Assembly: GCF_004022265.1 (NCBI RefSeq)
Contig: NZ_SAVB01000009.1
Coordinates: 1-64,000, forward strand
Direction of reading: 5' to 3'
DNA length: 64,000 nucleotides
Source of the DNA: Paenirhodobacter ferrireducens
Lineage (GTDB): Bacteria; Pseudomonadota; Alphaproteobacteria; Rhodobacterales; Rhodobacteraceae
Shown: positions 1 to 64,000 of the stretch, piece after piece
How the letters are laid out: every line of letters starts with the position of its first letter
Numbering within the stretch: the stretch's first letter is position 1
Notes under the pieces: model-generated
Seen by the model: the letters and a program-made list of their open reading frames with translations, nothing else
The model's database searches: none
Told to the model about the DNA's origin: nothing
Translations under genes and position numbers: made by a program

Positions 1-53
1 ACCTGAAACACATTCTTCGCCAGATCGAGCCCGACCGTGATAATCTCCGACAT
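1..53 (-). CDS. IS110-family transposase, N-terminal fragment cut by the window edge
   Basis: Read on the minus strand, the first bases encode MSEIITVGLDLAKNVFQV and then leave the window. The GLDLAKNVFQV opening, with its first catalytic Asp, is the hallmark of IS110-family (DEDD, RuvC-like) transposases. The start ATG at 53 is preceded by an AAAGGAGAGCGGTC ribosome site. The element end should lie in the following roughly 100 bases, before the AraC-type gene that ends at 209. IS110 elements usually lack clear inverted repeats, so I cannot place the boundary. Whether the rest of the transposase is intact cannot be seen. Confidence 0.85.
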   Translation of the reverse strand, partial: MSEIITVGLDLAKNVFQ

Positions 54-208
54 GACCGCTCTCCTTTGTGGATCCTCGCAAACCCACCTTGGCACACAGA
101 TGCCGTCGGGGGGCGGTTACAGCATCAGAGCCATCCGGCGTTGATCTGCATTTGCACCGGATGCCATCCCGGCCCCGCCCGGGGCCTTGTCCTGTTCGGG
201 ATGCCGTC

Positions 209-1234
209 TCAGCGTGTCTTGCGCGCGGCGCGGATGGTGCGGTTGAACTTTGTCGGGGCGGTACCGAAACGCGTCTTGAAGCTCTTCGAGAAATGCGCGA
301 CCGAGCCGAAGCCGCAGGCGAGTGCCACCTCGAGCAGCCCCATGTCGGTGGTCGACAGCAGCGTTCGCCCGTGGTCGAGACGAATCCCGCGATAGAACTC
401 GCCCGGGGTCTCGCCCAGCACGGAGAGGAACATCCGCTCGATATGGCGCCGCGAATAGCCCGCCACGCGCGACAGGTCGTCAAGCGTCAGCGGGTCCTCG
501 ATATGGGCATTCATCAGCGTGACGATGTTCAGCAGGCCCGGATTGCGCGAGCGGATCAGCACCGAGAGCGAGCTGCGCTGTTCCTTCTCGATGCCGACCA
601 TCACCTTGCGCAGGCACATCTCGGAGACCATCGCGGAAAACTCTGCCCCGTGGTCCTCGGCAATGAGCGACAGCATCATGTCGGTCGCCGCCGCCCCGCC
701 GCCGCAGGTCATCACCGGCCCCGAGATCTCGAAGCGGTTGGCCGAGGGGCAGAGCGCGGGGAAATCCTCGCGGAAGGTGGGCTGGTTTTCCCAGTGCAGG
801 GTGAAGGCGTGGTCCTCGAGCAGGCCAGCTGCGGCGAGTGCCACGGCGCCGGTGCAGATCCCGCCGACGGCGCCGCCGAAGCGGGCGTGGCGCTGGATCG
901 CGCCCACCACCTTCGGCGCGGCCGCGGCCGAGGGCGGGTTGCCGGCGCAGACGAAGGCGCGGGTGGCGCGGTCCATCGGTCCGATCGGGGCATCGACGCA
1001 GACCGAGATCCCCGACGAGCTTGAGACCGGCGCGCCGCTTTCAGACATCAGCTGCCAGCGGTAGAGCGGCTGCTGCGAGAGCTGGTTGGCGATGCGCAGA
1101 GGCTCGACCGCCGAGCTGAAGGCGAGAAGGGTGAAGCCGGGCACGAGCAGGAAGGCATAGGAGCGCGTCGGGCTGCCCGCGGGCACCGGGAAATAGGCCG
1201 CCCCGAGGGGCACGATGGTGTCGTCTGTGGGCAT
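209..1234 (-). CDS. GlxA-family AraC-type transcriptional regulator
   Basis: This 341-residue protein has a DJ-1/PfpI-like amidotransferase fold in the N-terminal half (about residues 20-190, including the GGICTGAVALA nucleophile-elbow region). A C-terminal AraC double helix-turn-helix follows (about 235-335, with LSRVAGYSRRHIERMF and ALACGFGSVAHFSKSF). This is the layout of GlxA/GbdR/CdhR/ArgR-type regulators, which often control catabolism of betaine, carnitine, arginine or related nitrogen compounds. I chose the start at 1234 because GGGGAGCGGTC precedes the ATG; a longer reading frame upstream has no support. Target and ligand are not visible. Proximity to guanidino-compound genes is suggestive only. 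Confidence 0.85.
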   Translation of the reverse strand: MPTDDTIVPLGAAYFPVPAGSPTRSYAFLLVPGFTLLAFSSAVEPLRIANQLSQQPLYRWQLMSESGAPVSSSSGISVCVDAPIGPMDRATRAFVCAGNPPSAAAAPKVVGAIQRHARFGGAVGGICTGAVALAAAGLLEDHAFTLHWENQPTFREDFPALCPSANRFEISGPVMTCGGGAAATDMMLSLIAEDHGAEFSAMVSEMCLRKVMVGIEKEQRSSLSVLIRSRNPGLLNIVTLMNAHIEDPLTLDDLSRVAGYSRRHIERMFLSVLGETPGEFYRGIRLDHGRTLLSTTDMGLLEVALACGFGSVAHFSKSFKTRFGTAPTKFNRTIRAARKTR

Positions 1235-1355
1235 GACCGCTCCCCTTCCGTCTGTCCTCACCGCTCTAGCACCTCGGCGGGCGCGGTGACAGGGGATCGG
1301 GCGGGGGAGGTGGCCGGCGCCCCGTGGGCCGCCGGCCTGTTGCGTGTGACGGGGC

Positions 1356-2705
1356 TTACTTCGCCGAGAGCAGTTCCGGCACCGAGAGCAGGATGAACTC
1401 GTTGTTCGCCGCCGTGCCGACCTCGCGCCCGCCCGAGAACGGCAGGTTGTTGTCATTCGCCACCAGGATGTGAGTCTCGTCCACCCGCGCCACGTCCTCG
1501 ATGGTGAAGAACGGGAAGGTGAAGGGCCCCGAGGCGGGCTTCATCCCGGCGAGCGCCTTGCCCTCGGGATCGGCGATGTTCAGCAGGTCGATATGGCCGA
1601 TGCGGCGGATGTAGCCCTCGGCGTCGATCGAGGCGGTGTCGAGCAGAACGATGTTCTTCACCTTCGCCGGGATCGGGTAGCAGGCCGAGGTGTCGGTCGC
1701 GCCCGCGGCACAGGCCTTGGCCGCATCGCCCTCGCCGTTGTCGCGCTCGATCACCAGCGCATGGGTGGCGTCGATGAAGTTGAAATCGCCGATCGCCGTC
1801 GCGCCTTCGGAGAGGCGGAACTTGAAGCTGTCACCGGTCCAGTCCTTCTTCGCCGGATCGAAGGTCATCACCCGCAGGAAGTCACCCTCGGTGCCGCCGC
1901 CGGCCACCAGCAGCGGCTTTTCCAGCATCGCCCAAAGCAGGTTGGTGCCGGGCTGCAGCGCCATGCCCTCGTACCCGCCCGAGCGCTGCACCTGATAATC
2001 CTTGCCCGCCTCGGCCGGAACCTTGACGCCGGGGGTGTCGGGGCCGGCCAGAACTGCACCGTCGAGCCGCGTCGGGATCACGTCGAGGATCGCGCCGTCG
2101 CGCGCCACATGCAGCAGATAGGGGCCGAACTCTTCGCCGATCCAGAAGGTGCCGTCGACGAACTGGATGCTTTCCGGGTCGAAATCGGCGCCGGTCAGAT
2201 AGCGGCTGTCGGTGCCCTCGTTGGCGATGCGGAACGGCACCTTGTGGTCGGGGTCGTGCAGGAAGATGGTTTCCTTGCGGGTCACCGTGCCGGTGGCGAA
2301 ATCGGGCGCCATGCGGTGGAAGAACAGCATCGCGTCGGGGCTGTTCACCTTGGACCCAAAGCCGTTATCGGTCAGCGCGAACCAGCTGCCATCCTCGGCG
2401 CGGGTCATCGCAAAGCCCGACATCCCCTGCACCGGCTGGCCGATGAAGGGCAGGGCGATGCCGGTCTCGTGGCCGCCATAGGTCTTGCCGACATTGCCCA
2501 TCACGCTCATCGGCGCCTCGTTGCGGGCGGGGCCGGTGAACTTGCCCGAGATCCACAGATCGCGCGGCGCATCGGCGGGCGGCGCGACGAGCGACAGCGC
2601 CGGCAGGAACGCATGGCCCGCAAGCGTCGCCGGGAAGACCTCTTCGGCAAGGGTGGGGGTGGCAAGGGCAGTGCAGGTCGCCAGCAGGGCGATTTTGAAG
2701 GACAT
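1356..2705 (-). CDS. Secreted esterase-like phytase-family protein
   Basis: A 449-residue protein with a Sec signal peptide (MSFKIALLATCTALATPTLA, cleavage after about residue 20), so it is probably periplasmic. The rest resembles the 'esterase-like activity of phytase' beta-propeller family, with repeated blade-like segments such as GFAMTRAEDGSWFALTDNGFG, GYEGMALQPGTNLLWAMLE and IEDVARVDETHILVANDNN. Members are annotated as phosphoesterases, but few have a proven substrate, so the activity is uncertain. CAGGAGACACGG precedes the ATG. It is transcribed alone, with 94 bp separating it from the LysR gene upstream. Confidence 0.75.
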   Translation of the reverse strand: MSFKIALLATCTALATPTLAEEVFPATLAGHAFLPALSLVAPPADAPRDLWISGKFTGPARNEAPMSVMGNVGKTYGGHETGIALPFIGQPVQGMSGFAMTRAEDGSWFALTDNGFGSKVNSPDAMLFFHRMAPDFATGTVTRKETIFLHDPDHKVPFRIANEGTDSRYLTGADFDPESIQFVDGTFWIGEEFGPYLLHVARDGAILDVIPTRLDGAVLAGPDTPGVKVPAEAGKDYQVQRSGGYEGMALQPGTNLLWAMLEKPLLVAGGGTEGDFLRVMTFDPAKKDWTGDSFKFRLSEGATAIGDFNFIDATHALVIERDNGEGDAAKACAAGATDTSACYPIPAKVKNIVLLDTASIDAEGYIRRIGHIDLLNIADPEGKALAGMKPASGPFTFPFFTIEDVARVDETHILVANDNNLPFSGGREVGTAANNEFILLSVPELLSAK

Positions 2706-2799
2706 CCGTGTCTCCTGTGATTGGTGAGGCAGGAGCTAGCGGTGCCGGATGACGATCACGCAAAACGTGAACGATGGTTTTCTGAAGGAAATGTGGCGC

Positions 2800-3708
2800 T
2801 TAGCCCGCGTCCGCCCGGGCTGCGATGGCGGCGACCAGCTCGCGCAGGAACAGATCCTGAAGCGGCGTCGCCCGCATCCCGGCCCGCGTCGCCAGCAGCA
2901 GCCGCGAGCTCAGGGGGAAGCCCGTGCCAAGGACGCGCAGGTCGCCCGCCGCGACATGGGCCTTCGCGTAATGGGCGGGCAGGTAGCCGATGTAGCCCCC
3001 CGAAAGCAGGAACATCGCCTGCGCCTCCATGTTCGCGGCACTGGCCGGCATCACCGCCCCCGGGAAGGGGCCAAGCTCGCGCTGGTTCGCGTAAGGTCGG
3101 CCGACGAAGGGCCAGCGCGCGATCTCGGCGGTCTCGGTGACCTCGGCCGCGCGCGGGAACAGCGGATGGCCGCGGCCGCAATAGAGCAGGTGGCGCTCCT
3201 CGTGCAGCGGGCTCAGCCGCAGCCCCTCGGCAAGCCGTGTCTCGGGCAGGATCGCCAGATCGAGCGCACCGCCGGCCAGCCGCGCCACCAGCGTCTCGGG
3301 ATCGGCCATGGCGATGTCGAGCCGCGCCTCGGGGGCCCGCGCGCCGATCCGGCCGATCACCTGCGGCAATGGCAATCCGCTGTCGGTCACCGTGTTGTCG
3401 ATCATCCCGATCCGCAGCGTGCCGGTGATCCGGTCGCGCAGCCGGCCGACCTCGCTCTCGAAGGCGTCGAGCGAGAGGAACAGCGCGTCCGAGCGGGCAT
3501 GGACCAGCGCGCCGCGCTCGGTCAGGGCAAAACCGCCGCGGCCGCGCCGGCACAGCGCGAAGCCAAGCCGCTCTTCGAGCGCCTTGACGTGAAAGCTGAT
3601 CGCCGATTGCGACAGGCCAAGCGCGATCTGCGCGCCGGCGAAACCCTCGTGCTCGACCACCGCGCGGAACACGGCAAGGGCGCGCAGATCGGTGTTGGCG
3701 ATCTTCAT
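2800..3708 (-). CDS. LysR-family transcriptional regulator
   Basis: A 302-residue LysR-type regulator. The N-terminal winged helix-turn-helix is at about residues 8-67 (FAGAQIALGLSQSAISFHVKALEERLGFALCRR in two parts), and a substrate-binding-like effector domain covers about 90-295. It is divergent from the ureohydrolase gene at 3809, with a 100-bp shared intergenic region. LysR regulators commonly control the gene divergent to them, so it probably senses a guanidino compound or its product. A perfect inverted repeat overlaps its own start codon, which fits autoregulation. Confidence 0.9.
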   Translation of the reverse strand: MKIANTDLRALAVFRAVVEHEGFAGAQIALGLSQSAISFHVKALEERLGFALCRRGRGGFALTERGALVHARSDALFLSLDAFESEVGRLRDRITGTLRIGMIDNTVTDSGLPLPQVIGRIGARAPEARLDIAMADPETLVARLAGGALDLAILPETRLAEGLRLSPLHEERHLLYCGRGHPLFPRAAEVTETAEIARWPFVGRPYANQRELGPFPGAVMPASAANMEAQAMFLLSGGYIGYLPAHYAKAHVAAGDLRVLGTGFPLSSRLLLATRAGMRATPLQDLFLRELVAAIAARADAG

Positions 3709-3732
3709 TCACATCAACCTTTCTGATGTGAA
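3708..3732. promoter_or_regulatory. Inverted-repeat operator between the LysR gene and the ureohydrolase gene
   Basis: A perfect 9-bp inverted repeat, TTCACATCA-N7-TGATGTGAA, lies in the divergent intergenic region and overlaps the LysR start codon at 3706-3708. It contains the T-N11-A geometry of LysR-type binding sites. A TTGACG hexamer at about 3752 could be the -35 of the ureohydrolase gene. Assignment to this LysR protein is inferred from position. Confidence 0.65.
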
Positions 3733-3808
3733 GATCATATGTTCTGTATTTCTTGACGCAATGCCCCGTGTCATCCCTTGGCCCAAAGCCCTGCGGAAAG
3801 GACCCCCG

Positions 3809-4753
3809 ATGGCACATGGTTACGAGAGCGGCCGGCTGAATCTGCCCTTCGTCGGCATCTCCACCTTCGCGAAATCGCCCTACGAGCCGGACTGGAACCG
3901 GATCGACGCCGATGTGGCGGTGATGGGCGCGCCCTTCGACTGCGGCACGCAATGGCGCGCCGGCACCCGGTTCGGCCCGCGCGGCATCCGCGAGGCCTCG
4001 ACGCTCTTCGCCTTCGGCCATGCCGGGGCCTATGATTTCGACGATGACACGACCTATCTCGATGGCGTGCGCATCGTCGACATCGGGGATGCCGACATCA
4101 TCCACACCGACACCGCGGCCAGCCACGCGAATATCGAGGCGGGCGTGCGCGCGATCCTGCGCGCGGGCGCGCTGCCGGTGGTGCTGGGCGGCGACCACTC
4201 GATCAACATCCCCTGCATCAACGCCTTTTCCGACGAGGCACCGGTACATGTGGTGCAGATCGACGCCCATCTCGATTTCGTCGACGAGCGGCATGGCGTG
4301 CGGGTCGGCCACGGCAACCCGATGCGCCGCGCGGCCGAGAAGCCTTGGGTCGAGGGGATGACGCAGATCGGCATCCGCAATGTCTCGTCGACCGCGAAGG
4401 AGGGCTATGAGGCGGCGCAGGCGATGGGCTCGGACATCCTCTCGGTGCGGATGGTGCGCCGGCTCGGCATCGAGGCGGTGCTCGAGCGGATCCCGGCGGG
4501 GCGGCGCTATTACCTGACGCTCGACATCGACGGCTTCGACCCCTCGATCGCGCCGGGCACCGGCACGCCAAGCCATGGCGGCTTCCAGTATGACGAGGTG
4601 CTCGACATCGTCGCGGGGCTGGCCAAGCGCGGCACGATCGTCGGCATCGATCTGGTCGAGGTGGCGCCGGATTACGACCACACCGGCACCACCGCGATCC
4701 TCGCCGCGCAGATTCTGCTCAACACGCTCGGCCGGATCTTCGCGGCGCGCTGA
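3809..4753 (+). CDS. Agmatinase-like ureohydrolase (guanidino-compound hydrolase)
   Basis: A 314-residue arginase/agmatinase-family enzyme, which hydrolyses a guanidino group to urea plus an amine with a binuclear metal centre. The metal ligands are present: GGDHS (His130), DAHLDFVD (Asp152, His154, Asp156) and LDIDGFDPSIAPG (Asp239, Asp241). The ATG at 3809 follows GGAAAGGACCCCCG; the frame is open further upstream but no better start exists. The substrate cannot be read from sequence: agmatine, 4-guanidinobutyrate, 3-guanidinopropionate or guanidine itself are all possible in this family. It converges on the guanidine operon with only 16 bp between the two stop codons, which makes a guanidino substrate attractive. 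Confidence 0.85.
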   Translation: MAHGYESGRLNLPFVGISTFAKSPYEPDWNRIDADVAVMGAPFDCGTQWRAGTRFGPRGIREASTLFAFGHAGAYDFDDDTTYLDGVRIVDIGDADIIHTDTAASHANIEAGVRAILRAGALPVVLGGDHSINIPCINAFSDEAPVHVVQIDAHLDFVDERHGVRVGHGNPMRRAAEKPWVEGMTQIGIRNVSSTAKEGYEAAQAMGSDILSVRMVRRLGIEAVLERIPAGRRYYLTLDIDGFDPSIAPGTGTPSHGGFQYDEVLDIVAGLAKRGTIVGIDLVEVAPDYDHTGTTAILAAQILLNTLGRIFAAR

Positions 4754-4769
4754 AGAGGCTGGGGCGGGC

Positions 4770-6563
4770 TCAGCCCGCCTTCGCCGCGCAATAGGCGCGC
4801 CAGCCGCCGAAGCCGGTGATCTCCTCGGCGCCCGCGAGCGCATGGCCCTCGCACAGGAAGCCCGTCACCTGCCGGCCGTCGTCGAGCGTGACCTTACCGA
4901 CACCAAGCGGCGCCGGGATCGCGGCGACGAAGGCGCCGAAGGCGGCGGGCGACAGCGCCCAAAGCTCGAGCGCAAGGCCCGGGCCGGCAAACGCCGGGTC
5001 GAGGACCATCCCCGGTTTCGCCGGCACCGTGCCCGCCAGCGCATAGAGCCGATAGCCGGGTGCGGTGCGTGCCGTGCCCAGGCAGCGCCCGCCGGGGCCG
5101 GTCAGCTCGCGGTTCAGCGGCATACCGCTCAGATGCGCGCCGACGACGGCGAGCGTGCACCAGCCCTCGGGCAGGCGCGGCTCGGCCGGCGCGGGCACCG
5201 GCGCCGTGCGGTCGCGCCCCATGCCGCAGGCGGCGGCCGCGTGCATCGCGCCCGCGAAAGGCACCAGCGCCTCGTCCGAGAAGGCGGGCCCCACCAGCTG
5301 CACCCCCACGGGCAGGCCCGAGGCGCCGAACCCCGCCGGCACCGCGATCGCGGCGTATCCCAGAAGGTTCGCGAAGTTGGTGTAAAGGCCGAACTGGCTG
5401 TTGCGCCGGATCGGGTCGGCCAGCATCTCGGCCACCGTCGCGCGGGTGGGCGAGGTCGGCAGCAGCAGCATGTCGACCGCCTCCCAGGTCGGCGCGACCT
5501 GCTGGCGCAGCTCGTTCAGCCGGTAACGACCGCGGAAGGCCTCGACCGCGCTGCGCCCCTTCGCGCCCTCGATGATCTTGCGCACCGTGGGTTCGAAGTC
5601 GTCCGCGTTGGTGGCGAGGAAGTCCTCGACCGCGGCCAGACGTTCTGCGACCCAGGGCCCGTCGTAAAGCAGCGCCGCCGCCTTGCGGAAGGGGGCATAG
5701 TCGAAGGGGACGAGCGTCGCGCCAAGCGCCTCGGCGCGGGCGCAGGCGGCGTCATAGGCGGCCGCGACCTCGGCATTGCCATAGAACTCGCGCTCGGCCG
5801 CGGTCAGCACGCCGATCCGCGGACGGGCGGGCAGGGCGACGGGCTGGGCCTCGCGCGAGAACGGATCGGCGGGGTCAAGGCCTTCGATCAGCCGGCGCAC
5901 CTCGGCCGCCTCGTCGACGGTGCCGGCGAAGACGGTGATGACATCGACCGAGCGGCAGGCCGGCACGCAGCCGGTGTTCGGGACGAGCCCCGGGCTCGGC
6001 TTCAGCCCGACGAGGTTGTTGAACATCGCCGGCACCCGGCCCGAACCCGCGGTGTCGGAGCCGAGCGAGAAGGCACACAGCCCCGAGGCCACCGCCACCG
6101 CCGAGCCCGAGGACGAGCCGCCCGAGACATAGTCGGCATCGAACACGCAGCGCGGCGCGCCGAAGGGCGAGCGGGTGCCGTTCAATCCGGTCGCGAACTG
6201 GTCGAGGTTGGTCTTGCCGATCACGATCGCGCCCGCCGCACGCAGCCGCGCGACGGTCGTCGCGTCGCGCGCGGGCGAGGTGCCGAAGGCCGGGCAGGCG
6301 GCCGTGGTCAGCAGCCCGGCGACGTCGATATTGTCCTTCACCGCGAAGGGGATGCCGTAAAGCGGCAGCCCCTCAGGGCCGCGCTCGGCCAGCCGCTTCG
6401 CCTCGGCGCGCAGGCTCTCGGCCGGGGTTTCGGAAATGAAGACGGCGCGGTCCGTCAGCGCGTCGCGCCGGGCGATCACCTCCTCGATCACCGCAAGGGG
6501 CGTGGCGCCGGCGGCATAGGCCGCGCGAAGCGCCGCGATCGTCATCATGTCGGGGAGCTGCAT
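4770..6563 (-). CDS. atzF: Allophanate hydrolase
   Basis: A 597-residue amidase-signature enzyme that splits allophanate into CO2 and two ammonia. The Ser-cisSer-Lys triad regions are visible: YGIPFAVKDNID (Lys), SGGSSSGSAVAVASG (cis-Ser) and GSDTAGSGRVPA (nucleophile Ser). The C-terminal domain of about 150 residues (from GWCTLAVVGAHLSGMPLN to the end) is characteristic of AtzF rather than a plain amidase and carries out the second decarboxylating step. The ATG at 6563 overlaps the carboxylase TGA by one base (TGATG), indicating translational coupling. It is the last gene of the riboswitch-controlled operon. Confidence 0.93.
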   Translation of the reverse strand: MQLPDMMTIAALRAAYAAGATPLAVIEEVIARRDALTDRAVFISETPAESLRAEAKRLAERGPEGLPLYGIPFAVKDNIDVAGLLTTAACPAFGTSPARDATTVARLRAAGAIVIGKTNLDQFATGLNGTRSPFGAPRCVFDADYVSGGSSSGSAVAVASGLCAFSLGSDTAGSGRVPAMFNNLVGLKPSPGLVPNTGCVPACRSVDVITVFAGTVDEAAEVRRLIEGLDPADPFSREAQPVALPARPRIGVLTAAEREFYGNAEVAAAYDAACARAEALGATLVPFDYAPFRKAAALLYDGPWVAERLAAVEDFLATNADDFEPTVRKIIEGAKGRSAVEAFRGRYRLNELRQQVAPTWEAVDMLLLPTSPTRATVAEMLADPIRRNSQFGLYTNFANLLGYAAIAVPAGFGASGLPVGVQLVGPAFSDEALVPFAGAMHAAAACGMGRDRTAPVPAPAEPRLPEGWCTLAVVGAHLSGMPLNRELTGPGGRCLGTARTAPGYRLYALAGTVPAKPGMVLDPAFAGPGLALELWALSPAAFGAFVAAIPAPLGVGKVTLDDGRQVTGFLCEGHALAGAEEITGFGGWRAYCAAKAG

Positions 6564-9500
6564 CAGTCGGTCTCCAGAATGGCCAGCACGTCGCCGGCAT
6601 GAACGGTGCGGCCGGGGGCGGCGCGGGTCTCGCGCAGGCGGCCGGCGGCGGGGCTGTGGACGGTGATCTCCATCTTCATCGACTCGACGATGGCGACGGG
6701 ATCGCCCGCGGCAACGCGGGTGCCGGGGGCGACGAGGTATTTCCAGACGTTGCCGGGCACCGGGCTTTCGACGCCGGCGCAGCCCTCGGGGACCGCGGCC
6801 TGCTCGAAGACGCCGCCCTCGTCGGCGACGAACTGGTCGAGCCCCTCGGCCTTCCAGCGCGCCCGCTCGGCCTCGAAGGCGGCCTGCTGGCGGGCCTTGA
6901 AGGCCGCGGTGCCGGCGCTGTCCTGCGCGGCCTTCTCGGCCGCCCAGTCGAAGGTGCCCTCCTCGATGCGCAGGTCGTAGCGGCCATGCGGGAAGGCCTT
7001 GCGCGCCTCGGTGAGTTCCGCGTGGCTGACCGGGAAGAAACGGACCTGATCGAAGTGGCGCAGCAGCCAGGGCGTGTCGGCAAAGGCCGGGGTGCGCCGC
7101 CAGGTGTTCCACATCTGGATCGTGCGGCCGAAAAGCTGATAGCCGCCCGGGCCCTCCATGCCATAGATGCACATGTAGGCGCCGCCGATGCCCACCGCGT
7201 TCTCGGGTGTCCAGGTGCGGGCCGGGTTGTATTTCGTCGTCACCAGCCGGTGGCGCGGATCGACCGGCGTCGCCACCGGCGCGCCCAGGTAAACATCGCC
7301 CAGCCCCATCACCAGATAGCGCGCGTCGAAGATCGTGCGCTGCACCGCGGCCTCGTCCGCAAGCCCGTTGATGCGGCGGATGAACTCGATGTTCGAGGGG
7401 CACCACGGCGCGTTCGGCCGCACCAGCTCCTGATACTTGCGCATCGCAAGTTCCGCCTGCGGGTCGTTCCACGAGAGCGGCAGCCAGACCGTGCGGGTCG
7501 GCACCTTCACCGTTTCGGCCGCGGGCAGCCGCGCCTCGATCTCCGCAAGCTCGCGCAGCAGGTCGGGGCGCGAGATCTTCGCTGTGTCGTAGTGCAGCTG
7601 CAGCGAGCGGATGCTGGGGGTGAGGTCGATCACCGGCAGACCAGCCGCTTCGACCGCCTGCATCAGAAGCTGCACCCGCAGCCGAAGCCCGATGTCGAGG
7701 CTCATCGGCCCGTATTCGACGAGCAGGTTCTCGTCTCCCTGCCGGCGATAGGCGACGGGCACCGGGGCGTCGGACAGCGCACCGACCAGCGGCGAGCCGA
7801 GCCGGGCAATCGCCGGCCCCGCGACCGGGTCTGCGGGGCGCGCTGCGGGGCGGAAGCGCACCCGGTCGCCGGGCTTCAGCTGGCCAAGCTTCCAGCGGTC
7901 GGCGGCGCTGACCACACCCGGGCAGACGAAACCGCCAAGGCTCGGCCCGTCGGGGCCGAGGATGATCGGCATGTCGCCGGTGAAGTCGATCGCGCCGATG
8001 GCATAGGCGTTGTCGTGCAGGTTCGAGGGGTGCAACCCCGCCTCGCCACCATCCGTGCGTGCCCAGTCGGGCGCCGGGCCGATCAGCCGCACGCCGGTGC
8101 GGTCGGAGTTGAAATGCACCTCGTAGGCGGTGGCGAAGAGGGTCTCGATGTCGCTCTCGCGGAAGAAGTCGGGGGCGCCATGCGGGCCGTAGACAAGCTC
8201 CAGCTCCCAGTCCTCGGTCAGCTCGGCAGGCTCGGGCGCGGTCGGGGCGTCCTGTGCCACGCGGCCGACATGCAGCACGTCGCCGGTCTTCAGCGTGCCG
8301 GTCGCATGGCCGCCGAAATGGCCGAGTGCGAAGGTCGCGCGCGAGCCGAGCACCTTTGGCACCTTGAACCCGCCCGCAACCGCGAGATAGGCGCGCTGGC
8401 CCGGCCCCGCGACCCGGCCGATCGCCAGCGTCGCGCCAGCGGGCACCTCGAGCACCGGGCCCTCGACCGCCACGCCGTCAAGGGTCAGGGCCATCCGCGC
8501 CCCGGCAATCGCCACCCGGGCGGCGCGCAGGAAGCGCAGCGTCGGGCCGGCCACCGTCATCTCGAGCGTCGTGGTGTCGGGGGGCTGGCCGAGCAGGCGG
8601 TTCGCATTGCGATGCGCGCGCGGGTCCATCGGCCCCGAGGGCGGCACGCCCACGCCCCACAGCCCGAGCCGCCCCGGCAGCTCCTGCACCGAGCTTTGTG
8701 CGCCCGGCGCCAGCACCTCGATCCCCTCGGCGGCGAAGGCAAAGCCCGCAAGCGCCGTCGTCGCCACCTTGCCCGAGGCGAAAAGATCCGATCCCGCAAT
8801 CGCGCGCAGATAGTCGAGGTTGGTCTCGATCCCCGAGACATGGGTGGCGGCGAGCGCCGCGCCGAGCTTCGCGATCGCCTCGGCGCGGCTCGCGCCATGC
8901 ACGATGATCTTCGCCAGCATCGGGTCGTAGAAGGGCGTCACCTCGGTTCCGGTGGCGATCCAGCCATCGACACGGGCGTCTTCGGGGAAACGCACTTCGG
9001 TCAGCCGCCCGGCCGAGGGGCGAAAGCCCGCATGCGGCATCTCGGCGTAAAGCCGGGCCTCGATCGCGGCGCCTTGCGGGGCGGGCAGGGTGGCCGGGAT
9101 CGGGTCCTCGCCCGCCGCCTGACGCACCATCCACTCGACCAGGTCGATGCCCAGCACCGCCTCGGTCACCGGGTGTTCGACCTGCAGGCGGGTGTTGACC
9201 TCGAGGAAATAGAATTCCTCGCGCGCCGGGTCGTAGATGAACTCGACGGTGCCGGCCGAGGCATAGCCGACCTCGGCGCAGAGTTCCTCGGCGGCGCGGT
9301 GCAGCCGGGCGCGGACCTCGGGGCGCAGGCCCGGGGCGGGGGTTTCTTCAAGCACCTTCTGGTTGCGCCGCTGCAGCGAGCAGTCACGCTCGCCAAGCGC
9401 CACCGCCCGGCCGTGGCCATTGCCGAAGATCTGCACCTCGACATGGCGGGCGTCGGCGACGAAGCGTTCGAGATAGACGCGGGCGTCGCCGAAACTGGCC

Positions 9501-10063
9501 TGTGCGGTGCGCTCGACGCTGGCGAAGGCCGCGCGCAGCGCGGGCTCGTCGGCGCACAGGCTCATGCCGATGCCGCCGCCGCCGGCGGTCGACTTCAGCA
9601 TCACCGGATAGCCGATGCGGGCGGCCTCGGTCGCGGCGGCTGCGGCATCGGGCAGAAGCCCGGTGCCCGGCAGCAGCGGCACGCCCGCCCGCGCGGCGAT
9701 CTCGCGCGCGGTATGCTTGAGTCCGAAGGCCTCGATCTGCTCGGGCCGCGGGCCGATGAAGGCCACCCCCGCCGCCGCCAGCGCCGCGGCAAAGCGGGTG
9801 TTCTCGCTCAGAAACCCATAGCCCGGATGCACCGCCTCGGCGCCGGTGTCGCGGCAGGCCTGCACCACGGCCTCGATCTGCAGATAGCTTTCGGCCGCCG
9901 GCGCCGGCCCAAGCCGCACCGCCTCGTCGGCAAGGGCGACATGGGGGGCGAAGCGGTCGGCGTCGGAATAGACCGCGACCGAGGCGATCCCCATCGTCTT
10001 CAGCGTGCGGATGATGCGCACCGCGATCTCGCCGCGGTTCGCCACAAGAACCTTCTGGAACAT
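6563..10063 (-). CDS. Biotin-dependent carboxylase of the urea carboxylase family, probably guanidine carboxylase
   Basis: A 1166-residue protein. Biotin carboxylase comes first (about 1-450; MFQKVLVANRGEIAVRII, ATP-grasp loop STAGGGGIGMS). The KipI/KipA-type carboxyltransferase domain follows (about 465-1080), then a biotinyl domain with the VESMKMEI lysine at about 1130. This architecture is called urea carboxylase in databases. In operons with two DUF1989 proteins, AtzF and a ykkC riboswitch, as here, the family is known to carboxylate guanidine with ATP and bicarbonate to carboxyguanidine. An Asp/Asn difference in the carboxyltransferase active site is reported to separate guanidine from urea enzymes; I could not map that position. 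The biotin ligase that must modify it is not in this window. Confidence 0.9.
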   Translation of the reverse strand: MFQKVLVANRGEIAVRIIRTLKTMGIASVAVYSDADRFAPHVALADEAVRLGPAPAAESYLQIEAVVQACRDTGAEAVHPGYGFLSENTRFAAALAAAGVAFIGPRPEQIEAFGLKHTAREIAARAGVPLLPGTGLLPDAAAAATEAARIGYPVMLKSTAGGGGIGMSLCADEPALRAAFASVERTAQASFGDARVYLERFVADARHVEVQIFGNGHGRAVALGERDCSLQRRNQKVLEETPAPGLRPEVRARLHRAAEELCAEVGYASAGTVEFIYDPAREEFYFLEVNTRLQVEHPVTEAVLGIDLVEWMVRQAAGEDPIPATLPAPQGAAIEARLYAEMPHAGFRPSAGRLTEVRFPEDARVDGWIATGTEVTPFYDPMLAKIIVHGASRAEAIAKLGAALAATHVSGIETNLDYLRAIAGSDLFASGKVATTALAGFAFAAEGIEVLAPGAQSSVQELPGRLGLWGVGVPPSGPMDPRAHRNANRLLGQPPDTTTLEMTVAGPTLRFLRAARVAIAGARMALTLDGVAVEGPVLEVPAGATLAIGRVAGPGQRAYLAVAGGFKVPKVLGSRATFALGHFGGHATGTLKTGDVLHVGRVAQDAPTAPEPAELTEDWELELVYGPHGAPDFFRESDIETLFATAYEVHFNSDRTGVRLIGPAPDWARTDGGEAGLHPSNLHDNAYAIGAIDFTGDMPIILGPDGPSLGGFVCPGVVSAADRWKLGQLKPGDRVRFRPAARPADPVAGPAIARLGSPLVGALSDAPVPVAYRRQGDENLLVEYGPMSLDIGLRLRVQLLMQAVEAAGLPVIDLTPSIRSLQLHYDTAKISRPDLLRELAEIEARLPAAETVKVPTRTVWLPLSWNDPQAELAMRKYQELVRPNAPWCPSNIEFIRRINGLADEAAVQRTIFDARYLVMGLGDVYLGAPVATPVDPRHRLVTTKYNPARTWTPENAVGIGGAYMCIYGMEGPGGYQLFGRTIQMWNTWRRTPAFADTPWLLRHFDQVRFFPVSHAELTEARKAFPHGRYDLRIEEGTFDWAAEKAAQDSAGTAAFKARQQAAFEAERARWKAEGLDQFVADEGGVFEQAAVPEGCAGVESPVPGNVWKYLVAPGTRVAAGDPVAIVESMKMEITVHSPAAGRLRETRAAPGRTVHAGDVLAILETD

Positions 10064-10067
10064 CGGC

Positions 10068-10664
10068 TTACCCCCGGATCACGACCTGGATCGGCGTCGG
10101 GTCGAAGCCGTTGCAGGGGTTGTTGATCTGCGGGCAGTTCGAGATGAAGACGAGCAGGTCCATCGCCGCCTCCATCTCGATGTAATCGCCCGGGTGGCTG
10201 ATGCCGTCGTCGATGGTCATCGCGCCGTTCTGGCTGATCGGCACGTTCATGAAGAAGTTCAGGTTCGGCACGATGTCGCGCTTGGTCATCCCGTATTTCG
10301 AGAATTCCAGAATGAAATTCTCGCGGCAGGCATGCAGATACGAGGTCTCGTGGCCGAAGCGCACGGTGTTGCTCTCGCGCGAGCAGCAGCCGGCATTGGT
10401 GTCGTGCCGGCCCGAGGTCGCGGCTATGATCGTCGCCATCACATTGCCCTCGGACGAGATCAGCTGCGTGCCCTTCTCGATATAGGCGCCGTTTTGCACC
10501 CGCATCGTGTCCTGACTCGAATAGCGTTCGGCGGTGTCGGCGGCGTTGTACAGGAGGGTGTCGATCGCCTGCTGGCCATAGCTGTCGATGATGCGGATGG
10601 TCTGGCCCTGTTTGACGAGGCCCGACCAGGGGCGGTTCGCGGGGATGTCGTGGATCTGTTCCAT
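10068..10664 (-). CDS. DUF1989 protein, putative carboxyguanidine deiminase subunit (motif-bearing)
   Basis: A 198-residue 'urea carboxylase-associated' DUF1989 protein. In guanidine operons, two such proteins (CgdA and CgdB) form the heteromeric deiminase that turns carboxyguanidine into allophanate and ammonia. This copy keeps the polar motif SGRHDTNAGCCSRES (about residues 92-106), which looks like a metal or active-site segment. I chose the ATG at 10664 because MEQIHDIP begins the conserved region; the longer upstream frame is low-complexity and overlaps the paralogue. It lies 4 bp before the carboxylase and 10 bp after the larger paralogue. I cannot decide which of CgdA or CgdB it is. 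Confidence 0.85.
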   Translation of the reverse strand: MEQIHDIPANRPWSGLVKQGQTIRIIDSYGQQAIDTLLYNAADTAERYSSQDTMRVQNGAYIEKGTQLISSEGNVMATIIAATSGRHDTNAGCCSRESNTVRFGHETSYLHACRENFILEFSKYGMTKRDIVPNLNFFMNVPISQNGAMTIDDGISHPGDYIEMEAAMDLLVFISNCPQINNPCNGFDPTPIQVVIRG

Positions 10665-10674
10665 GGAGGGGACC

Positions 10675-11475
10675 TCAGGCGCGTGCGGTGTTCTCGAAGC
10701 CGCGGACGGCTTCGGCGGTGGCGGTGCGGCACAGGTCGTCCCGGGCGATCGGACGCGCGGCAAGGCGCGTCGCGCGGACGGAGGGAACCTCCGGACCCGT
10801 CGTCGGGTCAAGCGGGTGGCGGGTGTTCGACAGCGCGATCAGCAGGTCCTGCTCGGCGCGCAGCTCGACCCAGTCGTCGCCGTTCAGGAGCGCCGGGTTC
10901 CAGAAGAACTGCCCCTCGCCGTCGACGCGCACCGGCGCGAAGAAGGTCAAAAGGGCGGGCAGGTCGCGCTTGTCGAGGCCGAGCTTGGCGGTGGCGAGGA
11001 TCATGTTCTCGCGCGTCGAGCGGAAGGCGGGGGTGAAGGGCGCGCGCGCCGGCATCCCGCCGCTCAGCGCATCATTGGCGCCCGCCGAATCCTCGGTGAT
11101 CGAGAACAGCACCCGCCCCATGTCGGAAAACACCACGCGGCCCTTCTTCAGGTCGGTCGTCCATTGCAGCTTGCAGGTGTCGGGCAGGTTCTGCCGTTCC
11201 GAGCTGTCGGCGGCGGACCAGGCGGCAAGGCTGACCGAGCCGCCCAGCCCGCCCGCCTCGAGCCGCAGGCTCTGGCCGCGGGCGAGCCGGCAGGTGTAAT
11301 ACCACCCGCCCGGCACGGTCTCGGCCCAGATCACGCCCGCCGGCGCGGGGGCGGGGCGGGGGCTTGGTGCCGGAAGCGCCTTCGGCGCGGCGTTCAGCCC
11401 CTTGCGCTGGTGCTCCTCATAGCGCGCGCGGTCGGCGGCGATGGCGTCAGCGGAGCGGGGGATATGCGTCAGCAT
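10675..11475 (-). CDS. DUF1989 protein, putative carboxyguanidine deiminase subunit (degenerate motif)
   Basis: A 266-residue paralogue of the next gene, longer by an N-terminal extension of about 45 residues rich in Pro and Ala. At the position of the HD...CC motif of the smaller protein it reads EDSAGANDALSGGM, so the His and Cys residues are replaced. This suggests a structural or regulatory partner rather than a second active subunit. The start ATG at 11475 has a strong AAGGAGGAACCCG site. The gene begins inside the last 29 bases of the ABC ATPase gene, so the two are translationally coupled. Confidence 0.85.
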   Translation of the reverse strand: MLTHIPRSADAIAADRARYEEHQRKGLNAAPKALPAPSPRPAPAPAGVIWAETVPGGWYYTCRLARGQSLRLEAGGLGGSVSLAAWSAADSSERQNLPDTCKLQWTTDLKKGRVVFSDMGRVLFSITEDSAGANDALSGGMPARAPFTPAFRSTRENMILATAKLGLDKRDLPALLTFFAPVRVDGEGQFFWNPALLNGDDWVELRAEQDLLIALSNTRHPLDPTTGPEVPSVRATRLAARPIARDDLCRTATAEAVRGFENTARA

Positions 11476-12304
11476 CGGGTTCCTCCTTGGGCCAGGTCGT
11501 CCCGGCGATGGGCCCCGGAATGGTCGGGTCGTCCCGACCGGGCAGGAGATCTGCGTCCCAGATCGTGGTCTTGCCGGCACTGCGCGGCGGCCAGATCAGG
11601 ATGTCTTTGGTGATCGTCGCGCCATAGCGCAGCCGTTCCTCGGGACGGTCGCGGGTGCGCTCGAAGGCGATGATCCGGGTGGCGAGAGTGAAGGCCTCCT
11701 TGAGGTCATGCGTCACCATCACCACGGTCATCGGCACCTCGTTCCACAGCCGCTTCATCAGCCGGTGGATGTCGGAGCGGATGCCCGGATCGAGCGCGCC
11801 GAAGGGCTCGTCCAGAAGCAGCACCTTCGGCTTCATCATCAGCGCCTGCGCAAGGGCAAGGCGCTGCTGCATGCCGCCCGAAAGCTGGGCGGGATACTTG
11901 TCCTCGCTGCCGGCAAGCCCGACCTCGGCCAGCATCGCGCGCGCTTCGTCAGCGATGGCGCGGCGGCGCGCGCCGAAGGTGCGGCCGAGGAAGCGGCTTG
12001 CCCGCAGCTCGGGCCCGGCCATGACATTGCCCAGCACCGTCATGTGCGGAAAGACCGAATAGCGCTGAAACACCACGCCACGATCGGGGTCGGGCTCGTG
12101 CGGCAGCGGTGCGCCATCAAGGGTGATGGTGCCGCGCGTCGGCGTCTCTTGCCCCAACAGCATGCGCAGGAAGGTGGTCTTGCCGCAGCCCGAGGGGCCG
12201 ACGAGGGCGATGAAGGCGCGCGGCGCAATCGTCAGATCGACGTTTTGCAGCACGACCTGATCGCCGTATTCCTTCCACAGGTTCCGGATCTCGATGCCGC
12301 TCAT
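11447..12304 (-). CDS. ABC transporter ATPase of the nitrate/taurine/guanidine-type importer
   Basis: A 285-residue ABC ATPase with Walker A GPSGCGKTT (about 36-44), the signature LSGGMQQRLALAQAL (about 140-154), Walker B VLLLDEPFGALD and an H-loop VTHDLKEAF. The C-terminal tail of about 60 residues, rich in Pro and Trp, is longer than in TauB/SsuB relatives. It powers the permease encoded immediately upstream; the two genes overlap by 4 bases (ATGA). Guanidine as substrate is inferred from the riboswitch and the downstream enzymes. Confidence 0.9.
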   Translation of the reverse strand: MSGIEIRNLWKEYGDQVVLQNVDLTIAPRAFIALVGPSGCGKTTFLRMLLGQETPTRGTITLDGAPLPHEPDPDRGVVFQRYSVFPHMTVLGNVMAGPELRASRFLGRTFGARRRAIADEARAMLAEVGLAGSEDKYPAQLSGGMQQRLALAQALMMKPKVLLLDEPFGALDPGIRSDIHRLMKRLWNEVPMTVVMVTHDLKEAFTLATRIIAFERTRDRPEERLRYGATITKDILIWPPRSAGKTTIWDADLLPGRDDPTIPGPIAGTTWPKEEPDADAYPPLR

Positions 12305-13119
12305 CTGCCGCGCTCCAGCTCCGACCAGGGGAAGACCCGCCGGCGCAGGGCGGTCAGGCCCAGGTCCATCGCCACCGCGAGCAGGGTGATCCACGCCACA
12401 TAGGGGAAGATCACGTCCATCGAGAGATAGCGGCGGACCAGAAAGATCCGGTAGCCCAGCCCCGAGTCGGCCGAGATCGCCTCGGCCGCGATCAGGAACA
12501 GGAAGGCCGGGCCGATCTGCAGCCGCAGGCTGTCGATGAGCCGCGGCAGCACCTGCGGCAGCACCACCCGGATCGCGATGAGCCAGGTCGAGGCCGAGAG
12601 CGTCTCGGCCTTGATGATCTGTTCGCGCGGCAGCGCCTGCGCCGAGAGCGCGAGGTCGCGGATCAGGATCGGCGCGACGCCGATCACGATCAGCGTGACC
12701 TTCGACACCTCGCCCAGACCCAGCACGATGAACAGGATCGGCAGGAGCGCGAGCGGCGGCACCATCGAGACGACGGCGACGAAGGGGGCAAGCACCGCGC
12801 GCACCACGGGCAGGATGCCGTTCAGCAGGCCCAGCACCAGCGCGAGCGCCGTGGCGATGCCGATGCCGGCGAACAGCCGGCCAAGGCTTGCCGCGCTGTC
12901 CGACCACAGCAGGTAGAGCCCGGTGCGGCGATCGGCGGTGAAGGCGTAGAGCTTCACCGTCTGCACGATCGTCGACAGCGCCGGCAGCAGCTTGTCGCTC
13001 GGGTTTTCCGCCAGCCGCACCGCCGAACCCACCAGATAGGCAAGCGCCAGCACCACGAAGGGCAGGCAGGCGAGGAGGATTGCCGTCCCCCGTCGCGGTC
13101 TGACATTGATGAGCCGCAT
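12301..13119 (-). CDS. ABC transporter permease of the guanidine operon
   Basis: A 272-residue inner-membrane protein of the Binding-protein-dependent transport (TauC/SsuC) type. About six hydrophobic segments are visible, the first at residues 12-32. The cytoplasmic EAA-like coupling loop is around KAETLSASTWLIAIRVVLPQ (about 169-188). It follows the binding-protein gene by 12 bp and overlaps the ATPase gene by 4 bp. Confidence 0.88.
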   Translation of the reverse strand: MRLINVRPRRGTAILLACLPFVVLALAYLVGSAVRLAENPSDKLLPALSTIVQTVKLYAFTADRRTGLYLLWSDSAASLGRLFAGIGIATALALVLGLLNGILPVVRAVLAPFVAVVSMVPPLALLPILFIVLGLGEVSKVTLIVIGVAPILIRDLALSAQALPREQIIKAETLSASTWLIAIRVVLPQVLPRLIDSLRLQIGPAFLFLIAAEAISADSGLGYRIFLVRRYLSMDVIFPYVAWITLLAVAMDLGLTALRRRVFPWSELERGR

Positions 13120-13131
13120 CGCCGGGCCCGC

Positions 13132-14199
13132 TTACAGCTTGCCGTCCCGGGCGAGTTTCATGAACGCGTCGGTGTAGCGGAACTGGACGTTCGCGCTGTC
13201 GCCCAGCACGGCGCCGCCGGGCATCTCGATGCCGATCGCATCGGCCGAGGTCGCGCCGGTGCCGAGAAGCCCCTTGTCGAAGAGGAAGGTGCGCACATGG
13301 TCCATCGTGGTCGGCAGCTCGGCCGAGGTGACGAAGGCGACGCCATCGGCGGGCTTGTCGAAGAGACGCGTGGCGGCAAGCTGTTCCTCGAATCCGGCCT
13401 GATCGGTGCCCGAGGCCGCGCCCATGGCGGCGCGCGCGGCGGCGCCCTCGGCCGTGTCGGCCTGCATCAGCGTCACGGTGTCATACCAGATCCCGGCAAG
13501 GGCCTTGCCGAAATCGGGGTTCTCCGTCAGCACTTCGGTGTTCGCCACCATCATGTCGATGATCTCGCCCGGGATCTTCGAGCTGTCGAAGACGACATGG
13601 GCATCGGGCAGCTTGGCGATTTCCGACACCATCGGGTTCCAGGTGACCATCGCGGTCACGTCCGGTGTCTGGAAGGCGCCGACCATGTCCGGATCGGCGG
13701 TGTTGACCACCTTGACGTCCTTCTCGGTCATGCCGGCGCTTTCGAGCCCGCGCACCAGCAGGTATTCCGAGACCGAGAATTCGACGAGGTTGACGCTCTG
13801 GCCCTTGATGTCGGCAAGGCTGTCCTTGCCCTTCAGGATCACCGCGTCATTGCCGTTCGAGAAATCGCCGATCACCACCGCGGTGGTGTCGACGCCGCCT
13901 GCGGCCGGGATCGAGAGCCCGTCCATGTTGGTCAGCGTCACCGCGTCATAGGCGCCGGCGGTGTACTGGTTCATCGACTCGACATAGTCGTTGAACTGCG
14001 TGACCTCGATCGTCAGGCCGTATTTGTCGGCCCATTTCTTCACGATGCCATGGTCGGCGGCATAGCCCCAGGGCATCCAGCCGGCATAGATCGACCAGGC
14101 GACCTTGAAATCGGTCTTCGGAGCGGCAAAGGCGGGCGAGACGGCGAAGGCGGCCAGGGTTGCGAGCGAGCCGAGAAGGGTGGCGCGGCGGGTCGTCAT
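13132..14199 (-). CDS. ABC transporter substrate-binding protein (putative guanidine-binding)
   Basis: A 355-residue periplasmic binding protein of the NMT1/TauA-like family, with a signal peptide of about 25 residues ending AFA-AP that carries a Tat-like TTRRATLLG start. Aromatic residues near the N-terminus (WSIYAGWMPWGYAADHG) resemble the ligand pocket of 'putative urea' binding proteins found with guanidine carboxylases. It is the first gene of the operon and lies directly behind the guanidine-I riboswitch. GTGAAAGGAACGACCC precedes the ATG. Guanidine binding is inferred from context and has not been shown for this protein. Confidence 0.88.
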   Translation of the reverse strand: MTTRRATLLGSLATLAAFAVSPAFAAPKTDFKVAWSIYAGWMPWGYAADHGIVKKWADKYGLTIEVTQFNDYVESMNQYTAGAYDAVTLTNMDGLSIPAAGGVDTTAVVIGDFSNGNDAVILKGKDSLADIKGQSVNLVEFSVSEYLLVRGLESAGMTEKDVKVVNTADPDMVGAFQTPDVTAMVTWNPMVSEIAKLPDAHVVFDSSKIPGEIIDMMVANTEVLTENPDFGKALAGIWYDTVTLMQADTAEGAAARAAMGAASGTDQAGFEEQLAATRLFDKPADGVAFVTSAELPTTMDHVRTFLFDKGLLGTGATSADAIGIEMPGGAVLGDSANVQFRYTDAFMKLARDGKL

Positions 14200-14266
14200 G
14201 GGTCGTTCCTTTCACGTTCAAACTGCATACATGAAGGGACGAACGGACCATCGTTCCGCCAATCCC

Positions 14267-14381
14267 TTGGCTGGACGAGGTCTCCCGGGTTTTTATCCCG
14301 CCGTGCGCCGAACGGGGATGTCTCCCCCGCCGGTGGCAGCTCTCGGACCAGACGCATCTCTGCCGGAACCCTAGTCGCCAA
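14267..14381 (-). promoter_or_regulatory. Guanidine-I (ykkC) riboswitch in the leader of the importer/carboxylase operon
   Basis: On the minus strand this leader carries the conserved blocks of the ykkC aptamer in order: ACTAGGGTTCCGGC, CTGGTCCGAGAG, a variable stem, CACGGCGGGATAAAA and ACCCGGGAGA. The closing stem can form between TTGGCGAC at the 5' end and GTC-CA-GCCAA at the 3' end. The GCCAA strand (14267-14271) can instead pair with a TTGGC at 14258-14262, giving two mutually exclusive folds as in a switch. No U-run follows the alternative hairpin, so control may be at translation or by another route. The rest of the gap up to dnaE2 (14382-14553) shows no gene; the promoter should lie there. 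Confidence 0.93.
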
Positions 14382-14553
14382 CTCTGGTCCCATGACGCCA
14401 AGCGGGGCGGCATGGGTCAAGGATTTCACCCGCCACGCGCGGCAGTGCGGCGCGGGCGGGGGCGCCTTGCCCGTCTGCGCGACGCAATTTCCGACCGGCG
14501 GGCAAAAAAGCGGCAGTTCCGGCACGGGGGCGGGGCGCGACTCGGCCCGGGGC

Positions 14554-17500
14554 TCAATGGAAGTCGCGGCTTGGAAACAGCCGTTTCGCCTGCTCGCGCG
14601 GGTGGCGGGCGCGCGGCGGCACGCGGGCGGGGCGGGGGGCATCGTCCGCCTCGGGCCGGGTCAGCCCGACCACCGTGTCGAGCGGATGGCCAAGCGCGGA
14701 AAGCCGCGGCGACAGGTCCTCGATCGTCTCGGCGATCAGGTGCACGACGATCCCCTCGCGCTCGAGCCGGCCGGTCACCCGCAGCAGCCGCCCGCCGATC
14801 ACCGCGCGGCGAAAGCGGGCATAGACCGCGCGCCAGACCACCACATTCGCGGTGCCGGTCTCGTCCTCTAGGGTGAGGAAGATCACCCCCGAGGCGGTGC
14901 CGGGCCGCTGCCGGGTGATGACGAGGCCGCACACCGAAACCCGCTGCGGCGGCGCGGTGGCAAGATCTGCCGCCGGGATCAGACCCGCGATCCCGGGCCG
15001 CAACAGCTCCATCGGATGGGCGCGCAAGGTCAGGCGCAGCGCGACGTAATCCTCGACCACCTCCTCGCCCAGATGCATCGGCGGCAGCTCGACCGCGGGC
15101 TCGACCCCGCCCTCGCCATCGAGCGGATCGGCAAAGAGCGGCAGCGGCGCCGGCGCCCGGATCGCCCGCACCGCCCAGAGCGCATCGCGCCGGGTGAGCC
15201 CCATGCCGGCGAAGGCGTCGGCCTCGGCCAGACGCTCGAGCGCGGGGGCGCGGGTGCCGGCACGTAGCCACAGGCTTTCGGGGTCGGGATAGCCATTGCC
15301 GCGGGCGGCGACGATCCACTCGGCCTCTTCTGCGCGAAAGCCGCGGATCTGCCGGAAGCCGAGCCGCAGCGCCAGCCGGCCGTCACCGCGCCGCTCGAGG
15401 CTGTTGTCCCAGCCCGAGTGGTTGACGCAGACCGGCCGCACCTCGACCCCGTGCTCGCGCAGGTCGCGCACGATCTGGGCGGGGGCGTAAAAGCCCATCG
15501 GCTGGCTGTTCAGCAGTGCGCAGGCGAAGATTGCCGGGTGGTGGCATTTCAGCCAGGCCGAGACATAGGTCAGCATCGCGAAGGCGGCGGCGTGGCTTTC
15601 GGGGAAACCGTAATCGGCAAAGCCCTCGATCTGCGCGAAACAGGCCTCGGCCACCTCGCGCGGATAGCCGTTCGCCTCCATCCCGCCGACGAAGCGGGCG
15701 TGATGGGCGCCGATCGTGCCCATGCGGCGGAATGAGGCGAGCGAGCGGCGCAGCTGGTCGGCCTCCTCGGCGGTATAGCCGGCGCCGACCACCGCGATCT
15801 GCATCGCCTGTTCCTGAAACAGCGGCACGCCGAGGGTCTTTGCGGTGACCGCGGCCAGCGCCGGGCCGAAGGGTTCGGGCGCCTCGAGCCCCTGACGGCG
15901 GCGGATATAGGGCTTGACCATGCCACCCTGGATCGGGCCGGGGCGGACGATCGCCACCTCGATCACCAGATCGTAGAAGGTGGCGGGGCGCATCCGCGGC
16001 AGGAAGTTCATCTGTGCCCGGCTTTCGACCTGGAACACCCCCACGGCATCGGCGCGCGACAGCATCCGGTAGGTGGCGCCGTCCTCCTGCGGCACGCTGG
16101 CAAGGGTGAGTGTGGGGCCGCCGGTCCCGGCGAGCAGCGCGAAGGCCTTGCGCAGGCAGCTGAGCATGCCGAGGCTGAGCACGTCGACCTTCAGGATGCC
16201 GAGTGCGTCGATGTCGTCCTTGTCCCATTCGATCACCGTGCGCCCCTCCATCGCGGCATTCTCGATCGGGCACAGCGCGTCGAGCCGGTCGCGGGTGATG
16301 ACGAAGCCGCCGACATGCTGGCTCAGGTGGCGCGGAAAGCCGATGATCTCGGCGATCAGCGCGACGGTGCGGGCGAGGCGCCGGTCGTCGGGGTTCAGCC
16401 CGATCTCGCGCAGCCGGGCGGGGTCGGGCCCGGCGTTCGAGCTGCCCCAGATCTGGCCCGAGAGCGCCGCCGTGACATCGGCCGAAAGCCCCATCACCTT
16501 GCCCACCTCGCGGATCGCGGCACGGGTGCGGAAATGGATGACGGTGGCGCACAGGCCCGCACGCTCGCGGCCATAGCGGGCATAGATCCACTGGATCACC
16601 TCCTCGCGCCGCTCATGCTCGAAATCGACGTCGATGTCGGGCGGCTCGCCGCGGTGGCGCGAGATGAAGCGTTCGAACACCATGCCGATCATCTCGGGGC
16701 TGACATCGGTGATGCCAAGCGCCCAGCAGATGATCGAATTCGCCGCCGAGCCGCGGCCCTGACACAGGATCGCGCGGGAGCGGGCGAAGGCGACGATGTC
16801 GTGGACGGTGAGGAAATAGGGCGCATAGCCGAGCTCGCCGACCAGAGCGAGTTCCTTGCGGGCAAGGGCGTGGTAGCGCTCGGGGATGCCGTCGGGGCAG
16901 CGCCGGGCCAGGCCTTCGCGGGTCAGCCGCTCGAGCCGGGCCTGCGGCGGCTCGCCGTTCTCGACCTCGTCGGGGTATTGATAGCTGAGCTCGCCCAGAT
17001 CGAAGGCGCAGCGCGCCGCGATCTCGAGCGTGCGGCGCAGTGCGGCGGGGTGGCGACGGAACAGCCGCGCCATGTCGGGCGCGCCCTTCAGCCGGCGCTC
17101 GGCATTGGGCAGGGCGCGGGTGCCGATCGTGTCGATGGTGCAGCCCTCGCGCAGGCAGGTGAGCACATCGGCAAGCGGGCGGCGCGCGGCGCGGTGCATC
17201 AGCACATCGCCCACGGCCACCATCGGCGCCGAGGCGGCGAGCGCCAGCGCCGCGCAGGCATCGAACCACGTCTGATCGGAGCCGTCATAGCGCGGCGCGG
17301 CGCCGGTGAAGACCTGCCCCGGGAAGCGGCGCTGCACCCGGGCGAGGGGGGCAAGCGCGGCGGCCGTGTCGGCGGGCGGCAGCGCGATCAGCACGAGCCC
17401 CGCGCCACGGGCAAGAAGGTCGTCGAGCCCGAGCGCACATTGGCCCTTCGGTGCCCGCCGCCGGCCGAGGGTCAGAAGCTGCGTCAGCCCGCTCCAGCCG

Positions 17501-17994
17501 GCGCGGTCGATCGACAGGGCAAGCCATTCGACCGGGCAATCGGTCAGCACGAGCCGCGCCCCGGCGATCAGCCGCGGCAGGGTGACGGGGGGTGTGGCAG
17601 GGCAGGGCGTGGCGGGCGACAGCTCCTGCCGCGAGGAGGGGTCGACCTGCCGCGCCGAGCGCACCGCCGCCTGTGCCTGCTCGCGCAGCACCTTCAGCGC
17701 GGTCCAGGCCCGCACCACGCCCGCGACCGAGTTGCGGTCGGTGATCGCGATCGCGCCGAGCCCGAGCTCGGCCGCGCGGACCACCAGCTCCTCGGGGTGG
17801 GAGGCGCCGGTGAGGAAGGTGAAGTTCGAGGTGATGCAAAGCTCGGCATAGGCCGGGGGGGCGCTGCCCCCGGCGCCTGCCGGCGCCTCCCCCGAGGTAT
17901 TTTCGGCAAGGAGAAAGCCTGGGGGCAGGGCGGTGGCCGCGGGCGTGTCGGCCGGTCGGGAGGCGGGCAGCCCGGGCGGGGGCGGGGAGGTCAT
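14554..17994 (-). CDS. dnaE2: Error-prone DNA polymerase DnaE2 (ImuC)
   Basis: A 1146-residue C-family polymerase. An N-terminal PHP domain (about 48-300, starting YAELCITSNFTFLTGASHPEE in effect) is followed by the palm with the PPDIDVDF catalytic Asp pair. Finger and helix-hairpin-helix regions come next, then an OB-fold near the C-terminus (VCGLVITRQRPGTASGVIF). The Pro/Ala-rich N-terminal extension of about 45 residues is atypical and may reflect a later true start. DnaE2 performs SOS-induced translesion synthesis with ImuA and ImuB. Its ATG overlaps the imuB stop (ATGA). Confidence 0.95.
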   Translation of the reverse strand: MTSPPPPGLPASRPADTPAATALPPGFLLAENTSGEAPAGAGGSAPPAYAELCITSNFTFLTGASHPEELVVRAAELGLGAIAITDRNSVAGVVRAWTALKVLREQAQAAVRSARQVDPSSRQELSPATPCPATPPVTLPRLIAGARLVLTDCPVEWLALSIDRAGWSGLTQLLTLGRRRAPKGQCALGLDDLLARGAGLVLIALPPADTAAALAPLARVQRRFPGQVFTGAAPRYDGSDQTWFDACAALALAASAPMVAVGDVLMHRAARRPLADVLTCLREGCTIDTIGTRALPNAERRLKGAPDMARLFRRHPAALRRTLEIAARCAFDLGELSYQYPDEVENGEPPQARLERLTREGLARRCPDGIPERYHALARKELALVGELGYAPYFLTVHDIVAFARSRAILCQGRGSAANSIICWALGITDVSPEMIGMVFERFISRHRGEPPDIDVDFEHERREEVIQWIYARYGRERAGLCATVIHFRTRAAIREVGKVMGLSADVTAALSGQIWGSSNAGPDPARLREIGLNPDDRRLARTVALIAEIIGFPRHLSQHVGGFVITRDRLDALCPIENAAMEGRTVIEWDKDDIDALGILKVDVLSLGMLSCLRKAFALLAGTGGPTLTLASVPQEDGATYRMLSRADAVGVFQVESRAQMNFLPRMRPATFYDLVIEVAIVRPGPIQGGMVKPYIRRRQGLEAPEPFGPALAAVTAKTLGVPLFQEQAMQIAVVGAGYTAEEADQLRRSLASFRRMGTIGAHHARFVGGMEANGYPREVAEACFAQIEGFADYGFPESHAAAFAMLTYVSAWLKCHHPAIFACALLNSQPMGFYAPAQIVRDLREHGVEVRPVCVNHSGWDNSLERRGDGRLALRLGFRQIRGFRAEEAEWIVAARGNGYPDPESLWLRAGTRAPALERLAEADAFAGMGLTRRDALWAVRAIRAPAPLPLFADPLDGEGGVEPAVELPPMHLGEEVVEDYVALRLTLRAHPMELLRPGIAGLIPAADLATAPPQRVSVCGLVITRQRPGTASGVIFLTLEDETGTANVVVWRAVYARFRRAVIGGRLLRVTGRLEREGIVVHLIAETIEDLSPRLSALGHPLDTVVGLTRPEADDAPRPARVPPRARHPREQAKRLFPSRDFH

Positions 17995-19472
17995 GCGAAT
18001 TCGCCCTGCACCCACCAGCCCGGCGCCTGCGGGGTGTGAAACAGCCACAGCCGGCGGCCCTGCCGCGTCTCGATCCGCCAATAGTCGCGCAGCCCGCTGC
18101 GCCAGGCGGGATCGTCGAACCACCATTCCGGCGCAAGCCGTTCCGGCCCCTCGGCGCGGGCGGTGCTGAGCGCCATCCGGCGCCAGCGGAAGGTGCGCGG
18201 CGGGGTGCTGCCCGCCGCGGTGACGGGTTCGGGCGGGAACAGGACGAGCGGGCGCGGGCGCGGGGCGTTCCAGCCGCTCGCGGGGCGCGAGAAGGCGGCC
18301 GGTGCGGTGAGGAAGCCGCGTTCGGGCACATGGCTGTCGGCTGGCAGCAGGCGCAGGATGTTCTCGAGCCCGATCCGGGTGCCGATCCGGCTGAGCAGAT
18401 CGCCAAGCCGGGCCGGGTCGCCCGGGGCGGTGGTCGTGCCGAGCTGCTGTGCAGGAAGGGGTTCGACCTGCACCGCCTCGAGCCGCAGCTGGTCGATGCC
18501 GAAGCCCGCGTCCACCGCCTCGATCCCGCGGGTGAAAAGCGGCAAGATCCGCGCCGGGTCGCGCAGCGCGGCGGCAAGGCGCAGCTCGACCTCCTGCGTG
18601 TCGCGGTCGACGCGGCGCAGGGTCAGGCGCAGCACCCGCGCCCCGGTCTGTTGCGCAGCGAGCCGCGCGCACAGCGCCGCGAGCAGCCGCGCGGTGCCGG
18701 CCTGCACGTCGGCCACAAGGCCGATCGGGTCGGGCAGGGTCAGGCGCAGCGCGAAGCGGGGCGGTTCGGCGCCCGGGGTGAGGGGCTCGGGCGCGGCGCC
18801 GGTCGCGGCATCGAGCCGGTCGAGCAGTGCGGCACCGAAGCGGCGGGCGAGAGGGGCGCGCGGGGTGCGGGCGAGATCGCCGACGTGGCGCAGGCCAAGC
18901 CGTTGCAGCGCCGTCACCGTCTCGGGCGCGAGCCGCAGCGCCGCGACCGGCAGCCCGGCGATCGCGGCAAGGTCTTCGCCAGGCGGCGCCACCCCCTCGC
19001 CGTGATGGGCCAGCGCCCAGGCCGCGCCGCGGCTCGAGGCGAGGCCGAGGCAGGCGGTGAACCCCGCTCGCGACAGTCGCGCGCGCAGATCGGCAAGCAG
19101 ACCCGCCTCGCCGCCGAAGAGATGCGCCGCGCCGGTGATGTCGAGGGCAAGCCCGTCCTCGCCCTCGAGCCCGACCCAGGGGCTGTAGCGCGTGGCCCAG
19201 CGGCGCAGCGCCGCCAGCAGCTGCGCCTCGCGGTGCAGATCGGCCGGGCGGGTCTGCAGCGCGGCGCAGAACACCCGCGCCTCGGCCAGTGCCATGCCGC
19301 GAAACAGCCCCGCCGCCTCGGCCGCGCGGTTCAGGCAATGCAGCCGCTCCGCGTTGCCCTGGCGCAGGGTCAGCGCGAAGGGTCCCTCGAGTGGGCGCGC
19401 GCGCAGCGCCCCGTCACTCGCGAGACGGGGAAACCACACGCAGACGATGCGTCGCCGGCTCCCACAGAACAT
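17991..19472 (-). CDS. imuB: ImuB, catalytically inactive Y-family polymerase-like mutasome protein
   Basis: A 493-residue ImuB (DinP-like). The N-terminal strand reads RIVCVWFPRLASD where active Y-family polymerases have a catalytic Asp in a VDxDAFFA-type motif, so the catalytic site is degenerate as expected for ImuB. Palm, thumb (LAAIAGLPVAALRL, helix-hairpin-helix) and little-finger-like regions follow, then a C-terminal tail. ImuB bridges ImuA, DnaE2 and the beta clamp. Its start lies inside the 3' end of imuA (59-bp overlap), and a LexA box sits 15 bp upstream. Confidence 0.92.
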   Translation of the reverse strand: MFCGSRRRIVCVWFPRLASDGALRARPLEGPFALTLRQGNAERLHCLNRAAEAAGLFRGMALAEARVFCAALQTRPADLHREAQLLAALRRWATRYSPWVGLEGEDGLALDITGAAHLFGGEAGLLADLRARLSRAGFTACLGLASSRGAAWALAHHGEGVAPPGEDLAAIAGLPVAALRLAPETVTALQRLGLRHVGDLARTPRAPLARRFGAALLDRLDAATGAAPEPLTPGAEPPRFALRLTLPDPIGLVADVQAGTARLLAALCARLAAQQTGARVLRLTLRRVDRDTQEVELRLAAALRDPARILPLFTRGIEAVDAGFGIDQLRLEAVQVEPLPAQQLGTTTAPGDPARLGDLLSRIGTRIGLENILRLLPADSHVPERGFLTAPAAFSRPASGWNAPRPRPLVLFPPEPVTAAGSTPPRTFRWRRMALSTARAEGPERLAPEWWFDDPAWRSGLRDYWRIETRQGRRLWLFHTPQAPGWWVQGEFA

Positions 19473-19977
19473 CCCAGGCCCCCGTTGTTCCTGATTTGTT
19501 CTTTATACTTTCCCAGCGGAACGGAGTCGAGTCCGGCCCCGGTTGCGGCGCAAGGCGGGGCGTGGCGCGCCAGCGCGTCTCGGCGGCGTTGCTGCCCATG
19601 CCCTCGGGGATCAGGCACAGCCCGGTGGCGCCGCCCGCGCCCGCGGCGAGCTGCAGCCGCCGCCCCTCGCGCAGATCGAGCGGGCGGGTGACGGCCAGCA
19701 CGACCAGCGGCACGGTACCGTCCTTCAGCGCCTCTTCGGCCACGGCAAGGCTGTCGGCCGGGGTGCGGGTCTGGGCGATCAGCAGGCGGGCGGGATCGAG
19801 GAAGGGCAGCAGGCCCTGCGGGGTCAGCGCCTCGCGGGTATGGGCCTCGCGGATCCACAGCACCGGCCCCGTGCCCGGGGCGGCGCAGATCGCGGCGAAG
19901 GCGGGGGCGCCGGGGCCGCAGACCTCGTGGACGCGGCCCGGGCGCAGCGGGTAACCGGGGATCGGGGTGTCACTCAT
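19414..19977 (-). CDS. imuA: ImuA, RecA-like SOS mutagenesis accessory protein
   Basis: A 187-residue RecA-fold protein, shorter than ImuA proteins with a full N-terminal region. It starts with GYPLRPGRVHEVCGPGAPAFAA and has the RecA-like strand PLVVLAVTRPLDLREGRRLQLAA. The C-terminal part (KNKSGTTGAWDVLWEPATHRLRVV, in effect) fits the family, so the frame appears genuine although it crosses the LexA box. The codons there (AGT, ATA, AAA, TCA, ACA) are AT-rich, unlike the rest of the gene. No strong ribosome site precedes the ATG, which is 39 bp after the SURF1 stop. Confidence 0.8.
   Translation of the reverse strand: MSDTPIPGYPLRPGRVHEVCGPGAPAFAAICAAPGTGPVLWIREAHTREALTPQGLLPFLDPARLLIAQTRTPADSLAVAEEALKDGTVPLVVLAVTRPLDLREGRRLQLAAGAGGATGLCLIPEGMGSNAAETRWRATPRLAPQPGPDSTPFRWESIKNKSGTTGAWDVLWEPATHRLRVVSPSRE
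19487..19501 (-). promoter_or_regulatory. LexA box (alphaproteobacterial direct-repeat type) upstream of imuB, inside imuA
   Basis: On the minus strand the site reads GAACAAATCAGGAAC, an exact GAAC-N7-GAAC LexA operator of the alphaproteobacterial type. It lies 15 bp upstream of the imuB ATG and within the last codons of imuA. I see no such box in the 39 bp between the SURF1 gene and imuA. Confidence 0.85.
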
Positions 19978-20016
19978 GCGGGCAGGATAGCCGCGCGCGG
20001 CGCGACGGGGAAGGGC

Positions 20017-20739
20017 TCAGCCGCGGCCGCGCAGTTCGTGCCGGAAGACGAGCCCGGCGCCAAGCGCCACCACCGCGGCGAGCGCGAACCAGGTCAGCGC
20101 ATAGCTCAGATGGGCGTTGCGGAAGGCCACCACGGTCTGCCCGCCGCGCGGCCAGGCGGCGGGATCGCCGAGCTCGGCATCGACGAAATAGGGCGCGGCG
20201 GGGCTCAGGCCCAGCGTCGCGGTGATCGAGCCGATGTCGCGGCGATACCATTTGCGCGCGGCCGGATCGTTCTCGCGCGAGAACAGCCAGCCGCGATCTT
20301 CCGAGATCCGCAGCAGGCCGGTCACCGTCACCGGCCCCTCGGGCGTGGTGACCCCGCCGGCGCGGGCGATGTCGTCGGGCACGACGCCGCAGTTGACCAT
20401 CACCACCGTGCCGTCGTCGCGCGCGAGCGGGGTCAGCACCCAGTCGGCCGGGCCGTAATCGGAGGGGGTGTAGATCAGCACGGTCTTGTCGGCGAGGAAC
20501 TGGCCCGAGAGGGCCACACGGCGATACTCGGCGCTTTCGGCGCTGATCCCGGGCCAGTCGGCGGGGCCGGGGGCGGGCACCGGATCGGCATGGATGCGGG
20601 CATCGACACGGGCGATCAGGTCGAGCTTCCAGTGCAGGCGCTCGATCTGCCACACGCCGAGCGCCGAGAAGCCGGCGATGCCGAGGGCGGCGAGAAGGGC
20701 GGTCAGGATCAGGCGGGCAGGGCGGCGGGGGCGGGACAT
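20017..20739 (-). CDS. SURF1-family terminal oxidase assembly protein
   Basis: A 240-residue inner-membrane protein with one transmembrane segment at each end (about residues 9-30 and 212-232) around a periplasmic domain. This is the SURF1/Shy1 pattern, with the family motifs GVWQIERLHWK near the start and WYRRDIG in the middle. SURF1 proteins help insert heme into heme-copper oxidases, which fits its place after cyoABCD. I chose the ATG at 20739 because AGGAGAAAGACG precedes it; an in-frame ATG at 20754 lies before that ribosome site. Confidence 0.9.
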   Translation of the reverse strand: MSRPRRPARLILTALLAALGIAGFSALGVWQIERLHWKLDLIARVDARIHADPVPAPGPADWPGISAESAEYRRVALSGQFLADKTVLIYTPSDYGPADWVLTPLARDDGTVVMVNCGVVPDDIARAGGVTTPEGPVTVTGLLRISEDRGWLFSRENDPAARKWYRRDIGSITATLGLSPAAPYFVDAELGDPAAWPRGGQTVVAFRNAHLSYALTWFALAAVVALGAGLVFRHELRGRG

Positions 20740-20758
20740 CGTCTTTCTCCTCATGCAA

Positions 20759-20782
20759 ACGGGGCCGGAAGACCGGCCCCGT
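20759..20782. terminator. Strong hairpin between cyoD and the SURF1 gene
   Basis: A perfect 10-bp inverted repeat, ACGGGGCCGG-AAGA-CCGGCCCCGT, fills half of the 52-bp gap. No T-run follows on the minus strand, so it may be a partial terminator or an RNA-stabilising structure. Either would lower SURF1 expression relative to the oxidase subunits. Confidence 0.55.
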
Positions 20783-20806
20783 CGGGGTGCATCACGCAGG
20801 CGGGGC

Positions 20807-21175
20807 TCAGCCCTGCTGCGACTGCAGGTTCATCATGTGATCCATGTCGGGCATCGGCATCATGTTCTCGTTCATGTTGTGCATGACCCAGAGCGAGCCC
20901 GCGAGCACGATGACGAGGATGATCACCGAGAAGATCGAGGCGGCGAGCGTCCAGCCCCCCTCGGCCGAGCGGTTCACATGCAGGAAGAACACCAGATGCA
21001 CGAGGATCTGCACCGCGGCGAGTCCCATGATCAGGCCGATCATCGTGATGCGGCTGATCTGCACCTCTCCCATCACCAGCGCGAAGGGAACGATGGTGAG
21101 CAGCGCGGCGAGGGCGAAGCCCGTCATCAGCGTGCCCATGCTGCCGTGGCTGCCGTGTTGCGTATGTGCGCTCAT
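20807..21175 (-). CDS. cyoD: Cytochrome bo-type ubiquinol oxidase subunit IV
   Basis: A 122-residue protein with three hydrophobic segments (about 18-38, 45-66 and 78-99), as in CyoD. The tail is Met-rich (MNENMMPMPDMDHMM), which is unusual and might bind copper. It is the last of four overlapping oxidase genes; its ATG shares a base with the cyoC stop. Confidence 0.92.
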   Translation of the reverse strand: MSAHTQHGSHGSMGTLMTGFALAALLTIVPFALVMGEVQISRITMIGLIMGLAAVQILVHLVFFLHVNRSAEGGWTLAASIFSVIILVIVLAGSLWVMHNMNENMMPMPDMDHMMNLQSQQG

Positions 21176-21813
21176 CAGATCAGCCTCACCAGATAGACGA
21201 AGGAGAAGACCCCGATCCAGACGAGGTCGAGGAAGTGCCAGAACATGCTGAGCGTCGAGAGGCGCTGCATGTTCGCCGGCACCAGACCGCGCTGGCCGAC
21301 CTGAACGAGCAGGGTGACCAGCCAGATCAGGCCCGCGGTGACGTGCAGACCGTGGGTGCCGACAAGCGCGAAGAAGGCCGACAGGAAGGCCGAGCGGTCC
21401 GGCCCCGCGCCGATATGCACGAGGTGGCGGAACTCGTAGACTTCCATGCCGATGAAGCCCGCGCCGAAGAGCGCGGTGACCACCAGCCAGGCCATGGTGG
21501 CGCCCCGCGCGCCGGCCTCGGCCTTCAGCATCGCAAGGCCGAAGGTGACCGAGGAGATCAGCAGCAGCGCGGTTTCCACTGCGACGAAGCCGGGCTCGAA
21601 CAGGTCCTTCGGGCCGGGCCCGCCGGCATAGTTGCCGCCGAGCACCGCATAGGTCGCGAACAGGCAGCCGAAGATGATGCAGTCGCTCATCAGGTAGATC
21701 CAGAACCCGATCGCGGTCGGGCTGGAATGGCCGGCGCCGTGGTCATGGTCATGGGCCTGCGCGGCGGCGAGGCCGGGGATCGCCCCGGCCCGGGTGGCGT
21801 CGAACGGGGTCAT
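21175..21813 (-). CDS. cyoC: Cytochrome bo-type ubiquinol oxidase subunit III
   Basis: A 212-residue integral membrane protein with five predicted transmembrane helices, matching CyoC. Family signatures include [21 protein letters not shown] and [16 protein letters not shown]. The short His-rich stretch HDHDHGAGH near the N-terminus is typical. The ATG at 21813 overlaps the cyoB stop by 4 bases (ATGA). Confidence 0.93.
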
Positions 21814-23804
21814 GCCGTCGCTCCTTTCGCTTCGGTCGCGGTAACCGTGGTCGCCGGGATGAAGTAGTCGCGGTTGTAGTTGAAGGTATGGCCGATGCCG
21901 ATCGCGATCATCGCGAGGAAGGCAAGGCCGGCCAGCCACCAGATGTACCACACCATCGCGAAGCCGAAGGCGAGGGCGAAGGCCGCCAGCAGAAAGCCGG
22001 TCGCGGTGTTCTTCGGCATGTGGATCGGCGCATAGCTTTCCGCCCAGGTAAAGCCTTCCTGCTTCATCCGCCAGAACTCGTCACGGCCGCGCACATGGAT
22101 TTCCTGCGGGAAATTGTAGGGCGCGGGCGGCGACTGCATCGCCCATTCGAGCGTGCGGCCGTTCCACGGGTCGTTCCCGCAGGCGAGCTTCTTGCGGTTC
22201 AGGATCGAGTAGCCGAAGTTCGCGAAGGTGCAGATGATGCCGCACAGGATCAGCAGCGCGCCGAAGGCCGCGACGATGAAGTAGGGCTGCCAGGCGGCAT
22301 CGGCATAGGAGTTCATCCGCCGCGTCACGCCCATCAGGCCAAGCGCATAAAGCGGCATGAAGGCGAACCAGAAGCCGATGAACCAGAACCAGAAGGTCGC
22401 CTTGCCGAGCCGGTCGTCAAGCTTGAAGCCGAAGGCCTTGGGCCACCAGTAGCTGACCGCGGCATAGACCGCGAAGACCACGCCGCCGATGATCACGTTG
22501 TGGAAGTGCGCGATCAGGAACAGCGTGTTGTGAAGCTGGAAGTCGACCGGCGGAACCGCCAGCAGGACGCCCGTCATGCCGCCGATGGTGAAGGTCACGA
22601 GGAAGCCGATCGTCCACAGCATCGGCACTTCGAGCCGGACCTGGCCCTTGTACATGGTGAACAGCCAGTTGAAGATCTTCACCCCCGTCGGCACCGAGAT
22701 GATCATCGTGGTGATGCCGAAGAAGGTGTTGACGTTCGCGCCCGAGCCCATGGTGAAGAAGTGGTGCAGCCAGACGACGAAGCTCAGCACCATGATGCAG
22801 GCGGTCGCATAGACCATCGCCTTGTAGCCGAAGAGCGGCTTGCCCGAGAAGGTCGCGACGATCTCCGAGAAGATGCCGAAGCAGGGGATGATCAGGATGT
22901 AGACTTCCGGGTGGCCCCAGATCCAGATCAGGTTGATGTACATCATCGCATTGCCACCAAAGTCATTGGTGAAGAAATGCGTGCCGAGATAGCGGTCGAG
23001 GGTCAGCAGCGCGAGCGAGGCGGTCAGCACCGGGAAGGCCGCGACGATCAGCACGTTGGTGCACAGCGTCGTCCAGGTGAAGACCGACATGTCCATCAGC
23101 TTCATCCCCGGCGCGCGCATCTTCAGGATGGTGGCGATCAGGTTGATGCCGGAGAGCGTCGTGCCCACGCCCGCGATCTGCAGCGACCACAGGTAATAGT
23201 CCATGCCCGGCCCGGTCGAATAGGCCGCGCCCGAGAGCGGCGGGAAGGCCAGCCAGCCGACGCGCCCGAACTCGCCCACGAAGAGCGAGATGTTCACGAG
23301 AAGCGCGCCCGCCACCGTCATCCAGAACGAGAAGTTGTTCAGGAACGGGAAGGCCACGTCGCGCGCGCCGATCTGCGCCGGCATCACATAGTTCATCACC
23401 CCGGTCACGAAGGCCATGGCGACGAAGAAGATCATGATCACGCCATGCGCGGTGAAGACCTGGTCGAAGTGGTGCGGCGGCAGATAGCCCGTCGCGCCGC
23501 CCGCGGCCATCGCCTGCTGCGCGCGCATCATCAGCGCATCGGCAAAGCCGCGCACCATCATGATGAAGCCGAGCACCATGTACATGATGCCGATCTTCTT
23601 GTGGTCGACCGAGGTGACCCAGTCGCGCCACAGCGGCATCCACAGCCGGAAATAGGTCATCAGCGCCAGGACGGCGAGGCCGCCGAGCGCGACGCCCGCG
23701 AAGGTGCCGATCAGGATCGGCTCGTGATAGGGAATCCAGTCGAGGGTCAGCCGCCCGAAGATCGGGGAGATCACCTCGCCGGCGTTTGCAACTTCAGTTG
23801 ACAT
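21810..23804 (-). CDS. cyoB: Cytochrome bo-type ubiquinol oxidase subunit I
   Basis: A 664-residue heme-copper oxidase catalytic subunit, the usual CyoB length. It has [12 protein letters not shown], which supplies the CuB His, the cross-linked Tyr and the proton-channel Glu, plus HHFFTMG for the other CuB ligands and HFHNVIIGG for the heme ligands. It reduces oxygen with electrons from ubiquinol and pumps protons across the inner membrane. It overlaps cyoA by 11 bases. Confidence 0.96.
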
Positions 23805-24867
23805 GGATCGCAGCCTCCGTGCGGCCGGTGCCGCAGATCAGGTCGGGGTTGGTCAGGAAGGCCTCGTGGAAGGCCTTCGGTTCGGGTGCGGGCAGGTTGA
23901 GCGGATTGCCGAAACCGTCGATCGCGCGGGCGCGGTCATAGTCGTAGGCGGGTGCGTTCGCGATGCCGTTCAGCCCGCCGCCGCCCATCTTGTCCTGCAT
24001 CATCATGTCGCCGACGCAGACCTTGCCGTCCTCGACGCAGAGCCCGACGATGCGGGAGAACAGCCCGTCCTCGACCGAGCCGTAATGCCGCACCGGCTCG
24101 CCGATGGTCGGCCGTTCGAGCGCCAGATAGGTGTCGCGGGTCAGCGCCTCGGGGCTCGCTTTCGCGGCGGCCACCCAGGCATTGAAGTCCTCGTCGCTCA
24201 TCGCGCGGGTGTCGAAGGTCATCTGCGAGAAGCCCGGGCCCGAGTAATGCGCCGAACGGCCGGCGAAGGTGCCGGGATTGTCGGCGATCAGGTGCAGCTG
24301 GGTCTCCATCCCGGCCATGGCATAGACCATGCCGCCAAGCGCGGGGATCGAGAGCGTGTTCATCACCGTCGATGAGCTGAGCCGGAAGTTGACCGGGCGG
24401 CCGGCGGGAATGGCGAGCTCGTTCACCGAGGCGACGCCGAGCTCGGGATAGATGAACAGCCATTTCCAGTCGAGCGAGACCGCCTCGACCTCGACCGGGG
24501 TGCCGGCGTTCAGCGCGCTGAGGTCGCGATAGGGGTCGAGCCGGTGGGTGTAGATCCAGGTCACCGCGCCAAGCGCGAGGATGATCAGGATCGGCACGCC
24601 CCAGACCACCACCTCGAGCTTGTTCGAATGGGTGAAGCTGGGATCGTAATCGGTGCTGTCGGGGCGGTCGGCGCGATATCGCAGCGGGAAGTAGACCGCC
24701 ATGAACAGCACCGGCACGATCACGATCAGCATCAGCAGCGTCGCGATGACCAGAAGGTTGCGCTCTTGTCCTGCGACCCAGCCCTGGGGCGACAGAACGT
24801 CGAACTGACAGCCGGAAAGCGCGAATGCGCCAGCCGTCGCCAGCAGGAGTTTCGGTGATCTGAGCAA
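23794..24867 (-). CDS. cyoA: Cytochrome bo-type ubiquinol oxidase subunit II (lipoprotein), TTG start
   Basis: A 357-residue subunit II. From the TTG start at 24867, the signal sequence [19 protein letters not shown] gives a lipobox with lipidated Cys20. Two transmembrane helices and a periplasmic cupredoxin domain follow. The domain lacks the CuA Cys pair, as expected for a quinol oxidase. TTG is chosen because AGAGGCAAGAC lies just upstream. The frame stays open to an ATG at 25026, but that stretch holds operator-like palindromes and has no signal-like sequence. Confidence 0.88.
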
Positions 24868-25248
24868 GTCTTGCCTCTTGAGCTTGTCCGGGCCCGGCTG
24901 CGGGCGGGGAGGCGGGCAGACCGGGCGCGTTTGCGCTACCGGGCTAGGGTGCGATGCGACATTATGCGCCGCGACATTCTGTCGCACGGTCTTGAAACCC
25001 CAATATTGAGAAAAATTCTCGCGCATTCGTGACCGGGCGTGAGCGGTCACGTCCGGCGGAAACGGGGGGATGCCCGGGTTTTGTGCGCCTGGGGCCCAAA
25101 ACCGGGCCGCTCCGAGTCGGATCGCGCAACTGCGCACGCTTGCGTGAGCAAAGCCCCGCCGATGCCCCTGCGCCTTGCCCCGGTGCGCCGCCGTGTCATA
25201 TCAAGCTCCGACTCCCGTCCGTTGCGGGACCAGCAGGGGCAAGAGGAC
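24868..25248. promoter_or_regulatory. Divergent cyoABCD / ctaB control region with nested palindromes
   Basis: This 381-bp gap holds no convincing gene. It contains GCGACA-TTC-TGTCGC (24971-24985), a perfect inverted repeat, with another TGCGACA at 24955-24961 in direct orientation. A CATAAT hexamer on the minus strand (24962-24967), between these half-sites, could be the cyo -10. GAGAA-AAA-TTCTC (25008-25020) and CGTGACC-N10-GGTCACG (25028-25051) lie closer to ctaB. I cannot name the regulator; oxygen- or redox-responsive control is likely for an oxidase. Confidence 0.5.
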
Positions 25249-26196
25249 ATGAGGACGCAGCAGATCGCCGATCCGGCGCGCGCCGAGGGGCAGCAGGGCC
25301 CGCGCGCGGGGGATTACATCGTGCTGCTGAAGCCGCGGGTGATGTCGCTTGTCGTGTTCACCGCGCTCGTCGGCATGCTGGTCGCGCCGGGTCACCTCGA
25401 TCCGCTGCGCGCCGCGATGGCGATTGCCTGCATCGCGGTGGGCGGCGGCGCTTCGGGCGCGCTGAACATGTGGTGGGACGCCGACATCGACGCCAAGATG
25501 AAGCGCACCGCCGGCCGGCCGATCCCCGCGGGCCGGGTGGCCGCGGGCGAGGCGCTGGCGATCGGGCTGGCGCTGTCGGTGCTGTCGGTCGGGCTTCTGG
25601 CGGTGGTGGCGAATGGCATCGCCGCGGCGCTGCTGGCCTTCACCATCTTCTTCTACGTGGTGATCTATTCGATCTGGCTGAAGCGCTCGACGCCGCAGAA
25701 CATCGTGATCGGTGGCGCCGCCGGGGCCTTCCCGCCGATGATCGGCTGGGCGGTGGCGACGGGGGGCGTGTCGCTTGAAAGCCTCCTGATGTTCGCGCTG
25801 GTCTTCATGTGGACGCCGCCGCATTTCTGGGCGCTGGCGCTCTTCGTCAAGTCGGACTACGGCCGCGCCGGGATTCCGATGCTGACCGAGACGCATGGCC
25901 GGCGCGTCACGCGCAATCACATCCTCGGCTATACCCTGCTGCTGATCCCGGCCTCGCTCGCGCTCGGGCTGACGTCGATCGGCGGGCCGGTCTATCTGAC
26001 CGTGGCGGTGGGGCTGAACCTGCGCTTCCTCGCCGGCGCCTGGCGGGTCTTCCGCCGCCCCGAGGCCGCCGCCGAGGCCGATGGCCAGGCCGCCGAGAAG
26101 CGGCTGTTCCGGATGTCGCTCTCCTATCTCTTCCTGCATTTCTGCGCGCTTCTGGCCGAGGCGGCGCTGCATGGCGCGGGGTTTGCGCGCTGGTAG
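25249..26196 (+). CDS. ctaB: Heme O synthase (protoheme IX farnesyltransferase)
   Basis: A 315-residue UbiA-family prenyltransferase with about eight or nine transmembrane helices. The first Asp-rich motif is NMWWDADIDAKMKRT, and KRSTPQN is conserved in the family. It attaches a farnesyl group to heme B, making the heme O used by the bo-type oxidase encoded divergently. CAAGAGGAC precedes the ATG at 25249. The name cyoE would fit equally well. Confidence 0.94.
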   Translation: MRTQQIADPARAEGQQGPRAGDYIVLLKPRVMSLVVFTALVGMLVAPGHLDPLRAAMAIACIAVGGGASGALNMWWDADIDAKMKRTAGRPIPAGRVAAGEALAIGLALSVLSVGLLAVVANGIAAALLAFTIFFYVVIYSIWLKRSTPQNIVIGGAAGAFPPMIGWAVATGGVSLESLLMFALVFMWTPPHFWALALFVKSDYGRAGIPMLTETHGRRVTRNHILGYTLLLIPASLALGLTSIGGPVYLTVAVGLNLRFLAGAWRVFRRPEAAAEADGQAAEKRLFRMSLSYLFLHFCALLAEAALHGAGFARW

Positions 26197-26271
26197 GCGG
26201 TTGGCATCGGGGCGCGGGCCGGTCTAAATGCCCCTGAGCCCCGGCGACGGGGCACAGCGCCGGGACCACCG

Positions 26272-26880
26272 ATGACCGAGACACGCCAGCCCACATCCGG
26301 CCGCATCGCCGAGGAGCTGATCTTCCGCATCATCCGCGGCGAGCTGATCGCCGGCGAGCGGCTGCGTCAGGACCATATCGCCGAGGAGTTCGGCACCAGC
26401 CACGTTCCGGTGCGCGAGGCCTTCCTGCGGCTGATCGGCAAGGGGCTGGCGGTGAGCGAGCCCAATCGCGGCGTGCGCGTTGCGCCGCTCGACCCCGCCG
26501 CGCAGCGCGAGCTGCGCGCGATGCGCGGTGTGCTCGAGCCGCTGGCGCTGCGCCATTCGGTGCCGCATCTGAGCCCGGTGCAGATCGCCGAGGCCGAGGC
26601 CGCGCGGCGCCTCTGCGATGCGGCGCAGAACATCTTCGACTGGGAAGAGGCGAACCGGGCCTTTCACAGCGCGACCTATGCCGGCTGCGGCATGCCGCGG
26701 CTGCAGGAGGAGGTGGCGAACCTGCAACTGCTCGCCGCGCGCTATCAGCTGGTGCATTACAAGGAACGCTGGCGGCCGCGCATCGACCCCGACCATCACG
26801 CGATCATGGCGGCGATCCGGCGGCGCGACCCGAAGGCCGCGGGCGCGGTGCTGGAACGTCACCTGTCGCGGATGAGCTAA
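26272..26880 (+). CDS. bioR: GntR-family regulator, probable biotin repressor BioR
   Basis: A 202-residue GntR/FadR-type regulator with an N-terminal winged helix (IAEEFGTSHVPVREAFLRL, about 39-57) and a C-terminal FCD-like helical domain. In many alphaproteobacteria BioR is a GntR-type repressor of biotin genes. Here the gene converges on the last gene of a biotin operon, sharing 4 bases of stop codons. BioR-like boxes lie upstream of bioB but none is obvious upstream of this gene. The name rests on context rather than on a family-specific residue. Confidence 0.75.
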   Translation: MTETRQPTSGRIAEELIFRIIRGELIAGERLRQDHIAEEFGTSHVPVREAFLRLIGKGLAVSEPNRGVRVAPLDPAAQRELRAMRGVLEPLALRHSVPHLSPVQIAEAEAARRLCDAAQNIFDWEEANRAFHSATYAGCGMPRLQEEVANLQLLAARYQLVHYKERWRPRIDPDHHAIMAAIRRRDPKAAGAVLERHLSRMS

Positions 26881-27620
26881 GACGCGCGGCGGGCGACCAG
26901 CCAGCTTGCGGCATAGGTCAGTGGCACGCCCTCGGTCGCGGCAAAGCGGTCCTCGTAGGCGTGCAGGAACCGCAGCAACGCCCCGCGCGAGCGGATCTGC
27001 CCCGCCCGCGCATTCACCCCGGTCGCGCGCAGATGCTGCAACACCGCAAGCGCGCTGTCGAACTTCAGCGTGATCGGCCAGTCGCCCGCGCCCGCGACCT
27101 GCCAGCCCGCGGGCAGAAGGGCTGCCAGCCCGGCGCCGCTCAGACACGACGGCGCCCCCGCGCAGCTGCCGAGCGCGCGCAGTTCGGGAAAATGATCGGG
27201 GCCGAAGCCCGAGAGCGCGAGGAACCCGCCCGGCGCCACCGCCCCGGCGAGCCGCGCGATGACCGCGCCCGGGTCCTCGAGCCACTGGATCATCGAGGAG
27301 GAGGCGACGAGGTCGAGCCGCCCGGGCAGCGCGATCTGCGCGATGTCGCCGGGCAGCGCCACGGCGCGGGGCAGGGCGGGGGGCGTCGTGCTCAGGTCGT
27401 TGAGCCAGAGCTGTTCGGGGTCGAGCGTGCTCAGGTGTCGGCTCAGATGGCCCGTGCCGCAGCCGGCCTCGAGAATGCGCGAAAACCGTTTCGGTCCGGC
27501 CGCGGCGCGCAGCGCGGCGAACAGCCGGGCGGCGATCTCGCACTGTGCCACGGCGGCACCGTGATAGCTGCCCGCGCCGCGCGCAAAGCGGTGCGCGACG
27601 CGCGGGGTGAGGGCGCTCAT
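26877..27620 (-). CDS. bioC: Malonyl-ACP O-methyltransferase
   Basis: A 247-residue SAM-dependent methyltransferase with motif I ILEAGCGTGHLSRHL (about 46-60) and an acidic strand LWLNDLS. BioC methylates malonyl-ACP, letting the fatty-acid system build the pimeloyl chain of biotin. It is the last gene of bioBFDAGC, starting in an ATGA overlap with bioG. Confidence 0.88.
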   Translation of the reverse strand: MSALTPRVAHRFARGAGSYHGAAVAQCEIAARLFAALRAAAGPKRFSRILEAGCGTGHLSRHLSTLDPEQLWLNDLSTTPPALPRAVALPGDIAQIALPGRLDLVASSSMIQWLEDPGAVIARLAGAVAPGGFLALSGFGPDHFPELRALGSCAGAPSCLSGAGLAALLPAGWQVAGAGDWPITLKFDSALAVLQHLRATGVNARAGQIRSRGALLRFLHAYEDRFAATEGVPLTYAASWLVARRAS

Positions 27621-28231
27621 GCCAGTGCCTCCGTCCAGTGTCGCCAGCCGGCGAAGGGGTTGTGCCCGGTTTCTGTCCAGCGCAGCCGATCGGCCTGATC
27701 CGCCCAGGCGAGCGTCAGCGCCTCGGGGGCAAAGATCCGGTCGCGGCGGGCAAGGGTGATCCGGTCGAAGCTGGGCACCGGCGCGGGCGGGCGGGCGGCG
27801 ACGGCACGCAGCTCGTCGCGCAGCGCGGCGATGTCGGGGGCGGGAACGGGTGCGCCGGCACGGCGGGCAAAGCGGGCAAGGCTTGCCTCCGACAGCCCCG
27901 CGGCCGTGGCGCGCAGCACCCCGGGCGCGATGCCGCGGCGCGCGTCGCAGGGGAAGGGCGAGCCGCAGACGGCGTGGAGTTGTGCAGGCTGGCGGGTCAG
28001 TTGCGCGAGCACCGCGCCCGCCGCCGCGACGCCGAAGGAATAGGCGACGAGGGTGACGCGGTCATAACCCGCCGTCACCGCGTCGCGCCAGTCGAGGGCG
28101 CGATAATCGCTCAGCACCAGCACGTCGGCCACGGTTTCGAGGTGACGAAACGGCTCGGCCCCGACCGCCCATCCGCCAAGGACCAGCAGCAGCTCGCCCC
28201 GGCCCGCGCGGCTCAGCCACTCGGCCCTCAT
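27617..28231 (-). CDS. bioG: Pimeloyl-ACP methyl ester esterase of the BioG type
   Basis: A 204-residue alpha/beta-hydrolase-like protein of the BioG/DUF452 family. The nucleophile elbow is VAYSFGVAAAG, where Ser sits in YSFG, and the C-terminal His is in TGHNPF. BioG removes the methyl group from pimeloyl-ACP methyl ester, ending chain assembly; it replaces BioH in this organism. It overlaps bioA and bioC by 4 bases each. Confidence 0.88.
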   Translation of the reverse strand: MRAEWLSRAGRGELLLVLGGWAVGAEPFRHLETVADVLVLSDYRALDWRDAVTAGYDRVTLVAYSFGVAAAGAVLAQLTRQPAQLHAVCGSPFPCDARRGIAPGVLRATAAGLSEASLARFARRAGAPVPAPDIAALRDELRAVAARPPAPVPSFDRITLARRDRIFAPEALTLAWADQADRLRWTETGHNPFAGWRHWTEALA

Positions 28232-29514
28232 GTCGCCTCCCGCGCGATGGCAACCATCGCGGCGGTGATGCGCGAGACGTCCTCGGGGCCGGTGACGAAG
28301 GGCGGCATGGTGTAGAGAAGCCGCCCGAAGGGGCGCAGCCAGACCCCGGCCTTACGGCAAAATCCGTGCACCCGCGCGCTGTCGAGCGGCGCGCGCATCT
28401 CGATCACCCCGATCGCGCCAAGGGTGCGGACATCGGCCACCCCCGGCAGGTCGCGGGCAGGGGCAAGCTCGTCTGCCAGCTGTGCCCCGATCCGCGCAAC
28501 GGCGCCCTGCCAGTCGGCCTCGGCCAGCAGATCGAGGCTCGCGCAGGCCGCCGCACAGGCGAGCGGGTTCGCCATGAAGGTCGGCCCGTGCATCAGCACT
28601 CCGGGATCGCCGGCCGAGATCTCGGCCGCGAGTGCGGTGGACGCGACGGTGACGGCCAGGCTCATCATGCCGCCGGTCAGCGCCTTGCCCAGACACAGGA
28701 TGTCGGGCGTGACCCCGGCGTGCTCCATCGCGAACATCCGCCCGGTGCGGCCAAAGCCGGTGGCGATCTCGTCGAAGATCAGGATCACCCCATGCCGGTC
28801 GCACAGCGCGCGCAGCCCGCGCAGGAAGGCGGGGTGGTAGAACCGCATCCCGCCCGCGCCCTGCACCACGGGTTCGAGGATGAAGCCGGCGATCTCGGGC
28901 CCCTTTTCCTCGAAGAGCGCGGCCACCGCGCCAAGCCCGTTTTCGGCCGGGTCCTCGGGCCAGTCGGCGCCGAAGGCCACGGGCGGCGCGGGGGTGAAAT
29001 GCTGCACCGCCAGCGCTGCACCGAAATGGCCGTGCATGCCGGTGACCGGGTCGCACAGGCTCATCGCCGACCAGGTGTCGCCGTGATAGCCGCCGCGCAC
29101 CGTGGCAAAGCGGCTGCGGCCACGGGCACCGCGCGCGTGCTGTGCCTGCACCGCCATCTTCAGCGCCACCTCGACCGAGACCGAGCCGCTGTCGCAGCAG
29201 AAGATCCGGTCGAGCCCCGGCGGCAGCAGCGCCACCAGCCGCGCCGCCAGCCCGATCGCCGCGTCATGTGTCAGCCCGCCGAACATCACATGCGGCAGGC
29301 TGTGCAGCTGCGCCTCGAGCGCCGCGACCAGCCGCGGGTGGCGGTGGCCATGCGCCGCGCACCACCATGACGACATCGCGTCGATCATCCGCGTGCCGTC
29401 GTCGAGGGTGAGCCAGATCCCCTCGGCTTCGCGCACCCGGTGCACGGGTTGCGGCGCGGCTATCGAGGTGTAGGGGTGCCACAGATGGGTGCGGTCGATC
29501 GCCAGCGGGTCCAT
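28228..29514 (-). CDS. bioA: Adenosylmethionine--8-amino-7-oxononanoate aminotransferase
   Basis: A 428-residue class III aminotransferase using PLP. The start HLWHPYTSI is typical of BioA. The PLP region shows LIFDEIATGFGRTG and the Schiff-base Lys is in LCLGKALTGG. It converts KAPA to DAPA with SAM as amino donor. The ATG at 29514 shares one base with the bioD stop. Confidence 0.95.
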   Translation of the reverse strand: MDPLAIDRTHLWHPYTSIAAPQPVHRVREAEGIWLTLDDGTRMIDAMSSWWCAAHGHRHPRLVAALEAQLHSLPHVMFGGLTHDAAIGLAARLVALLPPGLDRIFCCDSGSVSVEVALKMAVQAQHARGARGRSRFATVRGGYHGDTWSAMSLCDPVTGMHGHFGAALAVQHFTPAPPVAFGADWPEDPAENGLGAVAALFEEKGPEIAGFILEPVVQGAGGMRFYHPAFLRGLRALCDRHGVILIFDEIATGFGRTGRMFAMEHAGVTPDILCLGKALTGGMMSLAVTVASTALAAEISAGDPGVLMHGPTFMANPLACAAACASLDLLAEADWQGAVARIGAQLADELAPARDLPGVADVRTLGAIGVIEMRAPLDSARVHGFCRKAGVWLRPFGRLLYTMPPFVTGPEDVSRITAAMVAIAREAT

Positions 29515-30143
29515 CACCACACCTCGTGCAGCGGCGAGAGATCGAGCCCGGCGAAGGCCGCGGCGAGGGTGGTGGGCGTGAGCGGGTCGAGCCGCGGCAG
29601 GCGGCCGAGCGTCGCGACCCGGCCGATCTCGCAGATCACCGACTGGGTGTCGGCGACCTCCTTGCCCAGGAACACCACGCCCGCGACGCGCACGCCGCGC
29701 GCCCGCAGTGCCTCGAGCGACAAGAGCGTGTGGTTGATCGTGCCAAGGGCGGTGCGCGCGGCGAGGATCACCGGCACGCCCCAGCCGGCGATGACGTCGA
29801 GGAAGAGGATGCGGCGGGTCAGTGGCACCAGCAGCCCACCCGCGCCCTCGACCACCAGCGGTCCCGGCACCTCGGGCAGGGCAAGGCGGACAGGGTCGAT
29901 CTGAACCCCTTCGCGCGCGGCCGACAGATGCGGCGAGGCGGGCAGGCGCAGCCGATAGGCCTCGGGCAGCACGGGCCGGCCCGAGAGGCGTGCAACGGTG
30001 TCGCTGTCGGTCGGGCCCTCAAGGCCCGATTGCACGGGTTTCCAATAGCTTGCCTGCAGCGCGGCGGTGAGACCCGCGCTGAACACGGTCTTGCCGATGT
30101 CGGTGTCGGTGCCGGTGACGACGACGGTTTCGGGGCGGCTCAT
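29514..30143 (-). CDS. bioD: Dethiobiotin synthetase
   Basis: A 209-residue P-loop enzyme with Walker [13 protein letters not shown] (about 10-21), the YWKPVQSG substrate motif and [11 protein letters not shown]. It closes the ureido ring of dethiobiotin from DAPA, CO2 and ATP. The ATG at 30143 overlaps the bioF stop (ATGA); the frame is open upstream inside bioF, but BioD homology begins here. Confidence 0.95.
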
Positions 30144-31270
30144 GGCGTGCTCCTGAGCTGGGCGAGGGTTTCGAACAGGGCGGTGATCTCGGCGGGGCCC
30201 ACCGCTCCGGTGAGCGAGAGGCGCAGCCGCGCGGTGCCGCGTGGCACAGTCGGCGGGCGGATCGCGCGGACGTCGAAGCCGCGCGCCTGCAAGGCCGCGG
30301 CGCGGGCGAGGGCGCGGCCGTCCTCGCCCTCGATCACCGGCAGGATCTGGCTGGCGGCGGGGGGTAGGCCGCACAGTCGCGCGGCCTCGGCCCTCGCATG
30401 GGCAATGCGCGCCTGCGCCGCCGCCTGCAATTCGGGATGTTCGACCAGCCCGCGCAGCGCCGCGCGCAGGATCGCCGCCGTCAGCGGCGCGGGGGCGGTG
30501 GCAAAGATGAAGGGCCGGGCACGGTTCACCAGCGTCTCGATCAGCACCCGCTCGGCGCAGATCAGCGCGCCCGCGGCGCCAAGCCCCTTGCCGCCGGTGT
30601 GCAGCGTCACAAGCGCAACGTCGGTCAGCCCATGCGCAAGCCCCGCGCCATGCGGGCCGAAGACCCCGGTCGCATGCGCCTCGTCGACCACCAGCACCGC
30701 GTCATGGGCGCGGGCGAGGGCGGCAAGATCGGCAAGCGGCGCAAGGTCGCCCTCCATCGAATAGACGCTCTCGACCGCGATCCAGACCCGGCCGGTGCCA
30801 CCCGCGCGCCGCCAGCCGGCGATCCGGTCGGCGGCATCGGTCACGTCGTTATGGGCGAAGGCACGGGGCTCGGCGCGGCCAAGGCGCATCCCCTCATGCG
30901 CGCTCGCATGCACCAGCGCATCGTGGAGGACGAGATCCCCCTGCATCGGCAGCGTGGCAAAGATCGCCTGGTTCGCCTGAAAACCGCCGCCCATGAAGAG
31001 CGCCGCCTCGGCGCCGAAGAAGGCCGCGGCCTCGGCCTCGAGCGCCTCGTGCTCGGGGTCGTTGCCGCGCAACAGACGCGAGCCGCCGGCGCCGATCGCC
31101 ACGCCGCGGGCCAGCGCCGCGGCGGCCGCGTCGCGCAGCAGGGGAGAGCCCGCAAGGCCCAGATAGTCGTTCGAGGCGAAATCGAGCCCCCGCGCCGGCG
31201 CCAGCACCCGCCCGCGGCCACGTGCGGCCAGCGCGCGCAGCGCCGCGGCGTGGCGGGGAAAGGCGCTCAT
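30140..31270 (-). CDS. bioF: 8-amino-7-oxononanoate synthase
   Basis: A 376-residue alpha-oxoamine synthase. It has [13 protein letters not shown] near the start, [11 protein letters not shown] for PLP binding and [13 protein letters not shown] with the Schiff-base Lys. It condenses the pimeloyl thioester with alanine. The start at 31270 (MSAFPRH) overlaps the bioB stop by 4 bases; a start 9 bases upstream is less likely. Confidence 0.94.
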
Positions 31271-32271
31271 GCCGCGCATCCGCCGCAGCAGCCGGTGCCG
31301 CAGCTGCCGTCGGGCGCCGCCTCGACCTCGACCTCGGGGCCGGTCTCGGCGGCCAGGCCGAGCTTGGCGAAAAGCGCCGCGTCACGGTCCTCGCCGGGGT
31401 TGCCGGCAGTGAGCAGCCGCTCGCCCACGAAGATCGAATTCGCGCCGGCGAAGACGCACATCGCCTGCAGCTCGTCGCTCATCTCGCTGCGCCCGGCCGA
31501 CAGCCGGACATAGGACCGCGGCATCAGGATGCGGGCGGTGGCGATGGTGCGCACCAGCTCGATCGGGTCGAGCCGCGGCGCTTCGGCCAGGGGCGTGCCC
31601 TCCATCGGCATCAGCATGTTGACCGGCACCGATTGCGGCGGTTCGGGCAGGTTGGCGAGCGTCTCGAGCATCGAGATCCGGTCCGCGGCGGTCTCTCCGA
31701 GCCCCAGGATGCCGCCCGAGCACACCGAGATCCCCGCCGTCCGCACCGCCTCGAGCGTGTCGAGCCGGTCGCGGAAACTGCGGGTGGTGATGATTTCGGG
31801 GTAGAACCGTTCCGAGGTGTCGATGTTGTGGTTGTAGTAATCGAGCCCCGCGCCGCGCAGCCGCACCGCCTGGTCGCCCGACAGCATGCCGAGCGTCATG
31901 CAGGTCTCGAGCCCGAGCGCCTTGACGCCGCGGATCATCGCCTCGACCGCGGGCATGTCGCGCTCCTTCGGCGAGCGCCAGGCGGCGCCCATGCAATAGC
32001 GCGTGGCGCCCGCGGCCTTCGCCCGGCGCGCCTCGGCCAGCACCCGCTCGACCTCCATCAGCTTCGAGGCCGAGAGTTCTGAGCCGTTGCGTGCCGATTG
32101 CGAACAATAGGAGCAATCCTCGGGGCAGCCGCCGGTCTTGATCGAGACGAGCATCGAGCATTGCACGCGGTTCGGGTCGAAATGGGCGCGGTGCACGGTT
32201 TGCGCCTCGAACAGAAGGTCCATCAGCGGCTGGTGGTAGATCTCAGCGGCGGGGCGAGTCTTAAGGCTCAT
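31267..32271 (-). CDS. bioB: Biotin synthase
   Basis: A 334-residue radical-SAM enzyme with [11 protein letters not shown] (Cys49, 53, 56 bind the 4Fe-4S cluster) and [13 protein letters not shown], which lies near the second cluster. It inserts sulfur into dethiobiotin. I chose the ATG at 32271 because AAGGAGG is 6 bases upstream of it and abuts the alternative ATG at 32277. The C-terminus ends in a Cys-rich tail, [14 protein letters not shown], beyond the catalytic barrel. Confidence 0.95.
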
Positions 32272-32302
32272 GCGCATCCTCCTTGCGGGGTTGTGGCGAT
32301 GA

Positions 32303-32312
32303 TTATTGATAA
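32303..32312. promoter_or_regulatory. BioR-like box 1 upstream of bioB
   Basis: TTATTGATAA matches nine of ten positions of the BioR consensus TTATMKATAA and keeps both TTAT/ATAA arms. It lies 31 bp upstream of the chosen bioB start, a position suited to repression. Confidence 0.65.
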
Positions 32313-32343
32313 CGTGGCGCGGTATTCCTATTCATTCTGAAAA

Positions 32344-32353
32344 TTATCTATGA
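32344..32353. promoter_or_regulatory. BioR-like box 2 upstream of bioB
   Basis: TTATCTATGA matches nine of ten positions of the BioR consensus TTATMKATAA. It lies in an AT-rich island that probably holds the bioB promoter. On the minus strand it overlaps a TAGATAAT sequence that could serve as a -10. Confidence 0.55.
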
Positions 32354-32456
32354 TTTTTCCGATTGGAGGCGGGGTGTGCAGCGATGCAAGCGCACGGCAG
32401 CAACGAAAACGTGTTTGTTTCCTGAATGGATGTTCAAAAAAAATCGTTCGATTATA

Positions 32457-32466
32457 TTATCTATGA
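32457..32466. promoter_or_regulatory. BioR-like box 3, repeat of box 2
   Basis: A second TTATCTATGA lies 113 bp from box 2 and is embedded in the same longer string ATTATCTATGATTT. It is nearer the divergent sensor kinase gene. Boxes 1-3 sit in the 316-bp gap 32272-32587, which holds no gene I can support and is far more AT-rich than its surroundings. Confidence 0.45.
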
Positions 32467-32587
32467 TTTATGGCGCGACCCACCCGGATGCCGGAACGCA
32501 GGCCCTGTGCCGCTGCACGACGGGCCCCGGCTTGCACCCCGGGCGGCAAGCGGGCAAAGCTCGGGCCAGAGCGAAGGAGCCCGCCCC

Positions 32588-34372
32588 GTGATCCGCAGAC
32601 CGGCCGGAGAAACACAGCACGCCCTGATCGCCGCCGCGGTGGTGGTGACGCTGGCCGCCTCGGGCGGCGCTTTCGTCGCCACCCGCGAGACGGCGCTGGC
32701 GGCGCTCGATCAGGAGCTGGCCGACCGGCTGACGGTGACGCGCTATGCCGTCGTCTCCGAGATCGAGCGCTATCGGTATCTGCCCTCGGTCGTCGGGCAG
32801 GACGCGCGCATCCTGCGGCTGCTCGATCGCGGCGACGCGCGGGCGGCGGACGAGGCGAACGCCTATCTGCAGACCGTGCGCGACCTGTCGCATGTCGACG
32901 AGCTGTTCCTGCTGGATACCTCGGGGCGCACGGTCGCCACCTCGAACTGGAACACGCCCGACAGTTTTCTGGGCCAGGTCTATGCCTTCCGCCCCTATTT
33001 CCGCGAGGCGCTGACGCGTGGCGAGGGGCGCTATTACGCGGTCGGCGTGACCACCGGCAAGCCAGGCTATTTCCTGTCCGTGCGGATCGGCTCTGAGGCG
33101 CATCCGCTGGGGGTGGCCGTGGTGAAGATCGAGATGACCTCGCTCGAGGCGACCTGGGTGCGGGCGAACGAGGCGGTGGGGCTGGCCGATGGGCTGGGCA
33201 TCGTCTTCCTCGCCGGGCGGCGCGACTGGCGCTATCGGCCGCTGCATCAACTCTCCGATGCGGCGGTGGCGCAGCTTGTGGCCGAGCGCCGCTATGAGGG
33301 GCTCGGCGTGGCGACGAGCGCGCCGCTGGTCGAGGGCGGGCGGCTTGTCGCGGGGGGCGAGCGGCTGCGGCTGGCGGGGCTGGGCCTCGAGCCCGACGGC
33401 TGGCAGGTGCTGGCGGCCGCGCCCGAGGCGCCGGCGACCGCCACCGCATGGCTGGTCGCGGCGATGACGGCGCTTGGCGGGGCGCTGCTGTCGGGCGCCG
33501 GGCTCTTCTGGCGCCAGCGCCGACAGATCGTGCGGATGCGGCTCGAGCAGGCCGATGTGCTGGAGCGTCGGGTGGCCGAGCGCACCGAGGACCTCGCGCG
33601 CGAGGTCGAGGAGCGCCGCCGCGCCGAGGAGGAGTTGCGCCGCACCCATGAAAGCCTTGTGCATGCGGCAAAACTGGCGGTTCTCGGGCGGATGTCCTCG
33701 ACCATCGTGCATGAGGTGAGCCAGCCGCTCTCGGCGCTCGACAACACCCTTGCTGCGGCCGAGCTGCATCTGGCGGCCGGCGCGCAGGCGAAGGCCGAGA
33801 AAAGCCTCGCCTCGGCGCGCGGGCTGTTGCGGCGGATGCAGGAGATGGTGCGCAGTCTCAAGCGTTTCGGCGCCCGCACCCGGCCCGAGCCCGCCGCGCC
33901 TGTGAGCGTGGCGGCGGCGCTCGACACCGCGCTCGAGGTGCTGGCGCCGCGGCTGCGCGAACTGGCCGTCCCGGTCATGGCGGATCTGCCCGCCGATCTG
34001 CCGCCCGTCGCCGGCAACCCCGGCCAGTTGCAGCAGGTGCTGACCAATCTCGTGCTGAACGCGGCCGAGGCGACGGCGGGGGCAGGGGGCACCGCCCCCG
34101 TCACCCTGAGCGCCGAGGTGGGGGGGGGGCGGCTGACCCTGATCCTTGCCGACCGCGGCCCCGGCATCCCCGAGGAGCTGCGCGACAAGGTCTTCGAGCC
34201 CTTCTTCACCACCCGCGTCACCGGCGAGGGGCTGGGCCTTGGCCTTGCCATCGTGCGCACGATCCTCGATCACATGGGGGCGGGGTTCAGCTTTCGGGCG
34301 CGGCCGGGCGGCGGCACGCTCACCGTGCTCGAGCTGCCGCTCTTCGCGCCCCGGGACGGAGGACAGCCATGA
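32588..34372 (+). CDS. DctB-like sensor histidine kinase
   Basis: A 594-residue membrane kinase from a GTG start at 32588, preceded by GAAGGAGCCCGCCCC. Transmembrane helices at about 12-30 and 284-307 flank a periplasmic double-Cache-type domain. A coiled coil (about 315-355) leads to the phosphoacceptor HEVSQPLSALD (His375). The ATPase boxes are NLVLNAAEAT, DRGPGIPEE, FEPFFTT and GEGLGLGLAI. The layout is that of DctB, which senses C4-dicarboxylates; here the ligand is more likely the substrate of the TAXI transporter downstream. It overlaps the response regulator gene by 4 bases. Confidence 0.88.
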   Translation: MIRRPAGETQHALIAAAVVVTLAASGGAFVATRETALAALDQELADRLTVTRYAVVSEIERYRYLPSVVGQDARILRLLDRGDARAADEANAYLQTVRDLSHVDELFLLDTSGRTVATSNWNTPDSFLGQVYAFRPYFREALTRGEGRYYAVGVTTGKPGYFLSVRIGSEAHPLGVAVVKIEMTSLEATWVRANEAVGLADGLGIVFLAGRRDWRYRPLHQLSDAAVAQLVAERRYEGLGVATSAPLVEGGRLVAGGERLRLAGLGLEPDGWQVLAAAPEAPATATAWLVAAMTALGGALLSGAGLFWRQRRQIVRMRLEQADVLERRVAERTEDLAREVEERRRAEEELRRTHESLVHAAKLAVLGRMSSTIVHEVSQPLSALDNTLAAAELHLAAGAQAKAEKSLASARGLLRRMQEMVRSLKRFGARTRPEPAAPVSVAAALDTALEVLAPRLRELAVPVMADLPADLPPVAGNPGQLQQVLTNLVLNAAEATAGAGGTAPVTLSAEVGGGRLTLILADRGPGIPEELRDKVFEPFFTTRVTGEGLGLGLAIVRTILDHMGAGFSFRARPGGGTLTVLELPLFAPRDGGQP

Positions 34373-35688
34373 CACGCGGCACCATCGCCTTCATCGACGA
34401 CGAGCCGCGGCTGTGCGAGGCGGCGGCCGACTGGCTCGAGGCCTCGGGCTTTGCCGTCGCCACCTTCACCGACCCGCACAAGGCGCTGGCCGCGATCGAC
34501 CCGGCGGCGACCGACTGCGTGGTGACCGACCTGCGCATGCCCGGGATCGAGGGGCGCGATGTGCTGCGCCACCTGCGCGCGGCTGACCCCGACCTGCCGG
34601 TAATCCTGCTGTCGGGCCATGGCGACGTGCCGGTCGCGGTCGAGGTGATGCGCGAGGGCGCGCATGATTTCATCGAGAAACCCTATGTCGCCGAGCATCT
34701 GGTGGCGGCGATCGACCGCGCCGTCGAGCTGCGCCGGATGCGGCGCGAGGTGCGTGCGGCGCGCTGGTCCGAGATCGCCTCGGTGCGGCTGGAATCGCGG
34801 CTCGCGGGCGTGTCGCCGGCGATGGCGGCGTGCCGCGAGGCGGTGCGGGTGCTCGCCGATCTGCCGGTCGATCTGCTGATCCGCGGCGAGCCGGGGGTGG
34901 GCAAGGAGGAGATCGCGCGGGCGATGCATGACTTCGGCCGCCGCGCCCGCCGCCCCTTCGTGGTGATCGATTGTGCGCCGCGCCCCGAACAGGCCTTCGA
35001 GGCCGAGCTTCTGGGCCACGAGCGCGGCTTCGTCGCCGGCACCACCGCGGTGCGGGTCGGCAAGCTCGAGCATGCGAACGGCGGCACCGTCTTCTTCGAC
35101 GGCATCGAGCGGCTCAGCCCGGCCTTGCAGGCGCGCCTGCTGCGCGTGCTGCAGGAGCGCACGATCGAGCGCATCGGCTCGAACGCGCCGCGCCCCGTCG
35201 ATATCCGGGTGATCGCCGCGACCCATGCCGAGATGGGGGCCGAGATCGCCGCCGGCCGCTTCCGCGCCGACCTTTACCACCGGCTGACGGCGATCGACCT
35301 CGCCGTGCCGCCGCTGCGCGAGCGGCGCGAGGATATCGCGCTCCTTTTCACCCGTTTCGTCGAGGATGCGGCCGAGCGCTTCGGCCGGCCGGTGCCGGTG
35401 CTGCTTGATGCCGATCTGCGGCTTCTCGAGGGGCAGGACTGGCCGGGCAACGCGGCCGAGCTGAAGGCGGCGGCCGAGCGCCATGTGCTGGGCCTGCGCC
35501 TGCCGGTCGCCGCGCCGATCCCCGAGACCGGCACGCTGCCCGAACGCGTCGCGCGCTTCGAGGCGGAGGCGATCGCCGAGGCGCTGCGGCTGCATGACGG
35601 ACGCTCTTCGGAGGCGGCGGAAATGCTGGGCATCCCGCGCCGGACGCTGAACGAAAAGATTGCGAAATACGGATTGCGGGCGGATTGA
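34369..35688 (+). CDS. DctD-like response regulator with a degenerate sigma-54 activation domain
   Basis: A 439-residue regulator with a receiver domain (Asp10/11, phosphoacceptor Asp54, Lys104), a central AAA+ domain (about 140-370) and a C-terminal Fis-type helix-turn-helix ([19 protein letters not shown]). Walker A is GEPGVGKE (173-180). Where sigma-54 activators have GAFTGA it reads GFVAGT (220-225), and Walker B reads FFDG instead of the usual D-E pair. It therefore probably does not activate sigma-54 holoenzyme and may act with a sigma-70-type polymerase, as R. capsulatus NtrC does, or as a repressor. It is the partner of the kinase upstream. Confidence 0.87.
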
Positions 35689-35737
35689 TCCGGGCGAAAA
35701 TCCGCCCGCAGGGTGTGGCTTGGCGAAAATCCGCCCG
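35676..35737. repeat. Inverted plus direct repeats upstream of the TAXI transporter operon
   Basis: GCGGGCGGAT (35676-35685) and ATCCGCCCGC (35700-35709) form a perfect 10-bp inverted repeat spanning the stop codon of the response regulator gene. The 16-bp string GGCGAAAATCCGCCCG occurs at 35693-35708 and again at 35722-35737. Three related half-sites upstream of the transporter suggest cooperative binding of a dimeric regulator, plausibly the DctD-like protein. Alternatively the first repeat is a terminator stem. Confidence 0.6.
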
Positions 35738-35819
35738 TTTCGGGGGCGCAGATCACATTTCTGTCCCGAAAAAGTGACGTGAAATCAAGTTTCTGCAGGA
35801 TCGTAATGAATTCGTTGCA

Positions 35820-35844
35820 GTCGCGCGAAATTTCTTTGCGCGAC
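35820..35844 (+). other. Hairpin in the leader of the TAXI binding-protein gene
   Basis: GTCGCGC-N11-GCGCGAC is a perfect 7-bp inverted repeat 56 bp before the start codon. It could be an operator or an RNA leader stem; nothing else in the sequence decides. Confidence 0.4.
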
Positions 35845-35900
35845 GGTTGGGCTCGGTCAGGCTTTCGCCCATCGAAGCCAATGCAAGGGGAGGAAATCGC

Positions 35901-36851
35901 ATGATCGGTTTCAAGGCCAAGGTCTTTTCCGCCGCGATGACGGCAGCCGCGCTGATCGCGCCGGCGGCGCAGGCGGAATTCATCAACATCGCCACCGGCG
36001 GCACCTCGGGTGTCTATTATCCGCTCGGCGTGGCGCTGTCGGAGATCTACGGCGAGAACATCTCGGGCGCGCGCACCCAGGTGCAGGCGACCAAGGCCTC
36101 GGTCGAGAACCTGAACCTGCTTGGCGCGAAGAAGGCGGAGCTGGCCTTCGCGCTTGGCGACTCGGTCAAGGCGGGCTGGGAAGGCAATGCCGAGGCGGGC
36201 TTCCCGAAGCCGCTGACCGACCTGCGCGCGCTCGCCGCGATCTATCCGAACTACATCCAGATCGTCGCCGAGAAGGATTCGGGCATCAAGACGATCTATG
36301 ACCTGAAGGGCAAGACGCTCTCGGTCGGCGCGCCGGCCTCGGGCACCGAGCTCAACGCGCGCGAGATCTTCAAGGCGGCGGGGATGAGCTATGATGACCT
36401 CGGCAAGGTCGAATACCTGCCCTATGCGGAATCGGCCGAGTTGATCAAGAACCGCCAGCTGCAGGCGACGCTGCAATCCTCGGGCCTCGGCGTGGCCTTC
36501 ATCAAGGACCTCGCCTCGACCCATGACATCACCATCGTCGCGATCCCGAAGGAAGTCGTCGAGAAGATCGGCGCCCCCTACGTGCCGGCGGTGATCCCGG
36601 CGGGCACCTATCAGGGCCAGACCGAGGACATCCCGACCGCGGCCGTGGGCAACGTTCTTGTCACCCGCGCGGGCGTCAGCGACGAGACCGCCTATCAGAT
36701 GACCAAGCTGCTGTTCGAGAACCTGCCGAAGCTCGAGGCGGCGCATTCGGCGGCGAAGAACATCAAGCTGGAGCACGCGGTCGACGGCCTCTCGATCCCG
36801 CTGCATCCGGGTGCCGAGCGCTATTACCGCGAAGTCGGTCTGATCAAGTAA
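35901..36851 (+). CDS. TAXI-family TRAP transporter substrate-binding protein
   Basis: A 316-residue periplasmic protein with a signal peptide of about 23 residues ending AQA-EF. The family signature INIATGGTSGVYYPLGVALSEIY follows directly (in short, IATGGTSGVYYPLG). TAXI proteins feed fused TRAP permeases; known or proposed ligands include glutamate and other organic acids, but the ligand here is unknown. AGGGGAGGAAATCGC precedes the ATG. The large gap before the permease gene contains two hairpins, consistent with binding protein in excess over permease. Confidence 0.93.
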   Translation: MIGFKAKVFSAAMTAAALIAPAAQAEFINIATGGTSGVYYPLGVALSEIYGENISGARTQVQATKASVENLNLLGAKKAELAFALGDSVKAGWEGNAEAGFPKPLTDLRALAAIYPNYIQIVAEKDSGIKTIYDLKGKTLSVGAPASGTELNAREIFKAAGMSYDDLGKVEYLPYAESAELIKNRQLQATLQSSGLGVAFIKDLASTHDITIVAIPKEVVEKIGAPYVPAVIPAGTYQGQTEDIPTAAVGNVLVTRAGVSDETAYQMTKLLFENLPKLEAAHSAAKNIKLEHAVDGLSIPLHPGAERYYREVGLIK

Positions 36852-36870
36852 ACCGGGCAGGACCGGACCC

Positions 36871-36915
36871 CCGGGCGGCGCGGCCGCCCGGACCTTCGGG
36901 CGCCTTTGGCGCCCG
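36871..36915 (+). terminator. Two tandem perfect hairpins between binding-protein and permease genes
   Basis: CCGGGCGGC-GCG-GCCGCCCGG (36871-36891) and CGGGCGCC-TTT-GGCGCCCG (36897-36915) follow each other in the 93-bp gap. There is no long T-run, so partial termination or 3'-end stabilisation of the binding-protein mRNA is likely. Confidence 0.65.
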
Positions 36916-36944
36916 CTTTCCCCTTGCCCAGCCGGAGACCCCTG

Positions 36945-39043
<2,099 letters not shown>

Positions 39044-39047
<4 letters not shown>

Positions 39048-39415
39048 CGCTGTGCATCCTCGCCGGCGGCAAGGCGCTTGCCCTTGCCGTCGGCACCTTC
39101 ACCCTGAGCTGGACCCATTCGGTCCAGCACACCACCTGGTGGGAACGCTGGGAGGTCACGGGCGCCGGGTTGCGCCCGGTCGAGGCCCGGGTGACGAGCG
39201 CCGGGGCGGGCATGGAAGCGCCGCCCGATGCGATCCTCGAACCCGACGGCTGGCACTATTTCCCGAAATTGCCGCTGCAGCGCGAGGTCTTCCTCGCCGC
39301 CTCGGGCGCCACGCTCGGCGGCTGGACGCTTTGCGCCGAGGGCACCTGCCGCGAGATCGGCACCACCGAAGGCGCGCCGATCCGGCTCTGGGTCGCGCCC
39401 GGCTGCGACGGCTGA
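39044..39415 (+). CDS. DUF1850 protein associated with TAXI TRAP transporters
   Basis: A 123-residue protein with a short hydrophobic N-terminus (CILAGGKALALAVGTF) followed by the SWTHSVQHTTWWERWEV motif seen in DUF1850 proteins. These small proteins recur next to TAXI transporters, but their function is unknown. The hydrophobic start suggests export or anchoring. Translation is coupled to the permease gene. Confidence 0.82.
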
Positions 39416-39418
39416 GGC

Positions 39419-41266
39419 TCAGGCCGCGCGGCCGGTGACGGCGGGGGCGGTGATCTGCGCCGCCGCCTCGGCGAAAAGCGCGGCATCCGCCCCGCTCAGC
39501 CGCGCGCCAAGCCGGGCCAGCGCCGCGCTGCTGTGCCCGGGATCGGCCGGGAACCGTGCCAGTCGTGCCAGCACCGCCCGCGCGGCCCGTGCCGCGGGCA
39601 CGCCCGAGGCCCCGATCTCATGCGCGCGCATCGTCGCCTGACCGAGGCCCAGAAGCGCGAGGCCGATCTCCATCGCCTCGCCGCTTGCCCGGGCCGAGCG
39701 CCCCGATAGCCGCACCAGCCGCAGCACCCGGTGATAGAGCCGCGCCCGCCACACCTGCCGGTGGCCGAGCGCCTGCGGATCGGCGGCCAGATCGCCAAGG
39801 TCGCGCCGCATCATCGCGATCAGCGTCTCCTGCCGGCGCCGCAGGCTGGTCGGATAGACGAAGCGATAGGCCACCATCGCCACCACCGGCCCGGCCAGAA
39901 CCGCAAGCCCCGCCGCCAGCGAGGCGTTGAGGCTGCCGCTCAGTGGCCAGTGCGGTTGCAGCATCAGCATCAGAACCATGTTGTAGTCGAAGCTTGCCCC
40001 CACGGTGCGGCGATGGCCGACGAAGAGCGGCCCGATCAGGATGAAGGGCAGGGTCGACAGGATCATCTGCAGCTCGCTGCCGGCGAGCGGCCAGGCGAGC
40101 CAGCGGCAGGCAAGCGCGCCGATCACGCCGAGGATCTGGCCATAGAAGACGTTGCGCATCTGAGCGGAGGGGTTCTCGAAGCTCGAGAACAGCGACAGCA
40201 TCACCGACAGGCCAAGCAGCATGTAGGCGCCGGCGCTCCAGCCGGTGAGCTGCCAGATCGCGCCGAAGAGCAACAGCCCGCCAAAGGCGCGCAGCCCGGC
40301 CTCGCGCGCGCCGATCCAGTCGCGGTGCAGCACGACGGGCAGGGCGGTCTCGGTCGGCGGGGTCTCGGGGCGCAGCCAGCCGTGCAGGGCGGCGGCGAGG
40401 GGCGCGAGGGTCTCGGCCAGGTCGGGTCGGCCGGCGCAGGCGCGGGTCAGCGCCTCGGCCGCGGCCTCGGGGGCATCGGCGCGCAGCAACTGCGCCGCGC
40501 GCATCAGCTCGGCCGCGACGGCGGCGGGCAGAGTTTCGGCGGTGCGCCGCCACAAGAGCAGCGCCATCGCCGCGATCAGCACCGCCCGCACCGCCCGCAC
40601 GTCGCGCCGCGAGCGGAACGAGCCCGCGCCATGCGGGTCGAGCCCGTCCTCGATCGCCGACATCTCGGCCAGAAGGGCCGGCGCGCGCTCGTCGCTTGCG
40701 GGCGTCGCCGCGGCCTCGAGCAGGTCGGCGACCAGCGCGGCGAGGCGCGCGCGCAGCGCGCCGCGTGCGGCCGGCGGCGCGAAGAAGGCGCCCACCACCA
40801 TCGCGGTGACGACACCCGTCAGCACCGTCGCGAAGCGGTCCGCGCCAAGGTGCAGCACCTGATCGGGGTGCGCGGCATCGAGCAGCGACACCATCGCCGC
40901 GGTATAGCCCGCAAGCACCGTGCCATAGGCGACAAAGCCGCGCTGCAGGTTGCCGATCGCGGTGCACAGCCCGACCCAGAGCGCAAGCCCCAGGACCAGA
41001 AGCGCCGGGTGGATCTCCATCGCCAGCACCAGCGCGATGCCGGCGAGCGTGCCGCTGATCGTGCCGGCGACGCGGAAGAAGCCCTTTTCAAGCAGCTGCC
41101 CGCGGGTCGGTTGCGCGGCGGCCCAGACCGCCATCGCCGACCATTGCGGATGTTCGAGCCCGAGCGCCCAGCCGATGACGAAGGCGATGCAGGCGGCGAC
41201 CGCGGTGCGCCCGGCAAAGGCCATGCGGGCGGCATCGAAGCCATAGCGTTCGAGGGTGGCGGTCAT
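39419..41266 (-). CDS. FUSC-family membrane protein, possible aromatic-acid exporter
   Basis: A 615-residue protein with two blocks of about five or six transmembrane helices (about 20-160 and 345-470), each followed by a cytoplasmic region, as in fusaric-acid/AaeB-type exporters. Conserved hydrophobic motifs include MAVWAAAQPTRGQLLEKGFFRVAGT (in part). It overlaps the MarR regulator gene by 4 bases, which is typical of an efflux pump with its local regulator. The substrate is unknown. Confidence 0.82.
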   Translation of the reverse strand: MTATLERYGFDAARMAFAGRTAVAACIAFVIGWALGLEHPQWSAMAVWAAAQPTRGQLLEKGFFRVAGTISGTLAGIALVLAMEIHPALLVLGLALWVGLCTAIGNLQRGFVAYGTVLAGYTAAMVSLLDAAHPDQVLHLGADRFATVLTGVVTAMVVGAFFAPPAARGALRARLAALVADLLEAAATPASDERAPALLAEMSAIEDGLDPHGAGSFRSRRDVRAVRAVLIAAMALLLWRRTAETLPAAVAAELMRAAQLLRADAPEAAAEALTRACAGRPDLAETLAPLAAALHGWLRPETPPTETALPVVLHRDWIGAREAGLRAFGGLLLFGAIWQLTGWSAGAYMLLGLSVMLSLFSSFENPSAQMRNVFYGQILGVIGALACRWLAWPLAGSELQMILSTLPFILIGPLFVGHRRTVGASFDYNMVLMLMLQPHWPLSGSLNASLAAGLAVLAGPVVAMVAYRFVYPTSLRRRQETLIAMMRRDLGDLAADPQALGHRQVWRARLYHRVLRLVRLSGRSARASGEAMEIGLALLGLGQATMRAHEIGASGVPAARAARAVLARLARFPADPGHSSAALARLGARLSGADAALFAEAAAQITAPAVTGRAA

Positions 41267-41727
41267 TTCGAGGTCTCCCGGTCGAGCATGGCCTCGGTGC
41301 GGGCCTTGATCCGTTCCATCGCCTCGAGCATCCGGCCGATCTCGGCCTCCTCGACATCGGCGAGCAGCTCGGTCTCGATCCGGCCAAGCTCGGCGAGGAT
41401 ACGCTCGACCTCGGCGCGGCCGGCCTCGGTCAGCAGCAGCCGGCGGGCGCGGCGGTCGGCGGGGTCGACCTGACGCTCGACGAAACCGCGCTCGGCGAGC
41501 AGGTCGATCAGCCGCACGAGGCTCGAGCCGTCAAGCCCCACGCGCGCGGCCAGCTCGGTCTGGCTGATGTCGTCGCCGTGCCGGGCAAGGTTGACGAGCG
41601 GCGCCCAGGTGGCGTCGCTGAGCCCGGCCTCGGCCAGGTGCAGGTCGACGACGCGCCGCCAGGCGCGGCCGAGCGAGACGAAGAGATATCCGAAGCGGAG
41701 GCGGGGGGAATCGGGCTCGATGCGCAT
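41263..41727 (-). CDS. MarR-family transcriptional regulator
   Basis: A 154-residue winged-helix regulator with the recognition region ISQTELAARVGLDGSSLVRLIDLL and a wing ending DPADRRARRLLLTEAG. I chose the ATG at 41727 over an in-frame ATG at 41757 because the latter sits at the exact centre of a palindrome that looks like the operator. It is co-transcribed with the FUSC exporter and probably represses both. Confidence 0.88.
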   Translation of the reverse strand: MRIEPDSPRLRFGYLFVSLGRAWRRVVDLHLAEAGLSDATWAPLVNLARHGDDISQTELAARVGLDGSSLVRLIDLLAERGFVERQVDPADRRARRLLLTEAGRAEVERILAELGRIETELLADVEEAEIGRMLEAMERIKARTEAMLDRETSK

Positions 41728-41742
41728 CGGCTGCCTGTGCCT

Positions 41743-41771
41743 CAAAATGATTTGCATTGCAAACTATTTTG
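41743..41771. promoter_or_regulatory. 29-bp palindromic operator for the MarR-type regulator
   Basis: CAAAAT-N2-TTTGCA-T-TGCAAA-N2-ATTTTG is symmetric about base 41757, with only the two N2 steps imperfect. It is AT-rich in a GC-rich region and lies immediately upstream of the chosen start of the MarR gene, where autorepression would be expected. Confidence 0.75.
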
Positions 41772-41805
41772 ATGGCAAGCGATGTGGTCGGGACCGGAAC
41801 GGGCA

Positions 41806-41831
41806 GGGGCCGGGCATCGCTGCCCGGCCCC
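41806..41831. terminator. Perfect hairpin downstream of the peptide transporter operon
   Basis: GGGGCCGGGCA-TCGC-TGCCCGGCCCC is a perfect 11-bp inverted repeat 28 bp after the stop of the last transporter gene. No T-run follows on either side, so it would be a T-poor terminator or an mRNA end stabiliser. Confidence 0.6.
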
Positions 41832-41859
41832 CTTCGGGGTTCAACCCTGGCCGCAGCCC

Positions 41860-42702
41860 TCAGCGTGCGGCGAGCAGCGCCTTGCGGCGCTCGACCCGGG
41901 CGCGGATCGCGGCGATGTCGGTGACCGGCGTCGCGGCGAAGAGCTGCTGGGTGTAGGGGTGGCGCGGGTTCGAGAAGATCTCGTCGCGCGTGCCCTGTTC
42001 CACCACCTCGCCCTTGTGCATCACCATCACGTCGTCGGCGATGTAGCGCACCACCGAGAGGTCGTGGCTGATGAACACATAGGTCAGGCCGAATTCTTCC
42101 TGCAGGTCGGCGAGCAGGTTCAGCACCTGTGCCTGCACCGACAGGTCGAGCGCCGAGACCGGCTCGTCGAGCACCAGAAGCGCCGGGTTCAGCATCAGCG
42201 CCCGCGCGATCGCGATGCGCTGCCGCTGCCCGCCCGAAAACATGTGCGGGTAGCGATTGAAATGCTCGGGCGCGAGGCCGACCTTGACCAGCATCGCCTC
42301 GGCGCGGGCGCGCCGCTCGGCCGCGGGCAGCGTGGTGTTCAGCAGCAAGGGCTCCATCAGCACATCGCCGATCTTCTGGCGCGGGTTGAGGCTGCCATAG
42401 GGGTTCTGGAACACCATCTGCACTTTCGAGCGCAGCGCGTGATCGGGCTTGCGCCGCGCGATGTCGACCTCCTCACCGGCGATCTTCAGCGCGCCGCCCG
42501 ACTGGTGGTCGATGAGCGCGATGATGCGGGCGAGCGTCGACTTGCCGGATCCCGACTCGCCCACGATGGCGAGGGTCTTGCCCTTTTCCACCGCGAAGGA
42601 GGCGCCCTTCACCGCGCGCAACGTCCGGGCCTTGCCGAACATGCCGCCCGGGATCAGGTAGTCCTGGGTGAGGGCCACGCCCTCGACGACGATCTCGGTC
42701 AT
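41860..42702 (-). CDS. dppF: Dipeptide/oligopeptide ABC transporter ATPase (DppF/OppF type)
   Basis: A 280-residue ABC ATPase with Walker [10 protein letters not shown], the QNPYGSLNPRQKIG Q-loop typical of OppF/DppF, the signature FSGGQRQRIAIARAL and Walker B LLVLDEPVSALD. The C-terminal region HPYTQQLFAA is typical of peptide importers. It overlaps dppD by 4 bases and is the last gene of dppABCDF. Confidence 0.9.
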   Translation of the reverse strand: MTEIVVEGVALTQDYLIPGGMFGKARTLRAVKGASFAVEKGKTLAIVGESGSGKSTLARIIALIDHQSGGALKIAGEEVDIARRKPDHALRSKVQMVFQNPYGSLNPRQKIGDVLMEPLLLNTTLPAAERRARAEAMLVKVGLAPEHFNRYPHMFSGGQRQRIAIARALMLNPALLVLDEPVSALDLSVQAQVLNLLADLQEEFGLTYVFISHDLSVVRYIADDVMVMHKGEVVEQGTRDEIFSNPRHPYTQQLFAATPVTDIAAIRARVERRKALLAAR

Positions 42703-43538
42703 TGCACGCCCTCCGCACCGAAGAAGTCCGACACCGTGGGCAGCCGGTCGCCCGTGGCGTTCTCGGGCAGCGCCGAGAGCAGCGCCCGGGTATAGGCGCT
42801 TTGCGGCGCCTCGAAGAGGGTGAGCACGTCGGCCTCCTCCATCTTCCGGCCCTTGTACTGCACCACGACCCGGTCGGCGGTTTCCGCCACCACCCCCATG
42901 TCATGGGTGATGAGGATCAGCGCCATGCCGTAATCCTCCTGCAGTTTCATCAGGAGGTCGAGGATCTGCTTCTGGATCGTCACGTCGAGCGCGGTGGTCG
43001 GCTCGTCGGCGATCAGGAGCCGCGGGTTGGTGGCGATCGCCATCGCGATCATCACGCGCTGGCATTGGCCCCCCGACATCTGGTGCGGATAGGCGTGGAT
43101 CTTCACCTCGGGTTCCGGGATGCCGACGGCACGGAACAGCTCGAGCGCGCGCTCATGCGCCTCGCGCCGCTTCATCCCGAGATTGAGGCGCAGCACCTCC
43201 TCGATCTGGAAGCCGACGCTGAAGGCGGGGTTGAGCGACGCGATCGGCTCCTGGAAGATCATCGTGATCTCGCGGCCGATGACCTGGCGGCGCTCGGCCG
43301 GGGTCATGTGCAAGAGGTCGTGGCCGTCGAAGGTCATCTCGTCGGCGGTGACGGTGGCGGTGTCGGGCAGGAGCCCCATCATCGCCAGCATCGAGACCGA
43401 CTTGCCCGAGCCGGATTCGCCGACGATCGCCAGCACCTCGCGGGCATCGACGCGCACGTCGATGCCGTCGACGGCGGTGAAGCTGCCGGTCGAGGTGGCG
43501 AAGCGGACAGTGAGGTTGCGGATGGTCAAGAGTGCCAT
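42699..43538 (-). CDS. dppD: Dipeptide/oligopeptide ABC transporter ATPase (DppD/OppD type)
   Basis: A 279-residue ABC ATPase with Walker [11 protein letters not shown]-loop [12 protein letters not shown], signature [15 protein letters not shown] and Walker [13 protein letters not shown]. It is slightly shorter than usual (about 320) and lacks the C-terminal Cys cluster that binds an iron-sulfur centre in some OppD/DppD proteins. It follows dppC by 7 bp. Confidence 0.9.
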
Positions 43539-43545
43539 GGGGACC

Positions 43546-44463
43546 TCAGCTCTTCTTCAGTTTCGGGTCGAGCGCGTCGCGCAGACCGTCGCCCATCAGG
43601 TTGATCGCGAGCACCGAGATCAGGATCGCGAGACCCGGGAAGGTGACGACCCACCAGGCGCGCAGGATGAACTCGCGCGCCTCGGCGAGCATCGTGCCCC
43701 ATTCCGAGGCGGGCGGCTGCGCGCCCATGCCGAGGAAGCCGAGGGCGGCCGCGTCGAGCACCGCCGAGGAGAAGCTCAGGGTCGCCTGAACGATCAGCGG
43801 CGCAAGGCAGTTCGGCAGGATGGTCTTGAACATCAGCCGCATGTTGCCGGCGCCCGCGACGCGCGCGGCGGTGACATATTCGCGTTCCTTCTCGCCCATC
43901 ACCGCGGCACGGGTGAGGCGGGCGAAATGCGGCTGATAGACGATCGCGATGGCGATCATCGCGTTCAGCAGCCCCGGCCCGAGGATCGCGACCAGCACCA
44001 GTGCCAGCAGCAGCGAGGGGAAGGCGAGGATCACGTCCATCACCCGCATGATGACGGTATCGACCCAGCCGCCGAAGAAGCCCGCGACCATGCCGATCAC
44101 GATGCCGCCGACGAGCGCGATCGAGACCACGACGATGCCGATGAAGAGCGAATACTGTGCGCCGTAGATCAGCCGCGAGAGCATGTCGCGGCCGACCGCA
44201 TCGGTGCCGAGCAGGAAGTCGGCGCGGCCGCCCTCCTGCCACAGGGGGGGCACCAGAAGCGCATCGCGGTATTGCTGCGTCGGGTCATGCGGCGCGATCA
44301 CCGCGGCGAAGACCGCGGCGACGACGAGCAGCACGAAGACGATCATCCCCGCGACCGCGCCCTTGTTCTGTTTGAAGTGGAACCAGAAATCCGCAAGCAT
44401 CCGGCGCCGGATCGCGGCGTCGCTCAGCTTCACGGTCGGGGTGTTGGTGGCGGTCTCGGTCAT
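43546..44463 (-). CDS. dppC: Dipeptide ABC transporter permease (DppC type)
   Basis: A 305-residue permease with one N-terminal helix, an extended periplasmic loop (DPTQQYRDALLVPP, with GTDAVGRDMLSRLIYGAQ) and a five-helix core containing an EAA-type loop at REYVTAARVAGA. This is the DppC/OppC pattern. It overlaps dppB by 4 bases. Confidence 0.92.
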   Translation of the reverse strand: MTETATNTPTVKLSDAAIRRRMLADFWFHFKQNKGAVAGMIVFVLLVVAAVFAAVIAPHDPTQQYRDALLVPPLWQEGGRADFLLGTDAVGRDMLSRLIYGAQYSLFIGIVVVSIALVGGIVIGMVAGFFGGWVDTVIMRVMDVILAFPSLLLALVLVAILGPGLLNAMIAIAIVYQPHFARLTRAAVMGEKEREYVTAARVAGAGNMRLMFKTILPNCLAPLIVQATLSFSSAVLDAAALGFLGMGAQPPASEWGTMLAEAREFILRAWWVVTFPGLAILISVLAINLMGDGLRDALDPKLKKS

Positions 44464-45467
44464 TTGTGGCGGATCCTCGGGTTGATCAGGCCATAGGTCA
44501 GGTCGACGAGCAGGTTCACCAGCATCACGATGGCGGCGATCATCAAGAGGCCCGACTGCACCACCGGATAGTCACGGCGTGAGATTGAATCGATCATCCA
44601 CTTGCCGATGCCGGGCCAGGAGAAGATCGTCTCGGTCAGGATCGCGCCGGCAAGCAGCACGCCCACCTGCAGCCCGATCGTGGTGATCACCGGGATCATC
44701 GCGTTGCGCAGCGCATGCACCATCACCACACGCGAATAGGGCATGCCCTTCGCCTTCGCGGTGCGCACGTAATCCTCGCCCATCACCTCGAGCATCGCCG
44801 AGCGGGTCTGCCGCGCGATCACCGCAAGCGGGATCGTGGCCAGCACCACCGAGGGCAGGATCAGGTGACTGAGCGCCGACAGGAACGCGCCCTTCTGCCC
44901 CGACAGCAGGCTGTCGATCAGCATGAAGCCCGTGACCTGCGGGAAGAAGAACATCAGCGAGATCCGCCCCGAGACCGGCGTCCATTGCAGGATACCCGAG
45001 AACAGGATGATGAGCAGCAGACCCCACCAGAAGATCGGCATCGAGAAGCCGACGAGGGCGGCCGTCATCGACACCTGGTCGAACCAGGAGCCGCGCTTGA
45101 TCGCGGCCAGAACGCCCACCGGCACGCCGACGAGGGTCGCGATGATGATCGCCACGAGGCCCAGCTCGACGGTGGCGGGGAAGAGGGTCAGGAACTCGCC
45201 CAGAACCGGCTTCTTCGTCACCAGCGAATTGCCGAGGTCGCCATGCAGAAGCCGCGTCAGGAAGTCGAAATATTGCGCCCAGACGGGCTTGTCGAAGCCG
45301 AGCTGGTGGGCAAGTTCGGCGTGGCGTTCGGGGCTCAGCCCGCGCTCACCGGCCATCAGCAGGACCGGGTCACCGGGCAGCACCCGGACGAAACCGAAAG
45401 CGACGATCGTGATCCCGAGGAAGGTCGGGACCAGATACAGCAGCTTGGTGAGAAGGAAGCGTATCAT
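44460..45467 (-). CDS. dppB: Dipeptide ABC transporter permease (DppB type)
   Basis: A 335-residue permease with six helices. It opens with LVPTFLGITIVAFGFVRVLPGDP, typical of DppB, and its coupling loop is around EDYVRTAKAKGMPYSRVV. It forms the membrane channel with DppC. A large hairpin separates it from the binding-protein gene. Confidence 0.92.
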   Translation of the reverse strand: MIRFLLTKLLYLVPTFLGITIVAFGFVRVLPGDPVLLMAGERGLSPERHAELAHQLGFDKPVWAQYFDFLTRLLHGDLGNSLVTKKPVLGEFLTLFPATVELGLVAIIIATLVGVPVGVLAAIKRGSWFDQVSMTAALVGFSMPIFWWGLLLIILFSGILQWTPVSGRISLMFFFPQVTGFMLIDSLLSGQKGAFLSALSHLILPSVVLATIPLAVIARQTRSAMLEVMGEDYVRTAKAKGMPYSRVVMVHALRNAMIPVITTIGLQVGVLLAGAILTETIFSWPGIGKWMIDSISRRDYPVVQSGLLMIAAIVMLVNLLVDLTYGLINPRIRHK

Positions 45468-45482
45468 GCATTATATCCTCGA

Positions 45483-45516
45483 CGGGCGCGCAAGGGGTGT
45501 GACCCCTGCGCGCCCG
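45483..45516 (-). terminator. Long hairpin between the peptide-binding-protein gene and dppB
   Basis: CGGGCGCGCAAGGGGT and ACCCCTGCGCGCCCG pair over about 15 bp with one bulged A and a GTG loop. It fills most of the 69-bp gap. Such hairpins often stabilise the binding-protein message and reduce read-through into the permease genes. Confidence 0.65.
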
Positions 45517-45536
45517 CCTGTGTTGTCAGCCGAGGA

Positions 45537-47141
45537 TCACTCGGTGATGTCGACGTTTTCGAAGGTGAAGTCGCCCAGCGGGCTCATCGTGAAGCCGGTC
45601 ACGTTCTTGCGCATCGGCACGAACTGGGTCGAGTGCGCGAGCGTGTCCCACGGCGCCTGATCCTTGAAGATGACCTGCGCCTGCTCATAGAGCTTGGTGC
45701 GCTCGGCCACGTCCGAGGTCTTCTTGGCCTGGGTCAGAAGATCCGAGAACTCCTCGTTGCACCAGAAGGCGCGGTTCGAGCCGCCGGTCTTGGCGCCGGC
45801 GCAGGACAGCAGCACCGACAGGAAGTTGTCCGGGTCGCCGTTGTCGCCGGTCCAGCCGAGGATGACGGCGCCGTCGCGGCCCTCTTCCATCGACTTCTTC
45901 AGGTATTCGCCCCATTCGTAGGAGACGATCTCGGCCTTGACGCCGACCTTGGCGAGGTCCGCCTGCATCAGCTCGGCGGTGCGGCGCGCGTTCGGCATGT
46001 AGGGACGCTGCACCGGCATCGCCCAGATCTTCATCGACAGATCCTTGACGCCGGCGTCGGCGAGCATCTTCTTCGCCGCTTCCGGATCGTAGGCATCATC
46101 CGTCACCGCGTCGTTGTACGACCACATGGTCGGCGGGATCGGGTTCTTCGCGACCTGGCCGGCCCCCTGGAACACGGCGTCGATGATCGCCTGCTTGTTG
46201 ATCGCCATGTTCAGCGCCTTGCGCACTTCGACCTTGTCGAAGGGGGCAACGGTGGTGTTGTAGGCGAGATAGGCAACGTTCAGGCCCGGCAGCTCGTCAA
46301 GCTTGAGGTTCGGGTCGGCCTTGATCGTGGCGAGGTCGGCCGGCGCCGGGAACGGCATCAGCTGGCATTCGTTCGCCTTCAGCTTCTGCAGGCGCACCGA
46401 GGCGTCGGGCGTGATCGCGAAGACGAGGTCGTCGATCTTCGGCGCCTCGCCCCAGTAGTCGGGGTTCTTCTGGAAGCGGATCACCGCGTCCTTCTGATAG
46501 GCGACGAACTTGAACGGGCCGGTGCCGATCGGCTTGTTGTTGAAGTCTTCCTTGGTGCCGGCCTTGGCCAGGGTGTCGGCGTATTCCTGCGACACGATGC
46601 GCATGAAGGGCATCGCGAGGTTGGCGATGAAGGGCGCCTCGGGGTGGGTCAGGGTGACCTTGACGGTCAGGTCATCGACCTTCTCGACCGATTTCACCAG
46701 ATCGGGCATCTCCATCGAGGTGTAATACTCGTAGGTGATGCCGGGGATGTATTCGTGCCACGGGTTCGTCGCATCGCCCTGACGGACGAAGGAGAAGACG
46801 ACGTCATCGGCGGTCAGCTCGCGGGTGGGCGTGAAGACGTCGTTCGACTGCCACTTCACGCCCTTGCGCAGGTGGAAGGTGTAGACGGTGCCGTCTTCCG
46901 AAACGTCCCAGCTCTCGGCGAGCGCGGGCACGACCTCGGTGGTGCCGGACTTGAACTCGACCAGGCCGTTGTAGACCGGGTGCGCCGAGGCGTCGAAGGT
47001 GGTGCCGGCGGTGTAGGGCGCCGGGTCGAAGCCCTCGGGCGAGGCTTCCGAGCAGTAGACGAAGGTCTTCGCCAGCGCCGGGGCCGCCGACATCAGCGCA
47101 AGCGCCGAGGCGGCCAGAAGGCTGCGGGAGAGGAGTTTCAT
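45537..47141 (-). CDS. dppA: Dipeptide ABC transporter substrate-binding protein
   Basis: A 534-residue SBP family 5 protein with a signal peptide of about 24 residues ending ALA-KT. The mature start is [19 protein letters not shown], as in DppA, and the middle carries [11 protein letters not shown]. It captures dipeptides or oligopeptides in the periplasm. AAGGAAGCACCC precedes the ATG. The 171 bp upstream should hold the promoter; I see no clear operator there. Confidence 0.92.
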
Positions 47142-47312
47142 GGGTGCTTCCTTTCACTCACTGTTGCTAGTGATTCGACATGCCGTTGTGATCCGGCAGT
47201 TTTTTCAAGGCGTTGCGGGGATTCTGCCAGTGTCGCAAATTTGACCGCTCGTTCGAAAATCACAATATCGCGTTGCCGGTGCAATGGGCAACCCGACGTC
47301 AGTAAAGCCGAT

Positions 47313-48491
47313 TCAGAACGGCGCGTCGAGGGTCATGGCCGGCGGGCAGAACCAGTGCGGGCCATCTTCGCCCATATGCACGATGTCCTCGAGCCGCACG
47401 CCGCATTCGCCATAGACGCACAGCATCGGCTCGATCGAGAACACCATCCCCGGGACCAGCGGCGTGGTGTTGCCGCGCACGATGAACGGGTCTTCGTGAA
47501 TGTCGATGCCGAGCCCGTGGCCGGTGCGGTGCGGCAGGCCCGGGACGGTGTAATCGGGGCCATAGCCATCCGCGGCGAGCGAGGCCCGGGCGGCGGCGTC
47601 GACCGCCTCGCAGGGCGTGCCGAGCTTCGCCGCCGCGAAGGCCGCGGCATGGGCGCGCCGCTCGGCGTCCCAGATCGCGCGCTGGCGGGGCGTGGGCGTG
47701 CCGAAGACATAGGTGCGGGTGATGTCCGAGCGATAGCCGTCGTTCAGGATGCCGCCGAGGTCGACCAGAACCATGTCACCCTCCTTCAGCACCTGCGGAT
47801 AGGGCACGCCATGCGGATAGGCCGTCGCCTCGCCGAACTGCACCGCGACGAAGAGCGGCGCGAGCCCCATCCGGCGGTGCGCCTCATCGACGAAATCGCA
47901 CAGCTCGGTGGTGGTGAGGCCCGGGCGCAGCAGGTCGTGCACGGTCTTCTGCAGCCGCCAGCTCGCGTCCATCGCGGTCTGGATGATGGCGATTTCGGCC
48001 GCCGATTTCACCTGCCGCTGTGCCGCAATCATGGTCTCGGCCGGCACCACCGCACCCGCCATCGCCGCGGTCAGCCGGCCGGCAAAGCGGAAGGGCGTCG
48101 CCGGGTCGAGCGCCAGCCCCGCACCGGGGGCGGCCAGCTGACCCAGCCGGGCGCCGATCATCGCGCAGGGGTCTTCGTGTTCCTCCCAGGGCAGGATCTC
48201 GCCGCCGATGCGCAGCATCGTCTCGAGCTTCGGCACCTCGAACTGCGGGCTGACATAGATCGGCGCGCCCTCGGCCGGGATCAGCGCGCCATGCACGCGT
48301 TCCGACAGCCCGATCGACAGCCCGGTATAATAGCGCAGCGAGGACGAGGCATCGAGCCAGGCGGCCTTCACCCCCTCGGCGCGCAGCCGCGCCTGCAGCC
48401 CCGAAAGCCGCGCCGTCAGCTCCGCATCGCCGATCGGCGGCGCGCTGACCTTCTCGAACCCGTCGAGAGCCTTGTCGAAATCATCCATCAT
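47313..48491 (-). CDS. M24-family metallopeptidase (Xaa-Pro dipeptidase-like)
   Basis: A 392-residue cytoplasmic pita-bread-fold enzyme. The metal ligands can be seen as VLVDLGG (Asp), YRSDITRT (Asp), RTGHGLGID (His), FSIEPML (Glu) and VRLEDIV (Glu). The N-terminal creatinase-like domain covers about 1-165. It lies upstream of the dpp genes on the same strand, so it may hydrolyse imported proline-containing peptides. Creatinase-like or other amidohydrolase activity cannot be excluded. Confidence 0.88.
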   Translation of the reverse strand: MMDDFDKALDGFEKVSAPPIGDAELTARLSGLQARLRAEGVKAAWLDASSSLRYYTGLSIGLSERVHGALIPAEGAPIYVSPQFEVPKLETMLRIGGEILPWEEHEDPCAMIGARLGQLAAPGAGLALDPATPFRFAGRLTAAMAGAVVPAETMIAAQRQVKSAAEIAIIQTAMDASWRLQKTVHDLLRPGLTTTELCDFVDEAHRRMGLAPLFVAVQFGEATAYPHGVPYPQVLKEGDMVLVDLGGILNDGYRSDITRTYVFGTPTPRQRAIWDAERRAHAAAFAAAKLGTPCEAVDAAARASLAADGYGPDYTVPGLPHRTGHGLGIDIHEDPFIVRGNTTPLVPGMVFSIEPMLCVYGECGVRLEDIVHMGEDGPHWFCPPAMTLDAPF

Positions 48492-48736
48492 CCACGTCCT
48501 TCTTCCGGCCGTGGCAGGTGTCCTGACCCGCCCACGGCTTACGCGCGCGAGAATGGGCCTTGGCCGGGCGATGGTCCAGTCCTGTCGCGATCAGGGGGCG
48601 GGGCGGGGCGTTGCCGCGGCGATCCATGCGTTTTACACATGATATGCCGCGGAAAGAGCGGTCGAACCCCGGGCCCGGCGGCGCTAGGTAGGGGCGGGGT
48701 GCCGCGACGGCATCGCGACGGAGACGGGAGAGCGGA

Positions 48737-49891
48737 ATGGAGATGCGGGCAGAGGCGCCGCTGCGGGGCCTCAAGGTGGTGGAGCTGGCGCGGATCCTTG
48801 CCGGGCCGTGGATCGGGCAGGTGCTGTCGGACCTCGGTGCCGAGGTGATCAAGGTCGAGGCGCCCGAGGGCGACGACACCCGCCGCTGGGGACCGCCCTT
48901 CGTCGAGCGCCCGCGCCCCGATGGCACGACCGAGACGGTGGCGGCCTATTACCACGCCGCGAACCGCGGCAAGCGTTCGGTCACCTGCGACTTCTCGAAC
49001 CCGGAAGACCTGAAGAAGGTCAAGGGCTTGATCGCCGAAGCTGATGTTCTGCTCGAGAACTTCAAGGTCGGTGGGCTGGCGAAATTCGGCCTCGATTACG
49101 ACAGCTGCGCGGCGCTGAACCCGCGCCTCGTCTATGCCTCGGTCACCGGCTTCGGCCAGACCGGGCCGCGGGCAAAACAGCCGGGCTATGACTTCCTCGT
49201 GCAGGGCATGTGCGGGATCATGGACCTGACCGGCGCGAAGGGCGGCGAGCCGCAGAAGGTGGGCGTCGCCTGGATCGACATCTTCACCGGGCTCTATGGC
49301 GTGATCGGCGTGCAGGCGGCGCTGGCCGAGCGGGAGCGCTCGGGCAAGGGCCAGCATGTCGATCTGTCGCTGCTCGATGTCGGCGTCGGCGTGCTGGCGA
49401 ACCAGGCGATGAATTACCTGCTCGGCGGCGTGGTGCCGCACCGGCTGGGCAATGCCCACCCCTCGATCGTGCCCTATTCGGTCTTCCCCTCGGCAGACGG
49501 GCATTTCATCATCGCCTGCGGCAACGACCGGCAGTTCCGCGCGTTGTGCGGCATTCTGGGGATGAGCGAATGCGACGATCCCGACTTCGCCACCAACCCG
49601 GCCCGCGTCGTGCACCGTGACGAGATCTGCGCCCGCATCGCCGCGCGCACCGCGCTGCGCCCGAAGGCCGAGCTGATCGCGGCGATGGAGGCGGCGGGCG
49701 TGCCCGGCGGGCCGATCAACGACGTCTCCGAGGCGCTGGCCGAGCCGCAGGTGACGGCGCGGGCCATGCAGATCGCGCCCGAGGGCATCGCCGGTCTGCG
49801 CACGCCGATCGTCTTCTCGCGCTCGCCGCTGGCGCTCGATCACGCGAGCCCGGCGCTCGGTGACGGGGAATGGCACTTTTCCGTCGGTTGA
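48737..49891 (+). CDS. CaiB/BaiF (class III) CoA-transferase
   Basis: A 384-residue class III CoA-transferase with the N-terminal signature VVELARILAGPWIGQVLSDLGAEVIKVE (in part) and CoA-binding segments around DVLLENFKVG and NPRLVYASVTGFGQTGP. The Asp in VAWIDIFTG is the likely catalytic acyl-carrying residue. The substrate cannot be told. GGGAGAGCGGA precedes the ATG. The 245 bp before it, divergent from the M24 peptidase, show no gene and no clear operator. Confidence 0.9.
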   Translation: MEMRAEAPLRGLKVVELARILAGPWIGQVLSDLGAEVIKVEAPEGDDTRRWGPPFVERPRPDGTTETVAAYYHAANRGKRSVTCDFSNPEDLKKVKGLIAEADVLLENFKVGGLAKFGLDYDSCAALNPRLVYASVTGFGQTGPRAKQPGYDFLVQGMCGIMDLTGAKGGEPQKVGVAWIDIFTGLYGVIGVQAALAERERSGKGQHVDLSLLDVGVGVLANQAMNYLLGGVVPHRLGNAHPSIVPYSVFPSADGHFIIACGNDRQFRALCGILGMSECDDPDFATNPARVVHRDEICARIAARTALRPKAELIAAMEAAGVPGGPINDVSEALAEPQVTARAMQIAPEGIAGLRTPIVFSRSPLALDHASPALGDGEWHFSVG

Positions 49892-49951
49892 GGCGTTGCA
49901 CTTGCGCGCCGGCCCCCGCATATCTCGCGCGACCAAGCGCGTGAGGGGCCG

Positions 49952-51079
49952 GTGGCCGGGGAACTGAGTTTCGAATTCGATCGGGGGCCGGGCGGGGCTG
50001 GCGCGCGCTTTGCCGCGCCGCACCGGGTGATCCGGGCCGAGACGCCCGAGGAGCTTGCCGCGGCCTTCGAGGCGATCGAGCGGGCGCGGGCGGACGGGCT
50101 GTGGCTGGCGGGCGTGTTCAGCTATGAGCTGGGCTATTGCCTGACCGGGCGGCTCGCCCCCCTGCTGCCCGAACGCCGCCCCTTGCCGCTGCTGCTCGTC
50201 GGCGCCTATGACGCGCCCGGGCGCCCGCGTCCGGCGGTCGAGCCCGCGGTCGAGGTGCCGGCCTTCGCCCCCGCGATTGCCCCCGAGGCCTATGCCGCGG
50301 CCTTCGAACGGGTGCAGGCGTATATCTCGGCGGGCGACGTCTATCAGATCAACCTGACCTTCCCGCTGCACGCGCCCTGCGCCACCGATCCGCGCGCGCT
50401 CTATGCCCGGCTGCAGGCCTCGCAGCCGGTGGGCCATGGCTGTCTGGTCGAGGCGGAAGATTTCGCGCTGCTCTCGCGCTCGCCCGAGCTCTTCTTCGCC
50501 GTCGATGCGCAGGGCCGGGCAGAGGTGCGGCCGATGAAGGGCACGGTGGCGCGCGGGCCGACGCCCGAGGCCGACCGGGCGGCGGCGGAATGGCTGCGCG
50601 GCTCGGAGAAGAACCGGGCCGAGAACCTGATGATCGTCGATCTGCTGCGCAACGACCTGAGCCGGATCGCGCATCCCGGCACGGTGAAGGTGCCGCGGCT
50701 CTTCGAGATCGAGAGCTATGCGACGGTGCATCAGATGACCTCGACCGTCACCGCGGATCTGGTCGAAAACCTCGATTTCGCAAGGATTTGCGTGGCACTC
50801 TTCCCATGCGGGTCGGTGACCGGGGCGCCGAAGATCCGGGCGATGGAGATCATCCGCGAACTCGAGACCGGCCCGCGCGGCGCCTATTGCGGGGCGATCG
50901 GCTGGATCGCGCCCTCGGGGGCGATGGAGTTCAACGTGGCGATCCGCACCGTGATGGTGCGGGATGGGCAGGCGGTGCTGAATGTCGGCGGCGGTGTGGT
51001 GCATGACAGCCGCGGCCCCGAGGAATGGGAGGAAGCGCTGTGCAAGGCGGCCTTCGTGAACGCGCCCCTGCCGGGCTGA
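49952..51079 (+). CDS. pabB: Aminodeoxychorismate synthase component I
   Basis: A 375-residue chorismate-binding enzyme, shorter than E. coli PabB (about 450) because the N-terminal region is reduced. Conserved blocks are GDVYQINLTFPL, PMKGTVARGPT, RAENLMIVDLLRNDLSRI, HQMTSTVTADL and PCGSVTGAPKIRAMEII. It makes aminodeoxychorismate for folate synthesis. The start is GTG at 49952 behind GTGAGGGGCCG. No glutaminase partner (pabA) is in the window. Confidence 0.92.
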   Translation: MAGELSFEFDRGPGGAGARFAAPHRVIRAETPEELAAAFEAIERARADGLWLAGVFSYELGYCLTGRLAPLLPERRPLPLLLVGAYDAPGRPRPAVEPAVEVPAFAPAIAPEAYAAAFERVQAYISAGDVYQINLTFPLHAPCATDPRALYARLQASQPVGHGCLVEAEDFALLSRSPELFFAVDAQGRAEVRPMKGTVARGPTPEADRAAAEWLRGSEKNRAENLMIVDLLRNDLSRIAHPGTVKVPRLFEIESYATVHQMTSTVTADLVENLDFARICVALFPCGSVTGAPKIRAMEIIRELETGPRGAYCGAIGWIAPSGAMEFNVAIRTVMVRDGQAVLNVGGGVVHDSRGPEEWEEALCKAAFVNAPLPG

Positions 51080-51672
51080 GGCTGATCGAGACGCTCCGCT
51101 GGGAGCCCGCGACCGGCGCCGCGCGCCGTGCCCGCCATCTGGCGCGGCTCGATGCCGGCTGTGCGGCGCTTGGCATTGCGCGGCTGCCGGGTGAGGCCGA
51201 GGCGCTGCTCGATGCCGTGACCGGGCCCGCGGCCCTGCGGCTGCGGCTGACGGTCGGGCTCGACGGTCGGGCGGAGCTGACGCAGGCGCCCCTGCCGGCC
51301 GCGAAACCGCTCTGGCGCGTGGCGATTGCGCCGGCGCGGGTCGACAGCGCCTCGCCCTGGCTGCGGCTGAAGACGACCGAGCGGGCGCTTTATGACACAG
51401 CGCGCGCCGCGTTGCCCGAGGGGGTGGACGAGTTGATCTTCCTCAACGAGCGCGGCGAGCTGGCCGAGGGCACGATCACCAATCTCTTTGTCGCGCGCGG
51501 CGAGGTGCTGTTGACCCCGCCCTTGGCCGCGGGCTGTCTGCCCGGTGTGCTGCGCGCCGAGCTGCTGGCCGAGGGCCGGGCGCGCGAGGCGACGCTGCGC
51601 CCCGACGACCTGAGCGAGGGGCTGTTCCTTGGCAACGCGCTGCGCGGACTGATCCCGGCCACGCTTTTGTGA
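51040..51672 (+). CDS. pabC: Aminodeoxychorismate lyase
   Basis: A class IV aminotransferase-fold lyase of 210 residues that releases pyruvate to give 4-aminobenzoate. The PLP Lys is in WLRLKTTERALYD, and FLNERGELAEGTITNLFV is the family signature. I chose the GTG at 51040 because GGGAGGAAGCGCT precedes it; an ATG 15 bases earlier has no spaced ribosome site. It overlaps pabB by 40 bases, so the two folate steps are translated together. Confidence 0.87.
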   Translation: MQGGLRERAPAGLRLIETLRWEPATGAARRARHLARLDAGCAALGIARLPGEAEALLDAVTGPAALRLRLTVGLDGRAELTQAPLPAAKPLWRVAIAPARVDSASPWLRLKTTERALYDTARAALPEGVDELIFLNERGELAEGTITNLFVARGEVLLTPPLAAGCLPGVLRAELLAEGRAREATLRPDDLSEGLFLGNALRGLIPATLL

Positions 51673-51740
51673 GGCCCTTTCCTCTGCAGGCGCAGTGTGG
51701 CACGGTCGCGCCCGCGAACGAGGGCAAGCAGGAGAACAAG

Positions 51741-52787
51741 ATGCGCAAGCTGGAACTGGGCCGCACCGGGGTGATGGTGTCGGAAATCTGCCTGGGCTCG
51801 ATGACCTGGGGCACGCAGAACACCGAGGCCGAGGGCCACGCCCAGATCGACCGCGCGCTCGACCGTGGCGTGACCTTCATCGACACCGCCGAGATGTATC
51901 CGGTCAACCCGGTCAGCGCCGAGACCGTCGGCCGCACCGAGGAAATCATCGGCAGCTGGTTCGCGAAGACCGGCCGGCGTGACGAGGTTGTGCTGGCAAG
52001 CAAGGTCTCGGGCATCGGGCTGAAGGCGGTGCGCGACGGCGACCCGATCACCCCCGCCTCGATCCGCACCGCGATCGAGGGCAGCCTGCGCCGCCTGCAC
52101 ACCGATTACATCGACGTCTACCAGTTCCACTGGCCGAACCGCGGCAGCTATCACTTCCGCCAGAACTGGGGCTTCAACGCCGCGAAACAGCCCTCGAAGG
52201 CGGTGATCGAGGCCGACATGATCGCCTGTCTCGAAACGCTTCAGGCGCTGGTGACGGAAGGCAAGATCCGCCATTTCGGCCTGTCGAACGAAAGCGCCTG
52301 GGGCACCACCGAATGGCTGCGGCTGGCGGGCGAGGGCCACGGGCCGCGCGTCGCCACGATCCAGAACGAATATTCGCTGATGTGCCGGCTTTACGATCTC
52401 GACATGGCCGAGGTCGGCGTGCACGAGGCGGTGACGCTGCTCGCCTATTCGCCGCTCGCGGTCGGGATGCTGAGCGGCAAATACTCGGGTGGCGCCGTGC
52501 CGGCGGGCTCGCGCCGGTCGATCGTGCGCGAGCTCGGCGGGCGCTCGAACGCGCGCGCCTTCGACATTGCCGATCTCTACGTCGACATCGCGCGCGAGGC
52601 GGGGCTTGACCCGGTGACGATGGCGATCGCCTGGGTGATGGGCCGGCCCTTCCCGGTGGTGCCGATCCTCGGCGCGACCTCGGTCGAACAGCTCGACAAG
52701 TCGCTTGATGCGGCGGGGATGGTGCTGCCGGCCGAGGTGCTGACGGCAATCGAAAGGGTGCATCATGCGCATCCGATGCCGTTCTGA
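51741..52787 (+). CDS. Aldo/keto reductase (Tas-like)
   Basis: A 348-residue NADPH-dependent aldo/keto reductase. The catalytic tetrad is represented by FIDTAEMYP (Asp, Tyr), VLASKVSG (Lys) and VYQFHWPN (His). The length and the HWPNRGSYHF insertion resemble E. coli Tas. The physiological substrate is unknown. GCAGGAGAACAAG precedes the ATG; the next gene starts within its 3' end. Confidence 0.9.
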   Translation: MRKLELGRTGVMVSEICLGSMTWGTQNTEAEGHAQIDRALDRGVTFIDTAEMYPVNPVSAETVGRTEEIIGSWFAKTGRRDEVVLASKVSGIGLKAVRDGDPITPASIRTAIEGSLRRLHTDYIDVYQFHWPNRGSYHFRQNWGFNAAKQPSKAVIEADMIACLETLQALVTEGKIRHFGLSNESAWGTTEWLRLAGEGHGPRVATIQNEYSLMCRLYDLDMAEVGVHEAVTLLAYSPLAVGMLSGKYSGGAVPAGSRRSIVRELGGRSNARAFDIADLYVDIAREAGLDPVTMAIAWVMGRPFPVVPILGATSVEQLDKSLDAAGMVLPAEVLTAIERVHHAHPMPF

Positions 52788-53112
52788 ACTGGCGGCGCTG
52801 GCGCTGGCGCTGCTTGCTGCCTGCAAACCCGGGGGCGAGCGCGCCGCGGCGCCGCTGCCGCCGGTGGGCGAAGCCAAGGTCGCGCTGGAACGGGCGGCCT
52901 GCGTCAAGCGCGGCGGCGACTGGATCACCCGTGGCGATGCGCAGCTCTGCGCGACCCGCACCCGCGACAACGGCAAGGCCTGCCGCACTGCCTCTGACTG
53001 CCAGGGGGCGTGCCTTGCACGCTCCCAGACCTGCGCGCCGGTGATCCCTCTCACCGGCTGCAACGAGATTATCACCTCCGTGGGAATGCGTGTGACCGAA
53101 TGCGTCAACTGA
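52765..53112 (+). CDS. Small cysteine-rich lipoprotein of unknown function
   Basis: A 115-residue protein with a lipoprotein signal (LAALALALLAAC) and eight further Cys residues in the mature part (CVKRGG..., KACRTASDCQGACL, TCAPV, GCNE, ECVN). The even number and spacing suggest disulfides in the periplasm. I do not recognise the family. GAAAGGGTGCATC precedes the ATG. It overlaps the preceding aldo/keto reductase gene by 23 bases and the following lipocalin-like gene by 13, so it is part of a run of coupled genes. Confidence 0.7.
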   Translation: MRIRCRSELAALALALLAACKPGGERAAAPLPPVGEAKVALERAACVKRGGDWITRGDAQLCATRTRDNGKACRTASDCQGACLARSQTCAPVIPLTGCNEIITSVGMRVTECVN

Positions 53113-53600
53113 TCTGGGCCGCGATGCTGGCCCTTGCCGCCTGTGCGGCGAAACCTGCCCCCGAACCCGTGTCGCTGCGCGATCCGAAGGGCTGGATCTC
53201 TTCCGCCGTGATCTTCGATCCGGCGCGGTTCGGCGGCACCTGGCATGTCGCGCAAAGCGGCGTTGCCGGCTGTGCCGGGGCGAAGCAGAACTGGGCCTGG
53301 ACCGGCACCGGCTATGTGCTGTCGGGTGTCGACTGCTCGGGCACGAAGCCGCGCCAGCTCGAGGGGCGGCTGGCGATGACCGGGCCCGGCGCCCGTTTCA
53401 CCCCGACCGAGGCCTTCGGCAAGGAGCCGGTCTGGGTGCTCTGGGTCGATCAGGATTACCGCATCGCGGTGCTGGGCACGCCGTCCGGTCACTTCGGCCA
53501 GGTGCTGGTGCGCGAGATGCCGGGGCGGGGCGATCTGATGACCGCGGCGCATGAGGTTCTCGACTTCAACAGCTACGACACCCGGCGGATCGGCCGCTGA
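53100..53600 (+). CDS. Lipocalin-like lipoprotein (Blc-like)
   Basis: A 166-residue protein with a lipobox (AMLALAAC) and a lipocalin-type first strand FGGTWHVAQ followed by beta-rich sequence ending WVLWVDQDYRIAVLGTPSGHFGQVLVRE (in part), as in bacterial lipocalin Blc. It probably sits at the outer membrane and binds a lipid or other hydrophobic ligand. Two mature Cys residues (GCAGAK, DCSG) may pair. Confidence 0.72.
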   Translation: MRQLIWAAMLALAACAAKPAPEPVSLRDPKGWISSAVIFDPARFGGTWHVAQSGVAGCAGAKQNWAWTGTGYVLSGVDCSGTKPRQLEGRLAMTGPGARFTPTEAFGKEPVWVLWVDQDYRIAVLGTPSGHFGQVLVREMPGRGDLMTAAHEVLDFNSYDTRRIGR

Positions 53601-54481
53601 TGCTCTGGATCTGGGTGACGCTTGCCGCGGCGGCGGTGCAGACGGCGCGTTTCATGCTGCAAAAGCGGCTGGCGGGGGGCGGGCTGTCGACCGGCGGCGC
53701 GACTTTCTCGCGCTTTCTTTTCGGGGCGCCGATCGCGGTCACCGCGGCGGCGCTGACGCTCGCGCTGACCGGGCCGGTGCCACTGCCGGGCGGCCGTTTC
53801 GCCGCCTTCGTCGCGCTTGGCGGTGCGGCGCAGGTGGCGGGCACCTTCCTGACCGTGGCACTGTTCCAGCTGCGCAACTTCGCCGTCGGCGTCGCCTTCA
53901 CCAAGACCGAGACGGTGCAGGTCGCGCTGTTCTCGGCGCTGATCCTCGGTGAGGGGGTGAGCGCGCCGGGCTGGCTTGCCATCGCCATCGGCCTTGGCGG
54001 CGTGCTGCTGCTGTCGCGGGCGCCGAAGGGCGGGTTCTCGCCGCGCGCCACGGTCTATGGCATCCTCGCGGGCGGGCTGTTCGGGCTCAGCTCGATCTTC
54101 TACCGCGGCGCGACGCTCGAGCTGATGCCGGCGGGGGCCTTTGCCCGCGCCGTCGTCACGCTCGCCTGTGTCACCACGGTGCAGGCGCTTGGCATGGCGC
54201 TCTATCTGCGGCTGCGCGAACCCGGAGAGCTGGGCCGCGTGGTCGGTGCCTGGCACCGCACGATCTGGGTCGGGGTGACGGGGGTGGCGGGCTCGGCCGG
54301 CTGGTTCACCGCCTTCGCGTTGCAAAACGCCGCCTATGTCCGCGCCTTCGGTCAGGTCGAGATCGTCTTCACCCTGCTCGTCTCGGCGCTGGTCTTCCGC
54401 GAGCGGCTGAGCGCGCGCGAGGGCGCGGGGATCGCCCTCGTCATCGGCTCGCTGCTGCTTCTGGTGCTGACGGGCCGCTAG
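53600..54481 (+). CDS. EamA/DMT-superfamily transporter
   Basis: A 293-residue protein with ten hydrophobic segments arranged as two EamA repeats (about 1-140 and 150-290). It includes typical helix-4/5 text FTKTETVQVALFSALILGE and GQVEIVFTLLVSALVFRE. The transported substrate is unknown. The ATG shares a base with the lipocalin stop. The stop codon overlaps the convergent NUDIX gene. Confidence 0.85.
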   Translation: MLWIWVTLAAAAVQTARFMLQKRLAGGGLSTGGATFSRFLFGAPIAVTAAALTLALTGPVPLPGGRFAAFVALGGAAQVAGTFLTVALFQLRNFAVGVAFTKTETVQVALFSALILGEGVSAPGWLAIAIGLGGVLLLSRAPKGGFSPRATVYGILAGGLFGLSSIFYRGATLELMPAGAFARAVVTLACVTTVQALGMALYLRLREPGELGRVVGAWHRTIWVGVTGVAGSAGWFTAFALQNAAYVRAFGQVEIVFTLLVSALVFRERLSAREGAGIALVIGSLLLLVLTGR

Positions 54482-55188
54482 TCGAGCCGGGCAAAGACCG
54501 AGCGCGGCCCGCGGTTGTCGAAGAACGGCACCGCAAGCGGCGCCCGACCGCCCGCGGTCTCGGTCAGATGCGCCTGCACCTCGGCCAGAACGACCTCGGT
54601 GATGAAGGGCAGGTTCAGCTGCCGCGCCTCGGCCATCGGCACCCAGTGCAGATGGCTCAGCTCGTCGCAGGCGCGCGAGAAATCGTCGGGGTCCGAGGCG
54701 ATCTGCGCCGCATCGACGAGGAAGAAGCGCGCGTCGAAGCGGCGCGGCCTGCCGGGCGGGGTGATCGCGCGGAAGACGAAGCTCAGCGCGGCGGCCGAGG
54801 GCAGGTGTCCGGTCTCGGCAAAGCCCTGCCAGTCGGCGGGCACATCGCCGCTCCAGCGCCCCGGCGTGCCGAGGACGAGGCCAGTTTCCTCCCACAGCTC
54901 GCGGATCGCGGCGACGGCGAGGGCCGGGCCGATGTCCGCCGGGGCATTCAGCGCCAGCCGGCGTGCCGAGGTCTCGGGCAACGGCCGGGCCAGCGGGATG
55001 GAGGCATCGCCGCGGTCGAGCGCGCCGCCCGGGAAGACGTATTTCGACGGCATGAAGGCCGCCCCGGCGCCGCGCATCCCCATCAGCACCGCGGGACCGC
55101 CCGGTGCGTCGCGGCGCACGACGAGCACCGTTGCCGCATCGCGCATCGCGCTCTTGTCGATCGTCTGGTGCGGTGCCGCCTCAGTCAT
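54478..55188 (-). CDS. NUDIX hydrolase with an extended Nudix box
   Basis: A 236-residue NUDIX hydrolase. The box is split: FPGGALDRGD and, after an insertion of about 35 residues, AAIRELWEETGLVLG with the catalytic Glu residues. This spacing resembles eukaryotic NUDT19-type and related bacterial enzymes that cleave CoA-like pyrophosphates. The substrate is not certain. It starts inside the last 8 bases of the DUF983 gene. Confidence 0.87.
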   Translation of the reverse strand: MTEAAPHQTIDKSAMRDAATVLVVRRDAPGGPAVLMGMRGAGAAFMPSKYVFPGGALDRGDASIPLARPLPETSARRLALNAPADIGPALAVAAIRELWEETGLVLGTPGRWSGDVPADWQGFAETGHLPSAAALSFVFRAITPPGRPRRFDARFFLVDAAQIASDPDDFSRACDELSHLHWVPMAEARQLNLPFITEVVLAEVQAHLTETAGGRAPLAVPFFDNRGPRSVFARLD

Positions 55189-55579
55189 GGCGCAACTCTC
55201 CCTCTCCGAACCCGTGCATCCGCCGCGACCACTGGATCGCGACCATCATCCCCTTCATCCGCGGCAAAAGCGCGAGCGACAGAGCCACGCAGCCGCTGGC
55301 GAAGATCGCGATCATCACCAGCGGCTGTGGCCGGAAGGCGATGAAGACCCAAAGGATCATCGGCGCCATCAGATGCCCGACGATCAGGATCGTCAGATAG
55401 GCCGGCCCGTCATCGGCGCGCTGTGCGGTGAAATCCTCGCCGCAGGCGGGGCAGGCGGGGCGCACCGTCAGGTATCCCGACAGCAGCCGCCCCTGCCCGC
55501 AGGCCGGGCAGCGGCACAGCAGCCCCCGCGCGATCGCACGGCCGAGCGGCCGGTCGTCTCCCTCGACAAAGGTCTCCAT
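55181..55579 (-). CDS. DUF983 membrane protein with two zinc-ribbon-like CxxC pairs
   Basis: A 132-residue protein with CRCPACGQG (about 22-30) and CPACGED (about 44-50), a likely zinc site. Two hydrophobic helices follow (about 61-82 and 86-106). This is the DUF983 layout; its function is unknown. The start at 55579 fits the conserved N-terminus. Confidence 0.85.
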   Translation of the reverse strand: METFVEGDDRPLGRAIARGLLCRCPACGQGRLLSGYLTVRPACPACGEDFTAQRADDGPAYLTILIVGHLMAPMILWVFIAFRPQPLVMIAIFASGCVALSLALLPRMKGMMVAIQWSRRMHGFGEGELRHD

Positions 55580-55693
55580 CGCGCGTCCTCCCCTCCGCAT
55601 TTTCTCCGTTATCGGCTGAAAGCGGCGGCCGGGGAAGCGCGAATGTCGGTGCCCCGTCGGGGCGGGCGTGGTCACGGATGCGCGAGCAGCGAC

Positions 55694-55722
55694 GGAACCG
55701 CGGGGCTGTGGCGTTTGTCTGA
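55694..55722 (+). promoter_or_regulatory. ECF-type promoter upstream of the EF-hand gene
   Basis: GGAACC (55694-55699), a 17-bp spacer and GTCTGA (55717-55722) match the GGAAC / GTC pattern of ECF sigma promoters, 47 bp before the start codon. The ECF sigma gene two positions downstream is the obvious candidate to read it. Confidence 0.6.
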
Positions 55723-55769
55723 TATCGGCGGCCGGGAGAGAGGGTCGCGTGCGAAAGCAGGAGAGAGAG

Positions 55770-56576
55770 ATGAAACCGATGTTCAAGACGACGATCCTGG
55801 CCGGGCTTCTCGCCGGTGTGGCGCTTGGTGCCGCGGTGCCGGTCATGGCGCAGCAATCGCCCGTGCCGCAGGCCCGGGTGCAGGACGGCACCGGCCCGGT
55901 CGGGCAGGGGCCGATGGGGCCGGGTAACGGCAATGGCCCGATGATGGGCAATGGCGGCCCCGGTCAGGGCCCGATGATGGGGCAGGGCTATGGTCCGATC
56001 GGGCAGGGCGGGCCGATGATGGCCGATGACGCGCCGCTGGGCGGGGCCTGGCCGCGCATCGACCTGACGCAGTTCGACGCGAATGGTGATGGCAAGATCA
56101 GCCTCGACGAGATCCAGTCGGGCCGCAAGGCCGCGGCCGCCGCGCTCGATGCGAACGGCGACGGCAAGCTCAGCGCCGACGAGCTGGTGGCGGGCGAGAT
56201 GCGCCGGATCCAGACCCGCGTCGAGGCCCGGGTGAAGGCGCGGATCGAGGCGCTCGACACTGATGGCGATGGCATGCTCTCGGCCGCGGAACTGGCGATG
56301 CCGCCGGCACCCAGCCGGATGTTCGAGCGCTTCGATGCCAATAATGACGGCGTGCTGAGCGACGACGAGCTTGCGGCGGGGCGGCCGATGATGCAGCCGG
56401 GGCAGGGCCGGATCGGGCCGCGGGGCGACCGCATGGGGCGCGGCGGCTATGGCGGCTATGACTGTGACCTGCGCGGCGGTCGCGGCGACTGGGGCGGCCG
56501 GGGCGGCATGATGGGCGGGCAGAACGGCCCGCGCGACGGCAGCGGCCCGCGCTGGATGCAGCAGCAGGACAACTGA
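55770..56576 (+). CDS. Exported EF-hand protein with Gly/Met-rich linkers
   Basis: A 268-residue protein with a signal peptide ending VMA-QQ (about residue 27). A low-complexity Gly/Pro/Met stretch (about 40-85) leads to four EF-hand loops at 103-114, 127-138, 163-174 and 189-200 (DANGDGKISLDE type), and a Gly/Arg-rich tail closes the protein. The loops should bind calcium; the Met-rich segments could bind other metals. GCAGGAGAGAGAG precedes the ATG. It sits just upstream of the ECF sigma unit and probably belongs to its regulon. Confidence 0.85.
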   Translation: MKPMFKTTILAGLLAGVALGAAVPVMAQQSPVPQARVQDGTGPVGQGPMGPGNGNGPMMGNGGPGQGPMMGQGYGPIGQGGPMMADDAPLGGAWPRIDLTQFDANGDGKISLDEIQSGRKAAAAALDANGDGKLSADELVAGEMRRIQTRVEARVKARIEALDTDGDGMLSAAELAMPPAPSRMFERFDANNDGVLSDDELAAGRPMMQPGQGRIGPRGDRMGRGGYGGYDCDLRGGRGDWGGRGGMMGGQNGPRDGSGPRWMQQQDN

Positions 56577-56589
56577 GTGGCACGAAACC

Positions 56590-56617
56590 CCGGCCCCGGG
56601 CACATCCCCGGGGCCGG
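56590..56617 (+). terminator. Hairpin between the EF-hand gene and the ECF sigma gene
   Basis: CCGGCCCCGG and CCGGGGCCGG form a perfect 10-bp stem with an 8-base loop, 14 bp after the EF-hand stop. It lacks a T-run. It would limit read-through into the sigma gene. Confidence 0.6.
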
Positions 56618-56669
56618 AGGCCTGACGGAAATTGCGCAGGTCATGGTTTCACGCTAGGCGTGGGGAAGC

Positions 56670-57254
56670 ATGAACATGGCACTCGACGCGCTGGATGACG
56701 TCTCGGACGAGACCTTGCTGGTCCTCTATGGCAACGGGGACCGGGCGGCGGCGCGCATGCTGACGCTGCGGATGGGACCACTGGCCTTCCGGGTCGCGCA
56801 GCGGATGCTGGGCGACCGGGCCGAGGCCGAGGATCTGGCGCAGGAAGCCCTGCTGCGGCTTTGGAAGATTGCCCCCGAGTGGCGGACGGGCGAGGCGAAG
56901 GTCACGACCTGGCTTTACCGGGTGGTGACGAATCTGGCGACCGACCGGCTGCGCCGGCGCCGGGGCATCGGCCTCGACGAGGCGCCCGAGCTGCCCGACG
57001 GCGCCGCTTCGGCGGTCGAGCAGATGATCGACGGGGATCGCGCGGCGGCGCTCGAGGCGGCGCTCGCGCAGCTGCCGGCGCGGCAGCGCCAGGCGGTGGT
57101 GCTGCGCCATCTCGAAGGGCTGTCGAATCCCGAGATCTCGGCAGCGATGGAAATCGGCGTGGAGGCCGTAGAAAGCTTGACGGCCCGTGGAAAGCGGGCG
57201 CTGGCGGCGATCCTGGCCGGCCGGCGAGAGGAACTGGGGTATGGCCATGACTGA
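56670..57254 (+). CDS. ECF-family RNA polymerase sigma factor
   Basis: A 194-residue sigma factor with region 2 (AEAEDLAQEALLRLWK, then WLYRVVTNLATDRLRR for -10 contact) and region 4 (LPARQRQAVVLRHLEGLSNPEISAAM with the -35 helix-turn-helix). It resembles CnrH-like ECF factors found with a periplasmic metal sensor. GGGGAAGC precedes the ATG. The stop overlaps the next gene by 14 bases, so it is coupled to a membrane protein that may act as its anti-sigma factor. Confidence 0.9.
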   Translation: MNMALDALDDVSDETLLVLYGNGDRAAARMLTLRMGPLAFRVAQRMLGDRAEAEDLAQEALLRLWKIAPEWRTGEAKVTTWLYRVVTNLATDRLRRRRGIGLDEAPELPDGAASAVEQMIDGDRAAALEAALAQLPARQRQAVVLRHLEGLSNPEISAAMEIGVEAVESLTARGKRALAAILAGRREELGYGHD

Positions 57255-57630
57255 GATGCGCAAGGACGATGACACGGCGCTGGATCTCTTCTTCGCCGAG
57301 GCGCGACAGAGCGCGCCCGAACCGTCGGCGGTGTTCCTGGGCCGGATTCTCGCACAGGCCGAGGGGGTGCAGGCGGGCTTTTGCGCCACACCGGTGCAGC
57401 CCGCGGTGCGGCGTGGCGTGCGGGCCGGCGGGCTGGGCATGCTGCTTGCACTGCTCGGGGGCTGGGGCGGGATCGGCGGCATGGCGACGGCGGCGGTGGC
57501 GGGCGTCTGGATCGGCTTTGCGGGCTCGGACACGGTCGCCCAGGTCGCGGGCTATGCGATGACGACCGAGACCGCGACGGCGAGCGCGCTGCTTGCCGAT
57601 GGCGATATCCTTGCCCTGGCGGCGGAATGA
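57241..57630 (+). CDS. Small membrane protein, candidate anti-sigma factor
   Basis: A 129-residue protein of no recognised family. The N-terminal third is acidic and soluble (DDDTALDLFFAEARQ), and a hydrophobic, Gly-rich segment at about 60-95 is probably one or two membrane helices. Its position between an ECF sigma gene and a periplasmic sensor gene matches that of CnrY-like anti-sigma factors, but there is no sequence signature. GAGAGGAACTGGGGT precedes the ATG. Confidence 0.65.
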   Translation: MAMTEMRKDDDTALDLFFAEARQSAPEPSAVFLGRILAQAEGVQAGFCATPVQPAVRRGVRAGGLGMLLALLGGWGGIGGMATAAVAGVWIGFAGSDTVAQVAGYAMTTETATASALLADGDILALAAE

Positions 57631-57647
57631 AGGGCGAGGAGGGCACG

Positions 57648-58187
57648 ATGACGGAAGCGAATACCTCTGTGGGCGGCCAGAAGCCGGCGATGAAGGGCTG
57701 GCTCAAGGCGGTCTTCATCCTCTCGGTCACGCTGAACCTGCTGGTGGCCGGAGTTGTCGTCGGCGGCTTCCTGGCCACTGAGCGGCATCCGCCGCGGCCG
57801 TCCGCGGGCGATGTGACCCTCGGCCCGCTGGGCGATGCCTTCTCGCGCGAAGATCGTGACGCGATGCGCCGCGCGGCCGAGCGTTCGGGGACCGATTTCA
57901 GCACCATGCGCAAGGCCTTTCGCGCCGACATGGACAGGCTGATCGCGGCGCTGAGTGCCGATCCCTGGGACGAGGCGGCGGTACGCGAGGAGCTCGCCGG
58001 GATGCGGGCGCGCACGCTGCGGCGGATGGAACTCGGCGAGCAGGTGATGCTCGACCGGCTCGAGACGATGACGCCCGCGGACCGTCGTGCCTATGCCGAA
58101 CGGCTGCGCGAGCGCACCGAGCGGATGGACCGCCGCATCGGCCCGCCGGGGGACGACCGGCGGATGCCGCCGCCTCCGGAGGAGTGA
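57648..58187 (+). CDS. Periplasmic heavy-metal sensor / Spy-CpxP-like protein
   Basis: A 179-residue protein with an N-terminal membrane anchor (about 22-45) and a helical, Arg/Asp/Met-rich periplasmic domain (RDAMRRAAERSG..., ELAGMRARTLRRMELGEQVMLDRLETMTPADRRAY, in parts), like CnrX/Spy family proteins. I chose the ATG at 57648 over 57627 because GAGGAGGGCACG precedes it. With the sigma factor and membrane protein it forms a likely CnrXYH-type envelope signalling unit. Confidence 0.78.
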   Translation: MTEANTSVGGQKPAMKGWLKAVFILSVTLNLLVAGVVVGGFLATERHPPRPSAGDVTLGPLGDAFSREDRDAMRRAAERSGTDFSTMRKAFRADMDRLIAALSADPWDEAAVREELAGMRARTLRRMELGEQVMLDRLETMTPADRRAYAERLRERTERMDRRIGPPGDDRRMPPPPEE

Positions 58188-58222
58188 GCGCAGCGGCCGG
58201 GCGGGATCCGCGGCCGGGCCTC

Positions 58223-59635
58223 TCAGGCCGCGGCATCGTGGCGGAAGACGCGCACCTGGTTGCGCCCGCCGGCTTTTGAGCCGAGCAGCGCCCGGTCTGC
58301 GCGGGCGATCAGCGCCTCGACGGGCGCGCTGTCGGCAAGCGGGTCGCACAGTGCCAGGCCGATCGAGGCGGTGATCTGGATCGCCCGCGGCTCGGTTTCG
58401 CCCTCGGGCAGTTCGATCGGCGCTTCGGAAATCGCCTGGCACAGCCGTTCGGCCGAAGCCTGTGCCGCCTCCGGCCCGGTTTCGGGCAGCGCCACCAGAA
58501 ATTCCTCGCCGCCGATGCGGGCAAGCAGGTCGACCTGGCGCAGCTGGGCGCGCAGCCGCTGCGCCACCTCGACCAGAACCGCATCCCCCGCCGCATGGCC
58601 CCAGGTGTCGTTCACCGACTTGAAGCGGTCGAGGTCGAGCGCCATCACCGCGAAGGGCCGGCCGGTGCTGCGCGCCCGTTCGGCCAGCCGCGCCAGCTGC
58701 GACATCGCGTAGCGGCGGTTGTGCAGCCCGGTCAGCGGATCGGTCATCGCCAGGCGCAGACCGTCGGTCAGGTGGTCGCGCAGCCGTTCGTGCCGGTGCT
58801 TGCGGGCAAGCGCGCGGTCCAGCCGCAGGGCCGCCTCCTGCGCGGCGAAGGGGGCCCCCATCACTTCGGGCAGAAGGTCCGCGGCGCCAAGGTCAAGCGC
58901 CATTGCCGCGCTGTCGCTGGCGCCTTCGGGCAGCGCGATGCAGATCACCGCATCGCGCGAGCGGGCGCGGGAGTGCAGCTCCGACATCAGTCGCAGCCCG
59001 TCGCCCGGACGACCGAGATCGGCCGAGATCACATAGGCGTCATAGCCCTGTGCCACAGCGCCATTGCCGAGCGCATCTTCGCGCGCCACCACCACGGCGC
59101 TGCCGGTGCCCAGATGATGCGCAAGACAGCGCTTCCAGCTGCGCGCCTCGTCCCGGGTGCAGCCGATCAGGGCGATGCGGGAACGGGTCTCGAAGAGGGC
59201 GGGGCCCTCGGCAAAGCCGAGATCGCGAAAGGTGCGCTCGCGCAGCGTCAGCTCCTGCTCGGTCTCGCGCAGGCGCAGCAGGCTGCGCAGCCGGGCGAGG
59301 AGGAGCTGCTCGTCGAGCGGTTTCATCAGGTGGTCGGCGGCGCCGGCCCTCAGCGCCTCGAGGCGGGTGCGCGGGTCGGGAAAGGCGGTGATCATCAGCA
59401 CCGGGATCCCGGCGGTGGCCGGGTCGGCCTTCAGCCGCCTCAGCACCTCGAGCCCGCTCATGTCCGGCAGCTGCACGTCAAGCAAGATCAGATCGGGCGC
59501 GTATTGACCCACAAGGCGCAAAGCCTCGGCGCCCGAACCGGCTTGCATCGTCTCGTAGCGCGCTGCGGAGAGCTTCACCTTGAGAACGATCCGGTTGGTC
59601 GCTACATCGTCCACGATCAGGATGCGTCCTGCCAT
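58223..59635 (-). CDS. PleD-like response regulator diguanylate cyclase
   Basis: A 470-residue REC-REC-GGDEF protein. REC1 is complete (Asp9/10, phosphoacceptor Asp53, Lys105). REC2 (about 152-275) has lost the acidic pair at its first strand (IGC in place of VDD) but keeps an Asp near 206. The GGDEF domain has the active-site GGEEF (375-379) and the RQVD inhibitory site (366-369), so it should make c-di-GMP with product feedback. It lies divergent from the DUF3572 gene, 78 bp apart. Confidence 0.92.
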   Translation of the reverse strand: MAGRILIVDDVATNRIVLKVKLSAARYETMQAGSGAEALRLVGQYAPDLILLDVQLPDMSGLEVLRRLKADPATAGIPVLMITAFPDPRTRLEALRAGAADHLMKPLDEQLLLARLRSLLRLRETEQELTLRERTFRDLGFAEGPALFETRSRIALIGCTRDEARSWKRCLAHHLGTGSAVVVAREDALGNGAVAQGYDAYVISADLGRPGDGLRLMSELHSRARSRDAVICIALPEGASDSAAMALDLGAADLLPEVMGAPFAAQEAALRLDRALARKHRHERLRDHLTDGLRLAMTDPLTGLHNRRYAMSQLARLAERARSTGRPFAVMALDLDRFKSVNDTWGHAAGDAVLVEVAQRLRAQLRQVDLLARIGGEEFLVALPETGPEAAQASAERLCQAISEAPIELPEGETEPRAIQITASIGLALCDPLADSAPVEALIARADRALLGSKAGGRNQVRVFRHDAAA

Positions 59636-59713
59636 GGCCCCGTGCGCTCCTTCAGCTATGCTCGACTGTCTGCCTGATTTCGGACAAAAAGGTTAACAAA
59701 CCCTTTTTAAGGG

Positions 59714-60007
59714 ATGGATCGGTTCATCATGCAGCACGACGCAGCACAGGTCACGGGGATTCGGGCACTCGGCTGGCTCGCCGCCCAGGACGAACTTTTC
59801 GACGCTTTTCTCGCATCTTCCGGGGCGGATGTGGCGCAGGTGCGCGCCGCCGCCGCCGATCCGGCCTTCCTCTGTGCAGTGCTTGACTTTCTGTCGCAAC
59901 GTGACGACTGGGTGCTCGACTGCGCTGCGGCGCTGGGCGTGGCGCCGCAAGAGATCGGCCTGGCACGCGCGGTGCTGGGCGGGCGCGGCGGGATGCACTG
60001 GACCTGA
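59714..60007 (+). CDS. DUF3572 protein
   Basis: A 97-residue, mostly helical protein with ALGWLAAQDELFDAFLASSG and FLCAVLDFLSQRDDWVLDCAAALG (in part), the pattern of alphaproteobacterial DUF3572 proteins. Its function is unknown. It commonly neighbours PleD-like regulators in this order. A phosphatase gene follows by 4 bp. Confidence 0.8.
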   Translation: MDRFIMQHDAAQVTGIRALGWLAAQDELFDAFLASSGADVAQVRAAAADPAFLCAVLDFLSQRDDWVLDCAAALGVAPQEIGLARAVLGGRGGMHWT

Positions 60008-60011
60008 GGGC

Positions 60012-60716
60012 ATGATGGGCACGATCACCGGACTGCTGTTCGACAAGGACGGAACCCTCTTCGATTTCGACGCGACCTGGGGCGCCTGGGCGCAGGGCAT
60101 GGCCTTCGAGCTGGCCGAGGGCGATCCGGCGCTCGCCGGCCGGCTCGCCGCGGCGATCGGCTTCGACCTGCGGGCCGCGCGGTTCGAGCGTGCCTCGCCG
60201 GTGATCGCGGGCACCGTGGCCGAGGTGGCCGAGCTGATGCTGCCGCTGTTGCCGCGCCACGATCTGCAAAGCCTCGTCGCCACGCTCGACCTTGGCGCGC
60301 AGCGCGCGCCGCAGGTGCCGGCGGCGGATCTGCCGGCCTGCCTTGGCGGGCTGAAGGCGCGCGGGATGCGGCTTGGGGTGGCGACGAACGATGCCGAGGC
60401 CTCGGCGCGGGTGCATCTGCAAAAGGCCGGGGTCGGCGCGTTCTTCGACTATGTCGCGGGCTATGACAGCGGCCATGGCGCCAAGCCCGGGGCGGGGCCG
60501 CTCCTTGCCTTTGCCACGGCCTTCGCGCTTGCCCCGGCGAGTGTGGCGATGGTGGGCGACAGTCTGCACGACATGGCCGCGGCGCGGGCGGCGGGAATGC
60601 GCGCGGTGGCGGTGCTGAGCGGGCCTGCGACGCGCGCCGATCTGGCCGGGGCGGCCGATGTCGTGCTGGACACCATTGCCGAGCTGCCCGACTGGCTCGA
60701 CGCCGGTGCGCCCTGA
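60012..60716 (+). CDS. HAD-family hydrolase (phosphoglycolate phosphatase-like)
   Basis: A 234-residue HAD phosphatase. Motif I is LLFDKDGTLFDFD (nucleophile Asp, acid/base Asp), motif II GVATND, motif III Lys in GAKPGAGP and motif IV MVGDSLHDM. The short alpha-helical cap lies between motifs I and II, as in phosphoglycolate phosphatase. In motif I, KDGT replaces the usual LDGT. The substrate is unproven. Confidence 0.88.
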   Translation: MMGTITGLLFDKDGTLFDFDATWGAWAQGMAFELAEGDPALAGRLAAAIGFDLRAARFERASPVIAGTVAEVAELMLPLLPRHDLQSLVATLDLGAQRAPQVPAADLPACLGGLKARGMRLGVATNDAEASARVHLQKAGVGAFFDYVAGYDSGHGAKPGAGPLLAFATAFALAPASVAMVGDSLHDMAAARAAGMRAVAVLSGPATRADLAGAADVVLDTIAELPDWLDAGAP

Positions 60717-60795
60717 GCCCTGCCACTCTGGCCTTCGGCCGCGGGCGGGGCTAGTCTCCGCCGGATGCCGCGGGCGCGGCGACAGGGAGGACTTC

Positions 60796-62520
60796 ATGGT
60801 CAGGCGCGTGCAATTCATCCTTCTCGGAACGCTGGCGGGGCTGGCCTTCTGGCTGCTCTCCGACCTGCCGCTCGAGCTGCGCCAGAGCCGCGGGTTCCTG
60901 GCTGTCGCGGTGCTCTCGCTGAGCTTCTTCGGTGGCGCGCTTGCCATGCTGGGCGAGCTCGGCCTGCGCCGCGCCCTGTTGTCGGCGGCCGCGATCGCGG
61001 TGCCGCTTGCCGGGCTGTCGACACTGAAATCGCTGGGCTTCACCGATGTCGGGCAGATGCTCGACAGCAGCCACGTGCCGGTCGCGCTGGCGGTGGCCGG
61101 GCTCCTGCCGGTGCCCTTCGCGATCGCCATCGGCCTTGGCGGGCGCGCTGGCTGGTCAAATTACCGGGTGCTGTTCCTCGAAAGCTGGAACATCGTCGTG
61201 CGCTATGCCGGGGCCTGGCTTTTCGTCGCCGTGGTCTGGCTGGTGCTGTGGCTGCTTGCGGCCCTTCTCGATCTTGTCGGCATCGACGCGCTCTCGGTGC
61301 TTCTGGGCCGCGCGCCGGTGGTGTGGATCCTGTCGGGCGCGGTGCTGGGGCTGGCGCTGGCCGTGGTCACCGAGATGTCGGACATGGTCTCGCCCTATCT
61401 GCTGCTGCGCCTGCTGCGGCTGCTCTTGCCGCTGGTGCTGCTGGTCGAGATCGTCTTCGTCGCGGTGCTGCCGCTGCGCGGGCTCGCCCATCTCTTCGGG
61501 CAGTTCTCGGTGGTGGGCATCCTGATCTCGACCGCGCTCGCCTCGATCTCGCTCGTCACCATCGCCGTCGATCAGGACGACGAGGAGGCGGTGCATGGCC
61601 CGCTGCTGGCCTGGGCCGGGCGCGGGCTCGCGCTGCTGCTTTCGGTGCTTGCGGGGCTGGTGATCTGGGGGCTGGTGCTGCGCGTTCGGGAATACGGCTG
61701 GACGCCCGTGCGCGTGACCGGGGCGGCGCTTGCCGCGGTGATCGCGGGCTATGCGCTGTGCTATGCGGGCGCGGTGCTGAGCGGGCGCGGCTGGATGCGT
61801 CGGATCCGGCGCGCCAATGTCGCGATGGCACTGGCCACGCTGGTGCTTGCTGTGCTGTGGCTGACGCCGCTGATCTCGCCCGAGGCGATCTCGGCGCGGG
61901 CGCAGCTCGGCCGTTTCGCCGAAGGCAAGATCGCCGTCGAGCAGTTGCCGCTGTGGGAGATGTCGCATGAGTGGGGCCTGCCCGGGCAGCGCGCGCTCGC
62001 AAGCCTGCGCGCGCAGGCGGCGGAGCCGGGACAGGAGCTGCTGGCCGACTGGCTTGCACAGCTCGACCGGGCGGAGAATCGCTGGGACTTCGAGCGCTAT
62101 GCCCGGCCCGACGTCGCCGGCCGTGCGGTGGCGCTGCGTGACGCGATCACCGTGCTGCCCGAGGGCGAGACGATGCCGACGGCGCTGCTGAACGAGATCG
62201 CCCGGGTTGCCGCCGACGACTGGGCAGCGGGCTGTGCTGCGCGCACGCCCGAAGGGCATCCGGGTTGCGTGCTGGTGATCGACGATTTCGTGCCGGCCCA
62301 GCCCGGGCGCGAGGCGCTTTTGCTGCGTCTCGACGGGGTTCTGGCGTTGCACGAGACCGGCGAGAGCTGGAGCGTCGCGCGGGCGGTCTGGCTGGGCGCC
62401 GGGGCGCCGGCCGGCGGTGCGGCGATGATCGATTCGCTCTATGCCGCCGGCGGGGCGCCGGTCGCCACCGAGTTGCGGGCGCTGCCGCTTGGCGGCCAGC
62501 AGCTGACGGTCCTGCCCTAG
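60796..62520 (+). CDS. DUF4153 multi-pass membrane protein
   Basis: A 574-residue protein with about 11 or 12 hydrophobic segments in the first 400 residues and a C-terminal soluble domain of about 170 residues. This is the DUF4153 type, of unknown function. CAGGGAGGACTTC precedes the ATG at 60796; the frame is open upstream inside the phosphatase gene without a good start. Confidence 0.8.
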   Translation: MVRRVQFILLGTLAGLAFWLLSDLPLELRQSRGFLAVAVLSLSFFGGALAMLGELGLRRALLSAAAIAVPLAGLSTLKSLGFTDVGQMLDSSHVPVALAVAGLLPVPFAIAIGLGGRAGWSNYRVLFLESWNIVVRYAGAWLFVAVVWLVLWLLAALLDLVGIDALSVLLGRAPVVWILSGAVLGLALAVVTEMSDMVSPYLLLRLLRLLLPLVLLVEIVFVAVLPLRGLAHLFGQFSVVGILISTALASISLVTIAVDQDDEEAVHGPLLAWAGRGLALLLSVLAGLVIWGLVLRVREYGWTPVRVTGAALAAVIAGYALCYAGAVLSGRGWMRRIRRANVAMALATLVLAVLWLTPLISPEAISARAQLGRFAEGKIAVEQLPLWEMSHEWGLPGQRALASLRAQAAEPGQELLADWLAQLDRAENRWDFERYARPDVAGRAVALRDAITVLPEGETMPTALLNEIARVAADDWAAGCAARTPEGHPGCVLVIDDFVPAQPGREALLLRLDGVLALHETGESWSVARAVWLGAGAPAGGAAMIDSLYAAGGAPVATELRALPLGGQQLTVLP

Positions 62521-62582
62521 GGCGCGCCGATTGGGATTTTGTTAAGGCTGCCGGGCTATGGTTCCTCCCGAACGGAGGGATC

Positions 62583-63173
62583 ATGTACGGTCTGATCAAC
62601 AAAGCCTTGCAGGCGTTCTTGGTGGAAAACTACGGACCCGCGCTGTGGTCGCGGGTGGCGCACGCCCTGGGTGTCGGACCCGAGGGCTTCGAGGCGATGT
62701 TGCGCTATGAGGACCGACTCACCGAAGAGCTGATCGACATCGCCGCGCGCACGCTCGATAAGCCGCGCGCCGCGCTGCTCGAGGATGTCGGCGCCTTCCT
62801 GACCACGATCGAGCCGCTGCGCCGGCTGCTGCGCTTCGGCGGGTCGGACTACTGGGAGTTCCTGTTCTCGCTCGACGAGTTGCAGGGGCGCGGGCTGATG
62901 ACCCTGCCCGACCTCGAACTGCCCGAGCTGTCGCTGCGTTCGGAAAGCGGGGGGCGCTTCGTGATCGAGGTGCGGGGCCCGATCGCTGGCTGGGGCGCGG
63001 TGATGGCCGGGCTCTTGCGCGCGATGGCGGATGATTATGGCGCGCTGGTGCTGATCGAGGCGGTGCCGCCCTGCGGTCGGCTCGAACGGGTGCAGGTGAT
63101 GCTGCTCGAGGCGGCCTATGCCAGCGGCCGCCGTTTCGATCTGGCGCTGCCCTCGGCCGAGGCGGTGGCATGA
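62583..63173 (+). CDS. H-NOX-like protein lacking the heme-ligand residues
   Basis: A 196-residue protein with the H-NOX fold pattern: MYGLINKALQAFLVENYG at the start, FEAMLRYEDRLTEEL and FGGSDYWEFLFSLDEL. At the proximal heme-His position it has Gln101, and the heme-propionate YxSxR motif is absent (VRGPI in its place, about 130-134). It probably does not bind heme in the normal way. It overlaps the GGDEF gene downstream (ATGA), so it should act as that protein's sensor or partner. GAACGGAGGGATC precedes the ATG. Confidence 0.82.
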   Translation: MYGLINKALQAFLVENYGPALWSRVAHALGVGPEGFEAMLRYEDRLTEELIDIAARTLDKPRAALLEDVGAFLTTIEPLRRLLRFGGSDYWEFLFSLDELQGRGLMTLPDLELPELSLRSESGGRFVIEVRGPIAGWGAVMAGLLRAMADDYGALVLIEAVPPCGRLERVQVMLLEAAYASGRRFDLALPSAEAVA

Positions 63174-64000
63174 ACAGCAGTCTTTCTCCCTGCAAGGCAG
63201 TGCTGCAGGGCGGTCTGAGCCCGGCGGCGCTTGGCGAGCTGATGCCGATGTTCCTGTGGCTCGACCGGCACGGGGTGATCTGCGCGGCCGGCCCCACGCT
63301 GATGAAAATTCTCGGCCCCGGTCCGGTGGTCGGCACCGCCTTCGAGACGCATTTCCATCTGCGTCGGGCGCGGGCGCGGCGGCACGAGCAGGACGAGGCG
63401 CACCCGGGCGGGCGCAAGCTGATCCTGATGCTGCTCTCCCATCCCGAGATCGGCCTGCGCGGCACCGCGGTCGAGGTCGGGCCGGAAGGGGCAGAGGGGA
63501 TGCTTCTGAATCTCACCTTCGGCATCCATCTGGCCGATGCGGTGCGCGAATTCGGCCTGACCGAGGGCGATTTCGCCACCTCTGACCTGGCGATCGAGCT
63601 GCTCTATCTGCGCGAGGCGAAGGCCGCGGTGATGGATGAGCTGCGGGCGCTGAACGGCCGGCTTGAGGAGGCGCGGCGCGCCGCCGAACGGCAGGCGCTG
63701 ACCGACCCGCTCACCGGGCTGGCGAACCGGCGCGCCTTCGACGCGGCACTGCAAAAGGCGGTGCGGGCGCAGGCGCATGGCGGCGCGCCCTTCGCCCTGG
63801 TGCTGGTCGACCTCGACCATTTCAAGCAGGTCAACGACCACATGGGCCATGCCGCGGGCGATCAGGTGCTGAACTGGGCCTCGGCGATCCTGGCCCAGGA
63901 GGTGCGGCGCGGCGATGTGGTGGCGCGTGCCGGCGGCGACGAATTCGTGCTGCTGCTGCGCGGCGCGATCGACCGCGCGGCGCTGCAGACGCTGGGCCGG
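63170..64000 (+). CDS. HNOBA-like/GGDEF diguanylate cyclase, C-terminally cut by the window edge
   Basis: The 277 visible residues contain an N-terminal PAS-like HNOB-associated domain (about 15-145; MFLWLDRHGVICAAGPTLMK), a coiled-coil linker (about 150-178) and a GGDEF domain with TDPLTGLANRRAFD and ARAGGDEF. RRGD five residues before GGDEF is the inhibitory-site motif. It should make c-di-GMP and be controlled by the H-NOX-like protein encoded just upstream. Any further domains (for example EAL) lie outside the window. Confidence 0.9.
   Translation, partial: MNSSLSPCKAVLQGGLSPAALGELMPMFLWLDRHGVICAAGPTLMKILGPGPVVGTAFETHFHLRRARARRHEQDEAHPGGRKLILMLLSHPEIGLRGTAVEVGPEGAEGMLLNLTFGIHLADAVREFGLTEGDFATSDLAIELLYLREAKAAVMDELRALNGRLEEARRAAERQALTDPLTGLANRRAFDAALQKAVRAQAHGGAPFALVLVDLDHFKQVNDHMGHAAGDQVLNWASAILAQEVRRGDVVARAGGDEFVLLLRGAIDRAALQTLGR

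Follow-up and report, generated by a model that had tools for sequence, protein, structure and literature searches.

A probable guanidine import and assimilation operon of Paenirhodobacter ferrireducens with two predicted guanidine riboswitches, one lying within the coding sequence of its transporter ATPase gene

Profile and Rfam searches of a 64,000-nucleotide stretch of P. ferrireducens DNA (contig NZ_SAVB01000009.1, positions 1 to 64,000; hereafter the window) identified an operon on the minus strand that runs from position 14385 to 4770, in the order Guanidine-I riboswitch, periplasmic substrate-binding protein (SBP), permease, ATPase, UAAP1, UAAP2, carboxylase and allophanate hydrolase. 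Every part of the gene set that an initial annotation had placed behind a guanidine riboswitch was found, in a single tightly packed run. That annotation had proposed one riboswitch; the Guanidine-I element is indeed present, but a second, of the Guanidine-II class, had been missed, and the operon thus has two. Searches of the organism's own genome returned one match each for RF00442 and RF01068 at an E value of 0.001 or better, both in the operon. The leader Guanidine-I aptamer (14280 to 14385) exceeds the Rfam gathering cut-off (RF00442, 72.1 bits, cut-off 63), and in an alignment its conserved core columns were common to 15 operon relatives. A sequence-pattern search for Guanidine-I undercounts, as it missed one locus (L154) to which Rfam gives 75.3 bits. 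Simple patterns for a terminator or a sigma-70 promoter found neither by the Guanidine-I aptamer.

Behind this leader lie the genes of an ABC importer, i.e., the SBP (13132 to 14199; TIGR03427, 532.5 bits, above cut-off), the permease (12301 to 13119; PF00528, BPD_transp_1) and the ATPase (11447 to 12304; PF00005, ABC_tran). For the permease and ATPase no NCBIfam equivalog scored above cut-off, and the assignments are by Pfam matches only. Among solved structures the SBP has weak relatives only (taurine-binding 6ssy, E = 1.5e-6), and we therefore infer its ligand. Two DUF1989 proteins follow, UAAP1 (10675 to 11475; TIGR03425, 219 bits, cut-off 205.95; PF09347) and UAAP2 (10068 to 10664; TIGR03424, 308.9 bits, cut-off 284.7; PF09347). 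Both score above their own family cut-offs, as expected of CgdA/CgdB, and they are likely to be the subunits of a carboxyguanidine deiminase. The biotin-dependent carboxylase (6563 to 10063; TIGR02712, 1742.8 bits) is followed by the allophanate hydrolase (4770 to 6563; TIGR02713, 750 bits), which has an amidase domain (PF01425) and a C-terminal AH_C domain (PF21986). The listed open reading frame of the hydrolase begins at 7472, which is likely too early; an ATG at 6563 would give a one-base overlap with the carboxylase stop codon. In its scanned frame the hydrolase carries GKTNLD at position 128 and GGSSSG at position 160, which we take to be the Lys and Ser motifs of the amidase domain.

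The ATPase gene shares an ATGA overlap with the permease gene and extends 29 nt beyond the UAAP1 start codon, and its final codons are the Guanidine-II aptamer. This aptamer (11492 to 11540; RF01068, 44.3 bits, gathering cut-off 32) lies entirely within the ATPase coding sequence, at its 3' end and just upstream of the UAAP1 Shine-Dalgarno sequence (AAGGAGGA, 11481 to 11488), which comes immediately after the second hairpin. Both hairpins, P1 and P2, are present in the predicted fold with ACGA loops. In its two ACGR-loop hairpins and linker the element resembles Guanidine-II (mini-ykkC) riboswitches in general; it differs from them in sitting inside translated coding sequence, a position that we did not find reported in the literature searched.

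Guanidine carboxylase operons with two riboswitches have been described in Vreelandella boliviensis (PMC12508155) and in Raoultella, Klebsiella and Erwinia (PMC12186494). They share with the window operon a leading Guanidine-I element, genes for the importer, deiminase, carboxylase and hydrolase, and one internal Guanidine-II. In those operons, however, Guanidine-II occupies the gap that separates the deiminase genes from the carboxylase gene behind them, whereas in the window it precedes the deiminase genes and lies within the coding sequence of the ATPase. Vreelandella has two extra genes, mgdH and mgdL, which are not found between carboxylase and hydrolase in the window operon.

Both placements recurred in a survey of 45 operon genomes. 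Guanidine-II stood before the carboxylase gene in 22 of these, all from other taxonomic classes than that of the window, and before UAAP1 in nine, all from the window's class; seven of the nine have it inside the ATPase open reading frame, in one frame. These counts suggest that the gene preceded by the internal switch differs from one taxonomic class to another. The remaining 14 operons gave no Guanidine-II hit, and the element is therefore not essential to the pathway. In a separate set of 80 named relative loci, the Guanidine-II model matched 76, in every case just before the UAAP1 start. The whole aptamer is enclosed in the ATPase frame in 50 of the 80 loci (class A), a stop-start ATGA overlap being present in 26 of them; the first hairpin only is enclosed in 19, with the stop in the linker or P2 (class B); and in six the aptamer is kept outside the frame (class C). 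Where the reading frame was tested, 39 of 40 loci read the aptamer in the same one. The set offers three natural positions of the ATPase stop (behind P2, within P2 or the linker, and ahead of P1) as ready variants. Two loci, L184 and L198, retain a portion of the coding tail and gave no aptamer match with the model.

The codons of the embedded aptamer show constraint at the level of the RNA. Synonymous variation is absent in six of the 17 aptamer codons, as against 0.403 in 249 core columns, and covariation was detected in the aptamer among operon relatives. Five of the six linker codons encode residues that vary freely (0.61 to 0.74). A conserved RNA element at the 3' end of the ATPase gene is well supported. 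Its presence suggests that an RNA which senses a metabolite can be maintained within translated sequence, its codons held by selection at the RNA level, and it raises the question of how an aptamer that presumably functions while being translated does so as ribosomes traverse it.

We consider it probable that the locus is an operon for the import and assimilation of guanidine, that two guanidine riboswitches control it, and that one of these, Guanidine-II, adjusts the translation of UAAP1. By the role of its class in print, guanidine binding to the leader Guanidine-I would raise expression of the transcript. The internal aptamer is predicted from its class to bind guanidine as well; the two loops would then kiss and leave the Shine-Dalgarno sequence free, tuning translation of UAAP1 and perhaps also of the enzyme genes downstream. 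Accessibility of the Shine-Dalgarno sequence was compared between native and shuffled linkers in 70 distinct loci, and was 0.26 with the native linker and 0.41 with shuffled ones, the native value being lower in 52 loci. Proof of a hidden Shine-Dalgarno sequence in the window itself was sought and not obtained, as its native linker does not hide the site better than shuffles (0.53 vs 0.43); the same was true of L139, L142 and the four class C loci tested. In a duplex test, which is a weak one, just five of 69 linkers ranked in the top 5% when compared with shuffles of themselves.

What the overlap with the ATPase gene means is a separate matter. There is about an even chance that Guanidine-II works as a riboswitch and that its enclosure is neutral, a stop codon having been lost and the frame having run through, which it could do because no stop codon falls within the hairpins of the aptamer. 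The class C loci and the stops of class B fit such a history, as do the freely varying residues of the linker. Against it, embedding is widespread, whole or partial, the single frame is almost invariable, and the stop-start overlap occurs in about half of class A. We regard as possible, but rather doubtful, that the embedding is instead functional and an old alphaproteobacterial design, in which the degradative enzymes would be translated under the combined control of guanidine binding and of ribosome traffic on the ATPase gene, through termination-reinitiation at the stop-start overlap and a resetting of the aptamer at each passage. If so, the riboswitch would read both a metabolite and the production of its importer.

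Alternatively, the aptamer might act on the transcript, which Rho would terminate or an RNase would cleave downstream of the ATPase gene, rather than on UAAP1 initiation. The failure of the window, L139 and L142 linkers to hide the Shine-Dalgarno sequence would agree with this; the invariable position of the model matches just before UAAP1 and the fit of linker and Shine-Dalgarno sequence across the whole locus set make it unlikely. That the element has no sensor function, and reflects either conservation of a protein motif in the ATPase tail (RDGP...RDDL) or the decay of a former aptamer, could be argued from the partial tails of L184 and L198, but is very improbable given the window's score above the Rfam cut-off and the aptamers outside the frame in class C, and was rejected on the codon test and the covariation.

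Under the reading of a guanidine operon with two riboswitches, the ABC importer would take up guanidine, the carboxylase would produce carboxyguanidine, UAAP1/UAAP2 would deaminate this to allophanate, and the hydrolase would turn allophanate into ammonia and CO2. This pathway is established in print and is not new. Asp at two carboxylase positions is used to separate guanidine from urea carboxylases (PMC11410670). The K. lactis urea amidolyase/urea carboxylase (5i8i, 3va7) has the same carboxylase domains, and its alignment takes in almost all of the window carboxylase, although the hydrolase is a separate gene in the window operon, unlike in the K. lactis enzyme. In the alignment to 5i8i, D693 and D923 of the window carboxylase occupy K. 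lactis positions 1330 and 1584, and the K. lactis enzyme has Asn at 1330. Asp occurred at both positions in 119 of the 128 loci given, the other nine having no coverage there. Two urease alpha genes lie elsewhere in the same genome, so that urea use need not depend on the operon. A urea-degrading operon of urea carboxylase and allophanate hydrolase is what the NCBIfam names say (urea carboxylase; putative urea ABC transporter binding protein), just as had been foreseen for automatic annotation, but the marker residues, the two guanidine riboswitches and the ureases elsewhere led us to reject it as extremely improbable. These features, together with the two DUF1989 subunits, support the original proposal of guanidine import and degradation, and on sequence grounds the substrate is likely to be guanidine and not urea.

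A neighbouring ureohydrolase gene (3692 to 4753, plus strand) is convergent with the operon and outside it. It was considered as a guanidinase and set aside, its best solved relatives being agmatinase 1wog and guanidinobutyrase 3nio.

Between 14385 and 4770 the minus strand carries an operon that holds every gene that the initial annotation had listed for guanidine import and degradation. Behind a Guanidine-I riboswitch (14280-14385; RF00442, 72.1 bits, cut-off 63) lie, all on the minus strand, genes for the importer's periplasmic substrate-binding protein (SBP; 13132-14199), permease (12301-13119) and ATPase (11447-12304), the DUF1989 proteins UAAP1 (10675-11475) and UAAP2 (10068-10664), the carboxylase (6563-10063) and the allophanate hydrolase (4770-6563). 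The permease and ATPase genes share an ATGA stop-start overlap, UAAP1 overlaps the ATPase gene by 29 nt, and the hydrolase gene overlaps that of the carboxylase by one base; the remaining intergenic gaps are 4, 10 and 12 nt. As had been foretold, the family names attached to the operon proteins in database annotation say urea.

According to the available text of PMC11410670, a guanidine carboxylase must have Asp at the site of K. lactis residue 1584, and Asp at 1330 separates it from urea carboxylase. Alignment to 5i8i placed window D693 opposite K. lactis N1330, i.e., Asp as in guanidine carboxylases, and D923 opposite D1584; the pairing was counted by hand on the alignment rows, and both letters were verified in the window protein. 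Asp occupied both positions in 119 of 128 loci (window included; some genomes counted twice, e.g., G303 as locus L214), the positions being uncovered in the other nine, four of which are not such operons. Both DUF1989 subunits exceeded their family cut-offs, and two urease alpha genes were found elsewhere in the genome. Taken together, these features make guanidine, not urea, very likely the substrate of the carboxylase and operon, as initially proposed; guanidine as the importer's ligand is putative, from context. The guanidine reading of the operon is right, and the pathway itself was already known.

The new element, as read from sequence comparison, is the position of a second riboswitch, a conserved predicted aptamer that many Alphaproteobacteria carry within the 3' coding part of the importer's ATPase gene. 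In the window, a Guanidine-II aptamer (11492-11540, minus strand; Rfam, 44.3 bits, cut-off 32) lies within the ATPase frame; the stop of this frame, at 11447, falls beyond both the aptamer and the start codon of UAAP1 (11475). Closely behind the second hairpin, P2, comes the Shine-Dalgarno sequence of UAAP1, AAGGAGGA (11481-11488, minus strand). A search of the window's own genome returned one match each for Guanidine-I and Guanidine-II (E 0.001 or better), and hairpins P1 and P2 were both present in the predicted fold of the aptamer stretch (z -2.54; 3/200 shuffles equally good). In the linker joining them (about 11507-11521 in the window), a G run is common among alphaproteobacterial aptamers, with GGG at one codon in 31 of 40 loci; alphaproteobacterial linkers also contain a pyrimidine stretch, which may pair with the Shine-Dalgarno sequence.

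A GTDB scan with the UAAP1 alignment provided named relatives, of which the best 80 of at least 584 confirmed were kept, a sample in which close relatives are over-represented and most members are Rhizobiaceae or Rhodobacter-type bacteria. An aptamer model built on 20 operon aptamers gave one match per locus in 76 of the 80, immediately upstream of UAAP1. The whole aptamer lay in the ATPase ORF in 50/80 (class A, including loci L150, L154 and L161 with weak matches, E 0.024 to 0.028), and in 26 of these 50 the ATPase stop and UAAP1 start, picked by rule, overlapped as ATGA. In 19/80, P1 was inside the ORF and the stop in the linker or P2 (class B); in six the aptamer was outside the ORF (class C), and one locus had no upstream ATPase. 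No model match was obtained in four of the 80, L182, cut by a contig end, and L172, L184 and L198, which appear altered on visual inspection. Some 90 nt ahead of the start of UAAP1, the ATPase tail of L184 and L198 retains a stretch that resembles P1 and has an expanded loop, possibly through decay of an embedded aptamer. An Rfam check on eight of the 80 loci detected Guanidine-I in all eight and Guanidine-II in seven (not L154). The Guanidine-I sequence pattern occurred upstream in 72/80 loci, 70 of them along with Guanidine-II, counts that are too few because the pattern missed L154.

We also surveyed 45 genomes, comprising 42 of 398 phylum genomes with a UAAP1 match at E 1e-40 or better (the window's included) and three relatives added from the family search (G046, G175, G022). 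An operon Guanidine-II was present in 31 of the 45 (G449 below the Rfam cut-off), filters in searches over 40 genomes dropping some weak matches. It lay between UAAP2 and the carboxylase gene in 22 genomes, all outside the window's taxonomic class, with the UAAP2 stop upstream of the aptamer in all 22, and before UAAP1 in nine, all within that class. In seven of these nine (G000, G046, G175, G229, G240, G303, G444) the aptamer was entirely in the ATPase ORF and in the same frame; in G559 it begins 14 nt past the ATPase stop, and G225 is without an adjoining ATPase of this operon. The 14 genomes without an operon Guanidine-II match comprised six from other classes, seven from the same class and G022 from the same family; among them, G521 lacks a carboxylase gene at this locus, and in G022, where no aptamer was seen, the stop codon of the ATPase gene overlaps the start of UAAP1. 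Four surveyed operons (L095, L096, L098 and L101, from G562, G577, G251 and G452) carry two Guanidine-I riboswitches, each ahead of its own SBP gene, and a Guanidine-II before the carboxylase gene, i.e., three guanidine riboswitches per run. In the family survey, 37/198 genomes had a Guanidine-II match (E 0.001 or better), and only in G000, G046 and G175 did it adjoin a UAAP1 gene above the family cut-off.

In the accessible parts of the published reports, the Vreelandella boliviensis operon has Guanidine-I in front (KD 44 uM) and Guanidine-II before the carboxylase gene, both riboswitches having been probed (PMC12508155), and Raoultella, Klebsiella and Erwinia operons share this arrangement (PMC12186494). 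In contrast to the Guanidine-II described there, that of the window precedes UAAP1 and lies inside the ATPase ORF. The literature listings and paper passages covered do not mention Guanidine-II inside coding sequence or ahead of deiminase genes, and this position may have been noticed earlier elsewhere.

Codon use was compared in class A loci whose aptamer is 50 nt long, 40 after dereplication (41 before); 39 of the 40 share one frame, and the remaining locus has another. Synonymous differences among same-residue sequences averaged 0.403 over 249 core ATPase columns (1% quantile, 0.05) and were 0.00 at six of the 17 codons in the aptamer, each of them in a loop or inner stem. Arg was encoded by CGG in 38/38 cases in P1 and 29/29 in P2, compared with 157/847 in the core ATPase. 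Residue variation was 0.61 to 0.74 at five of six linker codons (core mean 0.146) and 0.10 at the sixth, a Gly. Pair covariation was 0.535 in the 20 operon aptamers versus 0.147 in shuffles, and 0.232 versus 0.140 in 63 distinct model matches, whose alignment was fitted to the structure; because the sequences share kinship, the constraint and covariation figures are not probabilities. In class C the aptamer is retained in an untranslated position. These patterns indicate selection on RNA at the aptamer codons, and the tail peptide that they encode is probably a passenger.

Guanidine-II has been proposed, in the part of PMC9094411 available, to act on translation, with an anti-Shine-Dalgarno in the linker and guanidine-induced loop kissing freeing the Shine-Dalgarno. 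Among 70 distinct sequences (window included; four loci without a Shine-Dalgarno-like motif excluded), accessibility was 0.26 with the native linker versus 0.41 with shuffled ones, being lower in 52/70 and in the lowest tenth of own shuffles in 30/70. Linkers fitted their own Shine-Dalgarno at -6.22 versus -5.38 kcal/mol with those of other loci (56 distinct pairs; 0/2000 permutations as low); kinship inflates both results. Masking beyond that by shuffled linkers was absent in the window (0.53 native versus 0.43 shuffled), in L139 and L142, and in all four class C loci tested, and in a separate duplex test against own shuffles only 5/69 linkers were in the best 5% and 38 in the best 25%. The switch may simply work, its overlap with the ATPase gene being neutral, a reading to which we give about an even chance. 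That embedding itself has a functional role is a tentative suggestion: a ribosome finishing the ATPase would have to traverse the sensor, and the ATGA stop-start overlaps resemble termination-reinitiation.

A UAAP1 tree was built from the window and the 80 loci (81 rows) and rooted at its midpoint for drawing only. Its first split parts 11 Rhodobacter/Roseobacter types from the other 70 rows, of which most are Rhizobiales, and the embedded class occurred in both parts. All six class C loci fell into a single supported group (100/99), and the class labels needed eight changes versus 27.5 if shuffled. If the midpoint root holds, embedding would be the simplest ancestral state in this sample; gene transfer may also have played a part.

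Convergent with the operon is an agmatinase-family ureohydrolase gene (3692-4753, plus strand) that ends 16 nt from the hydrolase stop, the best solved relatives of its product being agmatinase 1wog and guanidinobutyrase 3nio. Beyond the operon, minus-strand genes at 209-3708 encode an AraC-type regulator (ORF 209-1456) that resembles GbdR with a score below the GbdR cut-off, a phytase-like protein (1356-2705) and a LysR-type regulator (2800-3708).
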